Shown: positions 1 to 64,000 of the stretch, one piece after another
How the letters are laid out: each line of letters starts with the position of its first letter
Position numbering within the stretch: position 1 is the stretch's first letter
NCBI GenBank assembly: GCA_017443025.1
Contig: JAFSPG010000016.1
Span: 1-64,000 of the forward strand
Source: Bacteroidales bacterium
GTDB lineage: Bacteria > Bacteroidota > Bacteroidia > Bacteroidales > UBA932
DNA: 64,000 nucleotides
Reading direction: 5' to 3'
Notes under the pieces: model-generated
Told to the model about the DNA's origin: nothing
The model's input: the letters and a program-made list of their open reading frames with translations, nothing else
Databases searched by the model: none
Position numbers and translations under genes: made by a program

Positions 1-37
1 AAGATACGAAAAGTTGAGAGGAAAGGAAAATGTTTTG

Positions 38-122
38 TATCTTTGCGACGACATAATGCCTTGAGGCAGAATGTTAAAAATTTCGTATGGGTCCGGCGCT
101 GCGACAGTTTCCGGACCTTTTT
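38..122 (+). ncRNA. Candidate small RNA (promoter to terminator, no ORF)
   Basis: A -7 box TATCTTTG (38-45) with a TTG 21 nt upstream (14-16) is followed by about 70 nt without a credible ORF. There is a small hairpin GCC-TTGA-GGC (58-67), then a 7-bp stem GGTCCGG/CCGGACC (90-96 with 111-117) followed by five T, which is a good intrinsic terminator. The promoter-to-terminator spacing suggests a transcript of roughly 52-122. I do not recognise the family; it lacks the conserved SRP RNA and tmRNA signatures. It could also be the attenuated leader of something lost. Evidence is architecture only. Confidence 0.35.
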
Positions 123-174
123 AAGGGCCAATAATTAGTACATTTTAGTACCAAATCACGAAAAATCAGATATA

Positions 175-208
175 AAAAACGCCCCTCACGTATGTGAGAG
201 ACGTTTTT
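175..208 (-). terminator. Intrinsic terminator of tRNA-Asp (probably bidirectional)
   Basis: AAAAACG (175-181) pairs with CGTTTTT (202-208) and CTCAC (185-189) with GTGAG (194-198) around a GTAT loop. It lies directly 3' of tRNA-Asp on the minus strand. The flanking A and T tracts would let it work in both directions. Confidence 0.75.
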
Positions 209-211
209 AGG

Positions 212-285
212 CGGTGCGGAAGGGACTCGAACCCTCGACCTCCGGCGTGACAGGCCGGCATTCTAACCAGCTGAACTACCGCACC
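212..285 (-). tRNA. tRNA-Asp (anticodon GTC)
   Basis: On the minus strand the 7-bp acceptor GGTGCGG/CCGCACC closes a cloverleaf. The anticodon stem CCGGC/GCCGG holds the loop CTGTCAC, giving anticodon GTC. The T-arm carries GGTTCGAGTCC. CCA is not encoded. It has its own -7 box (TACCTTTG on the minus strand, 315-322) and a terminator at 175-208, so it is a single-gene unit. Confidence 0.95.
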
Positions 286-314
286 AGACTGGTTGTTTTC
301 CTCTAACGGGATTG

Positions 315-322
315 CAAAGGTA
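315..322 (-). promoter_or_regulatory. -7 box for tRNA-Asp
   Basis: Minus-strand TACCTTTG, about 30 nt upstream of the tRNA 5' end. The tRNA-fMet gene at the other end of the window has the identical octamer (62775-62782). Confidence 0.65.
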
Positions 323-370
323 CAACAAATTTGGGTATCTCCAAATATTTTGATTCCTTTTTTAAAAAAT

Positions 371-1735
371 TCAATTCTTTTCGCTGTTCTGGCGGCCCTG
401 GTAGAACCATTCCATTCTCAAAAAACTGATGAATTGCTGAAATATATCAGACTTTTTTGAAAACTTTTTGCCGGACAGGGTGAGCTCCGGAAGGGGAGCA
501 CTCTCCGAGGGAGAAGTCACGGTGACAGCAGGCAGGGCAACGGGCGGCCGGACGGAGCCGGTCGAATCTGCGGCGAGGGAATCCGAGGCCGCAGAGGTCA
601 TGGCTTCAAGCAGAGCCGCAAGGGAAGATTCCAGTTGCTCCACTCTCTGTCTGAGCTCCTGAATATGTGCGTCACGCGCCATCATGGAGGCATCGGTGTG
701 CTCGTATATGCTCTGCACGATATCTTCCACATCATCGCCGCCCATACCCACGGCGCCGTCGTGCAGAATCACCTGTTCCGCGCTGAGTCCGTGCATCTTT
801 GCACTCTCATAAAGCAATGTCTTGTGAATGTACTTCAAAGGCTCACCGGCAAGGCTGATGGTGACTTTGTTGCCCCCTGACTTTTGTATGGTATAATCGT
901 ATATGTAAGTTTTGCCGATTACGCGGTTCTCCGCAACAAATTCACGGACATTACGCAGGAAACGGTTTTCGCGAATCAGCCCGAAAGCGCTTATGATGCT
1001 CGGAATCAGAATCACCGCGAAGACTCCGGTGATAATGCGCCTCGTGCGCTGATGCCGCAGATTCACTCCGGCATCAGCGTGCTTGACGGGATAGTGCAGG
1101 AGTTTCGTGCCGATATATGTTGCTGTTGCGATAAAGACGGCGTTGATGATGAAAAGGTACATCGCCCCGAAAAAGAACCTCATGTTAAGATTCGCCAGAC
1201 CAAAGCCTGCGGTACAAAGAGGAGGCATCAGGGCTGTGGCAATCGCAACGCCGGAAATGACGGTTCCCCTCTCCTTACGGCTGTTCTCGAGTATGCCGGC
1301 GGCGCCGCCGAAGAAAGCAATCAGAACATCGTAAATCGTGGGGCTGGTTCTGGCCTGGAGCTCTGTCGGATCGGCCAGGTCAAGAGGCGAGACGATAAAG
1401 TATGCGCAGGAGGCCGCGAGGCTGATTAACACCATTATAATCAAGTTCTTGGCTGCCAGCTTCATAAGGTCAAGATCGCCGGTTCCCAGCGAAAGGCCAA
1501 TCCCGAGAATAGGGCCCATGACCGGGGAAATCAGCATCGCGCCGATGATTACGGCGGTGGAATTGACGTTAAGACCTACCGATGCGACTATTATTGCGAA
1601 GGCCAGAATCCAGACATTGGCTCCGCGGAACCATATTCCGCTTTTGATTCTTGCCGTTGCATCAGCAGTATCGATATCGTTCCTGACACCGGCTATCTTT
1701 TGCAGAAACTTTGAAAACCTGAATGAAATGTTCAT
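371..1735 (-). CDS. DUF389 (TIGR00341-type) integral membrane protein
   Basis: 454 residues. The first half has several hydrophobic helices with the DUF389 hallmark (NVNSTAVIIGAMLISPVMGP around residues 56-75, and a later ALMPPLC segment). The second half holds a soluble region with a coiled-coil-like stretch (QELRQRVEQLESSL) and a low-complexity tail. The family is widespread in Bacteroidota; its function is unknown, and transport or stress roles have only been suggested. It is divergent from uvrA, with its own -7 box 27 nt upstream (1762-1769). The start ATG at 1735 agrees with that promoter. Sure of the family, not of the role. Confidence 0.85.
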   Translation of the reverse strand: MNISFRFSKFLQKIAGVRNDIDTADATARIKSGIWFRGANVWILAFAIIVASVGLNVNSTAVIIGAMLISPVMGPILGIGLSLGTGDLDLMKLAAKNLIIMVLISLAASCAYFIVSPLDLADPTELQARTSPTIYDVLIAFFGGAAGILENSRKERGTVISGVAIATALMPPLCTAGFGLANLNMRFFFGAMYLFIINAVFIATATYIGTKLLHYPVKHADAGVNLRHQRTRRIITGVFAVILIPSIISAFGLIRENRFLRNVREFVAENRVIGKTYIYDYTIQKSGGNKVTISLAGEPLKYIHKTLLYESAKMHGLSAEQVILHDGAVGMGGDDVEDIVQSIYEHTDASMMARDAHIQELRQRVEQLESSLAALLEAMTSAASDSLAADSTGSVRPPVALPAVTVTSPSESAPLPELTLSGKKFSKKSDIFQQFISFLRMEWFYQGRQNSEKN

Positions 1736-1761
1736 ATCTGAATGGTTAATTGTTCAGTGAG

Positions 1762-1769
1762 CAAAGATA
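1762..1769 (-). promoter_or_regulatory. -7 box for the DUF389 gene
   Basis: Minus-strand TATCTTTG, about 27 nt upstream of the ATG at 1735. It lies 20 bp from the opposing uvrA box, so the two promoters are back to back. Confidence 0.65.
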
Positions 1770-1789
1770 ACAAATTAGTGAAAAAACCG

Positions 1790-1797
1790 TATATTTG
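1790..1797 (+). promoter_or_regulatory. -7 box for uvrA
   Basis: TATATTTG, about 20 nt upstream of the uvrA ATG at 1818. No LexA-like palindrome is evident to me. Confidence 0.65.
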
Positions 1798-1817
1798 TTT
1801 TTCCGCATTTTCAGAAT

Positions 1818-4643
1818 ATGCCGTCAGAAGGGAACATAATTATAAAGCGAGCGAATGTCAACAACCTCAAGGACGTATCGATAGAAATACCCCGAGGGAA
1901 ATTCGTCGTGATTACAGGTATTTCAGGCTCAGGAAAATCATCCCTGGCCTTTGATACCCTGTTCGCCGAAGGGCAGAGGCGCTTTGCAGAGAGCCTGTCG
2001 TCTTATGCCAGGCAGTTTCTCGGAAGAATGACGAAGCCCGATGTCGAGGCCATCGAAGGCGTTCCGCCGGCCATCGCCATTGAGCAGAAGGTCAATATCA
2101 GGAATCCCCGTTCTACGGTGGCTACAACCACTGAAATATTTGACTATCTGCGTATTGTCTTTGCGAAGATAGGCCGGACATATTCTCCCGTCAGCGGCGT
2201 GCTGGTGAAGAATCACACAGCCTCCGACGTAATGGAATATCTTTCGTCGCGCCCCGGCGAGACTCTCTATCTCCTGGCCGATGTCGGATGGAATGGACGC
2301 AGCGACAAAGTGGAGCTCATGCTCTCGCTCAAGGAGCAGGGATATACCCGTTTCTGGCAGCCCGACGGGGGCAAAGTCCTCAGGATAGAGGATGTGATGG
2401 AAAAATCGGAATCCGGAGATTTCCCCGAGGATTTGTTCCTGTTGGTTGACCGAGTGAGGATGGGTCCCGAAGGCCCCGACGATGACTTGAAAACCCGTCT
2501 GTACGCCTCCATAGACCATTCGTTCTCTGCAGGTGGCGGAGCTCTGTACGTGGCCGGTGAGGACGGTTCCAGGAAACGTTTCTCGACAGCCTTCGAGGCC
2601 GACGGAATGACATTCCGCGTGCCAGACGAATACATGTTCAGTTTCAACAGCCCCCTCGGTGCCTGTCCGGTATGCGGTGGACTGGGGAAAATCATAGGCG
2701 TAAGCGAGGATCTGGTGGTCCCCGACAAGACAAAAACCATTTATGACGGGGCAATCGCCTGCTGGAAGGGCGACAAGATGATTTGGTTCAAGGAGCAGCT
2801 TATCCGCTGCGCCGACCGCTATGGCATCCCGGTATTCACTCCCTATTGCCAGCTCACGGCAAAGCAGAAGGACATCCTCTGGAATGCCCGTCACGTCGAA
2901 GGCGATGAAGATTCCATAGTCGGAATCCGCGAGTTCTTCGAGTGGGTGGAGCAGAACCGCTACAAGATACAATATAAATATATGCTCAGCCGCTTCAGCG
3001 GAAGGGCGACCTGCAGCGAATGCGGCGGCAGCAGGCTTCGCAAGGACGCCATGTACGTAAAAGTCGGCGGCCGGAACATCCACGAGCTTCTTCAGATGAA
3101 CGTGAAGGAACTCCTTGGCTTCTTTGAAAAACTTGAGCTGAGCGAATCCGAGGCTAAAATCGCCGGCAAGGCCATAGAAGAAATAGTCTCCAGGCTCAAA
3201 TACATCTCCGACGTAGGGCTTGATTACCTTACCCTCGACCGTCCGAGCAATACCCTGTCGGGCGGCGAGAGCCAGAGGATTGGGCTCGTGACGGCACTTG
3301 GCAGCTCCCTCGTTGGCTCGATGTACATCCTTGACGAGCCTTCAATCGGGCTCCATCCCCGCGACACTGACCGCCTCATAGGCGTCTTGAAGCACCTTCG
3401 CGACATAGGAAACACCGTCATAGTAGTAGAACACGACGAGGAAATAATGCGGGCCGCCGACTACCTGATAGATTTGGGCCCTAAGGCCGGAATCTACGGT
3501 GGGGAAGTGGTGTTCAAGGGCAAGATTTCCGATGCTGCCGGGGCCGGGGAAAACGGCCGCTCGCTCACCCTGCAGTATCTTAACGGACAGAGGTCTCTCC
3601 CCGTTCGCAAGATACGTCCGTGGACGTATTCAATCAAGGTTGAGGGTGCGATGGAGCACAATCTCAAGGATATTGACGTCAAATTCCCCCTTGGCGTGCT
3701 GACCGTAGTTTCCGGAGTCAGCGGCAGCGGAAAATCATCTTTGGTGGGAGATATCCTCTATAACGCACTCAAGCGCAGGATTGACGAAACAGGCCCCCTC
3801 CCCGGAACTCATCGCGGCCTTTCCGGAAATATCGACCGGATTTCCAGAGTCGAGTTCGTGGACCAGAATCCAATCGGGAAAAGCAGCCGCTCCAATGCTG
3901 TGACATATCTCAAGATTTACGACGATATCCGCAGGCTTTTCGCGGCGCAGCAGTATGCAAAGATGAACGGCTACACTCCGTCATTCTTCTCCTTCAACCA
4001 GGATGGTGGCCGTTGTCCGGAGTGCCAGGGCGAGGGTGTGATTCACATCCCGATGCAGTTCATGGCCGACGTGACCATGGTCTGCGACACCTGCGGAGGC
4101 CGTCGTTTCAAACCGGATATCCTTGAAGTCCGCTATCGCGGGAAAAGTATCGCAGATGTCCTCGACATGAGTGTAGAGGAGGCCATGGAATTCTTCTCGG
4201 CGGGCCCGGAAGATGAGGCCAAAGCCGTGGTCCGTAAGCTTCAGTCCCTTGTGGATGTCGGCCTATCCTACATAAAGCTTGGCCAAAGCAGCAATACTCT
4301 TTCAGGCGGCGAGAGCCAGAGAATCAAGCTGGCCAGTTTCCTTGGAATGGAAGAAGGCCGTTCCGGCAAGAAAATAATGTTCATTTTCGACGAGCCTACC
4401 ACCGGACTTCATTTCTACGACGTTGAAAAGCTTCTGAAGTCCTTTGACGCCCTGCTTGATAAAGGTCATACCATTGTGGTCGTCGAGCATAATCTTCAGG
4501 TGATTCGCTCCGCCGACTGGATTATCGACCTTGGTCCGGAAGCCGGCGACGGCGGTGGAACTGTGGTATTCGAGGGCACTCCCGGGCAGCTTGTATCCAA
4601 TGGGGAAGGATATACGGCTGAGTATCTGAGAAAATTTTCATAA
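1818..4643 (+). CDS. uvrA: Excinuclease ABC subunit A (UvrA)
   Basis: 941 residues, the normal length. UvrA is the DNA-damage-sensing ATPase of nucleotide excision repair, which recruits UvrB. Two ABC modules are seen. The first has Walker A GISGSGKS at 34-41 and signature LSGGESQRI near 480. The second has Walker A VSGSGKSS near 633 and signature [12 protein letters not shown] near 830. CPVC at 283 belongs to the insertion domain, and the second zinc module starts with CPEC at 733 and ends with CDTCGG. Both Walker B/D-loop segments (DEPSIGLHP and DEPTTGLHF) are intact. Bacteroidota often carry two uvrA paralogues; I cannot tell which one this is. It stands alone behind its own promoter. Confidence 0.97.
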
Positions 4644-4648
4644 ATTTG
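4641..4648 (+). promoter_or_regulatory. -7 box for the glycan locus
   Basis: TAAATTTG overlaps the uvrA stop codon and lies 27 nt before the ATG at 4675. It would separate the glycan genes from uvrA transcription. Confidence 0.5.
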
Positions 4649-4674
4649 TCCCTGGGACCCTAATTTGTTGAATT

Positions 4675-5520
4675 ATGGAAAAGACCAAAAGAATAGCGGC
4701 GGTGACTATGGTCCGCAACGATGATTTCTATCTTCGTAAATGGGTGGACTATTACGGTTCGCAACTCGGGAAGGAGAATCTCTATATCTTCTTCGACGGC
4801 CTCGACCAGACGATTGCCCCTTTCTGCGAGGGTACCAACGCTAAGCTCGTCAAGAAAATCGGCTCGCAGGTGGTTGAGGCGGAGAAAGGCCGCCTGAAGT
4901 TTCTTTCGAACAAGGCTGCATCCCTTCTGGTGGAAGACTATGATCTCGTGATAGGTGTCGATGCCGATGAATTCATAGTGGTGGATCCCAAACTTAGAAA
5001 GACGTTGCCGGAATTCCTGAGTGGCCTGAATATCAAATCTTCCGTTTCCGGACTCGGTATTGACTTCGGTCAGAAACTCGGCGAAGAAGGCGATATCACC
5101 GAAGACCAGCCATTCCTCCGTCAACGTCACTACGGTCAGATAGGAACGAGATATACAAAACCTTCCATCCTTGCCAAACCGCTCGTATGGGGCTCCGGCT
5201 TTCATCGTATCAAGGGGCACAATTTCCATATAGTCAAGGATTTGTATCTTTTCCATTTCGGCTACTTCGACATGAAGCGCCTCCAGGACCGCTTCGCCGA
5301 CAAGGACCGCCTGGCCCAGGGCTGGGGCAAGCATATGGAAAAGCGCTCGAGGACTATCCGTCTCGTCACCGACAAGAAGGCCCGCGACTTCGACTGCTGG
5401 ACCTCATTCGCAAGAATCTGCCAGACAATAGTCCGTCCTCCGTATGCCCTGAACAAGCCGGCTATGTTCGAGGCCAAGATTATAGTCCGCATCCCGGAAC
5501 GTTTCCAAGACATCGTATAG
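4675..5520 (+). CDS. Glycosyltransferase family 2-like protein
   Basis: 281 residues. The N-terminus (IAAVTMVRNDDFYLRKWVDY) matches the GT2-like family of Pfam type Glyco_tranf_2_4, which opens with a V-x-N-D/E motif and WI/WV-x-Y. A DAD triad at 96-98 in GVDADEF is the likely metal/nucleotide-sugar site. It has no membrane segment, so it is a cytosolic transferase. The next gene, a Stealth protein, starts 3 nt after the stop, so the two are almost certainly co-transcribed and act on the same glycan. The sugar donor cannot be read from sequence. Confidence 0.8.
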   Translation: MEKTKRIAAVTMVRNDDFYLRKWVDYYGSQLGKENLYIFFDGLDQTIAPFCEGTNAKLVKKIGSQVVEAEKGRLKFLSNKAASLLVEDYDLVIGVDADEFIVVDPKLRKTLPEFLSGLNIKSSVSGLGIDFGQKLGEEGDITEDQPFLRQRHYGQIGTRYTKPSILAKPLVWGSGFHRIKGHNFHIVKDLYLFHFGYFDMKRLQDRFADKDRLAQGWGKHMEKRSRTIRLVTDKKARDFDCWTSFARICQTIVRPPYALNKPAMFEAKIIVRIPERFQDIV

Positions 5521-5523
5521 CTT

Positions 5524-6498
5524 ATGGATTTTGAGATAGATGCTCTTCTGCCGTGGGTTGACGGGGATGATCCCGTCCTGAAGGCCAAGCGCAGCAAATA
5601 TATCAAGGCTTCAGATGCCGGCAACGACGACGTGGCCGGCGCAACCCGCTACAAGAGTATCGGAGAAATCAAGTACTGCGTGGCCTCCATACTGAGATTC
5701 GCCCCTTTCATAAGGAAGATATTCATAATGACCGACGGCCAGGACCCGAAGCTTGGAGATTTTATCGAAAAGAATTTCCCGGGGCAGTCGGGAAAGATTG
5801 AAATAATCGACCACAGCGTAATATTCAAGGGCTACGAAAAGGCCCTGCCGGTCTTTAATTCAAATGCAATCGAGGCGGTATTCTGGAACATCCCCCAGAT
5901 GAGCGAGCATATCCTCTATTTCAACGATGATTTTATGCTGACGGCTCCCGTCAGGCCGGAAGATTTCTTCCGCCCGGATGGCAGGGTGGTGTGCTTCGGT
6001 TCGTGGTTCCTGACTGCTTTCGGAAAGATGCTGCGCGCCGTAAAACCCAAGCATAACGGGCACAAGACCATAGGATTCAAGGATCTTATGATTAATGGTC
6101 AGGATTATTATTTTCACGGCAAGGGCTGGCGCTTCATCAACCTCGGACATACCCCAAGGCCTCTTCTTAAGAGCTGGTTCGAGAACTGGGCTCGAGAGCG
6201 TGACGATATGGTCCGGCTCAACATCACCGGCCGTTTCCGCGAGCCCTTCCATTTCCAGACTCAGGAGCCTTTTTACCTGGATCTAGCCCGTAAAGGCAAA
6301 CTCGACCTAATACCAGAAGAGAGCAAGACGCTATATTTCAAGCGCCGCAGCAAGAAGGATTATGTGAAACTCAAGCTGGAATCTTTCGACAGGTCCGACA
6401 AACCTTTCGCCTGCTTCAATTCCCTGGATTACTGCACGCCTCAGGAGCAGCAAATGGTCCTGGCCTGGCTGCAAAAGCGAATTGGAGTTACTGAGTAG
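5524..6498 (+). CDS. Stealth family sugar-phosphate transferase
   Basis: 324 residues. Conserved Stealth regions are visible in order: CR1 as LLPWVDGDDP (residues 8-17), CR2 with EIKYCVASI...IRKIFIMTDGQ, the SNAIEA segment followed by LYFNDDFML (CR3-like), and a C-terminal YCTP-type end. In characterised members these enzymes move hexose-1-phosphate or GlcNAc-1-phosphate from a nucleotide sugar to a glycan, giving phosphodiester-linked polymers. Here it sits behind a GT2 gene and faces three LicD genes, which also transfer phospho-groups. The gene ends 2 bp from the convergent licD gene. Family sure; acceptor unknown. Confidence 0.88.
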   Translation: MDFEIDALLPWVDGDDPVLKAKRSKYIKASDAGNDDVAGATRYKSIGEIKYCVASILRFAPFIRKIFIMTDGQDPKLGDFIEKNFPGQSGKIEIIDHSVIFKGYEKALPVFNSNAIEAVFWNIPQMSEHILYFNDDFMLTAPVRPEDFFRPDGRVVCFGSWFLTAFGKMLRAVKPKHNGHKTIGFKDLMINGQDYYFHGKGWRFINLGHTPRPLLKSWFENWARERDDMVRLNITGRFREPFHFQTQEPFYLDLARKGKLDLIPEESKTLYFKRRSKKDYVKLKLESFDRSDKPFACFNSLDYCTPQEQQMVLAWLQKRIGVTE

Positions 6499-6500
6499 GA

Positions 6501-7283
6501 TTATTTCCAGTAAACGTGGAAGCTGTGGTGGGCTTTCTGGTCTTTGGCGGGCGGGGGAGTGCGCCAGTCGCCGTACATAACGGTCAGATATTCGTCGTAA
6601 CCTTTTATGGCCATATACTTATGGCCTTCGAACTCTACGTCGATGAACTCCTTGAAGGCTTCGGCCCTGGCGTGCGTCTTAAAGAAAAAACCTCCTGTGG
6701 ACTCGCCGGCATAAGACGAAGTCTCGAAAGGATAACTGCGCAGATGCTTTTCCATCTCGGCGACATTAACCTCTTTGGACGGTTTGCCGATGCCGCGGAA
6801 ACGTCCCTTCAAACGCGCAAGGAAATGAACGGAATACTTGTAAAAGTTGGTTGACTTGTAGAGACACCGGCGGATGCGGCGGTATTTGTCAAAGTAGTCC
6901 TTCAGTTCCTGCTCATCGGCCGGCTGGCCGTCAATGGGGTAGACATCCACGAAAAGCCCTCCCATCTTGATACCCTTCTGAATCAGGATAGTACCCTTGT
7001 CAAAAACACGTGCGAAGGGACGGTAATAAGGTTCCTGTGAGAAATAACTCATCACATAGCTGTCCTCGGCCTTGAATTCAGAAATGAACCTGTCATAATC
7101 AGGGCGGGGCAGCATGATGTCAAGGTCATCGTCCCATGGGATGAAACCTTTGTGACGCAGGGCCCCGATAAGTGTGCCGGAACTAAGGGAATAGTGTACG
7201 CCGTTGGCACGACACCATGCGTCAATTTCGTCCAGCATATGCACCCAGCGGGTGCGCATTTCCTCGCCAGTCAACTCCTTCAT
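6501..7283 (-). CDS. LicD family phosphotransferase (copy 1)
   Basis: 260 residues. The LicD core GTLIGALRHKGFIPWDDDLDI (residues 36-56, with the acidic WDDDLDI at 50-56) is intact, followed by MLPRPDYD. LicD proteins transfer phosphocholine, ribitol phosphate or similar groups from CDP-activated donors to glycans. Its ATG overlaps the stop of the upstream licD gene (ATGA at 7280-7283), so the two are translationally coupled. The end LTVMYGDWRTPPP matches the LicD C-terminal GDYM.PP motif. Cytosolic, no signal peptide. The donor is likely the product of the nucleotidyltransferase at 10140. Confidence 0.9.
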   Translation of the reverse strand: MKELTGEEMRTRWVHMLDEIDAWCRANGVHYSLSSGTLIGALRHKGFIPWDDDLDIMLPRPDYDRFISEFKAEDSYVMSYFSQEPYYRPFARVFDKGTILIQKGIKMGGLFVDVYPIDGQPADEQELKDYFDKYRRIRRCLYKSTNFYKYSVHFLARLKGRFRGIGKPSKEVNVAEMEKHLRSYPFETSSYAGESTGGFFFKTHARAEAFKEFIDVEFEGHKYMAIKGYDEYLTVMYGDWRTPPPAKDQKAHHSFHVYWK

Positions 7284-8110
7284 TGGGTATCCTCCTTGAA
7301 ATATGCTACGATGGCGTGGCTCTTGCGTTTATCTTCCGGAGGAAGCTGCATATAGTCTCCGAATTGCTGACGGAGGAAGGTGTCCCAGTCGGCGATTGCG
7401 CGGAAGCTGTGACCTTCGAATTCCACCTCGGTGTATTTTTTGAAAACTTCGTTCCTGTAAATCTCGATGGTTCCCATTCCTCCTGACACAGGGCCCGAGT
7501 AGGGGGTGTTCTTGCCGTTATATTGGGTAAGATAGTTTTCCAGGATGTGGAACCATTCATCCGGACTGCGGCGGTGGGCCTGTATCTTCGGGATGATGGG
7601 ATCGTGGAAGGTAAAGGGGAAGAAGGGCCTCTGGCTCAGATAGAGGCGATGCCTCAGGCGGCTTACCGTACGGGCGAACTTGTAATGCTCCGCAGGGTCG
7701 GCCGGGGCGCTGTCGATCGGGAAAATATCGATGTTGATACCGAATTTGTACAGATATTTGCGCTTGAGCTCGTTGCAGACGGAGGTGGTGTCTTCCACTT
7801 TTCCGTAGCAGAGGATGCACTTGCTGTCGGGGGTGTCGGTATTGTAAAGCGTAGTGAAACGGCTGCCGCTGCCTGACTGCGGGAAAAGCGCCATGAAATG
7901 CTCGAAATCCTTGCGGGGCATCATGATGTCAAGGTCGTCGTCCCAGGGGATGAAGCCTTTATGGCGTATGGCTCCGAGCAGGGTGCCGTAGGTGAGGGAA
8001 TAGCTTATGCGGTTTTCGCGGCAGAACTTATCTACCTCGACGAGGATGTCGAGCAGGGCATGTTGAAGTTCGCGGAGGGAAAGTTGTTTTATGTTCGGGT
8101 AGTCTTCCAT
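7280..8110 (-). CDS. LicD family phosphotransferase (copy 2)
   Basis: 276 residues from ATG 8110. A longer open frame runs further upstream, but it would overlap the divergent copy 3 and adds no conserved sequence, so I chose MEDYPNIKQL as the start. GTLLGAIRHKGFIPWDDDLD ends at residue 61 and the C-terminal QQFGDYMQLPPEDKR motif is complete. First gene of a two-gene minus-strand unit with copy 1. A -7 box TATTTTTG (8115-8122) ends only 5 nt upstream of the ATG, which implies a leaderless or nearly leaderless transcript. It is only partly similar to copies 1 and 3, so this is not a recent duplication. Confidence 0.88.
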   Translation of the reverse strand: MEDYPNIKQLSLRELQHALLDILVEVDKFCRENRISYSLTYGTLLGAIRHKGFIPWDDDLDIMMPRKDFEHFMALFPQSGSGSRFTTLYNTDTPDSKCILCYGKVEDTTSVCNELKRKYLYKFGINIDIFPIDSAPADPAEHYKFARTVSRLRHRLYLSQRPFFPFTFHDPIIPKIQAHRRSPDEWFHILENYLTQYNGKNTPYSGPVSGGMGTIEIYRNEVFKKYTEVEFEGHSFRAIADWDTFLRQQFGDYMQLPPEDKRKSHAIVAYFKEDTQ

Positions 8111-8114
8111 ACGG

Positions 8115-8122
8115 CAAAAATA
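8115..8122 (-). promoter_or_regulatory. -7 box for licD copies 2 and 1
   Basis: Minus-strand TATTTTTG, 5 nt from the ATG at 8110. The divergent copy 3 has its own box 32 bp away (8154-8161). Confidence 0.45.
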
Positions 8123-8153
8123 TAAAAAAACCAGAGAATTACCGAATTTTATG

Positions 8154-8161
8154 TATCTTTG
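8154..8161 (+). promoter_or_regulatory. -7 box for licD copy 3 and downstream genes
   Basis: TATCTTTG. It overlaps a TTG that could be misread as a start codon at 8159. Transcription would begin about 8168, leaving the ATG at 8189 with GGAG (8180-8183) before it. Confidence 0.7.
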
Positions 8162-8188
8162 CTTGATTTTAACCGTTACGGAGTATCT

Positions 8189-9022
8189 ATGAGAAAGATG
8201 ACGCTTCACGATATGTGGGATGCAAGTCTCAATATCCTCAAAGATGTCGACAAATTCTGCCAGGAGAACAATATCACTTATTTTCTGGCCTATGGCTCGC
8301 TTCTGGGGGCTATCAGGCACAAGGGTTTCATCCCTTGGGATGATGATATTGACATTCTTGTACCGCGTCCTGACTACGACCGCCTGCTCTCGACTTTCAA
8401 TGTTCCGGGCTACGATGTAGTTTACGCCGAGAAGCGCCCCGACGTATATCTCACATACTCCAGAATATGCGATACCGCCAGGACTCTCGTCAAGACTGCA
8501 AGTCCCTGGATGAAGGGCACAATCGAATCCGGTCTGTGGATTGACGTTTTCCCTCTGGATGCCGTTTCTGACAACGAAGAAGAATACAAGGCCCTGTATG
8601 AGCGCGTGAAGAAGGATTATTTCGAGACGGTAGCCATACGCCGCCGCAAGACCAAACTTGACAAGGCTTTCGGCTTCGAGCGCAACGCAAAGACAATTCT
8701 TCACCGTTTCCTTCACCCTATCCGTCATTTCCAAAGCCCTATGCCCGCCAAGAACAGGCTCGTTGCGGAGATGGAAGCCTGCCCTCCTTATGGCAGTACC
8801 AAGCACGTCTCGATGCTACCCTGCCCCGAGCGCAACAGGGAGGAGTGGTTCCCGATTGAGGATTTCGCATCGGCGGTCGATGTCGAATTCTGCGGCTGCA
8901 AGTTCAAGGCTCCTGTGGGCTGGCAACATCATCTTACCCAGCTCTGGGGAGATTACAACCAGCTTCCTCCGGAGGAAGACAGGCATCCCCGCCAAAGCTA
9001 TCTCAGAGTATTTTACAAATAG
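8189..9022 (+). CDS. LicD family phosphotransferase (copy 3)
   Basis: 277 residues from ATG 8189 (MRKMTLHDMW). The in-frame TTG at 8159 lies inside the -7 promoter box and is rejected as a start. The core GSLLGAIRHKGFIPWDDDID ends at residue 55 and the C-terminal LWGDYNQLPPEEDR motif is intact. First gene of a three-gene unit with the aminotransferase-like gene (9-nt gap) and the nucleotidyltransferase (4-nt gap). Sharing an operon with a LicC-like enzyme is the classical arrangement of lic loci, so this copy most likely uses the activated donor made next door. Confidence 0.9.
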   Translation: MRKMTLHDMWDASLNILKDVDKFCQENNITYFLAYGSLLGAIRHKGFIPWDDDIDILVPRPDYDRLLSTFNVPGYDVVYAEKRPDVYLTYSRICDTARTLVKTASPWMKGTIESGLWIDVFPLDAVSDNEEEYKALYERVKKDYFETVAIRRRKTKLDKAFGFERNAKTILHRFLHPIRHFQSPMPAKNRLVAEMEACPPYGSTKHVSMLPCPERNREEWFPIEDFASAVDVEFCGCKFKAPVGWQHHLTQLWGDYNQLPPEEDRHPRQSYLRVFYK

Positions 9023-9031
9023 TCGCACGAT

Positions 9032-10135
9032 ATGAAGTTCATCAACAAATACCTGCGCAATCTCAAGCCTTACAAACTGGCTTCGCATAAAATCTGGGCC
9101 GTTACTCCCCAGGAGCGCACCGGCATTCTCAAGCTCGACTGGAACGAAGCTACGATTCCTCCGTCCCCGAAGGTGGCCGAGCGTATCAAGGCCCTTATGG
9201 ACGGTCCTTCGTTCTTCAACCTTTATCCTACGACAAAGAATGACGTGCTGCTTGAAGCCATTTCCAAATATGCCGGCGTCCCTGTTGCAAATATCCAGTA
9301 TTTCAGCAGCTCCGATTCGCTCCACGAGTATATCTGCAAGGTATTTGTCAGCGTAGGCGATCCGGTGCTGATGCTCGGCCCTTCGTACGATAATTTCCGC
9401 CTGACCTGCCAGGCAAACGGAGCCGAAGTCACCTTCTTCCGCTATGACCGCGACTTTACCTTCGATGCCGAGGCCTTCGAGAAAACCATTACCGAGAAGG
9501 AGCCTTCGCTGGTTTATATCTGCAACCCTAACAACCCTACGGGCAATTTCCATAAGGCTTCATATATCAAGCATCTGCTTGAAGCCTTCCCTGAAACCCT
9601 CTTCCTGATTGACGAGGCATACTGCGAATTCGCTGAGGCTTCTGCCAAGGATTTGACTCTCACTCACGGCAATATCCTCGTTACCAGAACCCTCTCCAAG
9701 GCCTTTGCGCTTGCAAACTTCCGCGTAGGCTATCTCATTTCATCCGAAGAGAACATCAAGAGCTTAGGCAAGATTCGCAATCCCAAGAATATGAGCACCA
9801 TCTCCCAGGAGGCCGCAATTGCCGTCCTTGAAGATGTTCCGTACATGAAGGCTTATGTGGCCGAGGTTCACAAGGGTCAGGATTACTTCATCAAGGCCTC
9901 TGAAAAGTTCGCCAACCACTACAAGGTTTTCCCGAGCCGCGGCAATTTCAATCTTCTGAGGTCCTCGTCCAAGGCTGAGAAAAAGGCTCTTCTGGAGTAT
10001 CTCGCCGATAACAATATCTTCGTCCGCGACACCACCCAGGATCCTATCGTTGAGGATTGTTTCCGCGTTACCATGGGTACCCGCGAGCAGATGGAAAAGG
10101 TTATATCCGTAATCGAGCAATACTATAACAAATAG
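9032..10135 (+). CDS. PLP-dependent aminotransferase/decarboxylase, HisC/CobD-like
   Basis: 367 residues, fold-type I. Visible motifs: CNPNNPTGN (substrate and PLP loop), DEAYCEF (PLP aspartate), TRTLSK with the Schiff-base lysine at K223, and FRVGYL with the conserved arginine. The family holds histidinol-phosphate aminotransferases and CobD-type L-threonine-phosphate decarboxylases, which look alike. No other his or cob gene is near. It sits between licD copy 3 and a LicC-like nucleotidyltransferase in one operon. My inference is that it makes an amine phosphate (for example phosphoethanolamine from phosphoserine, or aminopropanol phosphate from phosphothreonine), or transaminates a precursor, for that enzyme. 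The reaction itself is not proven by sequence. Confidence 0.8.
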   Translation: MKFINKYLRNLKPYKLASHKIWAVTPQERTGILKLDWNEATIPPSPKVAERIKALMDGPSFFNLYPTTKNDVLLEAISKYAGVPVANIQYFSSSDSLHEYICKVFVSVGDPVLMLGPSYDNFRLTCQANGAEVTFFRYDRDFTFDAEAFEKTITEKEPSLVYICNPNNPTGNFHKASYIKHLLEAFPETLFLIDEAYCEFAEASAKDLTLTHGNILVTRTLSKAFALANFRVGYLISSEENIKSLGKIRNPKNMSTISQEAAIAVLEDVPYMKAYVAEVHKGQDYFIKASEKFANHYKVFPSRGNFNLLRSSSKAEKKALLEYLADNNIFVRDTTQDPIVEDCFRVTMGTREQMEKVISVIEQYYNK

Positions 10136-10139
10136 CGAT

Positions 10140-10856
10140 ATGGTAAAGACGGCAGTTATAATGGCCGCGGGAATGGGCACCCGCTTCGGGAAATATACAG
10201 AGTCCATACCCAAGGGTTTCATTCCTTTCAAGGGAAAGGCTATGGTAATCCGTTCGATTGAAACCCTGATTGACTGTGGCATAGAAAAAATCATCATCGG
10301 AACCGGATACAAGAAGGAAGCCTATGAGGCCCTTACCGAAAAGTATCCCCAGGTGGTGTGCTGCCACAGCCCCCGTTACGCCGAGACCAACTGCCTTTAT
10401 ACCCTCTGGAACTGCCGTGAGGCCGTAGGCGACGACGATATCCTGATGCTCGACTCCGACCTTGTGTTCGAGCGCCGTGCAATCAGCGAGCTGCTTGCCT
10501 TTGATAAGGAATCAGCCATACTTACCGCCCCCCTTACCAAATTCCAGGACGCATATTACGTTCAAGAAGACGCCGACGGGCGCTTTACCGCCTGGTCGAA
10601 AGACCGTAATGCAATCACTCCCTGCGGAGAACTCGTGGGCATTCATAAACTGAGCAACGCCTTCTTCCGCGAGGTCTGCGACTATTACACCCCGATTATC
10701 GAGCAGCAGCCCAAGCTCAGCTACGAGCCCGTTTTCACTGAAATCTCGCTGCACCGCCGTCCGATTTATATCTGCAAGGTAAATCCTCTCGACTGGTATG
10801 AAATCGACGACGAAGCCGATTTGAAGTTCGCCGAGGAAAACGTTTCGCTGGATTAA
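10140..10856 (+). CDS. LicC/PntC-like nucleotidyltransferase
   Basis: 238 residues. The N-terminal nucleotide-binding signature AAGMGTRFGK (residues 9-18) with a following PK (SIPKGFIPF) marks a sugar-phosphate or phosphocholine nucleotidyltransferase. The TNCLYTLWNCRE and MLDSDLVFE segments and the C-terminal YEIDDEADL resemble choline-phosphate and 2-aminoethylphosphonate cytidylyltransferases (LicC, PntC) more than RmlA. Expected reaction: CTP plus phospho-amine gives the CDP-amine used by LicD. No PEP mutase or phosphonopyruvate decarboxylase is in the window, so a phosphonate substrate is not supported here. Last gene of the operon, convergent with the fimbrial genes. Confidence 0.8.
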   Translation: MVKTAVIMAAGMGTRFGKYTESIPKGFIPFKGKAMVIRSIETLIDCGIEKIIIGTGYKKEAYEALTEKYPQVVCCHSPRYAETNCLYTLWNCREAVGDDDILMLDSDLVFERRAISELLAFDKESAILTAPLTKFQDAYYVQEDADGRFTAWSKDRNAITPCGELVGIHKLSNAFFREVCDYYTPIIEQQPKLSYEPVFTEISLHRRPIYICKVNPLDWYEIDDEADLKFAEENVSLD

Positions 10857-10867
10857 TTCCGGAGCAT

Positions 10868-11836
10868 TCAACTCAGAGGTACCAGGGCGCTTTTATCCAC
10901 CCTCCAGCTGAATTCATCGACTCCCGACCCTTCCGGCCGGACGGTGTATCTGTATATTGTATTGCGCCGAACGTCTGCAAGCCCATCGGCTTCTCCTATG
11001 CAGAAACGGTAAATCAGCCATTCGCCCGGCTTGCTGTGAAGGCTCCCTGAAACATAGTCCATCTCGAGTTCTACATAGGGGTAGACTCCGGCTGCCGAAG
11101 GGTCGGTAACTGATTCCGGAATCCTTCCGGAGAGATTCTCCAGCATGTAAAGGCTGACTTCTGAGCTCTGCCTTCCCGGGCCGTCACGGTTGAGATTGTC
11201 GGCGGCGGATTCCGTTTTATCGAATCCGTCGCGGAACACATCGTCCCTGCCTTCGGCCCGGCTCTCCAGGAATGGACTCATTGATTTTGGGCAGCCTCCG
11301 AGCCGAACACGACGCACAGCCATTGACACTCCGTCCGAGAGGCGGCTCCTGTCCATTTTGAGGATTATCCTTGCCATCATCCTCTCGGGCCTCAGTATCA
11401 GGGCGGAGCTGTCGGGGATGAATCTTTCCATATATGCAGACATAGGTATGCCTCTTTGATATTCATCCGGATAGGCAAGGTGAAATCTCAGCGCCTTCAG
11501 ATCATTTATACTACGTATTCCCATAATCGGGTAGCCGAAGTTTATGCAGGCGAAGATGTCATATGCCGCTCCCTTGAGCAGGGGGATGGTAATGCCCTGA
11601 GACAGGTTCCTGGAATCTGAATAACGGCTGTCTTCAAGCAGCCCGCCCACGCTGTTGAAAACAAACAGATTCACATCCGAAAGCAGATTATCTTCTGGAG
11701 GGTCGGAAGATTTTGTCCGTCCAAGGTCGAAAAAGATGGTGGTGGGGCACTGGAAAGCAGGCTGTGGCTGCAATCCGATGCAGGACGACGTAGCGCAGGC
11801 CAGGGATATCATAGGGAGCAATACTAATAGTTTCAT
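10868..11836 (-). CDS. FimB/Mfa2-type fimbrial anchor lipoprotein
   Basis: 322 residues. The signal peptide ends in a lipobox-like ATSSC (Cys about residue 19). VNLFVFNSVGGLL, LKGAAYDIFACINFG and the ERMMARIILKMD segment are typical of the Bacteroidales FimB/Mfa2 family, whose members are transthyretin-like outer-membrane lipoproteins that anchor or cap type V pili. It lies 9 nt after the stop of another fimbrial-type gene and is co-transcribed with it. Exported to the outer membrane surface. The family assignment comes from the pattern of the first 180 residues; the C-terminal half is diverged. Confidence 0.65.
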   Translation of the reverse strand: MKLLVLLPMISLACATSSCIGLQPQPAFQCPTTIFFDLGRTKSSDPPEDNLLSDVNLFVFNSVGGLLEDSRYSDSRNLSQGITIPLLKGAAYDIFACINFGYPIMGIRSINDLKALRFHLAYPDEYQRGIPMSAYMERFIPDSSALILRPERMMARIILKMDRSRLSDGVSMAVRRVRLGGCPKSMSPFLESRAEGRDDVFRDGFDKTESAADNLNRDGPGRQSSEVSLYMLENLSGRIPESVTDPSAAGVYPYVELEMDYVSGSLHSKPGEWLIYRFCIGEADGLADVRRNTIYRYTVRPEGSGVDEFSWRVDKSALVPLS

Positions 11837-11845
11837 AATAGGGTG

Positions 11846-12910
11846 TTAGTTGAATGTGACAGTTTCCTCCGCCTTGTCCTTCCAGTCATTTACAGATATT
11901 TCCACGCTTGCCGCTCCGGCAGCAAGACTGCCGTCAGGGTCGTCGGTGCCGAGCTGTGTTATTGTTACGGAGACTTCATAGTCGCTTCCGCGGGCGATAC
12001 CGCCTGAAGAAGCGGACAAAGCGACAGGATAATAATAGGTGTGCCCGCCGATTGTACCCTCTATTACAAGTTTGGTGACGTGTTTCCTGCTGTTACCTAC
12101 TGCAATAGGGTTCGGATAGCAGTAGAAGGATTTTCCGACGGTGACTTTTTCGGCGCCAATTTGCCCCGGGATATCGCAGCGCAGCATACTCCATAATCTG
12201 CTTCCGGAGGTATCTCCATCAGCCCATCCGCCTATGTTTACATATTCTGTCCCCGAAATCAGGCTGTCGGGTGGCGCCAGAGAGGCTGCCGTGCAGACAT
12301 TGGTAAGATAGGCTTTCACCTCCGACATGGTCAGCCCCGCATATGTACGTCCGTGAAAATCGCATTGAATGGACTTCAACCTTATCCTCGACAGTATAGG
12401 GCTTATTACGACTCCGGCTCTTTCGATGTCGCCGGCTTCAAATGCGGAAGTACCACACAGAAGAGGCTGCTCCGGATTTTCATCTTCAAGCCGCGCCGTG
12501 GCAGTCCCTGCCGCCGTAAAAGAAGGGAAGACGCCCCAGTCATAGAGCCTTTTGCCGGCGTTTGCCATAAGCAGTATCCTCTTCTTCCCTTTTTTGGAAG
12601 CGAGCGACACTATGCTGCCTCCGGCTTCATTTATATGAGTATAGGAGTCGAGGCGGCCTGAGGCGTCGTCGTCGAAAACGAAGAGGTCAAGGGCTCCGCC
12701 GAGCAATACGGACGAAGTATATCGTAAGTCCAAGGGAGTATCGCATTCCACCGGGGAAGGCAACTCTCCAGACTTTGAGCATTCTAAAAAAAAGGCCGGG
12801 AGTATAGCAAGTGATGAAATAAGGGGAAATTTTCTTGAAAGAACTTCAATTGCGAGACGCAAAAAAGAGAACCGGCCTTTTTTTGTATATGTATTTGAAC
12901 TTGTTTTCAT
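11846..12910 (-). CDS. Fimbrial-subunit-like surface lipoprotein (FimA/Mfa-type)
   Basis: 354 residues from ATG 12910 (MKTSSNTYTKKG). The open frame continues upstream, but the added sequence is basic, unlike a secretion signal, and crosses a weak -7 box (minus-strand TTTCTTTG, 12928-12935). The signal region has a lipobox-like FFLEC. GALDLFVFDDDASGRLDS and KKRILLMANAG match the two-domain fimbrillin fold (strand plus VANAG-like turn), and the C-terminal SVEISVNDWKDKA resembles the donor-strand end of fimbrillins. Together with the downstream anchor gene this forms a minimal type V pilus-like pair, without the usual additional tip genes. Confidence 0.6.
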   Translation of the reverse strand: MKTSSNTYTKKGRFSFLRLAIEVLSRKFPLISSLAILPAFFLECSKSGELPSPVECDTPLDLRYTSSVLLGGALDLFVFDDDASGRLDSYTHINEAGGSIVSLASKKGKKRILLMANAGKRLYDWGVFPSFTAAGTATARLEDENPEQPLLCGTSAFEAGDIERAGVVISPILSRIRLKSIQCDFHGRTYAGLTMSEVKAYLTNVCTAASLAPPDSLISGTEYVNIGGWADGDTSGSRLWSMLRCDIPGQIGAEKVTVGKSFYCYPNPIAVGNSRKHVTKLVIEGTIGGHTYYYPVALSASSGGIARGSDYEVSVTITQLGTDDPDGSLAAGAASVEISVNDWKDKAEETVTFN

Positions 12911-13005
12911 AGTCCATCTGTTTTTCGCAAAGAAAGCCGGAAAAAGTTTGCTCGAAACGGCCGAAATTAAATTTTTACGATTTTTATGTTTATATTTTTT
13001 GCACG

Positions 13006-13040
13006 TAAAAAGCCCCGGCAACCAGGATGGAAGCCGGGAC
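13006..13040 (-). terminator. Intrinsic terminator of the nqr operon
   Basis: Minus strand: GTCCCGGC (13040-13033) pairs with GCCGGGGC (13019-13012) with one wobble pair, followed by five T. It lies 25 nt after the nqrF stop. Confidence 0.85.
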
Positions 13041-13064
13041 TTTAAAATGTATTTTCGGGAAGGA

Positions 13065-14336
13065 TTATCCTCCGAAATTATCGTACAGAATGCTCTCAGG
13101 AGCAACTCCGAGGCTGTCAAGCAGGTTGTTGACAGCACCAACCATCATAGGCGGACCGCACATGAAGTACTTTATATCTTCGGGGGCTTCGTGGTTCTTG
13201 AGATAAACTTCGTTCATCACATTGTGTACGAATCCCGGAGTGTACTTGACACCTGCCGCATCGGCTGCAGGATCAGGACGGTCGAGGGCCAGATAGAACT
13301 TGAAGTTCGGGAATTCCTTTTCAATCTCGGCGAAATCCTCGAGATAGAAGGCTTCTACCAGAGCGCGGGCGCCATAGAAGAAACTGACTTTCTTCTTTGT
13401 CTTGAGCGTCTTGAAAAGGTGCATGATGTGGCTGCGGAGAGGTGCCATACCGGCGCCGCCGCCGACGAAGATGTATTCCTGGGTGTCGGGGTCGTCAGGG
13501 AGAAGGAATTCTCCGTAAGGGCCGGAAATGGTGACTTTGTCGCCGGGTTTGCGGGAGAATACATAAGTCGAAGCGACTCCCGGAGGAACGCCGGGCAGGA
13601 ACTTGAAGACGCCTTTAGGCTGGCTCCTGTCGAAAGGAGGAGTTGCGATACGGACGTTGAGCTTGACGACGTTCTTCTCGGCGGGATACGAGGCCATGGA
13701 GTAGGCCCTGATGGTAGGAACGGTATTCTTGAACTTCAGAGAAGTGATACCGTACTTCTCCCAGTCGCCCTTGTAGATATCGTCGACATCCATATCAGAG
13801 AAATCAGCCTCATATTCGGGGATGTCAATCTGGATGTATTCTCCTGACTTGAACTCGATGTTCTCGCCTTCAGGCAGCCTTACGGTAAACTCCTTGATGA
13901 AGGTGGCTACGTTCTTGTTGCTGATGACTTCGCATTCGAGTTTCTTTACGCTGAGGGCGGATTCGGGAACGGCAATCTTCAGATTGTCCTTTACCTTCAC
14001 CTGGCAGCCGAGGCGCCAGGCGTCCTTTATCTGCTTGCGTGAGAAGAAGCCGGTTTCGGTAGGGAGAATCTCGCCGCCGCCTTCCAGGACGCGGAGCTTG
14101 CACTGTCCGCAGTTGGCCTTTCCGCCGCAGGCGGAGGGCAGGAAGATTCCGTGGTCGGCGAGGGTGTGCATGAGGTCGCCGCCCTGCTGGACGTCGAGCA
14201 CTTTCTTGCCGTCGTTGATGTCAATCTTGACAGTTCCCGACGGGGTAAGCTTTGCCTTGATGACCAGAAGGAAGGCTACAAGGACGAGCGTTACAACAAC
14301 GATGGTGATGACTGCACCTATAATAATACTTGTCAT
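13065..14336 (-). CDS. nqrF: Na+-translocating NADH:quinone reductase subunit F
   Basis: 423 residues. Entry point for NADH electrons: one N-terminal membrane helix (residues 4-26), a 2Fe-2S ferredoxin domain with C70, C76, C79 and C111 (ACGGKANCGQC and RLGC), then FAD-binding RAYSMASYP and NAD-binding GGGAGMAPLRSH, and a C-terminal CGPP motif. All catalytic landmarks are present. Last gene of nqrABCDEF, followed by a terminator. Acts in the inner membrane and pumps Na+ with the other five subunits. Confidence 0.97.
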   Translation of the reverse strand: MTSIIIGAVITIVVVTLVLVAFLLVIKAKLTPSGTVKIDINDGKKVLDVQQGGDLMHTLADHGIFLPSACGGKANCGQCKLRVLEGGGEILPTETGFFSRKQIKDAWRLGCQVKVKDNLKIAVPESALSVKKLECEVISNKNVATFIKEFTVRLPEGENIEFKSGEYIQIDIPEYEADFSDMDVDDIYKGDWEKYGITSLKFKNTVPTIRAYSMASYPAEKNVVKLNVRIATPPFDRSQPKGVFKFLPGVPPGVASTYVFSRKPGDKVTISGPYGEFLLPDDPDTQEYIFVGGGAGMAPLRSHIMHLFKTLKTKKKVSFFYGARALVEAFYLEDFAEIEKEFPNFKFYLALDRPDPAADAAGVKYTPGFVHNVMNEVYLKNHEAPEDIKYFMCGPPMMVGAVNNLLDSLGVAPESILYDNFGG

Positions 14337-14351
14337 AATCGAACCTCCCTG

Positions 14352-14939
14352 TTAAAGTGAAATACCCATGAATGTCATGAAGGCCATAGCCATCAGACCA
14401 ACCGTAATGAAGGTGATGCCGGTTCCCTTGAGGGCGGCAGGAACCTTTGAATATTGAAGTCTCTCGCGGATTGCTGCAAGGCAGACGATGGCAAGGAACC
14501 AGCCTAGACCGCTACCGGCTGCATATACGGCAGCTTCGCCGAGGCCGGCGAATTCCTTCTGCTGCATGAAGAGGCTGCCGCCGAGGATGGCGCAGTTTAC
14601 AGCAATCAGAGGGAGGTAAATACCCAGCTGCCCGTACAGGGCGGGAGCGAACTTCTCAACTACCATTTCCACTATCTGGGTGAAGGCCGCGATGACGGCG
14701 ATGAAGATGATCAGGCTAAGGAAGCCGAGGTCAACTCCCCAGGGATTGTTGGTGAGGAAACCGTTGATGAGATAGTTGATGGGCAGGGTGCATAGGAGCA
14801 CGAAGATAACCGCAACACCAAGTCCGGTGGCTGTCTTTACGTTTTTGGATACCGCCAGGTATGAGCACATACCGAGGAAGTATGCAAAAATCATATTGTC
14901 AACGAAAATTGACTTTACGAACAGATTAATGTATTCCAT
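14352..14939 (-). CDS. nqrE: Na+-NQR subunit E
   Basis: 195 residues, six predicted membrane helices. It starts [40 protein letters not shown] carries the conserved cysteine of the NqrD/NqrE pair that forms an intramembrane iron site. It lies 19 nt after nqrD and 15 nt before nqrF. Order and length are those of canonical operons. Confidence 0.96.
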
Positions 14940-14958
14940 AACTTACTGGTGTTAGAGG

Positions 14959-15579
14959 TTATTTTTCCTGGAGGTCTTTCTGGAGACTTCTCTGAACCCA
15001 GATGATGCATCCGATTAGGATGAGGGCCATAGGAGGGAGAATCACCAGACCGTTGTTCATATAACCGGCCTCGTAGAAAGACTCGGGAATGATACGTGCG
15101 CCAAGAAGGGTTCCGCTGCCGAGAAGCTCGCGGAAGAAGGCCACGATAACAAGGATAAGCCCGTAGCCGGCGCCGTTGGCGAGGCCGTCGAGCAGAGAAG
15201 CGAAAGGCTTGTTGCCGAGGGCGAAAGCCTCGATACGTCCCATCACTATACAGTTCGTGATGATGAGGCCGATGTAAACGCTGAGCTGTTTTTCGACCGG
15301 ATATGCGAAGGCTTTGAGGATTTCATCCACGAGGATTACCAGCATGGCCACCACTACCAGCTGTACGATGATTCGCACGCGCATAGGGATGGTGTTGCGA
15401 AGGAGAGAAAGGATGAAGTTGGCAAGGCCTGTGACGATAATAACCGACAGCGACATTACCAGGGCTCCTTTCAGCTCGACCGTAACGGCCAGTGAGGAGC
15501 AGATACCAAGGACAAGGACGGTAATGGGGTTGCCCTTGAAGATGGGATTCAACAATGTTTCTTTAATCTTTGCATCCAT
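14959..15579 (-). CDS. nqrD: Na+-NQR subunit D
   Basis: 206 residues, six hydrophobic segments. NPIFKGNPITVLVLGICSSLAVT holds the conserved cysteine, and ITNCIVMGRIEAFA is the second conserved half-motif with another cysteine. Inner-membrane partner of NqrE. It begins 3 nt after the nqrC stop, so the two are tightly coupled. Confidence 0.96.
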   Translation of the reverse strand: MDAKIKETLLNPIFKGNPITVLVLGICSSLAVTVELKGALVMSLSVIIVTGLANFILSLLRNTIPMRVRIIVQLVVVAMLVILVDEILKAFAYPVEKQLSVYIGLIITNCIVMGRIEAFALGNKPFASLLDGLANGAGYGLILVIVAFFRELLGSGTLLGARIIPESFYEAGYMNNGLVILPPMALILIGCIIWVQRSLQKDLQEK

Positions 15580-15582
15580 AGT

Positions 15583-16344
15583 CTATTCCTCCGTAGTTTC
15601 GGCTTCAGGCTCGGAGACAGGCTCCTCGGCCTTCGGGGCATTGTTGATAAAGTAAGGTGCATAAGCCTTCAACCAGGCTGCGATGGCGGCGCTAAGGCCC
15701 TTGGAAGTCATCGTCGCGCCGGTGATGGCGTCGACTTCATTGTCCTTGGCGGCGCCCTTTACGATGGCGAAAGCAGGCTCCTGAGTGAAATCTGCGGCCT
15801 TGCCCTGGAAGAGGGCGCGGAACGCAGGGTCGTCCTTAATCTTGGCACCGAGACCGGGAGTCTCGCTGGCGTGATCGAAGTATGCTCCTGCGATGGTCTT
15901 GAGGTCGTCGTTGAAGGCTATGTAGCCCCAGACCGGGCCCCAGAGGCCGGCTCCGTAGATAGGAACTACCGTCTTGCCGTTCTTGAATTTGTAAACGGGC
16001 AGAAGGGCTTCGTCCTTAAGCTTGGCGTTCTGAGCCTTGAGATTATCGATGAGCTCGATGTTCGCGCGGGCTATAGAGAGCTCGCTGACCTTTTGGCCTT
16101 CAATGTTCACCACGAATGCCTCTTCGACGGTCTCGGCATACTTGTCGAGAATCTGCTCGTTAGTTGTGGGAACGTCCTTGGCCTGGATTCCTGCCGCGTC
16201 AAGCATCTGGCTGATGGTCTCGGCCTTGATGTTGGCGTCCTGCATGGGTTTGAGGGCGCTGGAGGCGAAGGCGAGAATCGCTGCGACCAGAACGACTATA
16301 ATGGTCGAATATACGACAGTATAAATGTTTCCGTTAGTATTCAT
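15583..16344 (-). CDS. nqrC: Na+-NQR subunit C
   Basis: 253 residues: one N-terminal membrane helix and a periplasmic FMN domain. The FMN is bound to a threonine in an S/T-G-A-T motif, seen here as AITGATMTSKG with T211. The C-terminal tail after about residue 230 is acidic and low in complexity (repeats of E and P), a lineage extension without a known role. It depends on the flavin transferase ApbE, which is not encoded in this window. Confidence 0.95.
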   Translation of the reverse strand: MNTNGNIYTVVYSTIIVVLVAAILAFASSALKPMQDANIKAETISQMLDAAGIQAKDVPTTNEQILDKYAETVEEAFVVNIEGQKVSELSIARANIELIDNLKAQNAKLKDEALLPVYKFKNGKTVVPIYGAGLWGPVWGYIAFNDDLKTIAGAYFDHASETPGLGAKIKDDPAFRALFQGKAADFTQEPAFAIVKGAAKDNEVDAITGATMTSKGLSAAIAAWLKAYAPYFINNAPKAEEPVSEPEAETTEE

Positions 16345-16356
16345 AGTCTTTTCCGG

Positions 16357-17493
16357 TTAAGCGATTTGTCCTTTTTTAGCCCTTGCAGAGGCTGCGCGTG
16401 AAGTCACTACGTAGTCGATCAGAGGTGCAAAGGTGTTCATCAGAAGAATGGCAAGCATCATTCCCTCGGCGTATCCGGGGTTGAAGAGGCGTACCACAAC
16501 GCAGAGGGCTCCAATGAAGAAGCCGTAGATCCATTTGCCGCATTCTGTCTGGGCGCTGGTTACGGGGTCGGTTGCCATGAATACGGTACCGAAGGCGAAG
16601 CCGCCGAGCAGAAGCTGATAGTAAGCGGGCACGTTGGTAACTCCGAAGACGTTGCCGAGCCAGCCTACGAGAAGGGCTCCGATTACGGAGGAGAGCATAA
16701 TCTTCCAGCTGGCGATGCCTGTCCAGAGAAGGAGGATGGCACCGAGGGCGATGGCGATGATTGAGGTCTCACCGACTGAACCGGGGATAGTACCGATTAC
16801 CAGGTCGCTTACCGAAGGCATATTCTCGAGACCTGTTGCAACGTCACCGCTGTGGTCGAGCATATGGGTAAGGGGAGTGGCTCCGGAAACTCCGTCAGGA
16901 AGGCCGTTGATCCATACCTGGTCGCCGGACATCTTGCTCGGATAAGAGAAGAAGAGGAAGGCGCGGGTAAGGAGGGCCGGGTTGAGGAAATTCATTCCGG
17001 TACCGCCGAAGACTTCCTTGCCGAAGATGACAGCGAAGGCAACAGCCACTGCAACCATCCAGAGGGGAGTATCAACGGGAACGATAAGCGGAATGAGAAA
17101 ACCTGTAACAAGATATCCCTCGTTCACTTCCTCGCCCTTGATCTGGGCGCTGGCGAACTCGATGCCGAGTCCTACGACATATGAAACTACGAACAGAGGG
17201 AGAACTTTAAGTAAGCCGAACCAGAACTTGTCGAACAGTCCTGGGAGATCGCCGTTGAAGAGGTCGTGCTGGTAACCTACGTTCCACATACCGAAGATTG
17301 CGGCGGGGACGAGGGCTATGACGACCATTATCATCACGCGTTTGATATCGATGGCATCACGCACGTGGGCGCCGCGGCTTGTAACCGTTGCGGGAACGCG
17401 GAGGAAGGTGTCGAAAGCGTCGATGGTTGAATGAAGGAACCATAGCTTTCCGCCTTTTTCGAAAAGGCCGGGTTTGTTTGTATTCTCTTCCAT
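16357..17493 (-). CDS. nqrB: Na+-NQR subunit B
   Basis: 378 residues, many membrane helices. SGATPLTHM contains the FMN-carrying threonine (T206). The N-terminal region (KPGLFEKGGKLWFLHSTIDAFDTF) is the usual cytosolic start. It holds the second covalent FMN and riboflavin and forms much of the Na+ channel. It lies 12 nt before nqrC and 4 nt after nqrA. Confidence 0.96.
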   Translation of the reverse strand: MEENTNKPGLFEKGGKLWFLHSTIDAFDTFLRVPATVTSRGAHVRDAIDIKRVMIMVVIALVPAAIFGMWNVGYQHDLFNGDLPGLFDKFWFGLLKVLPLFVVSYVVGLGIEFASAQIKGEEVNEGYLVTGFLIPLIVPVDTPLWMVAVAVAFAVIFGKEVFGGTGMNFLNPALLTRAFLFFSYPSKMSGDQVWINGLPDGVSGATPLTHMLDHSGDVATGLENMPSVSDLVIGTIPGSVGETSIIAIALGAILLLWTGIASWKIMLSSVIGALLVGWLGNVFGVTNVPAYYQLLLGGFAFGTVFMATDPVTSAQTECGKWIYGFFIGALCVVVRLFNPGYAEGMMLAILLMNTFAPLIDYVVTSRAASARAKKGQIA

Positions 17494-17497
17494 ATCT

Positions 17498-18856
17498 TTA
17501 TGCCATTTCTTTAATCATAAGGTTGATGCCGTCCTGGAGGATTGACTGAATGTCATTCTTGGACGGATCCACGAATTCGCAGAGGGCGAGGTCTTCGGGA
17601 AGAAGCTCATAAATGCCGAACTTCTCCATCTTGTCGATATCGCCGGCAAGGCAGGCCTTGATGAGATAGATGGGGAATATATCCACAGGCAGGACCTTGG
17701 AATAGACGTCCGAAACGACGAAGGCCCTCAGACCGCCGTGCATATTGGTATCCATCGCATATTTTTTCCTGGGGAAAAGCCAGGAGAAATAGGCCTTGCT
17801 CGAGGAGAACTGGCTTGTGCGGAATGGCTTGGCCCAGCCGAGCAGTTCCCTCTCGGTGCCTTCGTGGAGAAGGGTGACCTGATCGTCGAAGAAGCCGAGG
17901 CTTCCGTTTTCTCCGACATTGGTTCCGGTAAGGGCGTCGCCGCTGATGTAGCGTACGGCTCCTTTTTCGGTGTCGACCTTATCGGCGATGGCGCTCATGG
18001 GCATGCCGGGGAAGGCGTCAACGTAGCAGGGATCCTTTGCAAGAGGGCCGGTGACGGCGACTTTTCTGGAAAGGTCGAGCTTGCCGGTATTAAGGAGACG
18101 TCCGATGGCGGCCAGCATCAGCAGGGATACGGTCCAGACCGTCTCGCCTTTCTTGATGGGGGAGATGTTGGCAATCTGGATACCGACGTTGCCTGCGGGA
18201 TGTTTTCCGCTGATGACGTGCTGGATGACGTTTTCTACCTTGTGGAAGGGTGAACTCGAACTTGTTTCACCGCGGATGGAGAAGTGTACGCCGCCTTTGG
18301 TGAGTTTGGCGAGGGCTTCTACTGCGGTCTGGATGGCGGCGAGGTCGTCCTTGAGGGTAAAGTCAGTGTCGGCGGCAAGCGGGGCTGTGGAGAAGGCCGA
18401 GATGAAAATGGCCTTCGGAGATGCTTCAGGATCAGCTACGATGCCGTAAGGGCGCTGGATGAATGCAACCCAGAGGCCGCTCTTCAAGAGGAGATCTTTG
18501 ATCTCTTCGGCCGTCATGGAGCCTACGCCCTTTCCGCCGAAATCTACTGCCATCTGCTCCTTGTCAGCCTTTATGCGCACTTCGAGAAGCTTTCTCTTTT
18601 CTCCGCGAACAATCTCCGTAACAACTCCGCTGACGGGGCTGGTCACGAGGATCGAGGGGCGCTGCTTGTCTGCCAGAACCGGGGAGCCGGCCAGAACTTT
18701 GTCGCCTTCACGCACCAGCAGGCGCGGCGCAAAACCCTTGAAATCAGTAGGTTTTACAGCGACAATGTCAGGAACGATCCGCTTTCCGGTTATCTGGGCT
18801 GCCACTCCCGAGATGGGAATGTCAAGCCCGCGTTTCAGGTTGATGATGTTTGACAT
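17498..18856 (-). CDS. nqrA: Na+-NQR subunit A
   Basis: 452 residues, soluble peripheral subunit near the quinone site. The start MSNIINLKRGLDIPISG matches family starts (I-x-x-K-x-GLDIPI-x-G). First gene of the operon. The promoter box TAAATTTG lies on the minus strand at 18893-18900, about 37 nt upstream. The operon is divergent from the uvrD-like helicase gene. Confidence 0.96.
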   Translation of the reverse strand: MSNIINLKRGLDIPISGVAAQITGKRIVPDIVAVKPTDFKGFAPRLLVREGDKVLAGSPVLADKQRPSILVTSPVSGVVTEIVRGEKRKLLEVRIKADKEQMAVDFGGKGVGSMTAEEIKDLLLKSGLWVAFIQRPYGIVADPEASPKAIFISAFSTAPLAADTDFTLKDDLAAIQTAVEALAKLTKGGVHFSIRGETSSSSPFHKVENVIQHVISGKHPAGNVGIQIANISPIKKGETVWTVSLLMLAAIGRLLNTGKLDLSRKVAVTGPLAKDPCYVDAFPGMPMSAIADKVDTEKGAVRYISGDALTGTNVGENGSLGFFDDQVTLLHEGTERELLGWAKPFRTSQFSSSKAYFSWLFPRKKYAMDTNMHGGLRAFVVSDVYSKVLPVDIFPIYLIKACLAGDIDKMEKFGIYELLPEDLALCEFVDPSKNDIQSILQDGINLMIKEMA

Positions 18857-18892
18857 TATTGTTGCTTTAAAAAATTAATTTCCAAATCGGGG

Positions 18893-18900
18893 CAAATTTA
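18893..18900 (-). promoter_or_regulatory. -7 box for nqrABCDEF
   Basis: Minus-strand TAAATTTG, 37 nt from the nqrA ATG. No clear -33 element. Confidence 0.6.
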
Positions 18901-18922
18901 CTCAAAATTTCTCACTTATTTG

Positions 18923-18952
18923 TTGAAATCCCTTAAGAATTTGTTAAGTTTG
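18923..18952 (+). promoter_or_regulatory. Promoter of the UvrD-like helicase gene (-33 and -7)
   Basis: TTG (18923-18925), 19 nt spacer, TAAGTTTG (18945-18952). Unusually for this genome an AGGAGGT Shine-Dalgarno (18978-18984) follows, 5 nt before ATG 18990. Confidence 0.65.
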
Positions 18953-18989
18953 TACAATAAAAATTTGTTGATTCTCCAGGAGGTCGATG

Positions 18990-21434
18990 ATGAACGAAAC
19001 CGTGATATTGAATGACCTTGATCCCAGGCAGAAAGAAGCTGTTGTCCACACCGACGGTCCATCGCTGATCGTAGCGGGAGCCGGCTCAGGAAAAACCCGT
19101 GTGCTGACGAGCCGAATCGCCTGGTTGCTATGCAAAGGCACCGATCCTTCCCGTATCCTGGCCCTTACCTTTACCCGTAAGGCCGCAGGCGAGATGAAGG
19201 ACCGTATTGCCGCCATGGCCGGAGTTTCACTCGCCCGAAAACTCTGCATGGGCACTTTCCACTCGGTTTTCGTGCGTTTTCTGAGGCAGTATCACGAGCT
19301 TCTCGGCTACCCGAAGGATTTTACCATCTATGATACCGGTGATTCCACCAGCGCCATAAAGCATTGCGTACAGGAACTCAAGCTCGACGAAAAGGTATAT
19401 AAGCCTAAAGAAGTCCTGTCGCGGATTTCGATGGCCAAGAACAATCTCTGCACTTCTGAAGCGTATGCGGCAAATACTGCGGCAATCACCAACGACCGCC
19501 AGGCCCGCAAGCCCGAAATCCACAGGATTTACGCCAAATACCAGCAGGTGATGCTGGCCAACGGAGTAATGGACTTCGACGACATTCTCCTGAATATGAA
19601 CAAGCTGCTCACCTTGAAGGATGCTTCCGGTGAGCCCGTCGTGAATCAGATTGCGGGGCTGTTCGATTACGTCCTCGTGGATGAGTACCAGGATACAAAC
19701 CTTTCCCAGTACCTTATTCTGAGGAAGCTCTGTCAGTTCCATCGGAACATCTGCGTGGTGGGCGATGATTCCCAGTCGATATATGCCTTCCGAGGGGCTA
19801 AAATCGAGAATATGCTGAATTTCAAGAAGGACTATCCTGAAATGAAGCTGTTTGCCCTGGAGTGCAACTACCGTTCTACCGAAAATATCGTCGCAGCCGC
19901 TAATACCCTTATCGCCAAGAATGCCGCCAGAATACCCAAGACATGTTTTTCCAGCAGGGAAGCAGGAGAAAAAATCGTGCTTGAGAAGACGTACAGCGAG
20001 ATGGAAGAGGCTTCTGCAATAGCCTCGGCAATTATCCGTAGGATAAGGGAAAACGGAGCATCATATCAGGATTTTGGCATTCTGTATCGCACCAATGCTC
20101 AGTCGCGGGCAATAGAAGAGGCACTTCGCAAGCGCAATCTGCCGTATTTCATTTTCTCGGGGAATTCCTTCTATGAGAGAGCCGAAATCAAGGATATGAT
20201 GGCTTACCTGAAGCTGATTGTCAACCCCCGCGACGACGAAGCCTTCCGCCGCGTAATCAACAAGCCGGCCAGGGGAATAGGGGATACATCACTTGCCGTA
20301 ATAGCCACCGTAGCTTCTGCGGAAGGAAAGTCCTTTTTCGAAGCCGCCTGCTCTCCGGGGCTTGAGGAATATGGCATCAAGTCGGGCGCGCTTGGAAGAA
20401 TCAGGGAGTTTACGGCAATGATATTGGCTCACAATGCCTTGCAGGGCGATAAAGATGCATATTCGCTGACCCTTTCCATTGCTGAAAAATCAGGGTTGTA
20501 CAGATTCTTCAAGGAAGATACTACAATTGAAGGCCAGTCGCGCCTGGCCAACATCGATGAGCTATTCAACAGCGTCAAGGGCTATATCGATGAGCGCAAC
20601 AACAGCTATATCGAGGATATGATAGCCGACGGGCAGATTAACGACGGCTCCGCCGTTCCTGCCGAAAGCCTTCCGCAGGTAAGCCTGTCGGATTACCTAG
20701 AAAGCACGTCGCTGCTCAGCGCCACCGATGTCGCTGACGATGAAACCGCCAACCGTATCGCCCTGATGACCGTTCATTCCGCCAAGGGACTGGAGTTTCC
20801 TTACGTATTCGTGGCGGGAATGGAAGAGAATCTCTTTCCCTCCGGAGGAATGATGATAACTCCGCAGGAGCTGGAGGAAGAAAGGCGCCTCTTCTATGTG
20901 GCGATGACAAGGGCCAAGCAGGCTCTTTGCCTTTCCTTCGCAACGGCCAGGATGCGAAACGGAAAGCGCGAGGCCAATTCTCCCAGCCGCTTCCTCAAGG
21001 AAATCGATTCGAAGTACATCGCCAACCCTTATGTGGTTCAGGATATCGCCGACGATGGAGACTCTGGCCTGGTATCCCGCCTCTTGCGAGGAGGTTCCTC
21101 CGGGCGTCCGTCTTTCCAGGGGGGCTCACGTTCGTCCGCCCCTATGGGGGCCGGCAGGCCATCCGTTCAGCCGCAGCGTCCTCAATACGTTGCCGGCAGC
21201 GGCCCGCGCACGCTGCGCAAGACGAATGCCCCCACTCCCGTGAAGGAAGACTTCGTGCCCGACTCCCCGCTGGATCTGAGAGCCGGAATGAGGATAGAGC
21301 ACAATCGTTTCGGCCTCGGGAACATCATTTCCATTACCGGAGATCCTTCGGCCCTAAAGGCCACAATCCGCTTTGACGCTTCCGGCGAAAAGGTTCTTTT
21401 CCTCCAGTACGCCAAAATCAGGATAGTCCACTGA
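18990..21434 (+). CDS. UvrD/PcrA/Rep-type ATP-dependent DNA helicase
   Basis: 814 residues. Superfamily 1A helicase: Q motif with DPRQKEA near the start, Walker A AGAGSGKT (29-36), Walker B DEYQDT (231-236), GDDSQSIYAFRGA (motif III), and C-terminal motifs LMTVHSAKGLEFPYVF and RRLFYVAMTRAK. The C-terminal 60 residues after a Gly/Ser/Pro-rich linker form a small Tudor-like domain (IEHNRFGLGNIIS), as in PcrA/UvrD. Role in excision repair, replication restart and conflict resolution. Two ATGs are in tandem (18987, 18990); the second is favoured by its spacing to AGGAGGT. Confidence 0.93.
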   Translation: MNETVILNDLDPRQKEAVVHTDGPSLIVAGAGSGKTRVLTSRIAWLLCKGTDPSRILALTFTRKAAGEMKDRIAAMAGVSLARKLCMGTFHSVFVRFLRQYHELLGYPKDFTIYDTGDSTSAIKHCVQELKLDEKVYKPKEVLSRISMAKNNLCTSEAYAANTAAITNDRQARKPEIHRIYAKYQQVMLANGVMDFDDILLNMNKLLTLKDASGEPVVNQIAGLFDYVLVDEYQDTNLSQYLILRKLCQFHRNICVVGDDSQSIYAFRGAKIENMLNFKKDYPEMKLFALECNYRSTENIVAAANTLIAKNAARIPKTCFSSREAGEKIVLEKTYSEMEEASAIASAIIRRIRENGASYQDFGILYRTNAQSRAIEEALRKRNLPYFIFSGNSFYERAEIKDMMAYLKLIVNPRDDEAFRRVINKPARGIGDTSLAVIATVASAEGKSFFEAACSPGLEEYGIKSGALGRIREFTAMILAHNALQGDKDAYSLTLSIAEKSGLYRFFKEDTTIEGQSRLANIDELFNSVKGYIDERNNSYIEDMIADGQINDGSAVPAESLPQVSLSDYLESTSLLSATDVADDETANRIALMTVHSAKGLEFPYVFVAGMEENLFPSGGMMITPQELEEERRLFYVAMTRAKQALCLSFATARMRNGKREANSPSRFLKEIDSKYIANPYVVQDIADDGDSGLVSRLLRGGSSGRPSFQGGSRSSAPMGAGRPSVQPQRPQYVAGSGPRTLRKTNAPTPVKEDFVPDSPLDLRAGMRIEHNRFGLGNIISITGDPSALKATIRFDASGEKVLFLQYAKIRIVH

Positions 21435-21526
21435 CAGATTCCATTGTCAATCATAAGAAAGGTAAAAATTTTGTGTTGCAAAAACCGCTTTTTACGTTTC
21501 TTTGTTTTTGAGGAGAGATGTTTTCA

Positions 21527-21534
21527 TAGTTTTG
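21527..21534 (+). promoter_or_regulatory. -7 box for the DUF4493 lipoprotein gene
   Basis: TAGTTTTG, with a TTTG (21501-21504) 22 nt upstream. It decides the start: the in-frame ATG at 21502 lies upstream of the box, so the ATG at 21559 is used. Confidence 0.65.
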
Positions 21535-21558
21535 CGCATCAAACAAAATTATTGTGCC

Positions 21559-22599
21559 ATGAATGCGTCAAAACTTTCATTTCTTCCTCTGCTTGCAGCA
21601 GTATTTCTTATCTTATCCAGCGCCTGCGACGCCCTTGAGGACACGGTCCGCGGCGAAGGACTTCTTCATTTCTCGCTCGACGGCCCTGGCGTGACCAAGG
21701 CCGGAGTGCCTGACTCGAGCGCTTATCTGCTTAAGGTGGTGTCTTCGTCGGGAAACATCATCTATGACGGCCAGTATGGTGCGGCACCATCGGCTATATC
21801 GGTACCGGCCGGCAACTATACGGTATCCGTCAGGTCCTGCCTGTTCAATCCTCCTTCCTTCAGTACGCCGCTTTACGGCGACGATCAGGTAGTATCGGTA
21901 CCGGCCGGAGAGAGCGTCAACGTTCATCTTAACTGCACTCTTCTGAATTGCGGAGTGAGGCTTGACATCGACTCGTCTTTCCTCACCGGCGCCGAGCAGG
22001 GGGCATTGCTGCTCAGATGTCCTGAAGGAAGCGTGATGTATGGTTATACCGAAGACAGGATAGCCTTCTTCAACCCCGGCGATGTCTCTCTCGTGCTGTC
22101 GTCCTACGGCTCCGACAAAACGCTTATGACGCGCAGCCTCTCGGCCCGAGAAATTCTGAGGCTCAAGGTGTTTTCCAAGTCCGGAGGTTCTTCTTCCGGC
22201 AGCGGCATTACCGTAGCCACCGACACCAGCGCCGTATGGCTTGACGATACTTTTGTCATAGGGTCATCCCCCATGTATGATGTCGCTACCGCCAGGACGA
22301 TGACGGGAGCAGAAGGAGTCTGGGTATATGGCTATATAGTCGGCTGCGCCAGCCCTTTCCTTGGTACTTCGTCCGACACCAATCTGGCCATCTCCGGACG
22401 CACCACGGCCACCGGCAAGGACGAATGCCTGTCGGTGGAACTCGTGAAAGGTGCGTTGAGGGATGCCCTGAATCTTGTATCACATCCTTCCTATCTGGGA
22501 AGGAAGGTCTTTCTCAAAGGCAATATCACGACCTACTACAGTATGCCCGGAATCAAGAAGATAACGGACTGGTCGCTGGATACGCCTCCGGATCAATAG
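21559..22599 (+). CDS. DUF4493 / DUF6359-type surface lipoprotein
   Basis: 346 residues from ATG 21559. The lipoprotein signal ends LSSAC (C23). The region GEGLLHFSLDGPGVTKAG to about residue 150 fits DUF4493 (beta-sandwich, Bacteroides surface lipoproteins, with AAPSAISVPAGNYTVSVRS). The C-terminal 100 residues (GVWVYGYIVGCA to PGIKKITDW) fit the OB-like DUF6359 domain that often follows it. Function unknown; probably outer-membrane surface. The 3' end overlaps the convergent M16 gene by 7 bp, so there is no room for an intrinsic terminator. Confidence 0.75.
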   Translation: MNASKLSFLPLLAAVFLILSSACDALEDTVRGEGLLHFSLDGPGVTKAGVPDSSAYLLKVVSSSGNIIYDGQYGAAPSAISVPAGNYTVSVRSCLFNPPSFSTPLYGDDQVVSVPAGESVNVHLNCTLLNCGVRLDIDSSFLTGAEQGALLLRCPEGSVMYGYTEDRIAFFNPGDVSLVLSSYGSDKTLMTRSLSAREILRLKVFSKSGGSSSGSGITVATDTSAVWLDDTFVIGSSPMYDVATARTMTGAEGVWVYGYIVGCASPFLGTSSDTNLAISGRTTATGKDECLSVELVKGALRDALNLVSHPSYLGRKVFLKGNITTYYSMPGIKKITDWSLDTPPDQ

Positions 22600-25499
22600 C
22601 CGAAGATTTCCTCGAGCGACACAACCTTAACCGGGCCGAGCTTGCGAAGGAAGCCCATGTCGAGGTCTGAAGTATCGCCAACTATGCCGTAAACGTAGGA
22701 TCTTCCGGCAATCCATTTGTTGTGAATGGCCTTGAGGTCATCCATTCCGAGGTTGCCGACCACTTCAAAGGCGGTTTTGTCGGAAGGTTCGGTCAGCCCA
22801 AGTTCCTTATCGGCAAGATACTGATAGATAACATTGATTCCGGTAAGCCTGTTCGTGCGGATTCTGGAGATGATGCCGGTCTTGGCAATCTCGAGGGCTT
22901 TGTCGGACTCCGGCATGTTGTTGATAATGTCGTCGAAGGCGTTGACCGCCTTGGCGAGTTTATCATTCTGCGATGCGATGGAAGCTCTGAACGAAGCCGT
23001 TCCTTTTAGGTGTGTCGGGAGCGAAAGCCATGCACCTGCGCTGTAGGCCAGGGCGCGGGCTTCGCGCATTTCCTGAAATACTATGGCGTTCATACCTCCT
23101 CCGAAGTATTCGTTGAACAGACGTACGCGAGGCTCCTCGGCTGCTTCGTAGCCTTCGCCGCGGTTCGAGTACTGGATGTAATTGAACTGGCGTGCCTTGT
23201 AAGGGGCTACGAATACCTTGCTCTGCGGCGTAACCTGCTGCACAGGGTAGGTCTTTGCGAGGGGTTCCGGTTGTTCTGCCACTTTGTGGTGCTCTTTCAG
23301 CATAGCCTGGAGCGATTCACAGCTCTGAGGTCCGTAGTACAGGATTTTATGCTGCTTTCCGGCGAGAGCCCTCAGGGCTAGAAGGAGTCCTTCGGAGTCT
23401 GCGTCGGCCAATTGTCTTTCCGAAGCCGTGGTGGCTTTTATGAAGTCGGGGCCGTAAGCGATGTAACGCGAAAGGGCCTGACTGCAGGCGCGCTGGTTCA
23501 GTTTGGAATCGGAGCGGCTCTTTTCTACGTCGGTGATGAGGTTCAAGAGTACAAAGTCTTCGCCTACGGCATTATAGAGCAGGTCTTCGGTGATATCAAG
23601 AGCTTTCTCTATGTTCTCGGAAAGTCCACTGATGGTAATGCTGGTAGTGTTTGTACCGGCTTTGAAAGAGAACTCGCAGGCAAGACCGTACATCTGCTTG
23701 GCAATTTCGGATGCTGTCATCGAAGGAGTGCCGAGATAGCCGATATAGTCAGTCGTAAGGTCGAGGAGCGGATTGTCTACCGTACCGTTCTCATAATAGA
23801 AAGTAAGGGTGGCGATATCGTTGAGGGTATTCTGCTTGTAGAGAAGTTCCAGAGGTCCTACGCTGCTTACGGACATATCCTTTGCATAGTCTACGAACAC
23901 GGGCTCGATAGGCTCCGGAACGGAATTCTGAACTTCGGTCAGGAAGTCGCTTGCCGCAGCGCGGTTGGTTACGATAGGAGTAATCTTCGGAGCGTCGATT
24001 TTCTTTATGTCAGGATCGGTTCCGATATGTTTGTTGACGATTACGTAATTGTTGCTACGCAGGTACTTGCCTGCCCAGGCCATCACGTCTTCCTTGGTGA
24101 CGTTTTCAAGTCTTGCAAGCTTGTCTTTTGCTACTTTCCAGGGAGTGCCGGCAACGAAGGCGTTCACATATTCCATCGCCCTAGCCCTGTTGCTGGTGAG
24201 CATGCGCATGCTCTGGAGCTTGAGGTTATTGACGGCGGCCTTCAGGAGCGACTCGTCAAAATCGCCGTTGCGCAGGTTCTCTACTTCATCGAGCATGTTC
24301 GCCGCCACATCAATCAGGGGCTGCCCCTGCCTGGGATAGGCCAGGATCAAGACTTCGCTATAGTCTGTCATATCGTTGAGGAAGCAGAATGCCTGGTTGG
24401 CTTTCTGCTGCTGCAATACGTTGAGGTCTATCAGGCCGGCCATCCCGTTGTAGAGAATGTTGGTGGCAATGAGGCCTATCTCGGATTCAAGGTCCTTGTT
24501 GCCCGGGCAGCGCCAGCCGAGAGTCACGAATTCGGCATCCTGGCCGTAGATGTCGATTTCGACAGGTTCGGTCATTACGTCCTCAGGTTCATACTTGAAT
24601 TCCGGAATTGCCGGATTGGGCTGCCAGTCTCCGAAGTATTTTTCGATGATTTCGACCATGTTGTCTGGGTCAAAATCACCGCTGACGCAGATTGCGCAGT
24701 TGTTCGGAACGTAGTATGTCTCCTTCTGCTTGAGGATTGCCGTAATCGAAGGATTCTTCAGGTGCTCCTGAGTTCCGATAACGGTCTGAGTACCGTAAGG
24801 ATGCTTTTTGAAGAGAGCCTCGTTGAGTTTTTCGAGCATCTTCCTGGTGTCGTTTACCATGCCCATGTTCTTTTCCTCGTAAACAGCTTCAAGTTCGGTG
24901 TGGAAACCTCTTACAACCATATTCTTGAAGCGGTCTGACTGCACCTTGGCCCAGTTTTCAATCTGGTTTGAAGGGATGTATTCCTGGTAGCAGGTAACAT
25001 CTTCCGAGGTGAAGGCGTTCGAGCCCTCGGAGCCGATTATGGACATCATCTTGTCGTACTCGTTGGGGATGGCGATTTTGGATGCCTCGTAGCTCACGGA
25101 GTCTATCTTGTGATAGATTTGCTCCCTTTCCGCCGGATCGGTGGTCTGGCCGTAGATGTCGAAGAGCTGGCGGATTTCCTCCAGCATGGGTTTCTCTGCT
25201 TCATAATCCATCGTACCGAAATGAGTGCTGCCCTTGAACATGATGTGTTCGAGATAGTGGGCGAGCCCGGTGTTGTCGGCGGGGTCATTCTTTCCGCCGG
25301 AACGAACCGCAATGTACGTCTGAATCCTGGGAGTTTCCTTGTTGACGGACATGAAGACTTTCAGTCCGTTGTCAAGAGTGTAGATTTTGGTATCAAGCGG
25401 GTCGCCTGAGAAAGTTTCGTACTTGCCGGAGCAAAGTGAGAGGCCGCACATTAGGGCAGTGCCTGCGACGGCCAGAATGATAATGCTTTTCTTTCCCAT
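22593..25499 (-). CDS. M16 family zinc metallopeptidase (double-domain, exported)
   Basis: 968 residues from ATG 25499 (MGKKSIIILAVAG). Upstream in-frame codons cross the promoter box (25547-25554) and are rejected. A signal sequence with a cysteine (LSLCSG, C23) suggests a lipoprotein. The inverted zinc motif HYLEH is at 81-85 (H81, E84 catalytic, H85), with a distal glutamate in AVYEEKNMG. Four M16-type domains are expected in such a length; the C-terminal half (REMREARALAYSAGA) is the inactive substrate-binding half. It probably degrades peptides in the periplasm. Single-gene unit. Confidence 0.92.
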   Translation of the reverse strand: MGKKSIIILAVAGTALMCGLSLCSGKYETFSGDPLDTKIYTLDNGLKVFMSVNKETPRIQTYIAVRSGGKNDPADNTGLAHYLEHIMFKGSTHFGTMDYEAEKPMLEEIRQLFDIYGQTTDPAEREQIYHKIDSVSYEASKIAIPNEYDKMMSIIGSEGSNAFTSEDVTCYQEYIPSNQIENWAKVQSDRFKNMVVRGFHTELEAVYEEKNMGMVNDTRKMLEKLNEALFKKHPYGTQTVIGTQEHLKNPSITAILKQKETYYVPNNCAICVSGDFDPDNMVEIIEKYFGDWQPNPAIPEFKYEPEDVMTEPVEIDIYGQDAEFVTLGWRCPGNKDLESEIGLIATNILYNGMAGLIDLNVLQQQKANQAFCFLNDMTDYSEVLILAYPRQGQPLIDVAANMLDEVENLRNGDFDESLLKAAVNNLKLQSMRMLTSNRARAMEYVNAFVAGTPWKVAKDKLARLENVTKEDVMAWAGKYLRSNNYVIVNKHIGTDPDIKKIDAPKITPIVTNRAAASDFLTEVQNSVPEPIEPVFVDYAKDMSVSSVGPLELLYKQNTLNDIATLTFYYENGTVDNPLLDLTTDYIGYLGTPSMTASEIAKQMYGLACEFSFKAGTNTTSITISGLSENIEKALDITEDLLYNAVGEDFVLLNLITDVEKSRSDSKLNQRACSQALSRYIAYGPDFIKATTASERQLADADSEGLLLALRALAGKQHKILYYGPQSCESLQAMLKEHHKVAEQPEPLAKTYPVQQVTPQSKVFVAPYKARQFNYIQYSNRGEGYEAAEEPRVRLFNEYFGGGMNAIVFQEMREARALAYSAGAWLSLPTHLKGTASFRASIASQNDKLAKAVNAFDDIINNMPESDKALEIAKTGIISRIRTNRLTGINVIYQYLADKELGLTEPSDKTAFEVVGNLGMDDLKAIHNKWIAGRSYVYGIVGDTSDLDMGFLRKLGPVKVVSLEEIFGY

Positions 25500-25546
25500 A
25501 GTATAGAATGGATTATAGTGTTGTCCAGCTTTATTTTGAGCGATGA

Positions 25547-25554
25547 CAAATATA
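25547..25554 (-). promoter_or_regulatory. -7 box for the M16 peptidase gene
   Basis: Minus-strand TATATTTG, about 48 nt upstream of the ATG at 25499. Confidence 0.6.
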
Positions 25555-25595
25555 TAAAAAATGGCTGAATAATTTCTCGTTGTTGATAAAGTTTG

Positions 25596-25603
25596 TATAT
25601 TTG
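25596..25603 (+). promoter_or_regulatory. -7 box for tRNA-Gly and possibly the S26-PqqD-ABC genes
   Basis: TATATTTG, 14 nt before the tRNA 5' end. No other promoter is evident before the peptidase gene at 25751. Confidence 0.65.
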
Positions 25604-25616
25604 CACTCCACATCAA

Positions 25617-25689
25617 GCGGAATTAGCTCAGTTGGTAGAGCGGCGGCTTCCCAAGCCGCAGGTCACGAGTTCGAACCTCGCATTCCGCT
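25617..25689 (+). tRNA. tRNA-Gly (anticodon CCC)
   Basis: Acceptor GCGGAAT/ATTCCGC, anticodon stem GCGGC/GCCGC with loop TTCCCAA (anticodon CCC), T-loop TTCGAAC, discriminator T as usual for bacterial tRNA-Gly. CCA not encoded. Confidence 0.95.
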
Positions 25690-25692
25690 CCG

Positions 25693-25750
25693 GGCCTGAG
25701 GCCTTTTGGATGAAATTGCGGGCTTGATGGCATTTCGGCCCGCTTTTTTT
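25693..25750 (+). terminator. Two hairpins after tRNA-Gly; the second abuts the next start codon
   Basis: First: GGCC-TGA-GGCC (25693-25703) with four T. Second and stronger: GCGGGC (25718-25723) with GCCCGC (25738-25743), 14-nt loop, then seven T (25744-25750) touching ATG 25751. Either ends the tRNA transcript. If the peptidase operon has no promoter of its own, the second hairpin would act as an attenuator. Confidence 0.65.
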
Positions 25751-26221
25751 ATGGAAAAGCTGATAATAAGCAACGAAGAGATGTTCTCCCATGTATCCGG
25801 GATGCTCGCGCAGGGTAGGCGCGTGACTATTCCGGTGAAGGGTTGCAGCATGCTGCCTACCATCGTCGGAGAGAGGGATCTCGTGGAGCTTGAAGCCTTC
25901 GACACCTATTCACCGGGTGACATAGTTCTCTTCATCCTGGGAGGCCGTTGGATTCTGCACAGGATTCTGCGCTTTGACGCCAAAGGCAATGCTGTTATCA
26001 GGGGCGACGGAGTGCCCGCCGGCTGTGAGATTTGCCCTCCGGAAGGAATCAAGGGAAAGGCTGTCACCATTATCCGTAAAGGCCGCTACCCCTTCAATCC
26101 TTATACCCCGATGAGAATGTTTTGGCTGCGCCTGTGGAACCTTCTGAGGCCTTTCCGCCGCTACATCCTCTATGCTTACCGTCATCTTCCGTGGAACAGA
26201 AAATATTTTAAAAACATATGA
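25751..26221 (+). CDS. S26 (S24/S26-type) signal-peptidase-like protein
   Basis: 156 residues from ATG 25751; longer in-frame starts would translate the terminator hairpin. GCSMLPT holds the catalytic serine (S33). ILHRILRF puts a histidine (H70) where bacterial leader peptidases have lysine, like the Sec11/SipW subtype. IRGDGVP is the following conserved segment. There is no N-terminal membrane helix; the C-terminus is rich in W, R and Y. Its stop overlaps the start of a PqqD-like gene (ATGA). In this context it may process a ribosomally made peptide rather than general exported proteins. Such small S24/S26 members are common next to PqqD in Bacteroidales; function not established. Confidence 0.8.
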   Translation: MEKLIISNEEMFSHVSGMLAQGRRVTIPVKGCSMLPTIVGERDLVELEAFDTYSPGDIVLFILGGRWILHRILRFDAKGNAVIRGDGVPAGCEICPPEGIKGKAVTIIRKGRYPFNPYTPMRMFWLRLWNLLRPFRRYILYAYRHLPWNRKYFKNI

Positions 26222-26481
26222 GACTTAAAGAAGGATACGTACTCAGGACCATCTGCGGCGAGACCATTCTCAGCCCGGAAGGCCTTTCGAAAGTTGACAT
26301 GAGCCGTATAATTTCTCTAAATGATACGGCCGCTTTCCTCTGGAAATCCCTCCAGGATAAGGATTTTACCGCCCAGGATGCGGTAGATCTCCTTACAGGC
26401 GAGTACGATGTTGACGAGCAGACCGCAGCCAGAGATGTTGACGCCCTGGTGGCGAAGTGGCAGGAAATAGGCCTGATTTAG
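26218..26481 (+). CDS. PqqD-like peptide chaperone (RRE fold)
   Basis: 87 residues. The whole protein is a PqqD domain: GYVLRTICGETILSP, then ISLNDTAAFLWKSLQ, a DVDEQTAARDVDALV helix and a final W/L-rich helix (KWQEIGLI). PqqD proteins are winged-helix RiPP recognition elements that deliver leader peptides to a modifying enzyme. No radical SAM enzyme or precursor peptide is seen beside it. It is coupled to the S26-like gene and followed after 3 nt by an ABC exporter. Confidence 0.88.
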   Translation: MRLKEGYVLRTICGETILSPEGLSKVDMSRIISLNDTAAFLWKSLQDKDFTAQDAVDLLTGEYDVDEQTAARDVDALVAKWQEIGLI

Positions 26482-26484
26482 AAG

Positions 26485-28110
26485 ATGCGCCGATACCTCA
26501 GGTGGCTTGTAGACAATACCCGCGGAGTACGGGGCGCCATGGTGATGAATATCATCCCCGGGCTTCTTTCCGTAGGCTGTACCCTTTCTTTCGTATGGGT
26601 TTGCAAGCACCTTGTGGATTTGGCCGTCGGAGGGGCAGATGCCGGCGATTTGATAATGCCGGCAGTAGTGATGTGCCTGCTGCAACTCGCCAGAATAGGC
26701 TTTAACGCCCTCGGAACCAGATACGAAAGCATTACATTTGCACGTCTTGGCTTCAGAATTCGCGCAAACCTTTTCTCTTCTATCCTGCAATCACAGTGGG
26801 AGGGAAAGGAAAAGATGCATTCCGGTGATGCTCTGAACCGCATTTTCTCCGATGTAGATACGGTAACCAAGGTAATCAGCCAGGATTTGCCTTCTATGGT
26901 CATCACTCTTTTCAAACTGGTGGCCGCAGTGGCATTCATGGCCATCCTTGACTGGCGACTTGCCGCGGTAATAGTCCTCGTCACGCCTTTTCTCCTGTTA
27001 TTCAGCAAGCTTTTTTTCAGGAGAATGCGTCAGATGACGATGGATATCCGCAACACCGAGAGCTCCGTCCAGACCCATATTCAGGAGAGCATCCAGAACA
27101 AGATACTTCTCCAGTCCATGGAGATGGGAGCGGAGGCGGAAAGGGATCTTTCAGGCCTGCAGAATCAGGAATACGGGCAGATTATGCGCAGGACCTGGTT
27201 CAATATCTGGTCGAAGGTCCTTCTCGGCATTACCTTCGGGACCGGTTATACGATTGCTTTCCTCTGGGGGATCCACGGGCTCTGGGATGGCTCCGTCACT
27301 TTCGGCGTAATGACAGCCTTCCTGCAGCTGGTTGCCCAGATTCAGCATCCGGCTCTTCATCTTACTCATCAGATTCCTTCATTCGTTTACGCTTCGGCTT
27401 CAATCGACCGTCTGATGGAACTTTCCGACGGAAGCCCGGAGGAAAGCGGCGAGCCGCAGAAACTTTCTTCTCCGGCAGGGCTGAGGATTGAGGATGTTTA
27501 TTTCCGTTATCCCGACGGCGACAAACCCGTTTTCGACGGTTTCTCCCACGATTTCAAGCCCGGCAGCAGGACAGCCATAGTGGGCAGGACGGGTGTTGGC
27601 AAGAGTACTCTTATCCGCCTTATGCTTTCGCTTCTGCGGCCGCAGGGCGGTTCTCTCCGTGTTTACGATTCCAATGAAGAAATCCCGTGCGGGCCGCGTA
27701 CAAGGGTTAATTTCTCCTACGTCCCCCAGGGAAATTCCCTGTTCAGCGGCACCATAAGGGCGAATCTCCAGCTCGGCGACCCTTCAGCCGACGAAGAGGC
27801 GATGACCAAGGCCCTGAGGACTGCTGCGGCCGAGTTCGTCTTTGACCTTCCCGAGAGGCTTGATACGATGTGCGGCGAAAAAGGTGCCGGCCTCAGTGAA
27901 GGTCAGGCTCAGAGAATAGCCGTGGCGAGAGGCCTTTTACGTCCCGGAAGTATCCTGCTTATGGATGAATTCAGTTCTTCGCTTGATTCCGAGACAGAAG
28001 ACCGCCTTATAAAAAATCTTGTCTCCGAGCACGGAGACAAGACTATGATTTTCATTACCCATCGTGGCAGAATCACGGATTTCTGTGACGACGTAATAAG
28101 GATGAAATAG
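26485..28110 (+). CDS. ABC exporter, fused permease and ATPase
   Basis: 541 residues. The N-terminal 310 residues carry about six membrane helices (first near 20-45); the rest is the ATPase with Walker A GRTGVGKST near 372, signature LSEGQAQRIAVA, Walker B SILLMDEFSSSLD and the switch histidine in IFITHRG. No C39 peptidase domain at the N-terminus, so leader cleavage would need another enzyme, perhaps the S26-like protein. Last gene of the trio; convergent with pdxA, 5 bp apart. Substrate unknown; a peptide is inferred from the PqqD neighbour. Confidence 0.88.
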   Translation: MRRYLRWLVDNTRGVRGAMVMNIIPGLLSVGCTLSFVWVCKHLVDLAVGGADAGDLIMPAVVMCLLQLARIGFNALGTRYESITFARLGFRIRANLFSSILQSQWEGKEKMHSGDALNRIFSDVDTVTKVISQDLPSMVITLFKLVAAVAFMAILDWRLAAVIVLVTPFLLLFSKLFFRRMRQMTMDIRNTESSVQTHIQESIQNKILLQSMEMGAEAERDLSGLQNQEYGQIMRRTWFNIWSKVLLGITFGTGYTIAFLWGIHGLWDGSVTFGVMTAFLQLVAQIQHPALHLTHQIPSFVYASASIDRLMELSDGSPEESGEPQKLSSPAGLRIEDVYFRYPDGDKPVFDGFSHDFKPGSRTAIVGRTGVGKSTLIRLMLSLLRPQGGSLRVYDSNEEIPCGPRTRVNFSYVPQGNSLFSGTIRANLQLGDPSADEEAMTKALRTAAAEFVFDLPERLDTMCGEKGAGLSEGQAQRIAVARGLLRPGSILLMDEFSSSLDSETEDRLIKNLVSEHGDKTMIFITHRGRITDFCDDVIRMK

Positions 28111-28115
28111 GCGCT

Positions 28116-29201
28116 CTACACAATCTGGGGGCGTCCTCCTTTCCCTGAATTATCTTCCGACTGGTATTCCGGCATCTTCCCTTCCTGTAGCCGGTCGTAG
28201 GCCTTTCTTGACTTGAAGATGTCGATTGCAGTGAAGATTGCAGCCATCATCGAGCGAGGGTCGGCTTCGTCGCGGCCGGCGATTTCGTATGCCGTGCCGT
28301 GGTCGGGAGAAGTCCTAACTATTGGAAGACCGGCGGTGAAATTGACTCCGTTCTCTAAGGCAATGGCCTTGAAAGGCGCCAGGCCCTGGTCGTGGTACAT
28401 AGCGAGGGTAGCGTCGAACTTGCTGTAATTGCCGAGGCCGAAGAAGCCGTCCGGCGAATAGGGCCCAAAGGCAAGGATTCCCTCAGATACGGCCTGCTGA
28501 ACGGCAGGAAGGATGATTGTCTGCTCTTCCTCGCCGAGAAGACCGCCGTCTCCGCAGTGGGGATTCAGGCCGAGGACGGCGATTTTGGGCTTGTCGATGC
28601 CGAAATCCCTTTCAAGCGAATGGTGCATCATACGGAGCTTCGACAATATCTTTTCGGTGGAAAGAGATTCGGGAACTTTGGCGAGGGGAATATGTCCGGT
28701 GACGACGCCTACCTTCAGGGCTTCGCTCACCATAATCATGGCGAATTCAGGTGCGCCGAATGCTTCCTGCAAGTATTCCGAATGTCCGGTAAATCCGAAT
28801 CCTTCTGCTCCGATGGAGCGTTTGTTGAAAGGAGCCGTTACAAGTACGTCTATGCCTCCATTCTTGATGTCGCGCACTGCAGCGCTCAAGGCAGTTATCG
28901 CGCCCTGGGCCGCCTCAGGAGCGGCTTTCCCGGGTTCTACATAGACGTTTTCGGGCAGGCAGTTAAGGATGTTGACTTTCTTGGGCTTGACGTCCTTTAT
29001 GTCATTGATTACGTATGTGTCTATCTGCTCGATAGTGTGCAGGGTCTTGCGATAAAAGCCGAAGAGTTTGGATGAACCGTAAACTACAGGAGTGAAGGCG
29101 TCCAGAATGCGGGAGTCCGCAAGGGCTTTGATAATTACTTCGTATCCGATTCCGTTTCCGTCGCCTTGAGTAATTCCGACGACCAGTTTATTGTCAATCA
29201 T
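28116..29201 (-). CDS. pdxA: 4-hydroxythreonine-4-phosphate dehydrogenase
   Basis: 361 residues. Pyridoxal phosphate (DXP-dependent) pathway: oxidises 4-phosphohydroxy-threonine. The start VVGITQGDGNGIGYEVI matches the family (GITxGDPxGIGPE, here with N for P). GFTGHSEYL (metal histidine), LNPHCGDGGLLGEEE and YHDQGLAPFK (third metal histidine) are intact. The C-terminal 20 residues (KMPEYQSEDNSGKGG) are an extra low-complexity tail. It lies 2 nt after rnhA in one operon. Confidence 0.95.
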   Translation of the reverse strand: MIDNKLVVGITQGDGNGIGYEVIIKALADSRILDAFTPVVYGSSKLFGFYRKTLHTIEQIDTYVINDIKDVKPKKVNILNCLPENVYVEPGKAAPEAAQGAITALSAAVRDIKNGGIDVLVTAPFNKRSIGAEGFGFTGHSEYLQEAFGAPEFAMIMVSEALKVGVVTGHIPLAKVPESLSTEKILSKLRMMHHSLERDFGIDKPKIAVLGLNPHCGDGGLLGEEEQTIILPAVQQAVSEGILAFGPYSPDGFFGLGNYSKFDATLAMYHDQGLAPFKAIALENGVNFTAGLPIVRTSPDHGTAYEIAGRDEADPRSMMAAIFTAIDIFKSRKAYDRLQEGKMPEYQSEDNSGKGGRPQIV

Positions 29202-29203
29202 TT

Positions 29204-29695
29204 CTATATCAATGTGTTAGTTTCTTGCATTTCTTCATAGGCCTCGTCGGGAGGCAGGTTTTCCCGCATCCGCGCCTCGACGGCGAGAGCGTCGCATCTT
29301 TCGTTCTCGGGGTGCCCTGCGTGTCCTTTGATCCAGTGGAAGGAAACGTTATGTTTCTCCAGCAGAGGCAGGATGCGCATCCACAGGTCGGGGTTCTTGA
29401 CCTTTTTGAAACCCTTGGCCCTCCATGCCGGCAGCCAGCCCTCGTTAATTGCCTTGACAACATAGGAAGAGTCGCTGACAACGTGGACTTCTGCGCCCGT
29501 CCATCGTATTGCTTCCAGGCCTTTTATCACCGAAAGCAGTTCCATACGGTTGTTGGTGGTGAGGCGGAAGCCTTCGCTCATCTCCTTTTCAAGGGAGCCG
29601 CAGCGGAGAATAGCCCCGTATCCTCCCGGCCCGGGATTTCCGGCGGCCGCTCCGTCGGTAAACAGGTATATGGGAGGATGTTGGACGGGTGTCAT
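29204..29695 (-). CDS. rnhA: Ribonuclease HI
   Basis: 163 residues from ATG 29695 (MTPVQHPP). The longer frame upstream crosses the promoter box at 29719-29726. Catalytic acids in LFTDGAAAGNPGPGGYG (first Asp), NNRMELL (Glu), VVSDSSYV (Asp) and NERCDALA (Asp); HWIKGHAGHPEN is the flexible histidine loop. It removes RNA from RNA-DNA hybrids. First gene of rnhA-pdxA. Confidence 0.95.
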   Translation of the reverse strand: MTPVQHPPIYLFTDGAAAGNPGPGGYGAILRCGSLEKEMSEGFRLTTNNRMELLSVIKGLEAIRWTGAEVHVVSDSSYVVKAINEGWLPAWRAKGFKKVKNPDLWMRILPLLEKHNVSFHWIKGHAGHPENERCDALAVEARMRENLPPDEAYEEMQETNTLI

Positions 29696-29718
29696 TGAAG
29701 CGCCGTTTTTTCGGGGAA

Positions 29719-29726
29719 CAAATATA
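29719..29726 (-). promoter_or_regulatory. -7 box for rnhA-pdxA
   Basis: Minus-strand TATATTTG, 23 nt upstream of the ATG at 29695. Confidence 0.65.
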
Positions 29727-29751
29727 AGCAAATAAAAGCGAAAAAATGCTC

Positions 29752-29782
29752 TTGCAAGAATTAAATAAAAGCAGTACATTTG
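29752..29782 (+). promoter_or_regulatory. Promoter of the polysaccharide export operon (-33 and -7)
   Basis: TTG (29752-29754), 20-nt spacer, TACATTTG (29775-29782). A perfect 8-bp inverted repeat CTAATTTT/AAAATTAG (29791-29808) in the leader ends 8 nt before the ATG at 29817 and could mask the ribosome site. Confidence 0.7.
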
Positions 29783-29816
29783 CAATCCCGCTAATTTTAT
29801 AAAATTAGGGGCGGAA

Positions 29817-30653
29817 ATGAAAGTAAAAATTCAAATCAATATGAGAAGCAAATCTTCAATTTACGGCCTGCTTGCAGCCTGCGTCCTGATTGTCAGCGCA
29901 TCCTGCAGCCGTAACACCTACAAGAAAATCAATTATTTGCAGGACATCGACACCCAGACTACAGTTTCCGTCAAGGAAAACCAGGGTATCCTTGTTCAGC
30001 CTAAAGACCAGATTTCGGTCGTTGTCTCTCACCGTAATCCCGAACTTGCAGTCATGTTCAACCTCCCGGTTGCAAACATTATGGCAGGCTCCGAGAGCGG
30101 AATGGGTCAGCAGCGCCTCCAGGGCTACAACGTCGACAGCAACGGCGAAATTGATTTCCCTGTACTTGGCAAGGTGCACGTAGCCGGACTTAACCGCTGG
30201 CAGGTTGCGGAGCTCATAAAGGAAGAACTCCAGAACCGAAATCTCCTTAGGGATCCGATTGTCACCGTCGATTTCATGAACTTCAAGATTTCCGTCCTCG
30301 GCGATGTCGCCCATCCTGGCACCTTTAACATCGTCGGCGACAAGGTAACCATACTTGAAGCCATCGGTATGGCAGGTGACCTCAACATTACCGGCCGCCG
30401 CGACAATATCAGGGTAATCCGCGAAGCCTACGGCAAGAGAAGCGTTTATGTCCTCGATATCAGGAACTCTGATATTTTCAGTTCTCCGGCATTCTACCTC
30501 TGCCAGAACGATGTCGTTATCGTAACGCCCAACGAAGTCCGTGCAGGCCAGAGTACCATCAACGAGAATAACCTCAAATCCACGAGCTTCTGGGTATCCA
30601 TCGGTTCACTCCTGTTGAGCATGGCCTCAATCATCATCAACCTCGCTAAATAG
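29817..30653 (+). CDS. Wza-like polysaccharide export outer-membrane lipoprotein
   Basis: 278 residues. Lipoprotein signal with SASC (C30; ATG at 29841 is an alternative start). The Poly_export domain runs about 50-145 (ILVQPKDQISVVVSHRNPEL, then NGEIDFPVLGKVHVAGLN) and an SLBB domain 160-245 (VAHPGTFNIVGDKVTILEAI). A C-terminal hydrophobic helix (FWVSIGSLLLSMASIIINL) is the pore-forming helix of the Wza type. Forms the outer-membrane channel for capsule or exopolysaccharide. First of five linked genes, 8 nt before the Wzc-like kinase. Confidence 0.92.
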   Translation: MKVKIQINMRSKSSIYGLLAACVLIVSASCSRNTYKKINYLQDIDTQTTVSVKENQGILVQPKDQISVVVSHRNPELAVMFNLPVANIMAGSESGMGQQRLQGYNVDSNGEIDFPVLGKVHVAGLNRWQVAELIKEELQNRNLLRDPIVTVDFMNFKISVLGDVAHPGTFNIVGDKVTILEAIGMAGDLNITGRRDNIRVIREAYGKRSVYVLDIRNSDIFSSPAFYLCQNDVVIVTPNEVRAGQSTINENNLKSTSFWVSIGSLLLSMASIIINLAK

Positions 30654-30661
30654 TACGTCCT

Positions 30662-33103
30662 ATGATAGACAATCTGAAAAACGACCTTCACGAGAACGAG
30701 AAGACCTTGCAGCTCATCGACATCTGGGCGATGATATGGAACAACAAGATTTGGTATATCATCTCGATTGCCATTTGTCTTTGCTTTGCGGTTTTCCGTA
30801 TCTACAAGACACCTAAGCAGTATTCTGCTCTGGCCAAGGTCATCGTTAACGACGAAACTGAGAACTCAACACTTCGTTCTCTGGCAGCCATTCCTACTGT
30901 CCGCCGCTCGTATAATTCGGGCCCTAACGTGTATAACGAGATGGAGGCATTCACATCTCCTGATATCATGAAGATAGTGGCTAAGCGCCTCGGCCTCGAA
31001 ACAAAATACACGGCACAGCAGTTCATGCGCACCAGGGATCTGTTTACCAATACCCCTGTTGCCATGACTCTTTGCGGCGACAACCCTATGTCCTCATTCT
31101 CATTCATCGTGAAAAACACAGGGGAAAGGAATATAGTCTTGAGCAACTTTACTGTGTCAGGGAAGGATATAGACGCTGAGCCCATCAAGGCTCATCTTGG
31201 AGATACTCTTACTACGCCGCTGGGCCGGATTCTCCTCTCTCCTACAATCCATACTGAAGAGTGGAAAGATAACATCCTGGTCACTTGGGTAAACGCCGAT
31301 GCTCTTGCAGGCGGCCTTGCCTCCCGCATGGGCGTATCCCTCTCCAACAAGGAGTCCACGGTGCTGGTTCTCACTTACACCGACCTCTTCCCTTCAAGGG
31401 CCGTTGCCATCATCTCTTCAGCTATCGATGTGTATAACGAGGAGTGGATTCACAATAAGAACCGCAACGCCCGCAACACCACCGCATTTATCAACGACCG
31501 TCTCGGAGTTATCGAGAAGGAACTTGGCGGCGTGGAAGAAAACCTCAAGAATTACAAGGAGAAGAACCGCATCACCGACCTCAAGCAGATTTCGCAGCTC
31601 TATCTTTCCGAGTCTTCGGAGTATGCTTCCAAGTCGTTCGAAATTAACAACCAGCTGTCCATCGCAAAGATGATTAAGAGCTGGATCAACGATCCCGAGC
31701 ACAGCAACAGCATTATCCCGGCAACTACCGGTATTAATTCTGCCGCCCTTGAAGCACGTATCAGCAAGTACAACGATGCTATCATCAAGCGTGACATGCT
31801 CCTTACCGGCAGTAGCAACGAAAACCCTGTTGTCGTTGACTTGACGGAAAGCCTGGAATCTTTGAGAATTGCTATCAACCGTTCCGTCGACAACCTTATC
31901 GCAACCCTCCAGCTCCAGTCCGACGAACTCGAGCGTCACGAGGATGAGCTGATGGGCCGAGTGTCTTCCACCTCCGGACAGGAGCTCAAACTCCTCTCCA
32001 TCGAGCGTCAGCAGAAGGTAAAGGAGCAGCTGTATATCTACCTTCTCCAGAAACGTGAGGAGAACGAGATAGCTTCTCTGGTCAATGTTGCCAACACTCG
32101 TATGATCATGTCGCCGGTCGCCGGTTCGGGTCCTGTATCTCCCAATCCGAAGATGATTATTCTCGTCGCTCTTATTCTGGGCGCAGGTATCCCCTTCGGT
32201 ATCTTCTTCCTTATCGGACAGCTTGATACCCGTGTCAAGAACCGCAGTGACCTTGAAGGCCTCAAGGTTCCGTTCCTCGCCGAAATTCCTCAGATGGGTA
32301 TCAAGGGCAACTGGTTCGAGCGGCACAAGATCGACAGGTACAATGACCATAACACCCAGATTGTTGTTAAGTCCGGCAAGCGTAATTCGATCAACGAAGC
32401 CTTCAGGGTTCTTCGTACAAATCTCGATACCATGCTTGGCCGTTCCGGTTACAACAAGGCTCACCGTGTGATGATTACCTCGCTTAATCCTAATGCCGGA
32501 AAGACCTTCACCATCCTTAACATCGCTGCATCCTTTGCAATCAAGGGTTCCAGGGTTCTCCTGTTTGACCTTGACCTCCGCAAGGGAACACTCAGCAAGG
32601 TGGTCTCCGGCGGTAAAGTGGGTTTGGCCGCATACCTCAACGGTTATCATGCCGAGCCTAAGGACCTCGTCATGAACGTTAGCGAGAATCTCGATGTACT
32701 GCCTTGCGGTACTCTTCCTCCCAACCCTGCCGAATTGCTGCTTTCTAGCAAATTCAAGGAGATGGTCGAGAAGTTCTCTTCAGAATATGACTATATCTTC
32801 TTCGATTGTCCTCCTATGGACCTCGTTACAGATACTTCCATTATCAGCCGTCTTGCAGAACTTTCCATCATCGTCGTACGTGCCGGCAAGTTCGATAAGC
32901 GTGCCGTTCCTGTACTTGACTCGATTTACGAGGATGGCCACTATAACCGCATGACTGTAATCCTCAACGGCGTTGAATTCGTCGGCAGCAGGGGTAAGAA
33001 CTACGGTTATAGTTACTGCTACGGTTATAGCTACGGTTACGGATATGGCCACGGTTATGGCTATGGTTCCCAGGATGATGAAGAAGAGGACGAAACGAAA
33101 TAA
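30662..33103 (+). CDS. Wzc-like polysaccharide co-polymerase and tyrosine autokinase
   Basis: 813 residues. N-terminal Wzz domain with two membrane helices (about 33-50 and 500-520), a long periplasmic coiled part, and a cytosolic BY-kinase: Walker A variant LNPNAGKT (K614), Walker A' VLLFDLDLRKG, Walker B IFFDCPPMD. The C-terminus from about residue 780 is a tyrosine cluster (GYSYCYGYSYGYGYGHGYGYG) followed by an acidic tail; these tyrosines are the expected autophosphorylation sites. Controls chain length and export together with the PHP phosphatase next to it. The tyrosine cluster is coded by near-repeats of a GGTTAT/GGCTAC-type hexamer, prone to length change. Confidence 0.93.
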   Translation: MIDNLKNDLHENEKTLQLIDIWAMIWNNKIWYIISIAICLCFAVFRIYKTPKQYSALAKVIVNDETENSTLRSLAAIPTVRRSYNSGPNVYNEMEAFTSPDIMKIVAKRLGLETKYTAQQFMRTRDLFTNTPVAMTLCGDNPMSSFSFIVKNTGERNIVLSNFTVSGKDIDAEPIKAHLGDTLTTPLGRILLSPTIHTEEWKDNILVTWVNADALAGGLASRMGVSLSNKESTVLVLTYTDLFPSRAVAIISSAIDVYNEEWIHNKNRNARNTTAFINDRLGVIEKELGGVEENLKNYKEKNRITDLKQISQLYLSESSEYASKSFEINNQLSIAKMIKSWINDPEHSNSIIPATTGINSAALEARISKYNDAIIKRDMLLTGSSNENPVVVDLTESLESLRIAINRSVDNLIATLQLQSDELERHEDELMGRVSSTSGQELKLLSIERQQKVKEQLYIYLLQKREENEIASLVNVANTRMIMSPVAGSGPVSPNPKMIILVALILGAGIPFGIFFLIGQLDTRVKNRSDLEGLKVPFLAEIPQMGIKGNWFERHKIDRYNDHNTQIVVKSGKRNSINEAFRVLRTNLDTMLGRSGYNKAHRVMITSLNPNAGKTFTILNIAASFAIKGSRVLLFDLDLRKGTLSKVVSGGKVGLAAYLNGYHAEPKDLVMNVSENLDVLPCGTLPPNPAELLLSSKFKEMVEKFSSEYDYIFFDCPPMDLVTDTSIISRLAELSIIVVRAGKFDKRAVPVLDSIYEDGHYNRMTVILNGVEFVGSRGKNYGYSYCYGYSYGYGYGHGYGYGSQDDEEEDETK

Positions 33104-33113
33104 GACTTAATTG

Positions 33114-33839
33114 ATGTTCGGCCTCTTTGAATCCGGAAAATCAATATTTGACAGCGGATTTTTACGGAATTCTTCAGACTCCCATTCTCACATCCTTTAC
33201 GGAGTGGATGACGGAGTGAAGACACAGGAAGAAAGCCTTCAGATATTGAAATGTTTGGAAGAAGCCGGAGTGGAAACACTCTGGCTTACTCCGCATATTA
33301 TGGAGGATGTTCCCAATACGAGCGAGGCTCTCAAAGCCCGTTTTGCTGAATTGCAGTCTGTGTATAAAGGTGGTATTCGCCTAAGGCTTGCCGCCGAATA
33401 TATGCTGGACAACCTGTTTATGGAAAGGCTTCGGGCGGGAGACTTGCTACTGCACGGTGAGAATTATGTGCTTGTAGAAAGCTCCATAGCTGCGCCTCCG
33501 GTTAATCTGTGGGAAATCCTTACCGAAACCTTTGGCCGGGGATATGTTCCTATTCTGGCTCACCCCGAGAGGTATCTTTATCTTCCTCAGGATGACTATG
33601 CCAAGCTAAGGGAAATGAAGGTTCCGATGCAACTTAACATATTCTCGCTAACCGGTATTTACGGCGAGTCCGTACGTGCGCGCGCGCAGTACTTACTTAA
33701 AGGTGGGTTTTACTCGATGTGGGGCTCAGACTGCCATCGCTACAAGGTGCTAATGCAGCAGTATTCTTCAGTTAAGTTGAAAAAAGATATCCTCTCTTTG
33801 CTTGACTCCTTGAAAGTCATGCCGGGCGGTAGTATTTGA
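33114..33839 (+). CDS. PHP-type tyrosine phosphatase (CpsB/Wzb-equivalent)
   Basis: 241 residues from ATG 33114. Metal ligands of the PHP fold are visible: DSHSHILYGVDDG (DxHxH), LTPHIM, LAAEYMLD, LAHPERY and GSDCHR. Such proteins dephosphorylate the Wzc/CpsD tyrosine tail. It starts 10 nt after the kinase, an expected pairing. Cytosolic. Confidence 0.92.
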   Translation: MFGLFESGKSIFDSGFLRNSSDSHSHILYGVDDGVKTQEESLQILKCLEEAGVETLWLTPHIMEDVPNTSEALKARFAELQSVYKGGIRLRLAAEYMLDNLFMERLRAGDLLLHGENYVLVESSIAAPPVNLWEILTETFGRGYVPILAHPERYLYLPQDDYAKLREMKVPMQLNIFSLTGIYGESVRARAQYLLKGGFYSMWGSDCHRYKVLMQQYSSVKLKKDILSLLDSLKVMPGGSI

Positions 33840-33853
33840 TAATATCCTGAGGT

Positions 33854-34732
33854 ATGAATGTACTTGTTACCGGAGCCAACGGGCAGTTGGGAATGTCGCT
33901 TCGCCGCCTTGCGGCAGGAGCGCCGGACAGGTATATTTTCACTGATATCAATACAGTCCAGGGATATGAAACCCTGTATCTGGATATAACCAACATCGAG
34001 GCTGTCCGCATTACCTGCGATTCCGAGCAGGTGGACGCAATTATCAACTGCGCTGGTTATACCAATGTAGACGGGGCGGAGGATGATGTCCAGATGTCCG
34101 ACCTGCTCAACCGTCAGGCTCCGGAGATTCTTGCCTCGGTGGCAAAGGAGAGGGGAGCCGTCCTTATCCATATTTCAACGGATTATGTATTCGACGGCAA
34201 GACACCTCATCCTTATAGCGAATCCGCTTCTCCGAATCCTCTGAATGTATATGGGACTACCAAGCTTGCGGGCGACAGATGTGTAGCAGAGTCAGGTTGC
34301 AGATACCTGATTTTCAGGACTTCCTGGATGTATTCTCCCTATGGGAAAAATTTCGCCCGCACAATGCTCCGGCTTTTCCGCGAGAAGCCGGTGATAAGCG
34401 TGGTTTACGACCAGGTCGGTTCTCCCACATATGCCCCGGACCTTGCAGCTTTCATAGTTGAAATCATAGCTTCCGGGAAGATTTTCAGGAACTCGGGCAT
34501 TTTCAACTATTCTTCCGAAGGTGCGGTTTCGTGGTATGATTTCGCAAAGGCTATACACCGCCTTTCCGGTGCATCCTGCGAGGTTGTGCCATGCCTTACC
34601 GAAGAGTATTCTTCGAAGGTCGAGAGGCCAAGGTATTCGGTCCTCGACAAGAGTAAAGTCAAGTCTGTTTTCGGCGTCAAGATTCCCTACTGGGAGAAGT
34701 CGCTGGAGCGTTTTTTCAAAGATATAAAGTGA
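33854..34732 (+). CDS. rmlD: dTDP-4-dehydrorhamnose reductase
   Basis: 292 residues. Short-chain dehydrogenase fold: LVTGANGQLG (NADPH loop, residues 3-12), INCAGYTNVDGAE, STDYVFDG, and YGTTKLAGD (catalytic Tyr-x3-Lys). Makes dTDP-L-rhamnose, so the exported polymer or another cell glycan probably contains rhamnose. rmlA, rmlB and rmlC are not in this window. Its stop overlaps the GTG start of the flippase gene. Confidence 0.93.
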   Translation: MNVLVTGANGQLGMSLRRLAAGAPDRYIFTDINTVQGYETLYLDITNIEAVRITCDSEQVDAIINCAGYTNVDGAEDDVQMSDLLNRQAPEILASVAKERGAVLIHISTDYVFDGKTPHPYSESASPNPLNVYGTTKLAGDRCVAESGCRYLIFRTSWMYSPYGKNFARTMLRLFREKPVISVVYDQVGSPTYAPDLAAFIVEIIASGKIFRNSGIFNYSSEGAVSWYDFAKAIHRLSGASCEVVPCLTEEYSSKVERPRYSVLDKSKVKSVFGVKIPYWEKSLERFFKDIK

Positions 34733-36258
34733 ACGGGCAGTCGACAGGCGGCTATCACAAGGAAAATACCCGAATAGCCAGGAATTCCGTAATCATCTAT
34801 CTGAGGATGATTGCGATAATCCTCATAGGCCTCGTGTCCATGCGCTTGGTGCTCAAGGCTCTCGGTCAGTCGGACCTCGGCCTGTATGACGTAGTCGCCG
34901 GCCTTATCTCGATGCTTGGCTTCATCAGTACGGCGATGACAACCACCACCCGCCGCTATATCAACATAGAGATGGGAAAGCCCGACGGCAATCCTTCCAA
35001 GGTCTTCAATATCCTGATGAATATTCACATAGGCCTGGCCGTGTTGATTCTCGTCGTTGCCGAAACCATCGGGATGTGGTATATCTTCAATGTCCTGAAC
35101 GTCGAGCCCGGGAAGCTGTGGGATGCCGTTTTTGTATTTCAGGTTTCCACCATTGTCGCCTGTGCCGGCATAATCAATATCCCTTATCAGGCCTTGATGG
35201 AAGCCAATGAAAAGTTCGGTGCCTCGGCCTTCATCGACGTTGCCACGAATCTTGTAAAACTTGGCCTCGTATGCCTGCTTTTCGTCTTTGAGGGGAATTT
35301 GTTGAGATTCTATGCGGTAAGCATGAGTGCGGTAACTCTGCTGTCGCTTTTCCTCTACCACGGCTATTGCGCCCGCAAGTGGAAGAATGTAATAGCCCGC
35401 AGGAAATACTCCGACAAGGCCCTGTACCGCGAAATACTTGGCTTCAACAATTACACGGCCATATCTGCCATAGCCTATATCGCAAGGACACACGGCGGGA
35501 AGCTGATAGTAAACGGCTTTTTCGGCACCTTTGTCAACGGAGCCTTTACTCCGGCTTATAACCTTGAGAATTTCTCGGTCATGAGCATCACCCGGCTCAG
35601 CAATGCCGCAGCTCCCCAGATAACCCAAAGCTACGCCGCCGGGAGCCTTGAAAGGTCTTTTGACCTCGTCGGCAAGATTTCACGCTTCAGCGCCCTTATG
35701 ATGACGCTTCTCGTGGGATGCATGCTGGTAGAGATGGACTTTATCCTTTCCATATGGCTGGAAAAGGTTCCCGAAGGGGCTCCGCTGCTTTGCCGCTGGA
35801 CCCTTATAAGCGCTCTTGTCCGGACATTTGCGATGGGTGGCACCCAGACTCTGGAGCAGGCCTCCGGCCGCATCAAGTGGTTCCATATCGTTAACAGCTC
35901 CATGTCGCTGGCATGCCTGCCTCTGGCTATCCTGGCCTACTTCCTTGGAGCAGAGCCGGTCGCCATCGTATGGATATACATTTGCTATACAGTAATATAC
36001 AGATTCATAGAGTTTTACCTGATGAAGAGGCTGATAGGATTTCCTGTCGGAAAGTATTTGCGCAAGGCTTATCTCAAACCCTTCATAGTGCTTGCGATGG
36101 TGGCTGGATTCATTGCCTTGTATCATGGCGTCCAGGCTCCGGATGCGGGCACTCTGGCCCGCCTGGGAGGCATTGCGATAACTTTCATATTCAGCTGTGC
36201 GGCCATTTTCTTCGTAGGAATGTACAGTTGGGAACGTAAATCCCTTCTTCGCTTGTAA
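34729..36258 (+). CDS. Wzx-type polysaccharide flippase
   Basis: 509 residues, GTG start at 34729 overlapping the rmlD stop (GTGA). Around 12-14 membrane helices in the MOP/Polysacc_synt arrangement; the start ARNSVIIYLRMIAIILIGLVS and the TTTRRYINIEMG segment resemble Bacteroidales lipopolysaccharide flippases. Moves lipid-linked oligosaccharide across the inner membrane. Last gene of the cassette; no polymerase or glycosyltransferase lies beside it. Confidence 0.88.
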   Translation: MNGQSTGGYHKENTRIARNSVIIYLRMIAIILIGLVSMRLVLKALGQSDLGLYDVVAGLISMLGFISTAMTTTTRRYINIEMGKPDGNPSKVFNILMNIHIGLAVLILVVAETIGMWYIFNVLNVEPGKLWDAVFVFQVSTIVACAGIINIPYQALMEANEKFGASAFIDVATNLVKLGLVCLLFVFEGNLLRFYAVSMSAVTLLSLFLYHGYCARKWKNVIARRKYSDKALYREILGFNNYTAISAIAYIARTHGGKLIVNGFFGTFVNGAFTPAYNLENFSVMSITRLSNAAAPQITQSYAAGSLERSFDLVGKISRFSALMMTLLVGCMLVEMDFILSIWLEKVPEGAPLLCRWTLISALVRTFAMGGTQTLEQASGRIKWFHIVNSSMSLACLPLAILAYFLGAEPVAIVWIYICYTVIYRFIEFYLMKRLIGFPVGKYLRKAYLKPFIVLAMVAGFIALYHGVQAPDAGTLARLGGIAITFIFSCAAIFFVGMYSWERKSLLRL

Positions 36259-36283
36259 AAGCCCTTTGAATTCGTTATATTTG
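36253..36283 (+). promoter_or_regulatory. Promoter of secA (-33 and -7)
   Basis: TTG (36253-36255), 20-nt spacer, TATATTTG (36276-36283), 23 nt before ATG 36307. The -33 element lies in the last codons of the flippase gene. Confidence 0.7.
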
Positions 36284-36306
36284 CGAGTTATTTACGCGAT
36301 TTTGCC

Positions 36307-39300
36307 ATGGCATTAAGTAATATAATCAGTAAAATATTCGGTTCAAAGTCCGACAGGGATATGAAGGTTATACGTCCGGTCCTCAACAAGGTCCTGGCCG
36401 TGTATCCTGAGGTAGATGCTCTCGACAACGATGCGCTTCGCGCCCGCACTGATGTCCTCAAGGCAAAGGTGCTTGCCGCTGAGGAGCCTTTCGAGAAGAG
36501 AATCGCTGAGATTAAAGCCGAACTTGAGGCCGACATCCCTGTCCGCCGCAAGGAAGAGCTTGCAACCGAAGCTGATAAGCTGGTGAAGGACGAAGACGAA
36601 GCCATAGAGAAAGTCCTGAATGAAATTCTCCCCGAGGCCTTCGCCATAATGAAATCGACAGCCCGCCGTTTCGCCCAAAGCGAAGAAGTCACCGTAACCG
36701 CATCGGACTTCGACCGCAATCTTTCAACTGATCACGATTTTGTGAGAATTGAAGGCGACAAAGCCATCTGGAAGAATTCCTGGACTGCCGGCGGCAACGT
36801 CATTACCTGGGATATGGTCCACTATGACGTCCAGCTCATCGGCGGTATCGTACTTAACGGCGGAGTCAAGACCAACAAAGACCAGCGCGGCTGCATCGCC
36901 GAAATGGCCACAGGTGAAGGAAAGACCCTCGTGGCAACATTGCCTGTTTTCCTCAATGCCCTTGCAGGAAAAGGTGTGCACGTCGTTACCGTCAATGATT
37001 ATCTTTCCAAACGAGACTCCGAGTGGATGGGCCCTCTGTATATGTTCCACGGCCTTTCCGTCGACTGCATAGACAAGCACGAGCCCAACAGCGAGGCCCG
37101 CAAGAAAGCTTATAACTGCGACATTACCTTCGGTACCAACAACGAGTTCGGTTTCGACTACCTCCGCGACAACATGGCCATCAATCTCGGTGACCTCGTG
37201 CAGCGCAAGCATCATTACGCAATCGTGGATGAGGTCGACTCCGTCCTTATTGACGATGCCCGTACTCCGCTGATTATCTCCGGTCCAGTGGGCAAGGTCG
37301 AATCGGATGCCCAGTTCATGGAGTTCCGTCCCTACGTAGAGAAGCTTTACTCAATGCAGAGCTCTCTGGTTACCAAGACGCTGAATGAAGCCAAGAAGCT
37401 GATTGCCGCAGGTAACGAGAAGGACGGTTCCATGCTTCTGTACCGTTGCCACAAGGGCTTGCCTAAATATCAGCCACTCATCAAGTTCCTCAGCGAGATG
37501 GGTATGAAGCAGCTGATGCAGAAGGCCGAGAACTTCTATATGCAGGATAACGAGCGCAACATGCACGTCGTTACCGAAGAACTTTACTTCGTAATCAATG
37601 AGCAGCAGCACTCAGTAGATCTTACCGACAAGGGCCACGAGGCTCTCGCCGGAATGGTCAGCAACCCTGATTTCTTCGTTCTCCCTGACATGGGCTCTTC
37701 CATCGCCGCAATCGAGGCTGGCGAGGGTACTCTTGCAGAGAAGCAGGAGAAGAAGGATGCCCTGATGGAAGATTACGCCCTCAAGAGCGAGCGTGTTCAT
37801 ACGATGATTCAGCTCCTGAAGGCTTACGCCATGTTCCAGAAGGACGTCGACTATATCATCGACGATGGCAAGGTGAAAATCGTCGACGAGCAGACCGGCC
37901 GTATAATGGAAGGTCGCCGCTGGAGCGACGGACTCCACCAGGCTGTCGAGGCAAAGGAGAACGTCAAGATCGAGAACGCCACCCAGACCTTCGCGACCAT
38001 CACCCTCCAGAACTATTTCCGTATGTATCACAAGCTGGCCGGTATGACCGGTACGGCTGAGACGGAAGCCGGTGAGTTCTGGTCGATATACAAGCTGGAC
38101 GTAGTTGTTATCCCTACGAACCGTCCCGTAATCAGGAACGACCGCAACGATCTCATATACAAGACCAAAAAGGCAAAATATGCTGCTGTCATAGCAGAGG
38201 TTGAAGATCTTATATCCAAGGGCCGTCCTGTGCTTGTCGGTACCACGGATGTCGAGACTTCCGAACTCCTGAGCCGCATGCTCCGTATGCGCGGCATCAA
38301 GCATAACGTCCTGAACGCCAAGCAGCACGCCCGTGAGGCTGAAGTAGTTGCACAGGCCGGTATGAGCAGTACCGTTACCATCGCCACCAATATGGCCGGC
38401 CGTGGTACCGATATCAAGCTTTCGCCTGAGGTCAAGAAGGCCGGTGGTCTTGCAATCATCGGAACTGAAAGGCACGACAGCCGTCGAGTCGATCGTCAGC
38501 TCCGCGGCCGAAGCGGCCGTCAGGGCGATGAAGGTTCATCCGTATTCTATGTTTCTCTTGAAGACAAGCTGATGCGTCTGTTCGGCTCCGAGAGGATTGC
38601 TTCCGTAGTTGACCGTCTCGGGATGAAGGATGACGAAGCCCTCGAGAACAAGATGCTCTCCGGTAGCATCGAGAGGGCACAGCGCAAGGTAGAAGAGAAC
38701 AACTTCGGAATACGTAAGCGCCTTATCGAGTACGACGACGTCATGAACTATCAGCGCGAGGCGATTTATTCCCGCCGCCGCAACGCCTTGTCGGGTGAGC
38801 GTATCGATATCGACGTGATGAACATGATGCTCGATACGGCTTCCATTATTGTGGACAAGTGCGCCGGTGCCGATTACGAGGAGTTCGCTTCATTCGTAAT
38901 GGGTCAGCTTTCCATAGACCCCGGATTCGACGCCGAGTTCTATGCTTCCGCCAAGCCGGATGAGCTGGCCGATCGCCTGGCTCAGCATATGGAGGAGGTC
39001 TATCACCGCCGTATGGAAACGATGGTTACCAAGTTGTATCCCATCATCAAGAACGTTTACGAGAAGCAGGGCTCCATTTACGAGAATTTTGCCCTGCCGG
39101 TATCCGACGGCCGCAAGATGATAAATATCTCCGTAAATCTTAAGAAGGCTTACGAGACTGAAGGCGTCGAGGTTACCAAGACTCTCAGCAAGACTATCAT
39201 CCTTTGGCAGATAGACGACCACTGGAAGCAACAGCTCCGCGAGATGGACGAACTCCGTCAGAGCGTACAGAATGCAGCTTACGAGCAGAAGGATCCTCTG

Positions 39301-39609
39301 GTGATTTACAAGCAGGAGAGCTATAACCTCTTTGCAAATATGCTCGATGCCCTTTACAGGGATGTTCTTTCATTCCTTCTCAGGGCTTTCGTCCCGCTTC
39401 GCGAGGATGCCCCGGCTCCTTCGGCCCGCTCGATTCAGCAGCGTTCCGACATGAGCCAGATGCGTACTTCGCGCAGCGACCTCGTTACTAACGGCGAGCA
39501 GAAGAGCAATGCGCCTGTCATAGCACAGAAGCACGTGGGACGCAATGACCCTTGCCCCTGCGGAAGCGGAAAGAAATACAAGAATTGCCACGGAAGCGGC
39601 TTGGTTTAG
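36307..39609 (+). CDS. secA: Preprotein translocase ATPase SecA
   Basis: 1100 residues, longer than the roughly 900 of E. coli but usual for Bacteroidota, which carry insertions in the first ATPase domain. MATGEGKT Walker A (K206), [16 protein letters not shown] Walker [10 protein letters not shown] and [12 protein letters not shown] in the second motor half, and a C-terminal zinc tail [13 protein letters not shown] that binds SecB or ribosomes. Drives proteins through SecYEG. A bactofilin gene follows after 22 nt. Confidence 0.98.
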
Positions 39610-39631
39610 ATAATATAATTTTGATAAAATA

Positions 39632-40075
39632 ATGGAACAGACAGTCAACGTTAACGAGGTCAGCCGTATCTCGTCAGGAACCGCCATCAAAGGCGAAATC
39701 AATTCCCCCAACGACATCCGTATCGACGGTATTTTCGAAGGTAAAATCATCTCCAAGGGTCGTGTAGTCGTAGGCGACAAAGCCGTCATCAGCGGCGATA
39801 TCATCTGTGAGAACGTAGATTTCTGGGGCAAGATGACAGGTAATCTCTTCGTCAAGGATACCCTTTCCCTAAAGGAGGGTTGCTCTATCCGCGGAGATCT
39901 CCGTATCCGCAGGCTTATCGTGGAGCTTGGTGCCAACTTCGACGGCAACTGCAAGATGATTGCCGAGGGCGACTTCGACAAGGTTGCCGGTGCTTCTTCC
40001 TCTACCGCAAAGATCAGCGTTAATCCCGTGCCCTCCGATGCCGAGACCAAAATCGGTGGCACTCCCGTAAAATAA
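39632..40075 (+). CDS. Bactofilin (polymer-forming cytoskeletal protein)
   Basis: 147 residues. DUF583 beta-helix: repeated hydrophobic/glycine turns from GTAIKGEINSPNDIRIDG through RIRRLIVELGANFDGNCKM, flanked by short disordered ends (the C-terminus is Ser/Pro-rich). Bactofilins polymerise without nucleotide and organise cell-envelope machines. Probably co-transcribed with secA. A strong terminator follows at 40108-40146. Confidence 0.92.
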   Translation: MEQTVNVNEVSRISSGTAIKGEINSPNDIRIDGIFEGKIISKGRVVVGDKAVISGDIICENVDFWGKMTGNLFVKDTLSLKEGCSIRGDLRIRRLIVELGANFDGNCKMIAEGDFDKVAGASSSTAKISVNPVPSDAETKIGGTPVK

Positions 40076-40107
40076 TTCCGGCTTAGTTTTTTATACTACT
40101 TCCATAT

Positions 40108-40146
40108 AAACCTGCGCTACACTTCTCCGTGCTGCGCAGGTTTTTT
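40108..40146 (+). terminator. Intrinsic terminator after bactofilin
   Basis: AAACCTGCGC (40108-40117) pairs with GCGCAGGTTT (40134-40143), followed by more T to 40146. Confidence 0.85.
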
Positions 40147-40157
40147 GTAGTGCCAGG

Positions 40158-40279
40158 CCTTCGCGAAGAAGGAAAAAGTTTTTTCGGACATTTGGGCATT
40201 CGCGAAAGGGAAAAATTTTCTCTCGGGCAGAAAAAATGCCCTCGAGAAATCTTTTTCTCTTTCTCCACCATCCCCACGC
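40158..40279 (+). repeat. Dispersed palindromic repeat A, copy 1 (diverged)
   Basis: Starts CCTTCGCGAAG and ends CCACCATCCCCACGC, with the hairpin core CTCGGGCA-GAAAAAA-TGCCCTCGAG. Copies 2 (48752-48899) and 3 (53021-53169, inverted) share the core. This copy contains the left half twice (TTCGCGAA at 40160 and again at 40199) and lacks the outer 65 bp present in the other two. No ORF. Confidence 0.8.
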
Positions 40280-40339
40280 ACTTGGCAGCGGGTGCGGGCG
40301 GACTGGACTTTCCCGTTTTGCCCGGGAAGCCTCGCGCCT

Positions 40340-40551
40340 CGCAGGCGCCGGATTGCGTATACTCCGGCGCCGGTGCCATTCCTGCAGGAACACCGTTGCA
40401 GGTCCCTCAAAACCCTGCAGACCGGGAACGGTTTTCGGTGTTCTGCTGCATATAGCGTTTCAGGTCTGCTGTACCTTGCGACACCTGCAACGCTCAGGTA
40501 CCCATGCGCGCAATCATAAAAATCGTAAAAAAATCATAAGAATCGTAAAAA
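40340..40551. repeat. Nested palindromes and a 20-bp tandem repeat
   Basis: GGCGCCGGA/TCCGGCGCC (40344-40352 with 40363-40371) forms a 9-bp stem. GAACACCG near 40388 pairs with CGGTGTTC near 40434, enclosing GCAGGT/ACCCTGC. Then two 20-bp units AATCATAAAAATCGTAAAAA and AATCATAAGAATCGTAAAAA sit in tandem (40512-40551). Nothing coding is recognised between 40076 and 40639; repeat A copy 1 and this array fill the gap. Confidence 0.65.
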
Positions 40552-40588
40552 CCTGCATTCGAGCAAATTTTTGAGTGAAGTTTTCGTA

Positions 40589-40596
40589 TATTTTTG
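40589..40596 (+). promoter_or_regulatory. -7 box for the Rpn-type nuclease gene
   Basis: TATTTTTG, 43 nt before ATG 40640. Confidence 0.55.
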
Positions 40597-40639
40597 CAGA
40601 TGGTTTGTTTTCTATGTTAAACATAAAATCATCTAAAAA

Positions 40640-41584
40640 ATGAATTCAAAACTTACACAACCGCAATTGCAAAAATTCCTTGATGAACTGGATGCATTGG
40701 AGCAGTATCGCGACTTGTCGGACGAAGAGAAAGAGAAGATTGCCAAAAGCATTTTATCTTCGAAGTACATGGACCTGCGCTGCGACTGGGCGTTTAAGTA
40801 CATCCTTCAGAACAAGGAGATCCTGACGATGCTTCTTCGCGACTTCATTTCAGAGGACATCGAGCGCGTAGAATACCTTCCGAATGAGATTGGCAGGGCC
40901 AGCGAAAGCGACAAGAACATTATCATGGATGTGATGTGCTACGCCAAGAGCGGACAGCGCTTCATCGTTGAGATGCAACGCCAGCATAAGACAAGTTTTA
41001 AAAACAGGATGTTGTACTACGGGGCATCCATGCTCCACGCTCAGCTTAACAGGGCCGCGGCATATTCGACACTTATGCCTGTGTATGTGATTTGCTTTAC
41101 CAACTTCAAACTCAAGCACGAGTCAGATCAGCTTGTGTACCGTTATATGCTGAAGGAACGCGACACTGGCGAATTGTACAACAATCTTCTTACCATCTGC
41201 TTCTGTGAATTGCCGCGCTTGAAAGCAAAGAAGATAGACGGTTTGAATGACATTGAGAGTTGGTTTTACATTTTGAAAAATATTCATACCTTTGCGGGAG
41301 AGCCGGGGGATTATGGCGAGAAATATAAGCCTGTTATGGAAGCTGCACTGATGAACCCACTCCCGGATGCAAACAAACTACAATACTTTAGAGCAATGGT
41401 ATCAGAAGAAGAAAGACGTGATATAGCGGAAGCCTGCTACGGAGATGGCTTTGACGATGGTATGGCTCAAGGTAAAGCTGAAGGTAAATCCGAAGGCCTG
41501 GAGCAAATGGCAAAGGCCCTTGTTCAAATGGGCATGTCCGACGCAGATATCCAGAAAGCTATAGAATTAGCCAAGAATTCATAG
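40640..41584 (+). CDS. Rpn-type PD-(D/E)XK nuclease family protein (transposase-like)
   Basis: 314 residues. The middle of the protein fits the PDDEXK_2 / RpnA-like family: MDLRCDWAFKYIL (family start), IIMDVMC with D97, then RFIVEMQRQ with E111 and Q113 as the D...ExQ variant of the nuclease core. The C-terminus is helical with a short DGMAQGKAEGKSEG repeat and a QMGMSDADIQKAIE helix. Relatives promote recombination and occur in many copies per Bacteroidales genome; they are annotated as putative transposases, but terminal inverted repeats are not seen here. AT-richer than secA. Single gene with a hairpin after it. Confidence 0.85.
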   Translation: MNSKLTQPQLQKFLDELDALEQYRDLSDEEKEKIAKSILSSKYMDLRCDWAFKYILQNKEILTMLLRDFISEDIERVEYLPNEIGRASESDKNIIMDVMCYAKSGQRFIVEMQRQHKTSFKNRMLYYGASMLHAQLNRAAAYSTLMPVYVICFTNFKLKHESDQLVYRYMLKERDTGELYNNLLTICFCELPRLKAKKIDGLNDIESWFYILKNIHTFAGEPGDYGEKYKPVMEAALMNPLPDANKLQYFRAMVSEEERRDIAEACYGDGFDDGMAQGKAEGKSEGLEQMAKALVQMGMSDADIQKAIELAKNS

Positions 41585-41620
41585 TAGCTCCTTACCAATC
41601 AGAGCAAAAGTCTATAAAGC

Positions 41621-41646
41621 AATGGCGGCTCATTCGGGCCGCCATT
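41621..41646 (+). terminator. Terminator-like hairpin after the Rpn-type gene
   Basis: AATGGCGGC (41621-41629) pairs perfectly with GCCGCCATT (41638-41646), 8-nt loop. Only a short T-rich sequence follows, so efficiency is uncertain. Confidence 0.5.
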
Positions 41647-41704
41647 TGTGGTTATGGGGGTAACATATATTTGCGTTTCGCATTTGTAATTCAAAAAAAA
41701 GAGC

Positions 41705-41712
41705 TATATTTG
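41705..41712 (+). promoter_or_regulatory. -7 box upstream of structured leader 1
   Basis: TATATTTG. Predicted transcript starts near 41719 with the hairpin GCTAC-AGAC-GTAGC (41717-41730); the next start codon is at 41985, leaving a leader of about 265 nt. Confidence 0.6.
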
Positions 41713-41718
41713 TGGAAG

Positions 41719-41940
41719 CTACAGACGTAGCATAATACATAGAAAGCGTTTAGCGATTCCGTACAACTGAATCTGGACAATTCTAGGAACAGGAATAGCG
41801 ATGCCGCTTGCTTTGGCTGTATGTTGAGCCATGCTCATAATATAGCAAAGTGTGGGTATGCTGTTCTTATTCGTTCCGAGGCCGTCCAGAGCCGAGTTGT
41901 AGAGTGAGAAACTATGGTGGCCCACACTTTCTTTTTTATC
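41719..41940 (+). ncRNA. Structured leader or small RNA, copy 1
   Basis: Stem 1 AGTGTGGG (41849-41856) with CCCACACT (41921-41928). Stem 2 TTCTTATTC (41864-41872) with GAGTGAGAA (41902-41910). Inner hairpin GGC...GCC (41880-41882 with 41891-41893) containing CCAGAGCC. Tail TTTCTTTTTT. A further hairpin lies just upstream, GCTGTAT...ATATAGC enclosing TGAG/CTCA. The same fold with compensatory changes occurs at 49235-49302. The stem 1 plus T-tract looks like a terminator, so the element may be an attenuator for the lipoprotein gene at 41985 or an independent RNA. Family not recognised. Confidence 0.55.
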
Positions 41941-41984
41941 CTTAAATCTCCCCCGGGTCACAGGGGAATAAAAGTTTTATCTAT

Positions 41985-42374
41985 ATGAAAAAACACATGT
42001 GTTTATTTGCCGTAATTCTATTATCGGCACTGTGCTCTGTAGGATGTTCATCAAAAGCTGATGATGATTATGAAAGCGGAATAGAAACTGCTTCGCTCAT
42101 TGGTACCTTTTGGACAGGGACTATAACAAATCGCCAGGCAAATGTCAGTTTTACAGAAAAAACGGTGGAAATAGAATTTCTTTATGCTAATCATATCCTT
42201 CTTAAAGGCACTTATTTGTATGAAGCTCCAAATATCTACTTTAATGCAGCTGATGATAGTTGGACAGTCTCGGCAACAGGTGTCGTAACTAAATCTATAA
42301 TGAAACTATCAGTAACTTTTAAGAATCAATTTGGTGACATTAAGTACTTCAATGAAACACTTATTAAGGATTAA
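41985..42374 (+). CDS. Small lipoprotein of unknown function
   Basis: 129 residues. Lipoprotein signal MKKHMCLFAVILLSALCSVGC with the modified cysteine at 21, then an acidic linker (KADDDYESG) and a small beta-rich domain (LIGTFWTGTITNRQANVSF to KYFNETLIKD) that reads like an eight-stranded lipocalin-like or DUF-type fold; I do not recognise the family. Codon use is AT-rich, unlike the flanking recA. The start is 56 nt downstream of the structured leader at 41849-41928. Confidence 0.65.
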   Translation: MKKHMCLFAVILLSALCSVGCSSKADDDYESGIETASLIGTFWTGTITNRQANVSFTEKTVEIEFLYANHILLKGTYLYEAPNIYFNAADDSWTVSATGVVTKSIMKLSVTFKNQFGDIKYFNETLIKD

Positions 42375-42420
42375 CGTTTTAATTAGTGAGTAAAATAATC
42401 GCAGTATTTAGGTGATACAG

Positions 42421-42449
42421 TAATGCCCGGCGATGAAGGCCGGGCATTA
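42421..42449. terminator. Palindromic hairpin between convergent genes
   Basis: TAATGCCCGGC (42421-42431) pairs with GCCGGGCATTA (42439-42449), 7-nt loop. It lies between the stops of the small lipoprotein and recA and may serve both, although there is no long T-tract. Confidence 0.6.
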
Positions 42450-42491
42450 CGTGTTTATTGCGATAAGATTGAGCGCTTATGGGTAAAAGGT

Positions 42492-43511
42492 TTAGTCTTC
42501 GGCGGATTTAAGCTGCTCGCGGACTTTGGCTTCGATTTCGTCGCAGAGCTCGACGTTGTCGGTGAGGAGCTGCTTGGCGGCTTCACGGCCCTGGGCGAGC
42601 TTCTGCTCCTTGTAGCTGAACCAGGAGCCGCTCTTGTGGATGATATCCATCTCGACGGCAAGGTCGAGGACCTCTCCGGCGTGCGAAATGCCTTCGCCGA
42701 ATACGATGTCGAATTCAGCCTTCTTGAATGGCGGAGCCATCTTGTTCTTGACCACCTTCACGCGAGTGCGGTTGCCGAGGGCTTCCTCGCCGTCCTTTAT
42801 CTGTGTGGTGCGGCGTACGTCGATACGTACAGAAGCATAGAACTTGAGGGCGTTACCGCCTGTGGTGGTTTCGGGGTTGCCGAACATAATGCCGATCTTC
42901 TCGCGGAGCTGGTTAATGAAGATGCAGCAGGTGCCGGTCTTGCTGATATTGGCCGTGAGCTTGCGGAGGGCCTGGCTCATCAGTCGGGCCTGGAGGCCGA
43001 CTTTGTTGTCGCCCATCTCGCCTTCGATTTCGGCTTTGGGAGTAAGGGCCGCGACGGAGTCTATGACAATGATGTCGATGGCTCCGGAGCGGATAAGGTT
43101 GTCGGCGATTTCAAGGGCCTGCTCGCCGTTGTCGGGCTGGGAAATGAGCAGGGTGTCGAGGTCGACTCCGAGGGCCTTGGCGTAGGTGCGGTCGAAGGCG
43201 TGCTCCGCGTCAATCATCGCGGCGATGCCGCCAAGCTTCTGGGCCTGGGCGATGGCATGGATGGCCAGGGTGGTCTTGCCGCTGGATTCCGGACCGTAAA
43301 TTTCGATTATACGGCCTCTGGGATAACCGCCGATGCCGAGAGCGTGGTCGAGCGCTACGGATCCACTGGGAATTACCTGAACGTCATACTGCGGCTGGTC
43401 ACCGAGCTTCATGATAGTGCCTTTGCCGTAATCTTTTTCAATCTTGTCGATTGTAGCTTGCAGGGCTTTCAGTTTGCCTGCATTGTCTTGTGCTGCAACT
43501 TCTTTTGCCAT
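42492..43511 (-). CDS. recA: Recombinase RecA
   Basis: 339 residues. Walker [10 protein letters not shown] near residue 75, Walker [16 protein letters not shown]2 loop [15 protein letters not shown], and the conserved INQLREKIG. The C-terminus ends early in a short acidic tail (REQLKSAED). Homologous recombination, and LexA co-protease where LexA exists. Single gene. A long frame on the opposite strand across the whole gene is an artefact of codon bias. Confidence 0.98.
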
Positions 43512-43550
43512 AGTTGTAATTTTAATAGTTCCTATATGGATACCGTACTA

Positions 43551-43558
43551 CAAAGATA
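43551..43558 (-). promoter_or_regulatory. -7 box for recA
   Basis: Minus-strand TATCTTTG, about 40 nt upstream of the ATG at 43511. Confidence 0.65.
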
Positions 43559-43582
43559 TAAAACAAATCGGATTTTTTTCAG

Positions 43583-43590
43583 TATTTTTG
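43583..43590 (+). promoter_or_regulatory. -7 box for rlmN
   Basis: TATTTTTG ends only 7 nt before ATG 43598, implying a leaderless or near-leaderless mRNA. Confidence 0.5.
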
Positions 43591-43597
43591 CAAAAGT

Positions 43598-44653
43598 ATG
43601 GAAAAGGTTAAACTTCTGGGGATGAACCCCGCCGAATTGAAGGAAGTGGCGCTCGAAGCCGGCCTTCCGGCATTTGCCGGAAAGCAGCTGGCCCAGTGGC
43701 TCTACGGGCGGAAAGTCCGTTCAATAGAAGAAATGACCAACATCTCCAAGGCCGGCCGCGAAAAGCTCTCCGAAAAATATGAGGTTGGCGTAATCGAGCC
43801 CTCCGAAGTATTCGAATCTTCTGACGGCACCAGGAAGTATCTTTTCCCTGTCACCTGCGCTCTAAGCAAATCGCCTGTGGCTCCTGTCGAAAGCAGCATG
43901 GTCGAAGCCGTGATGATTCCCGACGACGATCGCCGGACTCTCTGCGTCTCTTCCCAGGCCGGCTGCAAGATGGGCTGCAAGTTCTGCATGACGGGCCGCC
44001 AGGGCTTCCACGGACATCTGTCCGCCGCTGACATTCTTTCGCAGTTTCTCGCTGTCGATGAGTCGGCAGAGCTCAGCAATGCCGTTTTCATGGGAATGGG
44101 GGAGCCTCTCGACAATTACGACAATGTGATGCGGGCGATAGAGGTGCTGACCGCCGACTGGGGTTTTGCCTGGAGCCCGAAGAGAATCACTCTTTCGACC
44201 ATCGGCGTAATGCCTCAGCTCGGGCGCTTCCTCCAGGAGGGCCGCTGCCATCTTGCAGTGAGCCTGCACGATCCTTTGCCTGAGGAGAGAGAGTCGATAA
44301 TGCCCGTGCAAAAGACCTTCCCTGTCGAAAAGGTGCTATCAGAAATCCGCAAGTACGATTTTTCCGGGCAGAGAAGGGTGAGCTTCGAATATACGATGTT
44401 CCGGGGCTTTAACGACGATAAGCGTCATGCCGATGCCCTGGTTCGCCTGCTTAAAGGCATTCCCTGCCGGGTTAACCTTATAAGATTCCACAAAATCCCC
44501 GATTTCCCTTACGAGACCAGCCCCGAACCTGTTATGGAAATGTTCCGTGACCGGCTTTCGGCCGCAGGCATTACCTGCACCATCCGGGCTTCTCGGGGCG
44601 AAGATATATTTGCCGCCTGCGGCCTACTGGCCGGAAGGCACGACAAACAATGA
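43598..44653 (+). CDS. rlmN: 23S rRNA (adenine(2503)-C(2))-methyltransferase
   Basis: 351 residues. Radical SAM enzyme: CKMGCKFC gives the 4Fe-4S ligands C123, C127 and C130; GMGEPLDNYDNV and the C-terminal CTIRASRGEDIFAACG with the methyl-carrying cysteine are present. Family starts (LLGMNPAELKEVALEAGLPAF) begin at residue 6, which supports the ATG at 43598 despite its closeness to the -7 box. Overlaps the patatin gene by 4 bp. Confidence 0.95.
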   Translation: MEKVKLLGMNPAELKEVALEAGLPAFAGKQLAQWLYGRKVRSIEEMTNISKAGREKLSEKYEVGVIEPSEVFESSDGTRKYLFPVTCALSKSPVAPVESSMVEAVMIPDDDRRTLCVSSQAGCKMGCKFCMTGRQGFHGHLSAADILSQFLAVDESAELSNAVFMGMGEPLDNYDNVMRAIEVLTADWGFAWSPKRITLSTIGVMPQLGRFLQEGRCHLAVSLHDPLPEERESIMPVQKTFPVEKVLSEIRKYDFSGQRRVSFEYTMFRGFNDDKRHADALVRLLKGIPCRVNLIRFHKIPDFPYETSPEPVMEMFRDRLSAAGITCTIRASRGEDIFAACGLLAGRHDKQ

Positions 44654-46905
44654 CTATGCGCAGAATCATCACATTTCTCGTAGCCCTGCTTGCTTGCGTA
44701 TCCGTATTTGCCGGATCATATCGCAGGGTCAGCCCTCAGAAGGACAGCATCAGCGTAGCCGCCATCCGGGCATATCTTGACGGTATCCGCGCCAAGCGTC
44801 CCACCGTGGCGTTGGTGCTCAGCGGCGGCGGGGCCAAAGGCGCCGCCGAGATTGGCGCCTTAAGGTATCTTGATTCACTTGCAATTCCCGTCGATATAGT
44901 CTTCGGTACCAGCATCGGAGGTCTTATCGGAGGAATGATCGCGACCGGATATACTCAGGCCGAGATGGAGAGCCTGATTCGCAGCCTTGACTGGCCATAT
45001 CTCATGACGGATATCCTTCAGCGTTGCTACAAAGCCTGCGAGCGCAAGGACGGAGAAATGATCACTCTGCCGTTCTACTATTCCAAAAGAGTTGACCCCG
45101 ACAGTCTGAGCCGTCTCAAAAGGATATCCAAGAGCCTGCCCCGAGGTATGATAAGGGGGCGCAACGTAAGTGCTCTTATCAGTTCCATTACCGTGGGGTA
45201 TCAAGACTCCACCAGTTTCCTTTCGCTACCTGTTCCTTTCGTAACGGTGGCCACTGACCTTCAATCCGGAAAGGCCAAGATATGGTACGGCGGACATCTC
45301 CACGCCGCTATGCGTTCCACAATGTCCATCCCTGGTGTCTTCGAGCCTGTAAGATATGATGACATGGTCCTTAGCGACGGAGGCCAGTTGAACAATTATC
45401 CCGTGGACCTGGCCCGCGAATGCGGCGCAGACATTGTCATCGGCATCGACCTCTCAGGAGGCAGTCAGGGGCTTGACAATGTACTGAACGTGATAATGAA
45501 TTCCATAAGCGTTTCGGCAGGGGAGACTTATGAGAAGAATGTAGCCATGACGGACATAAGCATTCACCCCGACCTGAAAGGCTATAATATGATGAGCTTT
45601 GATGCCCGGAGCGTGGATCTTATGATTGACAGGGGATATAAGGCGGCAAAGGCTATGTCCGATACCCTCCAGGGTATTTTGCGCCGCACCGGTCCTGCCC
45701 CGAAGGGCGCTGCGAACAGACTTGAAGCTACGAATCTCAACAATAGAAAAGTCAGGATTTCGGAGGTCAGGATTCTGGGCGTTTCGCCGGAGGAAGAAAA
45801 GTTCCTTCTCGGGAAGATCCGTAAATTCACCGGTCTTATGGGCAGAAAGGAGCTTGACGCCTGCGTTTCCATCCTTAACGGAACCGGAGTCTTTGAAACT
45901 GTGTCTGCCGAGCTTTCGGGCACCGAGGAGCCCTATAATCTTAGGCTGCACTGCCGCAGGGGCCCCGTACATGTTTTGGGCGCTTCTCTTAGGGCGGATG
46001 AAGAAGAGTATGTGGCGGCGCTGGTCCACGTTGGCCTTAATGTGGGCAGCCTCAGTGGTTCGTCTTTCCATGCGAAGGCAAAGGTTGGCGCTAATTCGAA
46101 TATCGATTTGCTTTACCGATATAAAAATCTTTCGGGCTTTTCTCTCGGTGTCGGAGCATATTACGGATACACGAGTCGGGCTGACTACCGCTTCGATGCC
46201 GTGCCGATGCATACCTTACGTACCGAGGCCTTCCTGGCGAATGCGAACAGCCGCCTGCTCAGCCTTCGTGCTGGAGCGCGGATGGAGTATTTCCGGATAA
46301 GGGAATTTGATTTTTCTAAGGGCTACGTTTCTGCTTTCGCCGATTGTGCCTTCGATTCTTTTGACGATGCTTATTTCCCCTCGTCCGGAGTTAAGCTGTC
46401 GGCTTCGTATGCCTTTACGCCGCTCAGTTTAAAGGGCGATTTCGATAAATTCCACACGGCAGCATTAAATGCTTCTGCGGCGCTGAGTCCCGCATCGTGG
46501 CTTACCATCGTGCCGTCGCTCGCCGGGCGCGCCGTTATCGGCGCCGCCGCTCCGCTTCCTTATACAAATCTCGCCGGAGGCTATATGGCCGGAAGATACC
46601 TTCCCCAGCAGCTTTCCTTCATGGGAATCAAGGGGGCGCAGATGTTCGACAGAGTTCTTGTTACCGGCCGCATCGATGCCCGCATCCGAATCTCCAGGTG
46701 GCATTACATTTCGGCAATTTACAATTGCCTGGCCGATGCTCCGACCGTAGAGTCGCTCGTTAAGGGCTCCGGCAGCTGGCTCAGCCACGGCGCCGCCCTG
46801 GAGTATGGCCTCCATACCCTTGCCGGCCCCGTCCGCGCCGGCCTCTGCTGGTCCGACCTCACCCACCGCCTCGGCCTCTACATCAGCGTAGGATATAACT
46901 TCTAA
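44650..46905 (+). CDS. Patatin-like phospholipase with C-terminal outer-membrane beta-barrel
   Basis: 751 residues. Signal peptide (MRRIITFLVALLACVSVFAG after the ATG at 44656). Patatin domain: oxyanion loop SGGGAKG (58-64), nucleophile elbow GTSIGG with S88, and DGG with D243 completing the Ser-Asp dyad. Then a POTRA-like linker (about 370-440) and a BamA/FhaC-like 16-strand barrel to the terminal GLYISVGYNF, with an aromatic last residue as in outer-membrane proteins. This is the PlpD-type autotransporter family, here in its Bacteroidota form. Expected to anchor a lipase in the outer membrane. Confidence 0.9.
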   Translation: MTMRRIITFLVALLACVSVFAGSYRRVSPQKDSISVAAIRAYLDGIRAKRPTVALVLSGGGAKGAAEIGALRYLDSLAIPVDIVFGTSIGGLIGGMIATGYTQAEMESLIRSLDWPYLMTDILQRCYKACERKDGEMITLPFYYSKRVDPDSLSRLKRISKSLPRGMIRGRNVSALISSITVGYQDSTSFLSLPVPFVTVATDLQSGKAKIWYGGHLHAAMRSTMSIPGVFEPVRYDDMVLSDGGQLNNYPVDLARECGADIVIGIDLSGGSQGLDNVLNVIMNSISVSAGETYEKNVAMTDISIHPDLKGYNMMSFDARSVDLMIDRGYKAAKAMSDTLQGILRRTGPAPKGAANRLEATNLNNRKVRISEVRILGVSPEEEKFLLGKIRKFTGLMGRKELDACVSILNGTGVFETVSAELSGTEEPYNLRLHCRRGPVHVLGASLRADEEEYVAALVHVGLNVGSLSGSSFHAKAKVGANSNIDLLYRYKNLSGFSLGVGAYYGYTSRADYRFDAVPMHTLRTEAFLANANSRLLSLRAGARMEYFRIREFDFSKGYVSAFADCAFDSFDDAYFPSSGVKLSASYAFTPLSLKGDFDKFHTAALNASAALSPASWLTIVPSLAGRAVIGAAAPLPYTNLAGGYMAGRYLPQQLSFMGIKGAQMFDRVLVTGRIDARIRISRWHYISAIYNCLADAPTVESLVKGSGSWLSHGAALEYGLHTLAGPVRAGLCWSDLTHRLGLYISVGYNF

Positions 46906-46968
46906 ATCCGGCTACCCCTTCGTGGCAGGGCTTTCCGGCAGGGGCTCGGTCCATTCTCGCAGCCCGCG

Positions 46969-48354
46969 TCATCTGCTTTGCAGATAACTTGTCTGCTGCG
47001 GCTGAGGTCGCCCCTCGCCGCCAAGCCCTGCCATCTCCCTTCCTGTCATTTCGAAGCGAATCACATCCGAGGTGGTGGCCGACGGGGTAAAGACGTCTGG
47101 GGATAACTCGCGAAGCCGGGATTCAATGATATCTATGAAGAGGGGAGCGACACCATTCGATGTCGCCAGTACCCTGAAGTCTCGGAGAGCGTCCTTGACC
47201 TTTTTGATGTACTTCGCGGGATTCTTGATGTCGTTCTGGGCTGCGAAAGCCATGAGGTCGGAGGTGGTGATATCTTCATATTTTCCCCGGATGGAGAACT
47301 CGTGATGCTTCTCGGGCGCTGTGGCGTTCTTCAGAATGAAGCAGAGATCATAAGCAGGGGAGAGATGCCAGGACCCGTCTTTCTCCATGATGAAGGAGAA
47401 ATTCTTGGCATGGTCGTCAGTATTGTTGGAAAGGATGTTGAACACCATCCGCAGGTATAGCTCATTTAGCTCATCATGGGGGATGGAGATCTGCCTGCAT
47501 GTGGAAAAAAGGTCCTCATAGCAATATGCTTCAGGATTGACTGCGGCGAGGGTCTGGGTGAAAACTTTCTCCCCGTTGCGACGGTCAAACCGTTCGGTCA
47601 GGAAATGATGGATGCCTTCCACTTCGATCAGGCGTGATGGCATCATCGTGATTCCGGCACGGTCAGCTAGATCGTACCATGTCTGCTCTATCTCTGATTG
47701 GCAGAACTCAGGGGTATTGAACTTGAGGATATAATACTTCCTATCTTCCCTTACGGATGTCTGACCGGAGAATATGTTTCTCCCTCCATCCATAGCGATA
47801 ATTGCTTTCTTGAACCGTCCGCCAGCGGATGTGCCGACAGCCATCAGTGCTTTCTGTGTAAGCGTCTCTTCTGGGGAAATGATGGCATTCTCACGATCCT
47901 TCTCAATCTTCTTCGCTAATTCATATAGTTTCGGGATCATCAGCTTTTCATTGGCGCTGAAGGCTTCTTCGCTGCAAGGGGTAAATTCAAGAGCACCCAT
48001 GGCGCGGCTGCCTACGAAAGAAAGTTTAGCGAGAGGAGTCTTATCTTTCGCATGGTAATGATGGTCGGCGAACCACTGGTCGAAAAGGGTATTGCCCCAA
48101 TCATCGGGGAGGGAATCCGCAATGAAGGGCGGGAGCTTCTGGTATTTTACGGAATCCGTGTTGCCATAGATTGCGAAACGGGCTGTGGAACTTTTGGACG
48201 AAGCGGTCAGGGGCGCAATGTCCATCCCTGAAGCAAGATATTCGTGTGAAAAGAAAAAATAGGAGTTTCCCTTTGCCGGATTCCAGCAAAGTTGCCCAAT
48301 CTCCTGCCCCCAGAGCATGACACTCAGGCGGCCCTTGTCTATATTCCTAGCCAT
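46969..48354 (-). CDS. hipA: HipA family serine/threonine kinase toxin
   Basis: 461 residues. N-terminal couple-HipA domain, then the kinase: a Gly-rich loop in VGTSAGGRFKKA, lysine in KYYILKF, catalytic NTDDHAKNFSF and the metal motif LSPAYDL. HipA kinases inactivate glutamyl-tRNA synthetase or related targets and cause growth arrest. It overlaps the antitoxin gene by 8 bp. The last roughly 30 residues (VIRFEMTGREMAGLGG...) are coded by a fragment of dispersed repeat B (47043-47060), so the natural end was probably near SRLRELSPDV. Confidence 0.9.
   Translation of the reverse strand: MARNIDKGRLSVMLWGQEIGQLCWNPAKGNSYFFFSHEYLASGMDIAPLTASSKSSTARFAIYGNTDSVKYQKLPPFIADSLPDDWGNTLFDQWFADHHYHAKDKTPLAKLSFVGSRAMGALEFTPCSEEAFSANEKLMIPKLYELAKKIEKDRENAIISPEETLTQKALMAVGTSAGGRFKKAIIAMDGGRNIFSGQTSVREDRKYYILKFNTPEFCQSEIEQTWYDLADRAGITMMPSRLIEVEGIHHFLTERFDRRNGEKVFTQTLAAVNPEAYCYEDLFSTCRQISIPHDELNELYLRMVFNILSNNTDDHAKNFSFIMEKDGSWHLSPAYDLCFILKNATAPEKHHEFSIRGKYEDITTSDLMAFAAQNDIKNPAKYIKKVKDALRDFRVLATSNGVAPLFIDIIESRLRELSPDVFTPSATTSDVIRFEMTGREMAGLGGEGRPQPQQTSYLQSR
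47043..47060 (-). repeat. Fragment of dispersed repeat B inside hipA
   Basis: CTGTCATTTCGAAGCGAA matches the left end of repeat B (48959-49001). Read on the minus strand it gives the RFEMTG residues of the HipA tail. Confidence 0.5.
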
Positions 48355-48655
48355 TGTTCTTCCTCCTTACTCTTTGTTGCTGATGCTCAGAAGCCGTCAG
48401 GTAGGGATTTTCGGGCTGTTCCGGAATTAAATCATCGAAGCGGTCAAGAAGGCCAACCTGCCGGAGCAGGGCCATCAGGTTAGTGATGTTCATATTCGTA
48501 ATAGAGCCCGTCTCGAACTTATGTATAGTGGAAACGGAAACTCCGGCCGACACAGCTAAATCACCCTGGGAAAGATTCATCATTAATCTGTAATCCTTGA
48601 ACCTCAGTCCAAGCAGTTGCAGTATTTGAGTGTTTGAATACTTTTTTAAGTCCAT
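48347..48655 (-). CDS. hipB: HipB-like XRE antitoxin
   Basis: 102 residues. Helix-turn-helix LRFKDYRLMMNLSQGDLAVSAGVSVSTIHKFETGSI (about 16-52) of the Cro/C1 type, then a short tail (PENPYLTASEHQQQ) that would contact HipA. First gene of the hipBA unit. An inverted repeat GCATCA-8 nt-TGATGC (48659-48678) directly upstream, touching the -7 box, is the likely autoregulatory operator. Confidence 0.88.
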   Translation of the reverse strand: MDLKKYSNTQILQLLGLRFKDYRLMMNLSQGDLAVSAGVSVSTIHKFETGSITNMNITNLMALLRQVGLLDRFDDLIPEQPENPYLTASEHQQQRVRRKNNG

Positions 48656-48658
48656 AAC

Positions 48659-48685
48659 GCATCAGTCTTTGTTGATGCAAATGTA
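48659..48685 (-). promoter_or_regulatory. hipBA promoter with overlapping operator
   Basis: Minus-strand -7 box TACATTTG (48678-48685). Operator-like GCATCA (48659-48664) and TGATGC (48673-48678) lie between the box and the hipB ATG at 48655. Confidence 0.65.
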
Positions 48686-48751
48686 ATAAGTTATAGATAA
48701 AATACAAAATTTATTATTAAACTTTATTATATTATATTTTAACTTGTAATT

Positions 48752-48899
48752 CAGGGTGGAAGTCCAAAAATATCGTTTTTGTGACGCGCAGGCCGCTTGG
48801 TCATGTTGCAGTTGGACCTTCGCGAAGCGGGAAAAAGTTTTCTCGGGCAGAAAAAATGCCCTCGAAACTCTTTTTCCCTCTTCTCCACCATTCCCACGC
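48752..48899 (+). repeat. Dispersed palindromic repeat A, copy 2
   Basis: 148 bp from CAGGGTGGAAGTCC to CCATTCCCACGC. It contains GTGACGCGCAGGC, CTTCGCGAAGCGGG and the hairpin core GGGAAAAAG...CTTTTTCCC around CTCGGGCA-GAAAAAA-TGCCCTCGA. Copy 3 (53021-53169) is its near-match in inverted orientation. Forms the left boundary of the AT-rich island. Confidence 0.85.
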
Positions 48900-48958
48900 G
48901 CCCGCAAACCCAACTGCTTTCTAACTTTGTCATTCTAGCAAGGTAGAATAACCACCCC

Positions 48959-49001
48959 TGTCATTTCGAGCGGAGGCCGTGATGCCGTAGTCGAGAAATC
49001 T
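48959..49001 (+). repeat. Dispersed repeat B, copy 1
   Basis: TGTCATTTCGAGCGGAGG ... GTCGAGAAATCT, an imperfect palindromic sequence of a kind often found interspersed in Bacteroidota genomes. The inverted counterpart is at 52967-53009. Follows repeat A after 59 bp. Confidence 0.7.
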
Positions 49002-49053
49002 CCCTCCGCCAGCGCAAACGCGCTCCGTCATTTTGTTTTCCCGAGAAAATGCT

Positions 49054-49061
49054 TACATTTG
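49054..49061 (+). promoter_or_regulatory. -7 box upstream of structured leader 2
   Basis: TACATTTG, followed by the hairpin GCAGGGG...CCCCCTGC (49066-49100). Confidence 0.6.
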
Positions 49062-49067
49062 CAATTG

Positions 49068-49310
49068 CAGGGGCAGTGTACTCCAACGAGTTACCCCCTG
49101 CGGACATATTTAGATGAAAGTGTTTTCGTCTAATCCTTGCAGGAAATCTGGTAAATTTCAAGTGTTCAGGGATAGGCAATTACATTCATCACCTAGTCTG
49201 ATATTTAGTGCCATTCGGCGCCGATATCATACAGGTGTGGAGTGTTGTTTATTTGAACACGGCTTACCAGAGCCTCCTGCAGATAAACGAAATGCTCCAC
49301 ACTTTCTTTA
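49068..49310 (+). ncRNA. Structured leader or small RNA, copy 2
   Basis: Stem 1 GTGTGGAG (49235-49242) with CTCCACAC (49295-49302). Stem 2 GTTTATTTG (49247-49255) with CAGATAAAC (49280-49288). Inner hairpin GGCT/AGCC (49261-49264 with 49271-49274) containing CCAGAGCC. Tail TTTCTTTA. Upstream hairpins: GCAGGGG/CCCCTGC, TTAGATGAAA/TTTTCGTCTAA and TGATAT/ATATCA. The layout equals copy 1 (41849-41928), with five of nine stem 2 pairs exchanged in a compensating way. It ends 52 nt before the start of the small gene at 49355. Family unknown. Confidence 0.55.
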
Positions 49311-49354
49311 TACCCACCACCCTCAGGAGCAGGGGTGCTATACAGAACAATGTT

Positions 49355-49690
49355 ATGCCACGAGTAATTGACCCCGCCAGAATCATTAAAGCCTTTTTAA
49401 CTCAAAATGGTTATAAACCAGAAGATCCGGAAACCAGTAATGGGATAGTACTAGCGGCCTCTGCCTTGCTAAATGAATTGGAAGAAATTGAGGATATGGA
49501 ACGTGAAGGTTATAGCTGGTCTCAGGATTATTCATCAAAAAGCAAACTTGAAATTATTGTTGACGTAGTTAATCAGGTTAGGTATGATATAGGGTTTGAT
49601 AATGACGCGCCAGAGCTCATAAAACGCGACATAATTTCAAAATGCGAATACCTTGAGAGTAATAACATAAGCTACCACTTTATCAAATAG
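49355..49690 (+). CDS. Small protein of unknown function downstream of leader 2
   Basis: 111 residues from ATG 49355 (MPRVIDPARI). An upstream in-frame extension would run through the structured RNA and is rejected. Mostly helical, acidic (LLNELEEIEDMEREG), with YSWSQDYSSKSKLEIIVDVVNQVRYDIGFD in the middle. No signal peptide or membrane helix. No family recognised. AT-rich codon use like the next two genes. 47 nt before the Ig-repeat lipoprotein gene, so possibly co-transcribed. Confidence 0.6.
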   Translation: MPRVIDPARIIKAFLTQNGYKPEDPETSNGIVLAASALLNELEEIEDMEREGYSWSQDYSSKSKLEIIVDVVNQVRYDIGFDNDAPELIKRDIISKCEYLESNNISYHFIK

Positions 49691-49737
49691 GTATGGGCTG
49701 AGTTGTTCAACATCGATAACAAAAACAGATTATTGAA

Positions 49738-52371
49738 ATGATGAGAAAGTTATATTTGTTAAGCATCTTAATTGTGTTATTTTGTTCTTGCGGGAAAGAT
49801 CAGGGAGAAGAGGAGAAACCTGAAATCGCTGTTACATCAATTACTCTCAGCCAGCCATCAGTTGATATCATTGAGGGTGAGATCATACAGCTAACAGTTA
49901 CGATTTTGCCATCCAATGCTTCAGATAAGACCGTCATCTGGAAATCCAGTAATGTGACTGTCGCTTCAGTTGACGAGAATGGCCATGTGAAGGCGATGAA
50001 AGTTGGACAGGCAATAATCACAGCAAAGGCGGGGAATAAAACCGCAGAATGCACAGTAACGGTTTCCCCTAAACGGATTGATGTGACGATGTTGTTGTTA
50101 AACAAGACAGAACTATCAATGATAGTCGGCGAAGAATATCCGTTGGTGGCGACTATCGTCCCGGAAAATGCTACAGAGCGTACTATCCAATGGAGTACAT
50201 CGGCCCCTGAGATCGCTACGGTTGATAACGGGAAAGTAACGGCAGTTAAAGAAGGTTTCGCAAAGATAGTTGCCTATGTTGATGGTAAAACGGCAGAATG
50301 CAGTGTTACCATTGATTATATTCCTGTACAAAGCATCACTCTTGCCCCGTCTGACCTCACTCTATATGAGGGAGAGGAGCATACTCTTTCAGCCACAATT
50401 ACACCAGAGAATGCCACATACCAAAGTGTTCTATGGAGTACAACTGACGATAAGATAGCTAACGTCGAAAACGGGAAAGTCGTGGCAATAAAAAAGGGCT
50501 CTGCAAAAATCAAGGGTGAGGCAAATGGCAAGACTGCGGAATGCCAGGTAGAGGTTTTGTCATCCGTGGCTAACATTTCTCTTGACAAGAATGAACTAGG
50601 TATGAAGGTCGGCGATACGCAAACGCTGAATGCAGTCATAACGCCCGAAGATGCCACCCTCCGAGAAAGCCTGGTTTGGGCTTCTTCTGATGAAAATGTA
50701 GTTATTGTCGATCAAAGCGGTAAGGTTGATGCCATTAAAGAGGGGACCGCTACAGTTTCCGTAAGTGTTGAAGGAAAGAAAGCAGAATGTGTCATAACTG
50801 TTGACTACGTACACGTATCATCAATCGATCTAAGTCAGACAGAAGCGACCCTCTTCATTGGAGATGCTCTAACACTTACGGCGACTCTTAACCCGAGTAA
50901 TGTAACGTACAATACTATTGAATGGACGTCATCCGATGAAAATGTAGTTGTCGTATCCGGAAACGGACAAGTAAGTGCAGTCGGCAAAGGCTCAGCTATA
51001 GTCTCGGCCAAGTCTGACGGGAAAGAAGCATCATGCTCCTTTACTGTATTAGTTCCTCTTACTGGTTTATCCTTCGACCAGAACAGTTTAACATTATCAA
51101 ATGGGAATACTACTACACTATCAGTTGTCAAAACACCGGCAGATGCCAGCATTAAGGGTGAAATAGTCTGGAACTCCTCGAATCCTTCTGTTGCAACAGT
51201 TTCTCAGGAAGGCGTGATTTCGGCCATAAATAAAGGTACTACGGATATTACTGCAACTGCAGATGGATTCACGGCCACCTGCACAATAAATGTGATAATT
51301 CCAGTGAATTCAGTATCTCTGAATAAAACAGAGCTTTCCCTTGCGGAGGGTTACTCTGAAACGATCACAGCTACAGTTTTACCAGATGATGCTTCGGATA
51401 AAACTGTGACATGGACTTCGAGTGACCAGTCTGTAGCCACTGTTGAAGACGGTAAGATCTGCGCCATAAAAGAAGGTGAAACTACCATTACCGCAAGGGC
51501 TGGAGAAATAGCTGCCACCTGCAAGGTCACAGTAACAAAGAAAATTGATGTTGCCATGATCATGCTTGACAACACCCAACTATCCATGAATTGGTGTGAT
51601 GAGAAAAAACTAACGGCAACTATAGTCCCCGCAAATGCTACTGAACAAAACATTCAGTGGAGTACTTCAAACCCTAATGTTGCAACGGTGGAGAATGGCT
51701 TGATTAGTGCCGTCTGGGAAGGGTCAACCACCATAGTAGCATACATAGATGGGAAAACCGCTCAATGTGCAGTGGAAATATATGTTTCTTTCCCTGAATA
51801 TGTTGACCTCGGTTTGTCAGTAAAATGGGCAACACGAAATCTCGGCGCATCTCTCCCTCCCGATTACGGCGATTATTACGCTTGGGGAGAAATTGAGACC
51901 AAGGGTAATTATTCAGATGAGACTTATAAGTGGGGAAGTTGGAGCAACGTTACCAAATATAATAATGATTCTTATTATGGAATAGTTGATAATAAGACGG
52001 TGTTGGAAGCTGAGGATGATGTTGCCCATGTCAAACTCGGTGGGAATTGGAGAATGCCCACGAAGAGTGAGTTCGATGAATTGATAACAACAAGGAATAA
52101 TTCAAATTATAAATGGGAATGGAAGCAGATAAACGGTCACAATGGTTGGATGATTAAATACCTAGTAAATGGTCAGAGCATTTTTTTACCTGCTACTGGC
52201 GAGTGGTATCACACATCACTTCTTTGGGTCGGTACCGACGGTATCTACTGGTCTTCTTCCCTCCATACGGGCGGGGCTGCTTGGAATGCAGTCTTCGGTT
52301 CGGAGGGCTCGCACACTACTTCTCGTGGCCGCTGCTTCGGAGAATCCGTCCGTCCAGTCTTGGATAATTAA
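49738..52371 (+). CDS. Ig-like (Big_2) repeat surface lipoprotein with lectin-like C-terminus
   Basis: 877 residues. Lipoprotein signal ending LFCSCGK. Eight Big_2 domains of about 82 residues follow, each with a motif like SITLS...L..G....L.ATI.P..A....V.W.SS...VA.V..G.V.A...G.A.I.A...GKTA.C.V.V. From about residue 685 comes a C-terminal domain of the FISUMP/DUF1566 C-type-lectin-like kind (YVDLGLSVKWATRNLGA, WGEIE, GGNWRMPTKSEFDEL, SIFLPATGEW, YWSSS, SVRPV). The stalk would hold the lectin-like tip off the cell surface. The last roughly 170 nt are adenine-poor and GC-rich compared with the rest of the gene, as in targets of diversity-generating retroelements. No reverse transcriptase or template repeat is in the window. 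Confidence 0.85.
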   Translation: MMRKLYLLSILIVLFCSCGKDQGEEEKPEIAVTSITLSQPSVDIIEGEIIQLTVTILPSNASDKTVIWKSSNVTVASVDENGHVKAMKVGQAIITAKAGNKTAECTVTVSPKRIDVTMLLLNKTELSMIVGEEYPLVATIVPENATERTIQWSTSAPEIATVDNGKVTAVKEGFAKIVAYVDGKTAECSVTIDYIPVQSITLAPSDLTLYEGEEHTLSATITPENATYQSVLWSTTDDKIANVENGKVVAIKKGSAKIKGEANGKTAECQVEVLSSVANISLDKNELGMKVGDTQTLNAVITPEDATLRESLVWASSDENVVIVDQSGKVDAIKEGTATVSVSVEGKKAECVITVDYVHVSSIDLSQTEATLFIGDALTLTATLNPSNVTYNTIEWTSSDENVVVVSGNGQVSAVGKGSAIVSAKSDGKEASCSFTVLVPLTGLSFDQNSLTLSNGNTTTLSVVKTPADASIKGEIVWNSSNPSVATVSQEGVISAINKGTTDITATADGFTATCTINVIIPVNSVSLNKTELSLAEGYSETITATVLPDDASDKTVTWTSSDQSVATVEDGKICAIKEGETTITARAGEIAATCKVTVTKKIDVAMIMLDNTQLSMNWCDEKKLTATIVPANATEQNIQWSTSNPNVATVENGLISAVWEGSTTIVAYIDGKTAQCAVEIYVSFPEYVDLGLSVKWATRNLGASLPPDYGDYYAWGEIETKGNYSDETYKWGSWSNVTKYNNDSYYGIVDNKTVLEAEDDVAHVKLGGNWRMPTKSEFDELITTRNNSNYKWEWKQINGHNGWMIKYLVNGQSIFLPATGEWYHTSLLWVGTDGIYWSSSLHTGGAAWNAVFGSEGSHTTSRGRCFGESVRPVLDN

Positions 52372-52392
52372 TCACTTTAACCAAATTTGTGT

Positions 52393-52926
52393 ATGAAGAA
52401 TAGTAAATCTGAATCATCCAAATGGCTTGAAGCATATCTTGCTAGGCATACTGGAGTGACTATATATGATATTGACTCCGATGAATATCAGCCGATAAAA
52501 AATTTCACATGGATATGGAATATTTTTGAAAATAAATTCTTCAAGAGGAGGTGTACCGCGAAGGAATTATATGAAGCGGCACATCTAACACTGGATAATA
52601 CAATCGCTGATGAAACCTTCAATTTATTTAAGGATAGATACGCTTCGGATAACAATGTAAATGACAAGTTTAGCTCTTTACTGTTAGATGAAGGATACAA
52701 AGATGGAGTTAAACGAATACTTTGCTCTGATAATCCTACCATTGAAGAAAAGAATAAGGCCTGTAGAATGATAATTCAACGTCTTAGAAATAATCTTTTC
52801 CATGGCAACAAGGAAGTAGGTAATTTGATTAATCAAACTGAATTATTTAAAATTGTAGACAACTATCTGATAAATTTAATTGATACTGTGACTAAACCTA
52901 ATACAGTACCGGCTCAAAGCAATTAA
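52393..52926 (+). CDS. HEPN domain protein (Apea-like)
   Basis: 177 residues from ATG 52393; a TTG at 52387 is also in frame. QRLRNNLFHGNK carries the R-x4-H HEPN motif (R132, H137) followed by G and K as in Apea-like and MAE_28990-like HEPN proteins, which often act as RNases in defence or toxin systems. The N-terminal 120 residues are helical without a recognised domain. No nucleotidyltransferase partner is adjacent. AT-rich; last gene of the island, with a strong terminator after it. Confidence 0.65.
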   Translation: MKNSKSESSKWLEAYLARHTGVTIYDIDSDEYQPIKNFTWIWNIFENKFFKRRCTAKELYEAAHLTLDNTIADETFNLFKDRYASDNNVNDKFSSLLLDEGYKDGVKRILCSDNPTIEEKNKACRMIIQRLRNNLFHGNKEVGNLINQTELFKIVDNYLINLIDTVTKPNTVPAQSN

Positions 52927-52937
52927 TTGATTTTTGA

Positions 52938-52966
52938 AGACGTTCCGCTTGGGACGTCTTTTTTTT
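52938..52966 (+). terminator. Intrinsic terminator after the HEPN gene
   Basis: AGACGTTCC (52938-52946) pairs with GGGACGTCT (52951-52959), 4-nt loop, eight T. Confidence 0.9.
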
Positions 52967-53009
52967 AGATTTCTCGCCTTCGGCCTTATGGCCTTCGCTC
53001 GAAATGACA
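52967..53009 (-). repeat. Dispersed repeat B, copy 2 (inverted)
   Basis: AGATTTCTCGCCTTCGGCC ... TCGCTCGAAATGACA, inverted relative to 48959-49001. It directly abuts the terminator T-tract and lies 11 bp from repeat A copy 3. Confidence 0.7.
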
Positions 53010-53020
53010 GGGGATGGAGT

Positions 53021-53169
53021 GCGTGGGGATGGTGGAGAAGCGGGGAAAAGAGTTTCGAGGGCATTTTTTTCTGCCCGAGAAAACTTTTTCCCGCTTCGCG
53101 AAGGGCTATCTGCGTGAGGACCAAGCCGCCTGCGCGTCACAAAATCGAGGTTTTTGGACGCCGACCCTG
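53021..53169 (-). repeat. Dispersed palindromic repeat A, copy 3 (inverted)
   Basis: 149 bp, the reverse complement of copy 2 with scattered substitutions; same hairpin core and same outer CAGGGT...GTCCAAAAA end. A further fragment with CTGCGCGACACAAA lies at 53231-53244. Between here and recX (53170-53440) I see no gene or other recognisable element. Confidence 0.85.
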
Positions 53170-53444
53170 AAAAATACCCCGGTGCGCGACCGTTCTTGGC
53201 CGATTATGGGCTCCGACCCCTGCTGAAATCTACCTGCGCGACACAAACGCCGCCAAAACGGACGCGCAAGACTGGCGATGCGTCCAAATTTGTCAGTACC
53301 ACAAACCTTTCTCTTCGACTTGGGACTAGACATATGCTACACCATGCCGAAGGCTATCGCCATACCCGACGTGGAGAAGCGGCATCGCAAAGCAAAGCGT
53401 CTGGCCGGGCAGGAGGGTTGTTTGTTTTTCAGAAGGATATTCGC

Positions 53445-53452
53445 TAAATTTG
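53445..53452 (+). promoter_or_regulatory. -7 box for recX
   Basis: TAAATTTG. The leader to ATG 53588 is about 130 nt and almost purely purine (G/A-rich), with no recognised riboswitch. Confidence 0.6.
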
Positions 53453-53587
53453 TTTGCGTGTGGAGATGGGGAAGAGGAAATAGTGCTGGTGGCAAATGGG
53501 ATGGAGAAAGAGACAGGGAAGAGGGTTGGTGAAGGAGATTGCGACGGGGTTGAGGGGAGTGATGGAAAAGCAGATTTGGAAAGAAAT

Positions 53588-54049
53588 ATGACAGAGCAGC
53601 AGAAAAAGGTTTTGGACAGGCTTCAGGCGCAATGTTCCAAGCGGGAATATTGCCGGAGGGATGTGTTTGACAAGGCCCTGAAGGCCTTGGAGGGTGACCG
53701 TGAGGCGGCGGAGGAGGTTGTCGAGGCTCTTGTCGTCGACAAGTTTGTCGACGAGGCCCGTTACGCCGGAGCTTTCGCCCGCGAGAAGGCCCGCCTGCAG
53801 GGCTGGGGCCCCGTTAAAATCTCTGCCGGACTTTTGGCGAAAGGCATCCCGCAGAGTGTAATCCGCGAAGCCCTCGACACCATCAATCCAGAGGAGGCAG
53901 ATGCCAAGATGGAATCCGTCCTTAAGGCAAAATACCGCACCCTTGAAGGCGAGCCGGACGCCAAGCTGAAACTCCTCCGCTTTGCCCTCTCCCGCGGCTA
54001 CAGCTATAATCAGGTCCGCGAATCCGTCGACAGAATCACTAAAGCATGA
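53588..54049 (+). CDS. recX: RecX family regulator
   Basis: 153 residues from ATG 53588 (MTEQQKKVLDRLQAQC). In-frame sequence upstream is purine-rich leader and is rejected. RecX repeats: KREYCRRDVFDKAL, VDKFVDEARYAGAFAREKARLQGWGPVKI, GIPQSVIREAL and KLLRFALSRGYSYNQVRES. RecX binds RecA filaments and inhibits recombination; it is not linked to recA here (10 kb away). Its stop overlaps the start of the next gene (ATGA). Confidence 0.88.
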   Translation: MTEQQKKVLDRLQAQCSKREYCRRDVFDKALKALEGDREAAEEVVEALVVDKFVDEARYAGAFAREKARLQGWGPVKISAGLLAKGIPQSVIREALDTINPEEADAKMESVLKAKYRTLEGEPDAKLKLLRFALSRGYSYNQVRESVDRITKA

Positions 54050-57000
54050 GAAGATATCTGTTTATCATAGGCCTGTGCCTGGCCATGCTAACCTCCTGCC
54101 GTCAGGATTTGACGGTGAGCTCGCCGGATGGGAGCATCAAGGTGGCGCTTTCTGTCGAGGGAGGCAGGCTGGGATATTCCGTTTCAGTCGATTCGTCGGC
54201 CTTCATCCTGAATTCCCCGCTCGGGCTGGAGGCTGAAAGGTTCAATCTGGCCGGGGATTTTGCCGTTGTTGGCATAAGAAAATGTTCGCACGACGAAAGC
54301 TGGACAATGCCCTGGGGCGAGAACAAGGATATACGCGACTCCCATAATGAACTCGAGGCTACTTTCAAGAATAAGGATGATGTCAGCGTGACCGTAAGGG
54401 TAAGGGCCTTCGACGATGGCATAGGTTTCCGTTACGAGTATGAAGTGCCCGCCGACTCTGTAAAGATTACGGATGAGAAAACCGGCTTCCGCTTTGCCCA
54501 GGACGGCACTTCGTGGTCGATTCCCGCAAACTTTGGAACCTATGAACTGCTATACCGGACGATGCCTGTTTCGGAGGTGGACAATGCCAATACTCCTTTT
54601 ACGGTCAAGACTTCAGAGGGCCTCTATGCCAGCATCCACGAGGCAGCCCTGTATGATTATCCCGAAATGACTCTCGTAAAGGATGGTGACCTGAGCTTCA
54701 AGGCTGATTTGGCCCCCTGGCCCGACGGGCTCAAAGCCCGCGAGGCCGGGAAATTCAAAACCCCCTGGAGAGTTATACTGATAGGACGCAAAGCCGTCGA
54801 CCTTGTAAATTCAAACCTCATACTCAATCTCAACGAGCCCTGCGCCATCGAAGACGTCTCGTGGATAAAGCCGATGAAATACGTCGGGGTATGGTGGGGA
54901 ATGCACCTTGGAGTAGAGTCCTGGTACGACGACGGCCGCCATGGTGCCACCACCGCCAATGCCCTGAAATACATTGATTTCGCGGCGGCTAATAATATTG
55001 ACGGAGTCCTTTTCGAGGGCTGGAACAGCGGCTGGGATACCTGGGGCAGCGCCCTTAAGAATGAATTCGATTTTACCAGCCCGGCAGCAGATTTCGACTT
55101 TGAGAAAGTCACTTCCTATGCCCGCGAAAAGGGTGTATCATATATCCTGCATCACGAAACAGGAGGAAAGATAGCCAATTACGAAAGGCAGCTCGACACG
55201 GCCCTTGACTGGGCTTCAGCCCACGGGATTCACGCCCTGAAGACCGGCTATGCAGGCTCCGTCCCCGGAGGGCACGGCCATCACGGCCAGTATATGGTCC
55301 GCCATTATCAGAAAGTACTCGAAGCCGCTGCTGCCCGGCAGATAATGGTAGACGCCCACGAGCCAATCAAGGCCACGGGAATACGTCGCACCTGGCCTAA
55401 CTTTATGTGCCGCGAAGGCGCCAGAGGAATGGAATGGAACGCCTGGAGCGCAGGCAATCCTCCCGAGCACCAGACCATCCTTCCGTTTACCCGCCTCCTC
55501 GGCGGTCCGATGGATTATACTCCCGGAGTGTTCGATATAGAATATCGCTCCATAAGGAAGAATCCAATGCTCAAGGCCTGGAACGGCCGTCCGGCAACTA
55601 AATGCCGCTGCCATACGACGCTTGCAAAGCAGATTGCCGACTGGGTGGTGCTCTACAGCCCTATGCAGATGGCCTGTGACCTTATCGAAAACTATAAAGG
55701 ACATCCCGCCTTCCAGTTTTTCCGCGACTTTAACGCCGACTGCGACTGGTCAGAAGCCCTTCAGGGAGAAGTAGGGGATTACATCGTAGTAGCCCGACGT
55801 GCAGGCGATACCTTCTTCCTTGGCGCCGTCGCAGATGAAAATGCGCGAAGGCTTGAGCAGCCGCTTTCCTTCCTGCCTGAAGGAATAAAATACGAGGCCA
55901 CAATCTATGCCGACGGCCCGAAGGCATCGTTCGAGAAGAATCCGTATTCATACGAAATACTCCATCGCACTCTGACAGCGAAAGATACTTTGGCGATGAG
56001 CCTTGCCACATCCGGCGGCTGTGCAGTGGTTTTCAAGCCGATAGTCGACTGGACTGTTCCGGAGATGAAAGATATTCCGGCCGGGAGTTTTACTATGGGC
56101 AGTGCCGGCGAAGGATATGATTTCGACGAGGCTCCGCTGCACGAGGTCTCCGTTTCGGCTTTCCGAATGAGTGCATGCGAGATCACAAATGCCCAGTTCG
56201 AAGAATTCTGCCCTCAGCACAAGGCTCTTCGCGGCAGCGAGTTCGAGCTCTCGACTGGAGATAACGAAGCGGCGGTTTATGTGTCGTGGCACGATGCCGA
56301 CGCTTATTGCCGCTGGCTCTCCGGCAGGACAGGACGGCATTTCCGCCTGCCTACCGAGGCCGAGTGGGAGTACGCCTGCAGGGCCGGTACTCTTACACCT
56401 TACAGCAGCGGCGATGCTCTTCCTGAAGGCTCGGCGCGAAACCAGCAGACAGAGCGCAATCTAAAGACGGTATCTCTTGAAGTCGGTAAATCCCAGCCGA
56501 ATCAGTGGGGTCTTTACGATATGCACGGCAACGTCGAGGAATGGTGCTTTGACTATTACGGCCTGTACGGCCCTGCCGCGCAAAGCGATCCTTCAGGCCC
56601 TTCGGAAGGCGAATTTATGGTAACGCGAGGCGGAAGCCACAACACTCCTGCGGAGTTCTTGCGCAGCGCAAACCGCAGTGCGGCCCTTCCTGAGGACGCC
56701 CACAGCCAGATAGGGTTTAGAATCGTGGAGTCGGATATCATTCTGGAGCATTCTCAGCAGAAGCCTTCCCAAAAGACATCTAAAGACAAAAAATACAAAT
56801 GGGCCAAGCCTTCGGAAGAACCATTGTTCGCCGAACCTCAGCCTTATGTGCTTCCTCCCGTGGACGGTACTCCGTTCTATCATCACAACCATCAGCCTGC
56901 CGTTACCTGGTGCGACAACGGCGACCTTCTGGCAATCTGGTTCAGCTGCGACGCCGAAAGCGGCCGCGAGATGGTAGTGCTCGGCTCCCGCTTCTCCAAG

Positions 57001-59352
57001 GGCAAATGGTCACCCGCAACGCTCTTTTACAAGGTCCCGGACAGGAATATGACCGGCAGCTCCCTTATAAGGCTTCAGGATGGAGAACTACTTCATATCA
57101 ATGGGGTAGGGAATTCCGGCGATTGGCAGAATCTTGCATTGACAGTGCGCTGCAGCAGAGATAACGGAAAGACCTGGAGCCGTGGCAGGCAGGTCAGCGG
57201 ACACGCCAAGAGGCATCAGGTGATAGCCGGAGGAATACTGCTCGATGACGGCACGATAGTGCAGCCGTGCGACGCCGGCCCGGAGGGCCACGACGGCACG
57301 GCGCTGATGCTGAGCCGCGACGGCGGACATTCCTGGCTGGATGCCGCCGAAGGGCTTTCTGCCGATGCTATTCAGGGTATGACGGAAATTGCCGCAGGGC
57401 TGACTTCTCCCGTCATTGCTGGCATTCACGCCGGCGTCGTGGAGCTTAATGACGGCTCCTTGCTTGCGCTGGGAAGGGGTAATGCCGTTCGCGGGGCCGA
57501 CGGAAAACTGCATATGCCGATGAGTATTTCCCGAGACAACGGCCGCTCCTGGCGCATCACGCCCAGCCCCTTCCCTACTATTGACGGAGGTCAGCGGCTG
57601 GTTCTCCGTCGCCTGAACGAAGGCCCGCTGATGCTCGTCAGCTTCACCGACCACCAGGAGCGCTCTGCCGAGAAAGGCCTCGACTTCGAGGACGGCAAAG
57701 GATACGGCGTTTTCGTGGCCCTGTCGTATGACGAGGGCCGGACCTGGCCGGTCCGCAAGCTCCTCTCCGACGGCCGGTCCCGCCCTCTTGACGGCGGAGC
57801 CTGGACTGGCGAATTCGAGATGGATGCCCATCACGCCGAGCCCAAGGGCTATTTCGCTGCAACCCAGACGCCTGACGGCATCATCCACATACTCTCCAGC
57901 CGCCTGCATTACCGCATCAATTTGCCCTGGATTTTGGCTCCGCATGGCGGAAAATCATTATATTTGCATCCTCTTAAGGAATCCGTCCAGAAAGAAAATA
58001 TTAACATTTCAGATAACATGATCAAGATTAATCTTAAAGGTTGCTCCTCCTTTGTATCAGACGAGCTGTACAAAACCTACGTAAACAAGGCCCTCAAGGC
58101 CTTCGACGTCCTCGACGGCGAGCAGGGTGCCGGAAACGATTTCCTCGGATGGAAACATCTCCCCAGCGAAACCCCCGAATCCCTCATCGGTGAATTCGAG
58201 GCTATCCGCGACGACTGGAAAGCCAAAGGCGTTAACCTTGTAATCGTAATCGGCATCGGCGGCTCCTACCTCGGAGCACGCTGCGCCATCGAGGCCCTTT
58301 CCCGCAATTTCAACCAGCTTCGCAAGGGCCCCAAGACCGCCCCGGACGTGGTCTTCGCAGGGAACAATCTTTCAGAAGAATATCTTGCCGACCTCATGGA
58401 TCTTGCAGCTGAGCGCAATACTGCCTGCATCGTCATTTCCAAGAGCGGCACCACCACTGAGCCTGCAGTTGCCTTCCGTATCGTCAAGGCCTTTATCGAA
58501 AAGAATTATAAGGATGCTTCGGAGCGTATCGTAGCCATTACCGATGCAAAGAAAGGTGCTCTCAAGACTCTTTCCACCCAGGAAGGTTACCGTACCTTCA
58601 TCGTCCCCGACAACGTAGGAGGCCGTTTCTCCGTCCTTACTCCTGTAGGCCTTCTCCCTATCCTCGTGGCAGGCTTCGACATCCGCGCCATGCTTGAAGG
58701 TGCCGCCGAGATGGAAAAGGCCCTTGCCGTGCGCAGCGAAGAGAACGTGGCAGTCAAGTACGCCGCCATCAGGAATCTCCTGTACAGCGAGCTCGGAAAG
58801 AAGGTCGAGATTATGGTTACCTACAACCCCAAGCTTCAGTATCTCGGAGAATGGTGGAAGCAGCTTTACGGTGAATCCGAAGGCAAGGACGGCAAGGGAA
58901 TCTTCCCCGCAAGCGTCAATAACACCGCCGACCTTCACTCCATGGGCCAGTTCATCCAGGAAGGCGAAAGGGTGATGTTCGAGACCGTCATCAACGTTGA
59001 GAACGCCCTTCGCAGCGTCGTAATCGGCTCTGACGAGCAGAACCTCGACCAGCTCAACTTCCTTGCAGGAAAGCACGTCGAGTACTGCGGCTCGATGGCC
59101 CGTCTCGGTACCGTCCTCGCCCATATCGACGGCGGCGTTCCCCAGATTGAGATATCGATGAAGCAAATCGACGAGAAATCCCTCGGCGAAGTATTCTACT
59201 TCTTCGAGTTCGCCTGCGGCGTCAGCGCCTATCTCCTTGGAGTCAATCCTTTCAATCAGCCCGGAGTCGAGGCTTACAAGAAGAACATGTTCGCCCTATT
59301 GGAAAAGCCAGGGTATGAAGCTCAAACCCAGGCTCTTCGCGAAAGACTGTAA
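54046..59352 (+). CDS. GH97 - formylglycine-enzyme-like - sialidase multidomain lipoprotein, open in frame into Pgi
   Basis: 1768 codons without a stop. Lipobox LTSC (C18). GH97 at about 20-660: KTGYAG at 399-404 has glycine where retaining members have the nucleophile Asp, and DAHEPIK with E439 follows, so the inverting SusB-like alpha-glucosidase subtype is likely. FGE-sulfatase/SUMF1-like domain at about 666-900 (PAGSFTMGS, RLPTEAEWEYACRAG, GNVEEWCFD, TRGGSH). Six-bladed sialidase-like domain at about 925-1300 with four Asp boxes (SRDNGKTW 1037, SRDGGHSW 1090, SRDNGRSW 1162, SYDEGRTW 1227). From residue 1325 the frame is complete Pgi. A promoter at 57959-57966 indicates that pgi is expressed on its own; the upstream gene seems to have lost its stop, or carries a frame error near 57960. 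An exported Pgi fusion is unlikely. Confidence 0.75.
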   Translation: MRRYLFIIGLCLAMLTSCRQDLTVSSPDGSIKVALSVEGGRLGYSVSVDSSAFILNSPLGLEAERFNLAGDFAVVGIRKCSHDESWTMPWGENKDIRDSHNELEATFKNKDDVSVTVRVRAFDDGIGFRYEYEVPADSVKITDEKTGFRFAQDGTSWSIPANFGTYELLYRTMPVSEVDNANTPFTVKTSEGLYASIHEAALYDYPEMTLVKDGDLSFKADLAPWPDGLKAREAGKFKTPWRVILIGRKAVDLVNSNLILNLNEPCAIEDVSWIKPMKYVGVWWGMHLGVESWYDDGRHGATTANALKYIDFAAANNIDGVLFEGWNSGWDTWGSALKNEFDFTSPAADFDFEKVTSYAREKGVSYILHHETGGKIANYERQLDTALDWASAHGIHALKTGYAGSVPGGHGHHGQYMVRHYQKVLEAAAARQIMVDAHEPIKATGIRRTWPNFMCREGARGMEWNAWSAGNPPEHQTILPFTRLLGGPMDYTPGVFDIEYRSIRKNPMLKAWNGRPATKCRCHTTLAKQIADWVVLYSPMQMACDLIENYKGHPAFQFFRDFNADCDWSEALQGEVGDYIVVARRAGDTFFLGAVADENARRLEQPLSFLPEGIKYEATIYADGPKASFEKNPYSYEILHRTLTAKDTLAMSLATSGGCAVVFKPIVDWTVPEMKDIPAGSFTMGSAGEGYDFDEAPLHEVSVSAFRMSACEITNAQFEEFCPQHKALRGSEFELSTGDNEAAVYVSWHDADAYCRWLSGRTGRHFRLPTEAEWEYACRAGTLTPYSSGDALPEGSARNQQTERNLKTVSLEVGKSQPNQWGLYDMHGNVEEWCFDYYGLYGPAAQSDPSGPSEGEFMVTRGGSHNTPAEFLRSANRSAALPEDAHSQIGFRIVESDIILEHSQQKPSQKTSKDKKYKWAKPSEEPLFAEPQPYVLPPVDGTPFYHHNHQPAVTWCDNGDLLAIWFSCDAESGREMVVLGSRFSKGKWSPATLFYKVPDRNMTGSSLIRLQDGELLHINGVGNSGDWQNLALTVRCSRDNGKTWSRGRQVSGHAKRHQVIAGGILLDDGTIVQPCDAGPEGHDGTALMLSRDGGHSWLDAAEGLSADAIQGMTEIAAGLTSPVIAGIHAGVVELNDGSLLALGRGNAVRGADGKLHMPMSISRDNGRSWRITPSPFPTIDGGQRLVLRRLNEGPLMLVSFTDHQERSAEKGLDFEDGKGYGVFVALSYDEGRTWPVRKLLSDGRSRPLDGGAWTGEFEMDAHHAEPKGYFAATQTPDGIIHILSSRLHYRINLPWILAPHGGKSLYLHPLKESVQKENINISDNMIKINLKGCSSFVSDELYKTYVNKALKAFDVLDGEQGAGNDFLGWKHLPSETPESLIGEFEAIRDDWKAKGVNLVIVIGIGGSYLGARCAIEALSRNFNQLRKGPKTAPDVVFAGNNLSEEYLADLMDLAAERNTACIVISKSGTTTEPAVAFRIVKAFIEKNYKDASERIVAITDAKKGALKTLSTQEGYRTFIVPDNVGGRFSVLTPVGLLPILVAGFDIRAMLEGAAEMEKALAVRSEENVAVKYAAIRNLLYSELGKKVEIMVTYNPKLQYLGEWWKQLYGESEGKDGKGIFPASVNNTADLHSMGQFIQEGERVMFETVINVENALRSVVIGSDEQNLDQLNFLAGKHVEYCGSMARLGTVLAHIDGGVPQIEISMKQIDEKSLGEVFYFFEFACGVSAYLLGVNPFNQPGVEAYKKNMFALLEKPGYEAQTQALRERL
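57959..57966 (+). promoter_or_regulatory. -7 box for pgi
   Basis: TATATTTG, about 52 nt before ATG 58018, inside the open frame of the preceding gene. Confidence 0.6.
58018..59352 (+). CDS. pgi: Glucose-6-phosphate isomerase
   Basis: 444 residues from ATG 58018, the usual length for the short Bacteroidota/Firmicutes type. VIVIGIGGSYLGARCAIEAL (phosphosugar loop), ISKSGTTTEPAVAFR, GGRFSVLTPVGLLP and LGEWWKQLYGESEGKDGKG (with the catalytic glutamate) are present, as is the C-terminal QPGVEAYKK with the catalytic lysine. Interconverts glucose-6-phosphate and fructose-6-phosphate. Standalone length and its own promoter argue that the in-frame link to the GH97-sialidase gene is accidental. Confidence 0.95.
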   Translation: MIKINLKGCSSFVSDELYKTYVNKALKAFDVLDGEQGAGNDFLGWKHLPSETPESLIGEFEAIRDDWKAKGVNLVIVIGIGGSYLGARCAIEALSRNFNQLRKGPKTAPDVVFAGNNLSEEYLADLMDLAAERNTACIVISKSGTTTEPAVAFRIVKAFIEKNYKDASERIVAITDAKKGALKTLSTQEGYRTFIVPDNVGGRFSVLTPVGLLPILVAGFDIRAMLEGAAEMEKALAVRSEENVAVKYAAIRNLLYSELGKKVEIMVTYNPKLQYLGEWWKQLYGESEGKDGKGIFPASVNNTADLHSMGQFIQEGERVMFETVINVENALRSVVIGSDEQNLDQLNFLAGKHVEYCGSMARLGTVLAHIDGGVPQIEISMKQIDEKSLGEVFYFFEFACGVSAYLLGVNPFNQPGVEAYKKNMFALLEKPGYEAQTQALRERL

Positions 59353-59364
59353 GTCAATAAGGAT

Positions 59365-61140
59365 TTAGTCCGATAATACCATCTGGTAAGGCATTCTTGC
59401 AAAGAATCTTTCTTTCGAGGATGCCTTCCATGTTTTAAGTGCGATTCCGAGGGGCGCCAGAGGCGTGCCGGCAAGGACGTCGCTCTCGTCGGGAGTAAGG
59501 TTGATGGAGCTTAGAAGCTGGTCAAGAACCGACAGCTCAACATCTCCATAAGTGCGGACTCTCCAATGGGCAAGGTCGGCGTCGCCGGCAGCAATCGCGG
59601 CATACTGAATGGCGTCGTCAAGAGTTCCGATTTCATCGACAAGCTTTAGCCCGAGGGCATCGTCGCCTGTCCAGACACGGCCCTGCGCAATGCCGTCGAC
59701 GTATGAAGGAGTAAGGTCGCGGCCGGAGGAAACATTCTCTACGAACTTGTCATAGATATCGTCAATCTGAATCTGCAGCGAGGCCTTGCTCTCAGCGTCG
59801 AGCGGAGCGAAGAGATTGGCGGCGTGCGGGGCTGAGCTGACAGTAACGATATTGACGCTCAGTTTATCCCTGAGGGCCTTGCTAACGTCTGGAATCATTG
59901 CAAATACGCCGATGGAGCCGGTAAGGGTGGTCCTGTCGGAGAAAATGTAGTCGCAGTTGCTGGAAATCCAGTATCCGCCGGAGGCGGCATAATCGCCATA
60001 GGATGCGATGACTGGCTTGACCTCCTTGAGAAGTTTGATTTCGGAGAGAATCTTGTCTGATGCAAGGACGCTGCCGCCGGGAGATGAAACCCTGAGGACG
60101 ACAGCCTTGACATTGTCATTCTCGCGGAGGCGGGCGATATTGGTGGCAAAGCGGTCGCCGGCGATATTGAGATCGTCAATACCTTCGACGATTTCACCTT
60201 CGGCCACAAGTACCGCAATCTGATTTCTGGCGAATTCGGGAACAATTTTCTTGTGGGCGGCAATGTAGTCGGGAAGGTCAACGAAGGTAACCTGGTCGAA
60301 TGAATCTTTCTGGTCGAGGGTGGTGAGGCGATGCTTGAGATCTTCACGGCTGAAGAGAGCGTCAGCCAGGCCGTTATCGACCATATCCTGGCAGGTGTTG
60401 AGTTTCAGTTCGTTGACGCAGGCCATGAATTTTTTCTTGCTAACGAAGCGGCTTTCTTCAATTCCTTCAGCAATGGTATTCCAAATGGAGTTTATCATTT
60501 CTTCGGTCTGCTCCAGATTTTCCTTGCTGGGCGCGCCTTTAATGAACATTTCTCCGGCTGATTTGTACTTTCCGTGACGAATCAGCTGGGCGTTGATGCC
60601 AAGTTTTTTCAGGAGGTCTCCCACAAAAATCATCTGGGTGGTGACTCCGGAAATCTGAGGTCCGGCTCCCGTGTTGGAGCTTAGATAGACTTTATCGGCC
60701 GCCGATGCCAGGTAGTAACTGCCAAGCGAGGGGAATTCATTGAAAGCGATGACAGCCTTTCCGCTGACACGGAATTTGTAGATGGCCTGACGCAACTCCT
60801 CTACCTGGGCGATGCCGGCCGCCAGACCATCGGTTTTAAGGAAGAGGAAATCGATGTTCGGGTCTGTGGCGGCATGCTTGAGGGCATTTGTTATATCGAT
60901 GAGCGTCTCCGTAGGAAGGGCGGAGCCTTGAAGAAATGACTGCAGGTCAGTTGATTTGGGACTCTCGACGACGGCAAATTTTGAAAAGTCGATTCGCAGG
61001 ATGCCGCTGCCCGGCTTTTCTACGTCAGAGGCCAGTGAAACCAGTCCTCCCACGATGGTAATCATAAAGAAGAAAGTGATGAGACTGGCAAGGATGCAAC
61101 CGCACAGAGCGGCGAGCATCATTTTGAAAAACTGCTTCAT
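59365..61140 (-). CDS. sppA: Signal peptide peptidase SppA, 67K type
   Basis: 591 residues. One N-terminal membrane helix (about 7-38), then two tandem S49 domains. Catalytic lysine expected in [12 protein letters not shown] (first domain) and nucleophile serine in [14 protein letters not shown] (second domain); [10 protein letters not shown] is the conserved oxyanion region. Degrades cleaved signal peptides in the inner membrane. Convergent with pgi (12 bp) and divergent from hisS. Confidence 0.95.
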
Positions 61141-61170
61141 ATTGTTTCCTTTGGATAAATTGCTTGGTCA

Positions 61171-61178
61171 CAAATATA
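61171..61178 (-). promoter_or_regulatory. -7 box for sppA
   Basis: Minus-strand TATATTTG, about 30 nt upstream of ATG 61140. The opposing hisS box is 20 bp away. Confidence 0.65.
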
Positions 61179-61198
61179 ATTTATTTTTTGGAAAATGT

Positions 61199-61206
61199 TA
61201 TCTTTG
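61199..61206 (+). promoter_or_regulatory. -7 box for hisS
   Basis: TATCTTTG, 23 nt before ATG 61230; it excludes the in-frame TTG at 61164 as a start. Confidence 0.7.
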
Positions 61207-61229
61207 CGAAATCAGTAAAAGAACGATAT

Positions 61230-62612
61230 ATGGCGCAGAAACCTTCAATTCCGAAAGGCACAAGGGACTTCGGTCTTTCCGAGATGGCCGAAAGGAATTA
61301 TATTTTCGATACAATACGCAGTGTTTTCCGCACTTACGGATACGCCCAGATTGAAACTCCGGCGATGGAAAATCTCTCCACCCTCCTCGGCAAATACGGC
61401 GACGAAGGAGACAAGCTGCTTTTCCGTATCCTCAATTCCGGCGATGCTTTCGCCGATGCCGACCTTTCCGCCGGCAGCGCCGCCATCACCCGTCAGGTGT
61501 GCGAGAAAGGCTTGCGCTATGACCTTACGGTACCTTTCGCCCGCTATGTCGTTCAGCATCAGAATGAAATAAGTTTTCCCTTCAAGAGATATCAGATTCA
61601 GCCCGTCTGGAGGGCCGACCGCCCCCAGAAAGGCCGCTACCGCGAGTTCTATCAGTGCGACGCCGACGTAGTAGGCAGCACTTCGCAGCTCAACGAGCTG
61701 GAGCTCGTGCAGATAGTCGATACCGTGTTCAACAAGCTCGGCATCAGTGTCACCGTAAAGATTAACAACCGTAAGGTTCTGACCGGCCTGGCCGAGATTG
61801 CTGGTTTCCCCGACAAAGTCGTGGACATTACCGTTGCCATCGACAAGCTCGACAAAATCGGCCTCGATGCCGTCAAGGCAGAGATGGCCGAGCGCGGCCT
61901 CTCCGAGGCGGCCATAGCCGTAATCGAGCCCGTGCTCGGGCTCTCCGGCTCGACCGCCGAAAAACTCGCCCTGATGCGCGGCCTCCTCGGCGGCGGCTCT
62001 GCCTCGGGAATCGTATCCGAGACTGGCCTCAAAGGCATTGACGAACTCGAAGAGCTCTTCGGCCTTATTGATGCTGCATCGGTCTCCAACAAGGTCGAAA
62101 TCGACCTCTCCCTGGCCCGCGGCCTGAATTATTATACAGGAGCCATCTTCGAGGTTAAGGCCAATGATTTTGCCATCGGCAGCATCTGCGGAGGCGGCCG
62201 CTACGACAATCTCACAGGCATCTTCGGCCTGCCCGGCCTCTCGGGAGTTGGAATATCCTTCGGTGCCGACCGCATCTACGATGTGCTCAAGGGCCTGGAT
62301 AAATTCCCTCCTTCCCTCGCTACGTCAACGACTCTTCTGTTTGCGAACATGGATGCCGCCGTGCTCCCGTACCTCATTCCCGTCGCCGCAGCCCTTCGCC
62401 GCGAAGGTATAGCCTGCGAAATCTATCCCGAGGCAGGAAAGCTCAAGAAGCAGTTCGACTACGCCGACCGCAAGGGTATACCCTTCATCTCCATCAACGG
62501 CAGCGACGAAGCCTCCTCCGGCACCGTCGGCATCAAGAACCTCTCCACCGGCGAGCAGCAGAAATTCCCCGCCGGAGACCTCAAGTCCATTATTGGATTC
62601 TTAGGAAAGTAA
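61230..62612 (+). CDS. hisS: Histidyl-tRNA synthetase
   Basis: 460 residues from ATG 61230 ([14 protein letters not shown]). Class II motifs: motif 1 around [13 protein letters not shown], motif 2 [29 protein letters not shown], HisA box [15 protein letters not shown] and motif 3 [13 protein letters not shown]...[11 protein letters not shown]; then an anticodon-binding domain. Charges tRNA-His. A terminator follows at 62657-62679. Confidence 0.97.
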
Positions 62613-62656
62613 TTCTCTGTAATAGGTGGGAGCTCCGCCCCCGCGAGAAAAACTGA

Positions 62657-62679
62657 AGCCAGCTGACTAGCTGGCTTTT
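62657..62679. terminator. Terminator between hisS and tRNA-fMet (bidirectional)
   Basis: AGCCAGCT-GACT-AGCTGGCT (62657-62676), T-tract on the plus side and a T-rich stretch on the minus side after a short spacer. Serves the convergent hisS and tRNA units. Confidence 0.8.
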
Positions 62680-62690
62680 AATGTTTTTCG

Positions 62691-62763
<73 letters not shown>

Positions 62764-62774
62764 ATGTTGGACTG

Positions 62775-62782
62775 CAAAGGTA
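62775..62782 (-). promoter_or_regulatory. -7 box for tRNA-fMet
   Basis: Minus-strand TACCTTTG, 12 nt from the tRNA 5' end; the same octamer as for tRNA-Asp. Confidence 0.65.
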
Positions 62783-62807
62783 GAACAATTTTTCTAAACT
62801 GCAAAAT

Positions 62808-64000
62808 TTACATTACAATTTCAATCTCGGTAGTCTCAGAGGCCTTTACCAAGGGGAAATAAACCTTGACGGCAGAGCCATCCAGGGCGCATTCGCCGCC
62901 TTTTTTGCCGTTGAGGGTTACGCTCTTGGGCAAAGATTTAACTCCCTCGAGCACCAGGTAGAGGCTGCGGTTCTCGGACATTCCCTTGTAAGAGCCGTTG
63001 CGGGGATTAACCTTAATGCTGAGCTTGCCGCCGGAGAGATTCTTCTCAATCAGGGTAAAGGCGCAGGCGCTTTCATAGTCCTTCGAGAGGCCGTCGTCTT
63101 CATAAAGGCGGAAAGAAGATTTGCCGGCGCCGGGGACTACGAGAATGCCGAGAACGTTGCTTTCATCCTGAAGATTTCGGATTTCTTTTCCGGCAAGGGG
63201 AACAATGCTTCCGGCCTTGACATACCAGGGATTCTGGTCGATGGAATACTTAAGCGTCTTTACACTTCCTCCGCGGTGTGTCGTGTGCAGGGCCATGTCG
63301 TACCAGTTGTTTCCGGCAGGGAACCACATCTGGCGTGAGGCTTTGCCGTCTTCGCCGGCCGGCTCGCATACGGCGGTCGCAATGATACGGTCGCCGAAGA
63401 AATACTCCTGATTGTACTTGTAAGCCTCATCCTTTTCGGGGTAAACGTAGTACAGGGGCCGGCACATGCTTACGCCGGTATCGAAGGTCTCGCGGGCGAA
63501 GGTGTAGATGTATGGCGAGAGAGTATATCTCAGGCGGATAGCTTCGTGCATATAAGGATAATGCTCGGGATATGACCATATTCTCCTGTCGAGATTGATA
63601 TTCTGGGTAGAATGTGTCTTGAAAATAGGGGTGAACACTCCATACTGAATCCAGCGGGTGAAGAGCTCGCCGTTTGTCTTGTGCTTGTTGCCGCCCATCT
63701 GCTGATGCCCTCCGATATCGTGGCCCCAGTAGCCGTATCCGACATTGGATGCGGTAGAAGTAAAGAATGGAAGGAATTCCAGAACGCTCCACTGCTCGAA
63801 GGTGTCGCCGGAGAAACCGAGCTGGTAGCGATGGCTTCCGAGCCCGCCCCAGCGATGGTAGATAATCGGCCTGTCGGAACCATTTTGCTCCTTGTCGGTG
63901 AAGAAGGTATGGTTCAGCCAGAAGGTGTTGCTAAGACCCTTGACATACCTGGACTCAAGCCACTGCTGCCAGTCGAGCCACCAGAAATCCACTCCCTGGC
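62808..64000 (-). CDS. Glycoside hydrolase family 31 enzyme, C-terminal part (cut by the window edge)
   Basis: About 397 residues are visible; the gene continues beyond 64000, and a GTG at 63992 is an internal valine, not a start. VDFWWLDW at the edge is the loop that carries the GH31 catalytic aspartate region, and later FSGDTFEQWSVLEF holds the acid/base Asp (SGDT) and GHDIGGH the following active-site loop. Then the C-terminal beta domains and a DUF5110-like end (RLYEDDGLSKDYESACAFTLI). Alpha-glucosidase or alpha-xylosidase type; the substrate cannot be decided without the N-terminal half. Confidence 0.92.
   Translation of the reverse strand, partial: QGVDFWWLDWQQWLESRYVKGLSNTFWLNHTFFTDKEQNGSDRPIIYHRWGGLGSHRYQLGFSGDTFEQWSVLEFLPFFTSTASNVGYGYWGHDIGGHQQMGGNKHKTNGELFTRWIQYGVFTPIFKTHSTQNINLDRRIWSYPEHYPYMHEAIRLRYTLSPYIYTFARETFDTGVSMCRPLYYVYPEKDEAYKYNQEYFFGDRIIATAVCEPAGEDGKASRQMWFPAGNNWYDMALHTTHRGGSVKTLKYSIDQNPWYVKAGSIVPLAGKEIRNLQDESNVLGILVVPGAGKSSFRLYEDDGLSKDYESACAFTLIEKNLSGGKLSIKVNPRNGSYKGMSENRSLYLVLEGVKSLPKSVTLNGKKGGECALDGSAVKVYFPLVKASETTEIEIVM

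Follow-up and report, generated by a model that had tools for sequence, protein, structure and literature searches.

The window analysed here, a 64,000-nt stretch of DNA, contains two units of ~220 nt (copy 1) and ~250 nt (copy 2), in each of which a TAnnTTTG box, a 5' hairpin, two hairpin domains, and a GC-rich stem with a U-tract succeed one another. In full, the 5' to 3' order is a P1 hairpin; P2, which holds the 5' strand of P7 (P7a), HP1 with its loop K1, and the 5' strand of PK1 (PK1a); a strand designated AT; the P4 hairpin; T1; P6, which holds PK1b, HP2 with its loop K2, and P7b; T2; the U-tract; the D hairpin; and a start codon. Both units and their downstream genes lie on the plus strand, and the RNA 5' ends would fall at about 41715 and 49064.

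Copy 1 begins with a -7 promoter box, TATATTTG, at 41705-41712, followed by a 5' hairpin (GCTAC-AGAC-GTAGC, 41718-41731) evident from the sequence and the minimum free energy (MFE) fold. The span matched by the covariance models described below is 41741-41935 (R1, 170.9 bits, E = 5.5e-47; R2, 140.9 bits), although copy 1 belonged to the seed of both models. Within it, P2 is formed by 41756-41760 and 41792-41796, and HP1 (41769-41783) exposes the K1 loop TCTGGAC (41772-41778) with the P7 5' strand TACAACT directly upstream; the PK1 5' strand GGAAC (41786-41790) has its partner at 41873-41877. The expected antiterminator strand AT, assigned by position to 41805-41814, is imperfect here. It is followed by the P4 hairpin (41815-41846; helices 5-6 of the 100-copy alignment), the 5' arm of the terminator stem, T1 (41850-41857), and P6 (41866-41872 with 41902-41908), which surrounds HP2, GGCCGTCCAGAGCC (41880-41893, with loop K2), and then the P7 3' strand AGTTGTA. 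The 3' arm T2 (41919-41927) and the U-tract together read TTTCTTTTTT (41919-41937), and the D hairpin (41950-41966) carries a loop, GGGTCAC (41955-41961), that is complementary to T2. The gene downstream (41985-42374) encodes a 129-aa protein that is lipoprotein-like by eye and has no match in Pfam at E<=0.01 or in NCBIfam or PADLOC at E<=1e-5.

The corresponding features of copy 2 are a -7 box, TACATTTG, at 49054-49061, a 5' hairpin at 49067-49101 (sequence and MFE fold), and a model span of 49115-49310. HP1, GAAATCTGGTAAATTTC (49143-49159), has the K1 loop TCTGGTA, which pairs with TACCAGA at 49265-49271, and the PK1 5' strand GTGTTCA (49162-49168) pairs with TGAACAC at 49254-49260. Downstream of T1 (49235-49242), P6 (49248-49287; strands 49248-49255 and 49280-49287) encloses the PK1 3' strand, HP2 (49261-49274), and the P7 3' strand. 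T2 (49293-49302) and the U-tract read TTTCTTTAT (49293-49311), the loop of the D hairpin (49318-49337), GGAGCA at 49326-49331, is complementary to the TGCTCC of T2, and the 111-aa product of the downstream gene (49355-49690) likewise matches no Pfam family at E<=0.01, in keeping with an earlier description of both genes as being of unknown function. Folding of the two window copies gave MFE z-scores of -4.7 and -8.2, and none of 200 shuffles of either copy folded as well. The opposite strand of copy 1 (41734-41932, minus) also matches R1 weakly (27.3 bits), which makes the element quasi-palindromic.

Several other features lie nearby. A PDDEXK_2 (PD-(D/E)XK family transposase-like) protein is encoded just upstream of copy 1 (40640-41584), a toxin-antitoxin-type pair of HipA and a HipB-like HTH protein lies directly upstream of copy 2 (46969-48655, minus), and an 877-aa Big_2-repeat protein is encoded downstream of copy 2 (49738-52371), with a weak C-terminal Lcl_C match below the family cut-off and an end that is FISUMP-like by eye. 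The window also contains three occurrences of a ~90-150 bp intergenic repeat (40189-40282, 48750-48899, and 53018-53171; 74-94% alike), one of them inverted relative to the other two.

The initial annotation had described a shorter element, two stretches of ~80 nt with an outer stem, an inner stem, a GGC/GCC hairpin containing CCAGAGCC, and a TTTCTTT tail. Both copies, their common layout, and each of these parts are present in the sequence, the outer stem being T1 paired with T2. The ~80-nt stretch was nevertheless rejected as a complete unit: homology extends over ~200 nt, and the stretch constitutes the 3' third of an RNA about threefold its length. The -7 boxes that had been noted are real, but they stand 137 and 174 nt upstream of those stretches, where the full-length RNA begins. 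A distance of 52-56 nt to the start codon had been given for the pair; T2 ends 52 nt before 49355, as stated, and 57 nt before 41985.

The extent of the element was indicated by a 301-nt blastn query spanning copy 1, which identified a third copy in the same genome (two pieces, ~200 nt, E = 6.8e-8 and 0.067) and relatives at E<=2.4e-5 in 3 of 60 other genomes (G011, G021, and G027), the common unit running from the TAnnTTTG box through the short 5' hairpin to the U-tract. The seed of a covariance model, R1, comprised six copies (copy 1, a copy on contig C16 of the same genome, one from G021, two from G027, and one from G011) and excluded copy 2. R1 detected copy 2 within the window at 59.4 bits (E = 1.9e-15), which places the likeness of the two copies beyond chance. 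A second model, R2, was made from 45 diverse copies. Matches to R1 at E<=0.01 were found in 182 of 400 genomes of the same genus (84 of the 150 good ones) and, across the order, in 50 of 295 genomes representing 37 of 183 genera, while R2 at E<=0.001 matched 36 of 395 genomes and 16 of 171 genera of the phylum; the genus, order, and phylum counts include the window's own genome, and the match numbers from these scans are lower bounds, with 6-8 candidates scored per genome.

A DNA pattern derived from the 3' part of the element occurred in at least 117 stretches of genome contigs. Among the 80 pattern matches listed, the carriers included Bacteroides xylanisolvens XB1A, B. heparinolyticus, Phocaeicola coprocola, several Alistipes, Rikenella, Tidjanibacter, Muribaculaceae, Prevotellaceae, and two Fibrobacter metagenome-assembled genomes (MAGs). 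When 21 such loci (20 genomic and one from a viral contig) were re-scored with R1, 20 matched at E<=2e-7 and one at 0.071. Nine carrier genomes, selected for having the pattern, hold 5 to 36 matches each at E<=0.01 with up to 150 candidates scored, among them an Alistipes senegalensis MAG (36 matches) and XB1A (12 matches).

The secondary structure is supported by compensatory variation; the model span is 156-222 nt in 92 non-redundant copies. In an alignment of 100 copies to R2, considering nested pairs and K, 94.0% of pair cells form, vs 78.0% in shuffles; two-sided changes occur in 39 of 45 pairs; and the covariation score is 0.443, compared with 0.182 for shuffled and at most 0.070 for slid controls. 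K1:K2 is paired in 98.0% of its cells and T1:T2 in 95.5%. The alignment shares many of the 45 training sequences of R2, and the nested pairs lean towards R2 because the alignment was made to it; the K pairs are absent from the model. Since the variable strands do not align by column, they were evaluated by duplex energy, comparing own with swapped partners in the 92 non-redundant copies with 2000 shuffles within groups A, B, and C, which were set by R1 score rank and source. Own partners were favored for P7 (z = -28.6), PK1 (-23.7), K (-15.4), P6 (-12.7), P2 (-10.5), T2:D (-9.8), T1:T2 (-7.7), and AT:T1 (-5.6), with 0 of 2000 shuffles reaching the observed value in each case. Nine unrelated strand pairs used as controls gave z-scores between -1.7 and +2.2 (T1-D 0.4, X-D -1.7, HP1loop-Y 1.6, HP2loop-D 0.6, T2-X 2.2, P2a-P6a 0.5, P2b-P6b -0.3, P7a-Y 1.7, and X-P7b 0.4); without grouping, the X-D control reached -2.7. 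P7, D, and AT were initially spotted by eye, and the copies that had suggested them were among those tested. The strand that pairs best in PK1 is different in each of the 92 copies, yet a pairing score of at least 6 is kept in 86 of them.

MFE prediction gives a single long rod in which the HP1 loop pairs with the HP2 loop in 90 of 92 folds. The full rod was not adopted as the selected fold: P7, K, and PK1 are supported, whereas the rod junction shows no own-partner signal for P2b:P6a (z = -1.1), with P2a:P6b at -4.1. The order of the strands implies two four-way junctions, one joining P2, P7, P6, and PK1 and the other joining P7, HP1, PK1, and HP2, with the two loops in contact; this architecture is a reading of the pairing list as opposed to a three-dimensional result. 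A helix between P1 and the AT region (AGCGUU:AACGCU) was dropped by eye, being broken in at least two of six sequences and replaceable by a local hairpin.

The contrast between a constrained framework and variable helices is sharpest in six paralogues of one Alistipes MAG (L388, L394, L396, L397, L398, and L400), which share one nearly fixed scaffold. Variable columns number 12 of 126 outside P7, K, and PK1, vs 29 of 43 inside them, with segment borders set after the alignment had been viewed. P7 pairs best with its own partner in each paralogue except L388 and L400, the P7 strands of which are interchangeable. Either the scaffold is strongly constrained while the P7, K, and PK1 helices drift freely, or the helices diversify for specificity. 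A second common hairpin can be seen by eye downstream of these same-scaffold paralogues.

Signals expected at the two ends of a short transcript frame the conserved structure. A TAnnTTTG box was present within 110 nt upstream of 38 of 38 (A), 26 of 28 (B), and 21 of 26 (C) non-redundant copies, or 85 of 92 overall, where 3.5, 2.5, and 2.4, respectively, were expected by chance. At the other end, the GC-rich T1:T2 stem is followed directly by a U-tract, as in an intrinsic terminator: T occupies positions 1-7 after T2 in 99, 99, 95, 37, 96, 80, and 82% of the 92 copies, and 78 of these have at least six T among the eight nucleotides after T2.

Most copies precede a gene. A same-strand open reading frame (ORF) of at least 35 aa starts within 300 nt downstream in 117 of 121 copies, at a median of 49 nt past the model end. 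Considering the 51 copies with at least 1200 nt on both sides (70 copies with less flank were left out), an ORF of at least 100 aa starts within 300 nt downstream of 46, and 13 have a divergent one upstream. A first version of this control had given 16 divergent vs 106 same-strand ORFs among 121 copies; the divergent figure is too low because many loci had only ~400 nt upstream. The first downstream genes are very diverse and do not form the group of similar small genes that had been anticipated: the 103 proteins considered (of 117 first ORFs, 14 being left out by hand) fall into 75 Pfam families, led by zinc ribbon (7), LRR (5), and FHA (5), with other types including LRR/BspA, Big_2, DUF4988, FtsK/EssC-like, CsgG, and trypsin-like proteins and, as single defence-type proteins, SspB and DrmD. 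No shared pathway was evident among these 103 genes in Pfam, NCBIfam, and PADLOC, and no single metabolic theme of the kind associated with riboswitches, although a signal-type riboswitch would not need one. A role confined to defence was rejected, no PADLOC family having matched more than two of the 103.

Taken as sequence, these features suggest that each copy is probably a promoter-proximal, cis-acting transcription attenuator with a riboswitch-like layout, residing in the 5' leader of the next gene and serving as an on/off switch. In the proposed compact fold, with P2 and P6 formed, T1 would pair with T2 atop P6, and RNA polymerase would stop at the U-tract, leaving the gene off. In the alternative fold, T1 would pair with the upstream strand AT, no terminator would form, and the gene would be transcribed; the D loop would then hold T2 on the read-through RNA and keep the terminator stem from re-forming. 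Which fold is taken presumably depends on an effector of the HP1/HP2/P7/PK1 core, be it a metabolite, a protein, or an RNA. Lying beyond the stop point, D is synthesized too late to decide termination and is therefore read as a latch on read-through RNA.

The energetics of the competing pairings are compatible with such a switch to different degrees. Mean energies of T1:T2 and AT:T1 are -12.4 and -11.7 kcal/mol in group A and -12.8 and -12.1 kcal/mol in group C, or ~0.7 kcal/mol apart, while in group B they are -14.3 and -10.1 kcal/mol, the terminator being favored by a median of 4.7 kcal/mol. AT:T1 is the weakest of the tested pairings. Contiguous AT:T1 pairs with a score of at least 5 occur in 82 of 92 copies, vs 84% with strands of other copies, and those with a score of at least 7 in 48 of 92, vs 29%. 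The best match to T1 need not be the AT strand because the tested window spans P4, and in copy 1 it falls in the P4 loop; an antiterminator hairpin is clear by eye in many group C copies and weak in group B and copy 1. AT:T1 and T2:D combined outweigh T1:T2 in all copies of A and B and in 88% of C, which is weak evidence because two helices are set against one. D matches T2 at a contiguous score of at least 5.5 in 70 of 92 copies, compared with 30% when D is swapped, and 22 of 92 fall below this threshold.

The location of D raises the alternative that control is mainly translational, such that the T1:T2/T2:D rearrangement opens or closes the start codon and the U-tract is a mere unstructured spacer. 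The distance from the end of D to the ATG has a median of 21 nt, a stem of the D flanks is present in 53 of 70 copies where 22.4 would be expected, and T2:D is specific for its own partner. This alternative appears unlikely, as the U-tract is conserved exactly where a terminator needs one and the D hairpin leaves the ATG uncovered in both window copies.

A second alternative, which we regard as rather improbable, is that the terminated RNA of ~200 nt is a trans-acting small RNA and that constant leakage past its end accounts for transcription of the downstream gene. The RNA has its own promoter and its own end. Furthermore, in the Alistipes MAG with 36 matches (33 fetched and 32 counted, L387 being left out with an ORF 49 nt downstream), a same-strand ORF of at least 60 aa within 120 nt is absent in 6 of the 32 counted copies, and five of these belong to the six same-scaffold paralogues, so this subfamily, and hence some copies of the element, may act alone. 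The paralogues also differ in their matched strands, as would be expected of partners that must not cross-pair. Set against this, most copies examined lie ~49 nt before an ORF, and D and its pairing with T2 connect the RNA with the leader that follows.

The diversity of the downstream genes, which are accessory, often encode surface proteins, and are sometimes related to defence, would also suit a sensorless element that constitutively confers processive antitermination or mRNA stability on long accessory operons. This is very unlikely, since a conserved terminator with candidate competing strands suggests a decision. A mobile palindromic repeat (MITE-like) lacking any regulatory role would account for the up to 36 matches in one genome, the patchy distribution among genomes of the same genus, and the weak score of the opposite strand of copy 1, but it is a scarcely plausible explanation for an element whose PK1 strand changes in every copy while its pairing is maintained, whose orientation and spacing relative to promoter and ORF are regular, and whose structure is found across the phylum. 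Finally, a leader-peptide attenuator, suggested by the terminator within the leader, can be given almost no weight, since ORFs of at least eight codons starting before T1 occur in 62 of 92 copies, below the 73.0 expected from shuffles, and the 92 copies show no excess of leader ORFs that would indicate a short translated one.

None of the 4227 families of Rfam 15 matched the RNA at the family gathering score, either within the window or at 59 additional loci; the window's only matches at that level are three tRNAs. At E<=10, copy 1 had two opposite-strand matches far below gathering (E = 5.9 and 9.3) and copy 2 had none. Intrinsic-terminator riboswitches and attenuators are characterized by a leader position, their own promoter, a terminator stem with a U-tract, and a competing antiterminator strand. 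The leader RNA shares this position, promoter, and terminator with U-tract and has, with weaker support, a candidate competing strand; it differs from known attenuators in its two-domain core with mutually complementary loops, in the additional downstream element D, and in matching no Rfam family at gathering score. The cobalamin riboswitch is ~200 nt in length and uses a kissing loop to join its receptor and regulatory domains. The leader RNA resembles it in size and in using a long-range interaction between loops that is associated with gene control; here, however, the contact is made between hairpins of the core, the partner of the D loop is a strand and not a loop, and the window copies have no cobalamin riboswitch match in Rfam even at E<=10. 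A T-box reading was considered by eye and not taken up.

Other RNAs of Bacteroidota occur close to individual copies. DUF805 RNA (RF03081), which is also a cis-regulatory RNA of Bacteroidota, lies 42 nt downstream of a copy in locus L150, and a similar sequence follows a copy in L156 by eye. It is a separate element, with no match in the window, and a scan of 30 DUF805 loci with R2 gave same-strand matches upstream of the DUF805 RNA at two of them, one being L150 itself. B. xylanisolvens locus L411 (832-905, minus, and 1405-1609, plus) has matches to the Bacteroides sRNAs rteR (RF04181) and BTnc005 (RF04178) near a copy of the leader RNA; they occupy other positions than the latter, and R2 does not match them there.

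In the open literature searched, including passages of PMC9723704, PMC8040213, and PMC7366714, no recognizable description of the leader RNA was found. The candidate motifs HMP2_1032 and HMP2_4205 of Bacteroidetes are described as palindromic predicted terminators of 106 and 132 bp near TonB and TPR genes, with no function given in the text (PMC8040213). Judged by that description, they could equally be fragments of the leader RNA or separate from the leader RNA, a plasmid relative of which, identified by blastn in B. finegoldii, stands ~200 nt before a gene annotated as TonB. Similarly, the article text on Flavobacterium psychrophilum reports 64 structured 5' transcribed regions, some conserved with no Rfam matches (PMC9723704); as described there, no such family is named, and an instance of the leader RNA may be included.

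Taken together, the many homologues in genus, order, and phylum, covariation far above shuffled, slid, and partner-swapped controls, and the absence of an Rfam family over the RNA bear out the initial proposal of a conserved cis-regulatory or small RNA of undescribed type. The structured leader RNA family is real, spread over the phylum, outside Rfam as tested, and marked by the typical features of a transcription attenuator. As such, it would belong to a known kind, the leader attenuator, although we know of no prior description of its architecture.

Bacteroidota dominate the gut, and to our knowledge little has been described of their RNA-based regulation. A broader and more tentative proposal is that the family might constitute a phylum-wide class of sensory RNA, also found in Fibrobacter MAGs, whose double four-way-junction-like core flips between terminating and reading-through states, so as to act as a global regulator of surface, secretion, and defence genes. 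In this proposal, the RNAs may also recognize one another or partners in trans, since within a nearly fixed scaffold each paralogue has matched loop strands that are almost its own. Given its presence in 37 of 183 genera of the order and the 5-36 matches in nine genomes, the structured leader would rank among the larger unassigned cis-regulatory RNA families, and one kind of switch would link surface lipoproteins, BspA repeats, type VII-like genes, and single defence-type genes. The matched helices that differ among paralogues pose a separate puzzle for RNA evolution.

Several individual occurrences bear on this distribution. Two contigs titled as Fibrobacter MAGs (L195 and L204) carry copies, with nine matches in each genome, which reflects either spread beyond Bacteroidota or mixed bins. 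One viral contig was counted with one DNA pattern, and a B. xylanisolvens copy used as query matched one plasmid and two phage records. Positions 1849-2063 of MT838511.1, a 5-kb unannotated fecal phage record, are 99.5% identical to the B. xylanisolvens RNA, indicative of either phage carriage or host DNA within the record. The window's own genome contains a fourth, strongly diverged copy (G000:C12:15139-15342, equivalent to L305 3140-3343, minus; R2, 47.2 bits), in which the T1 and T2 arms seem, by eye, to have changed in a matched fashion.
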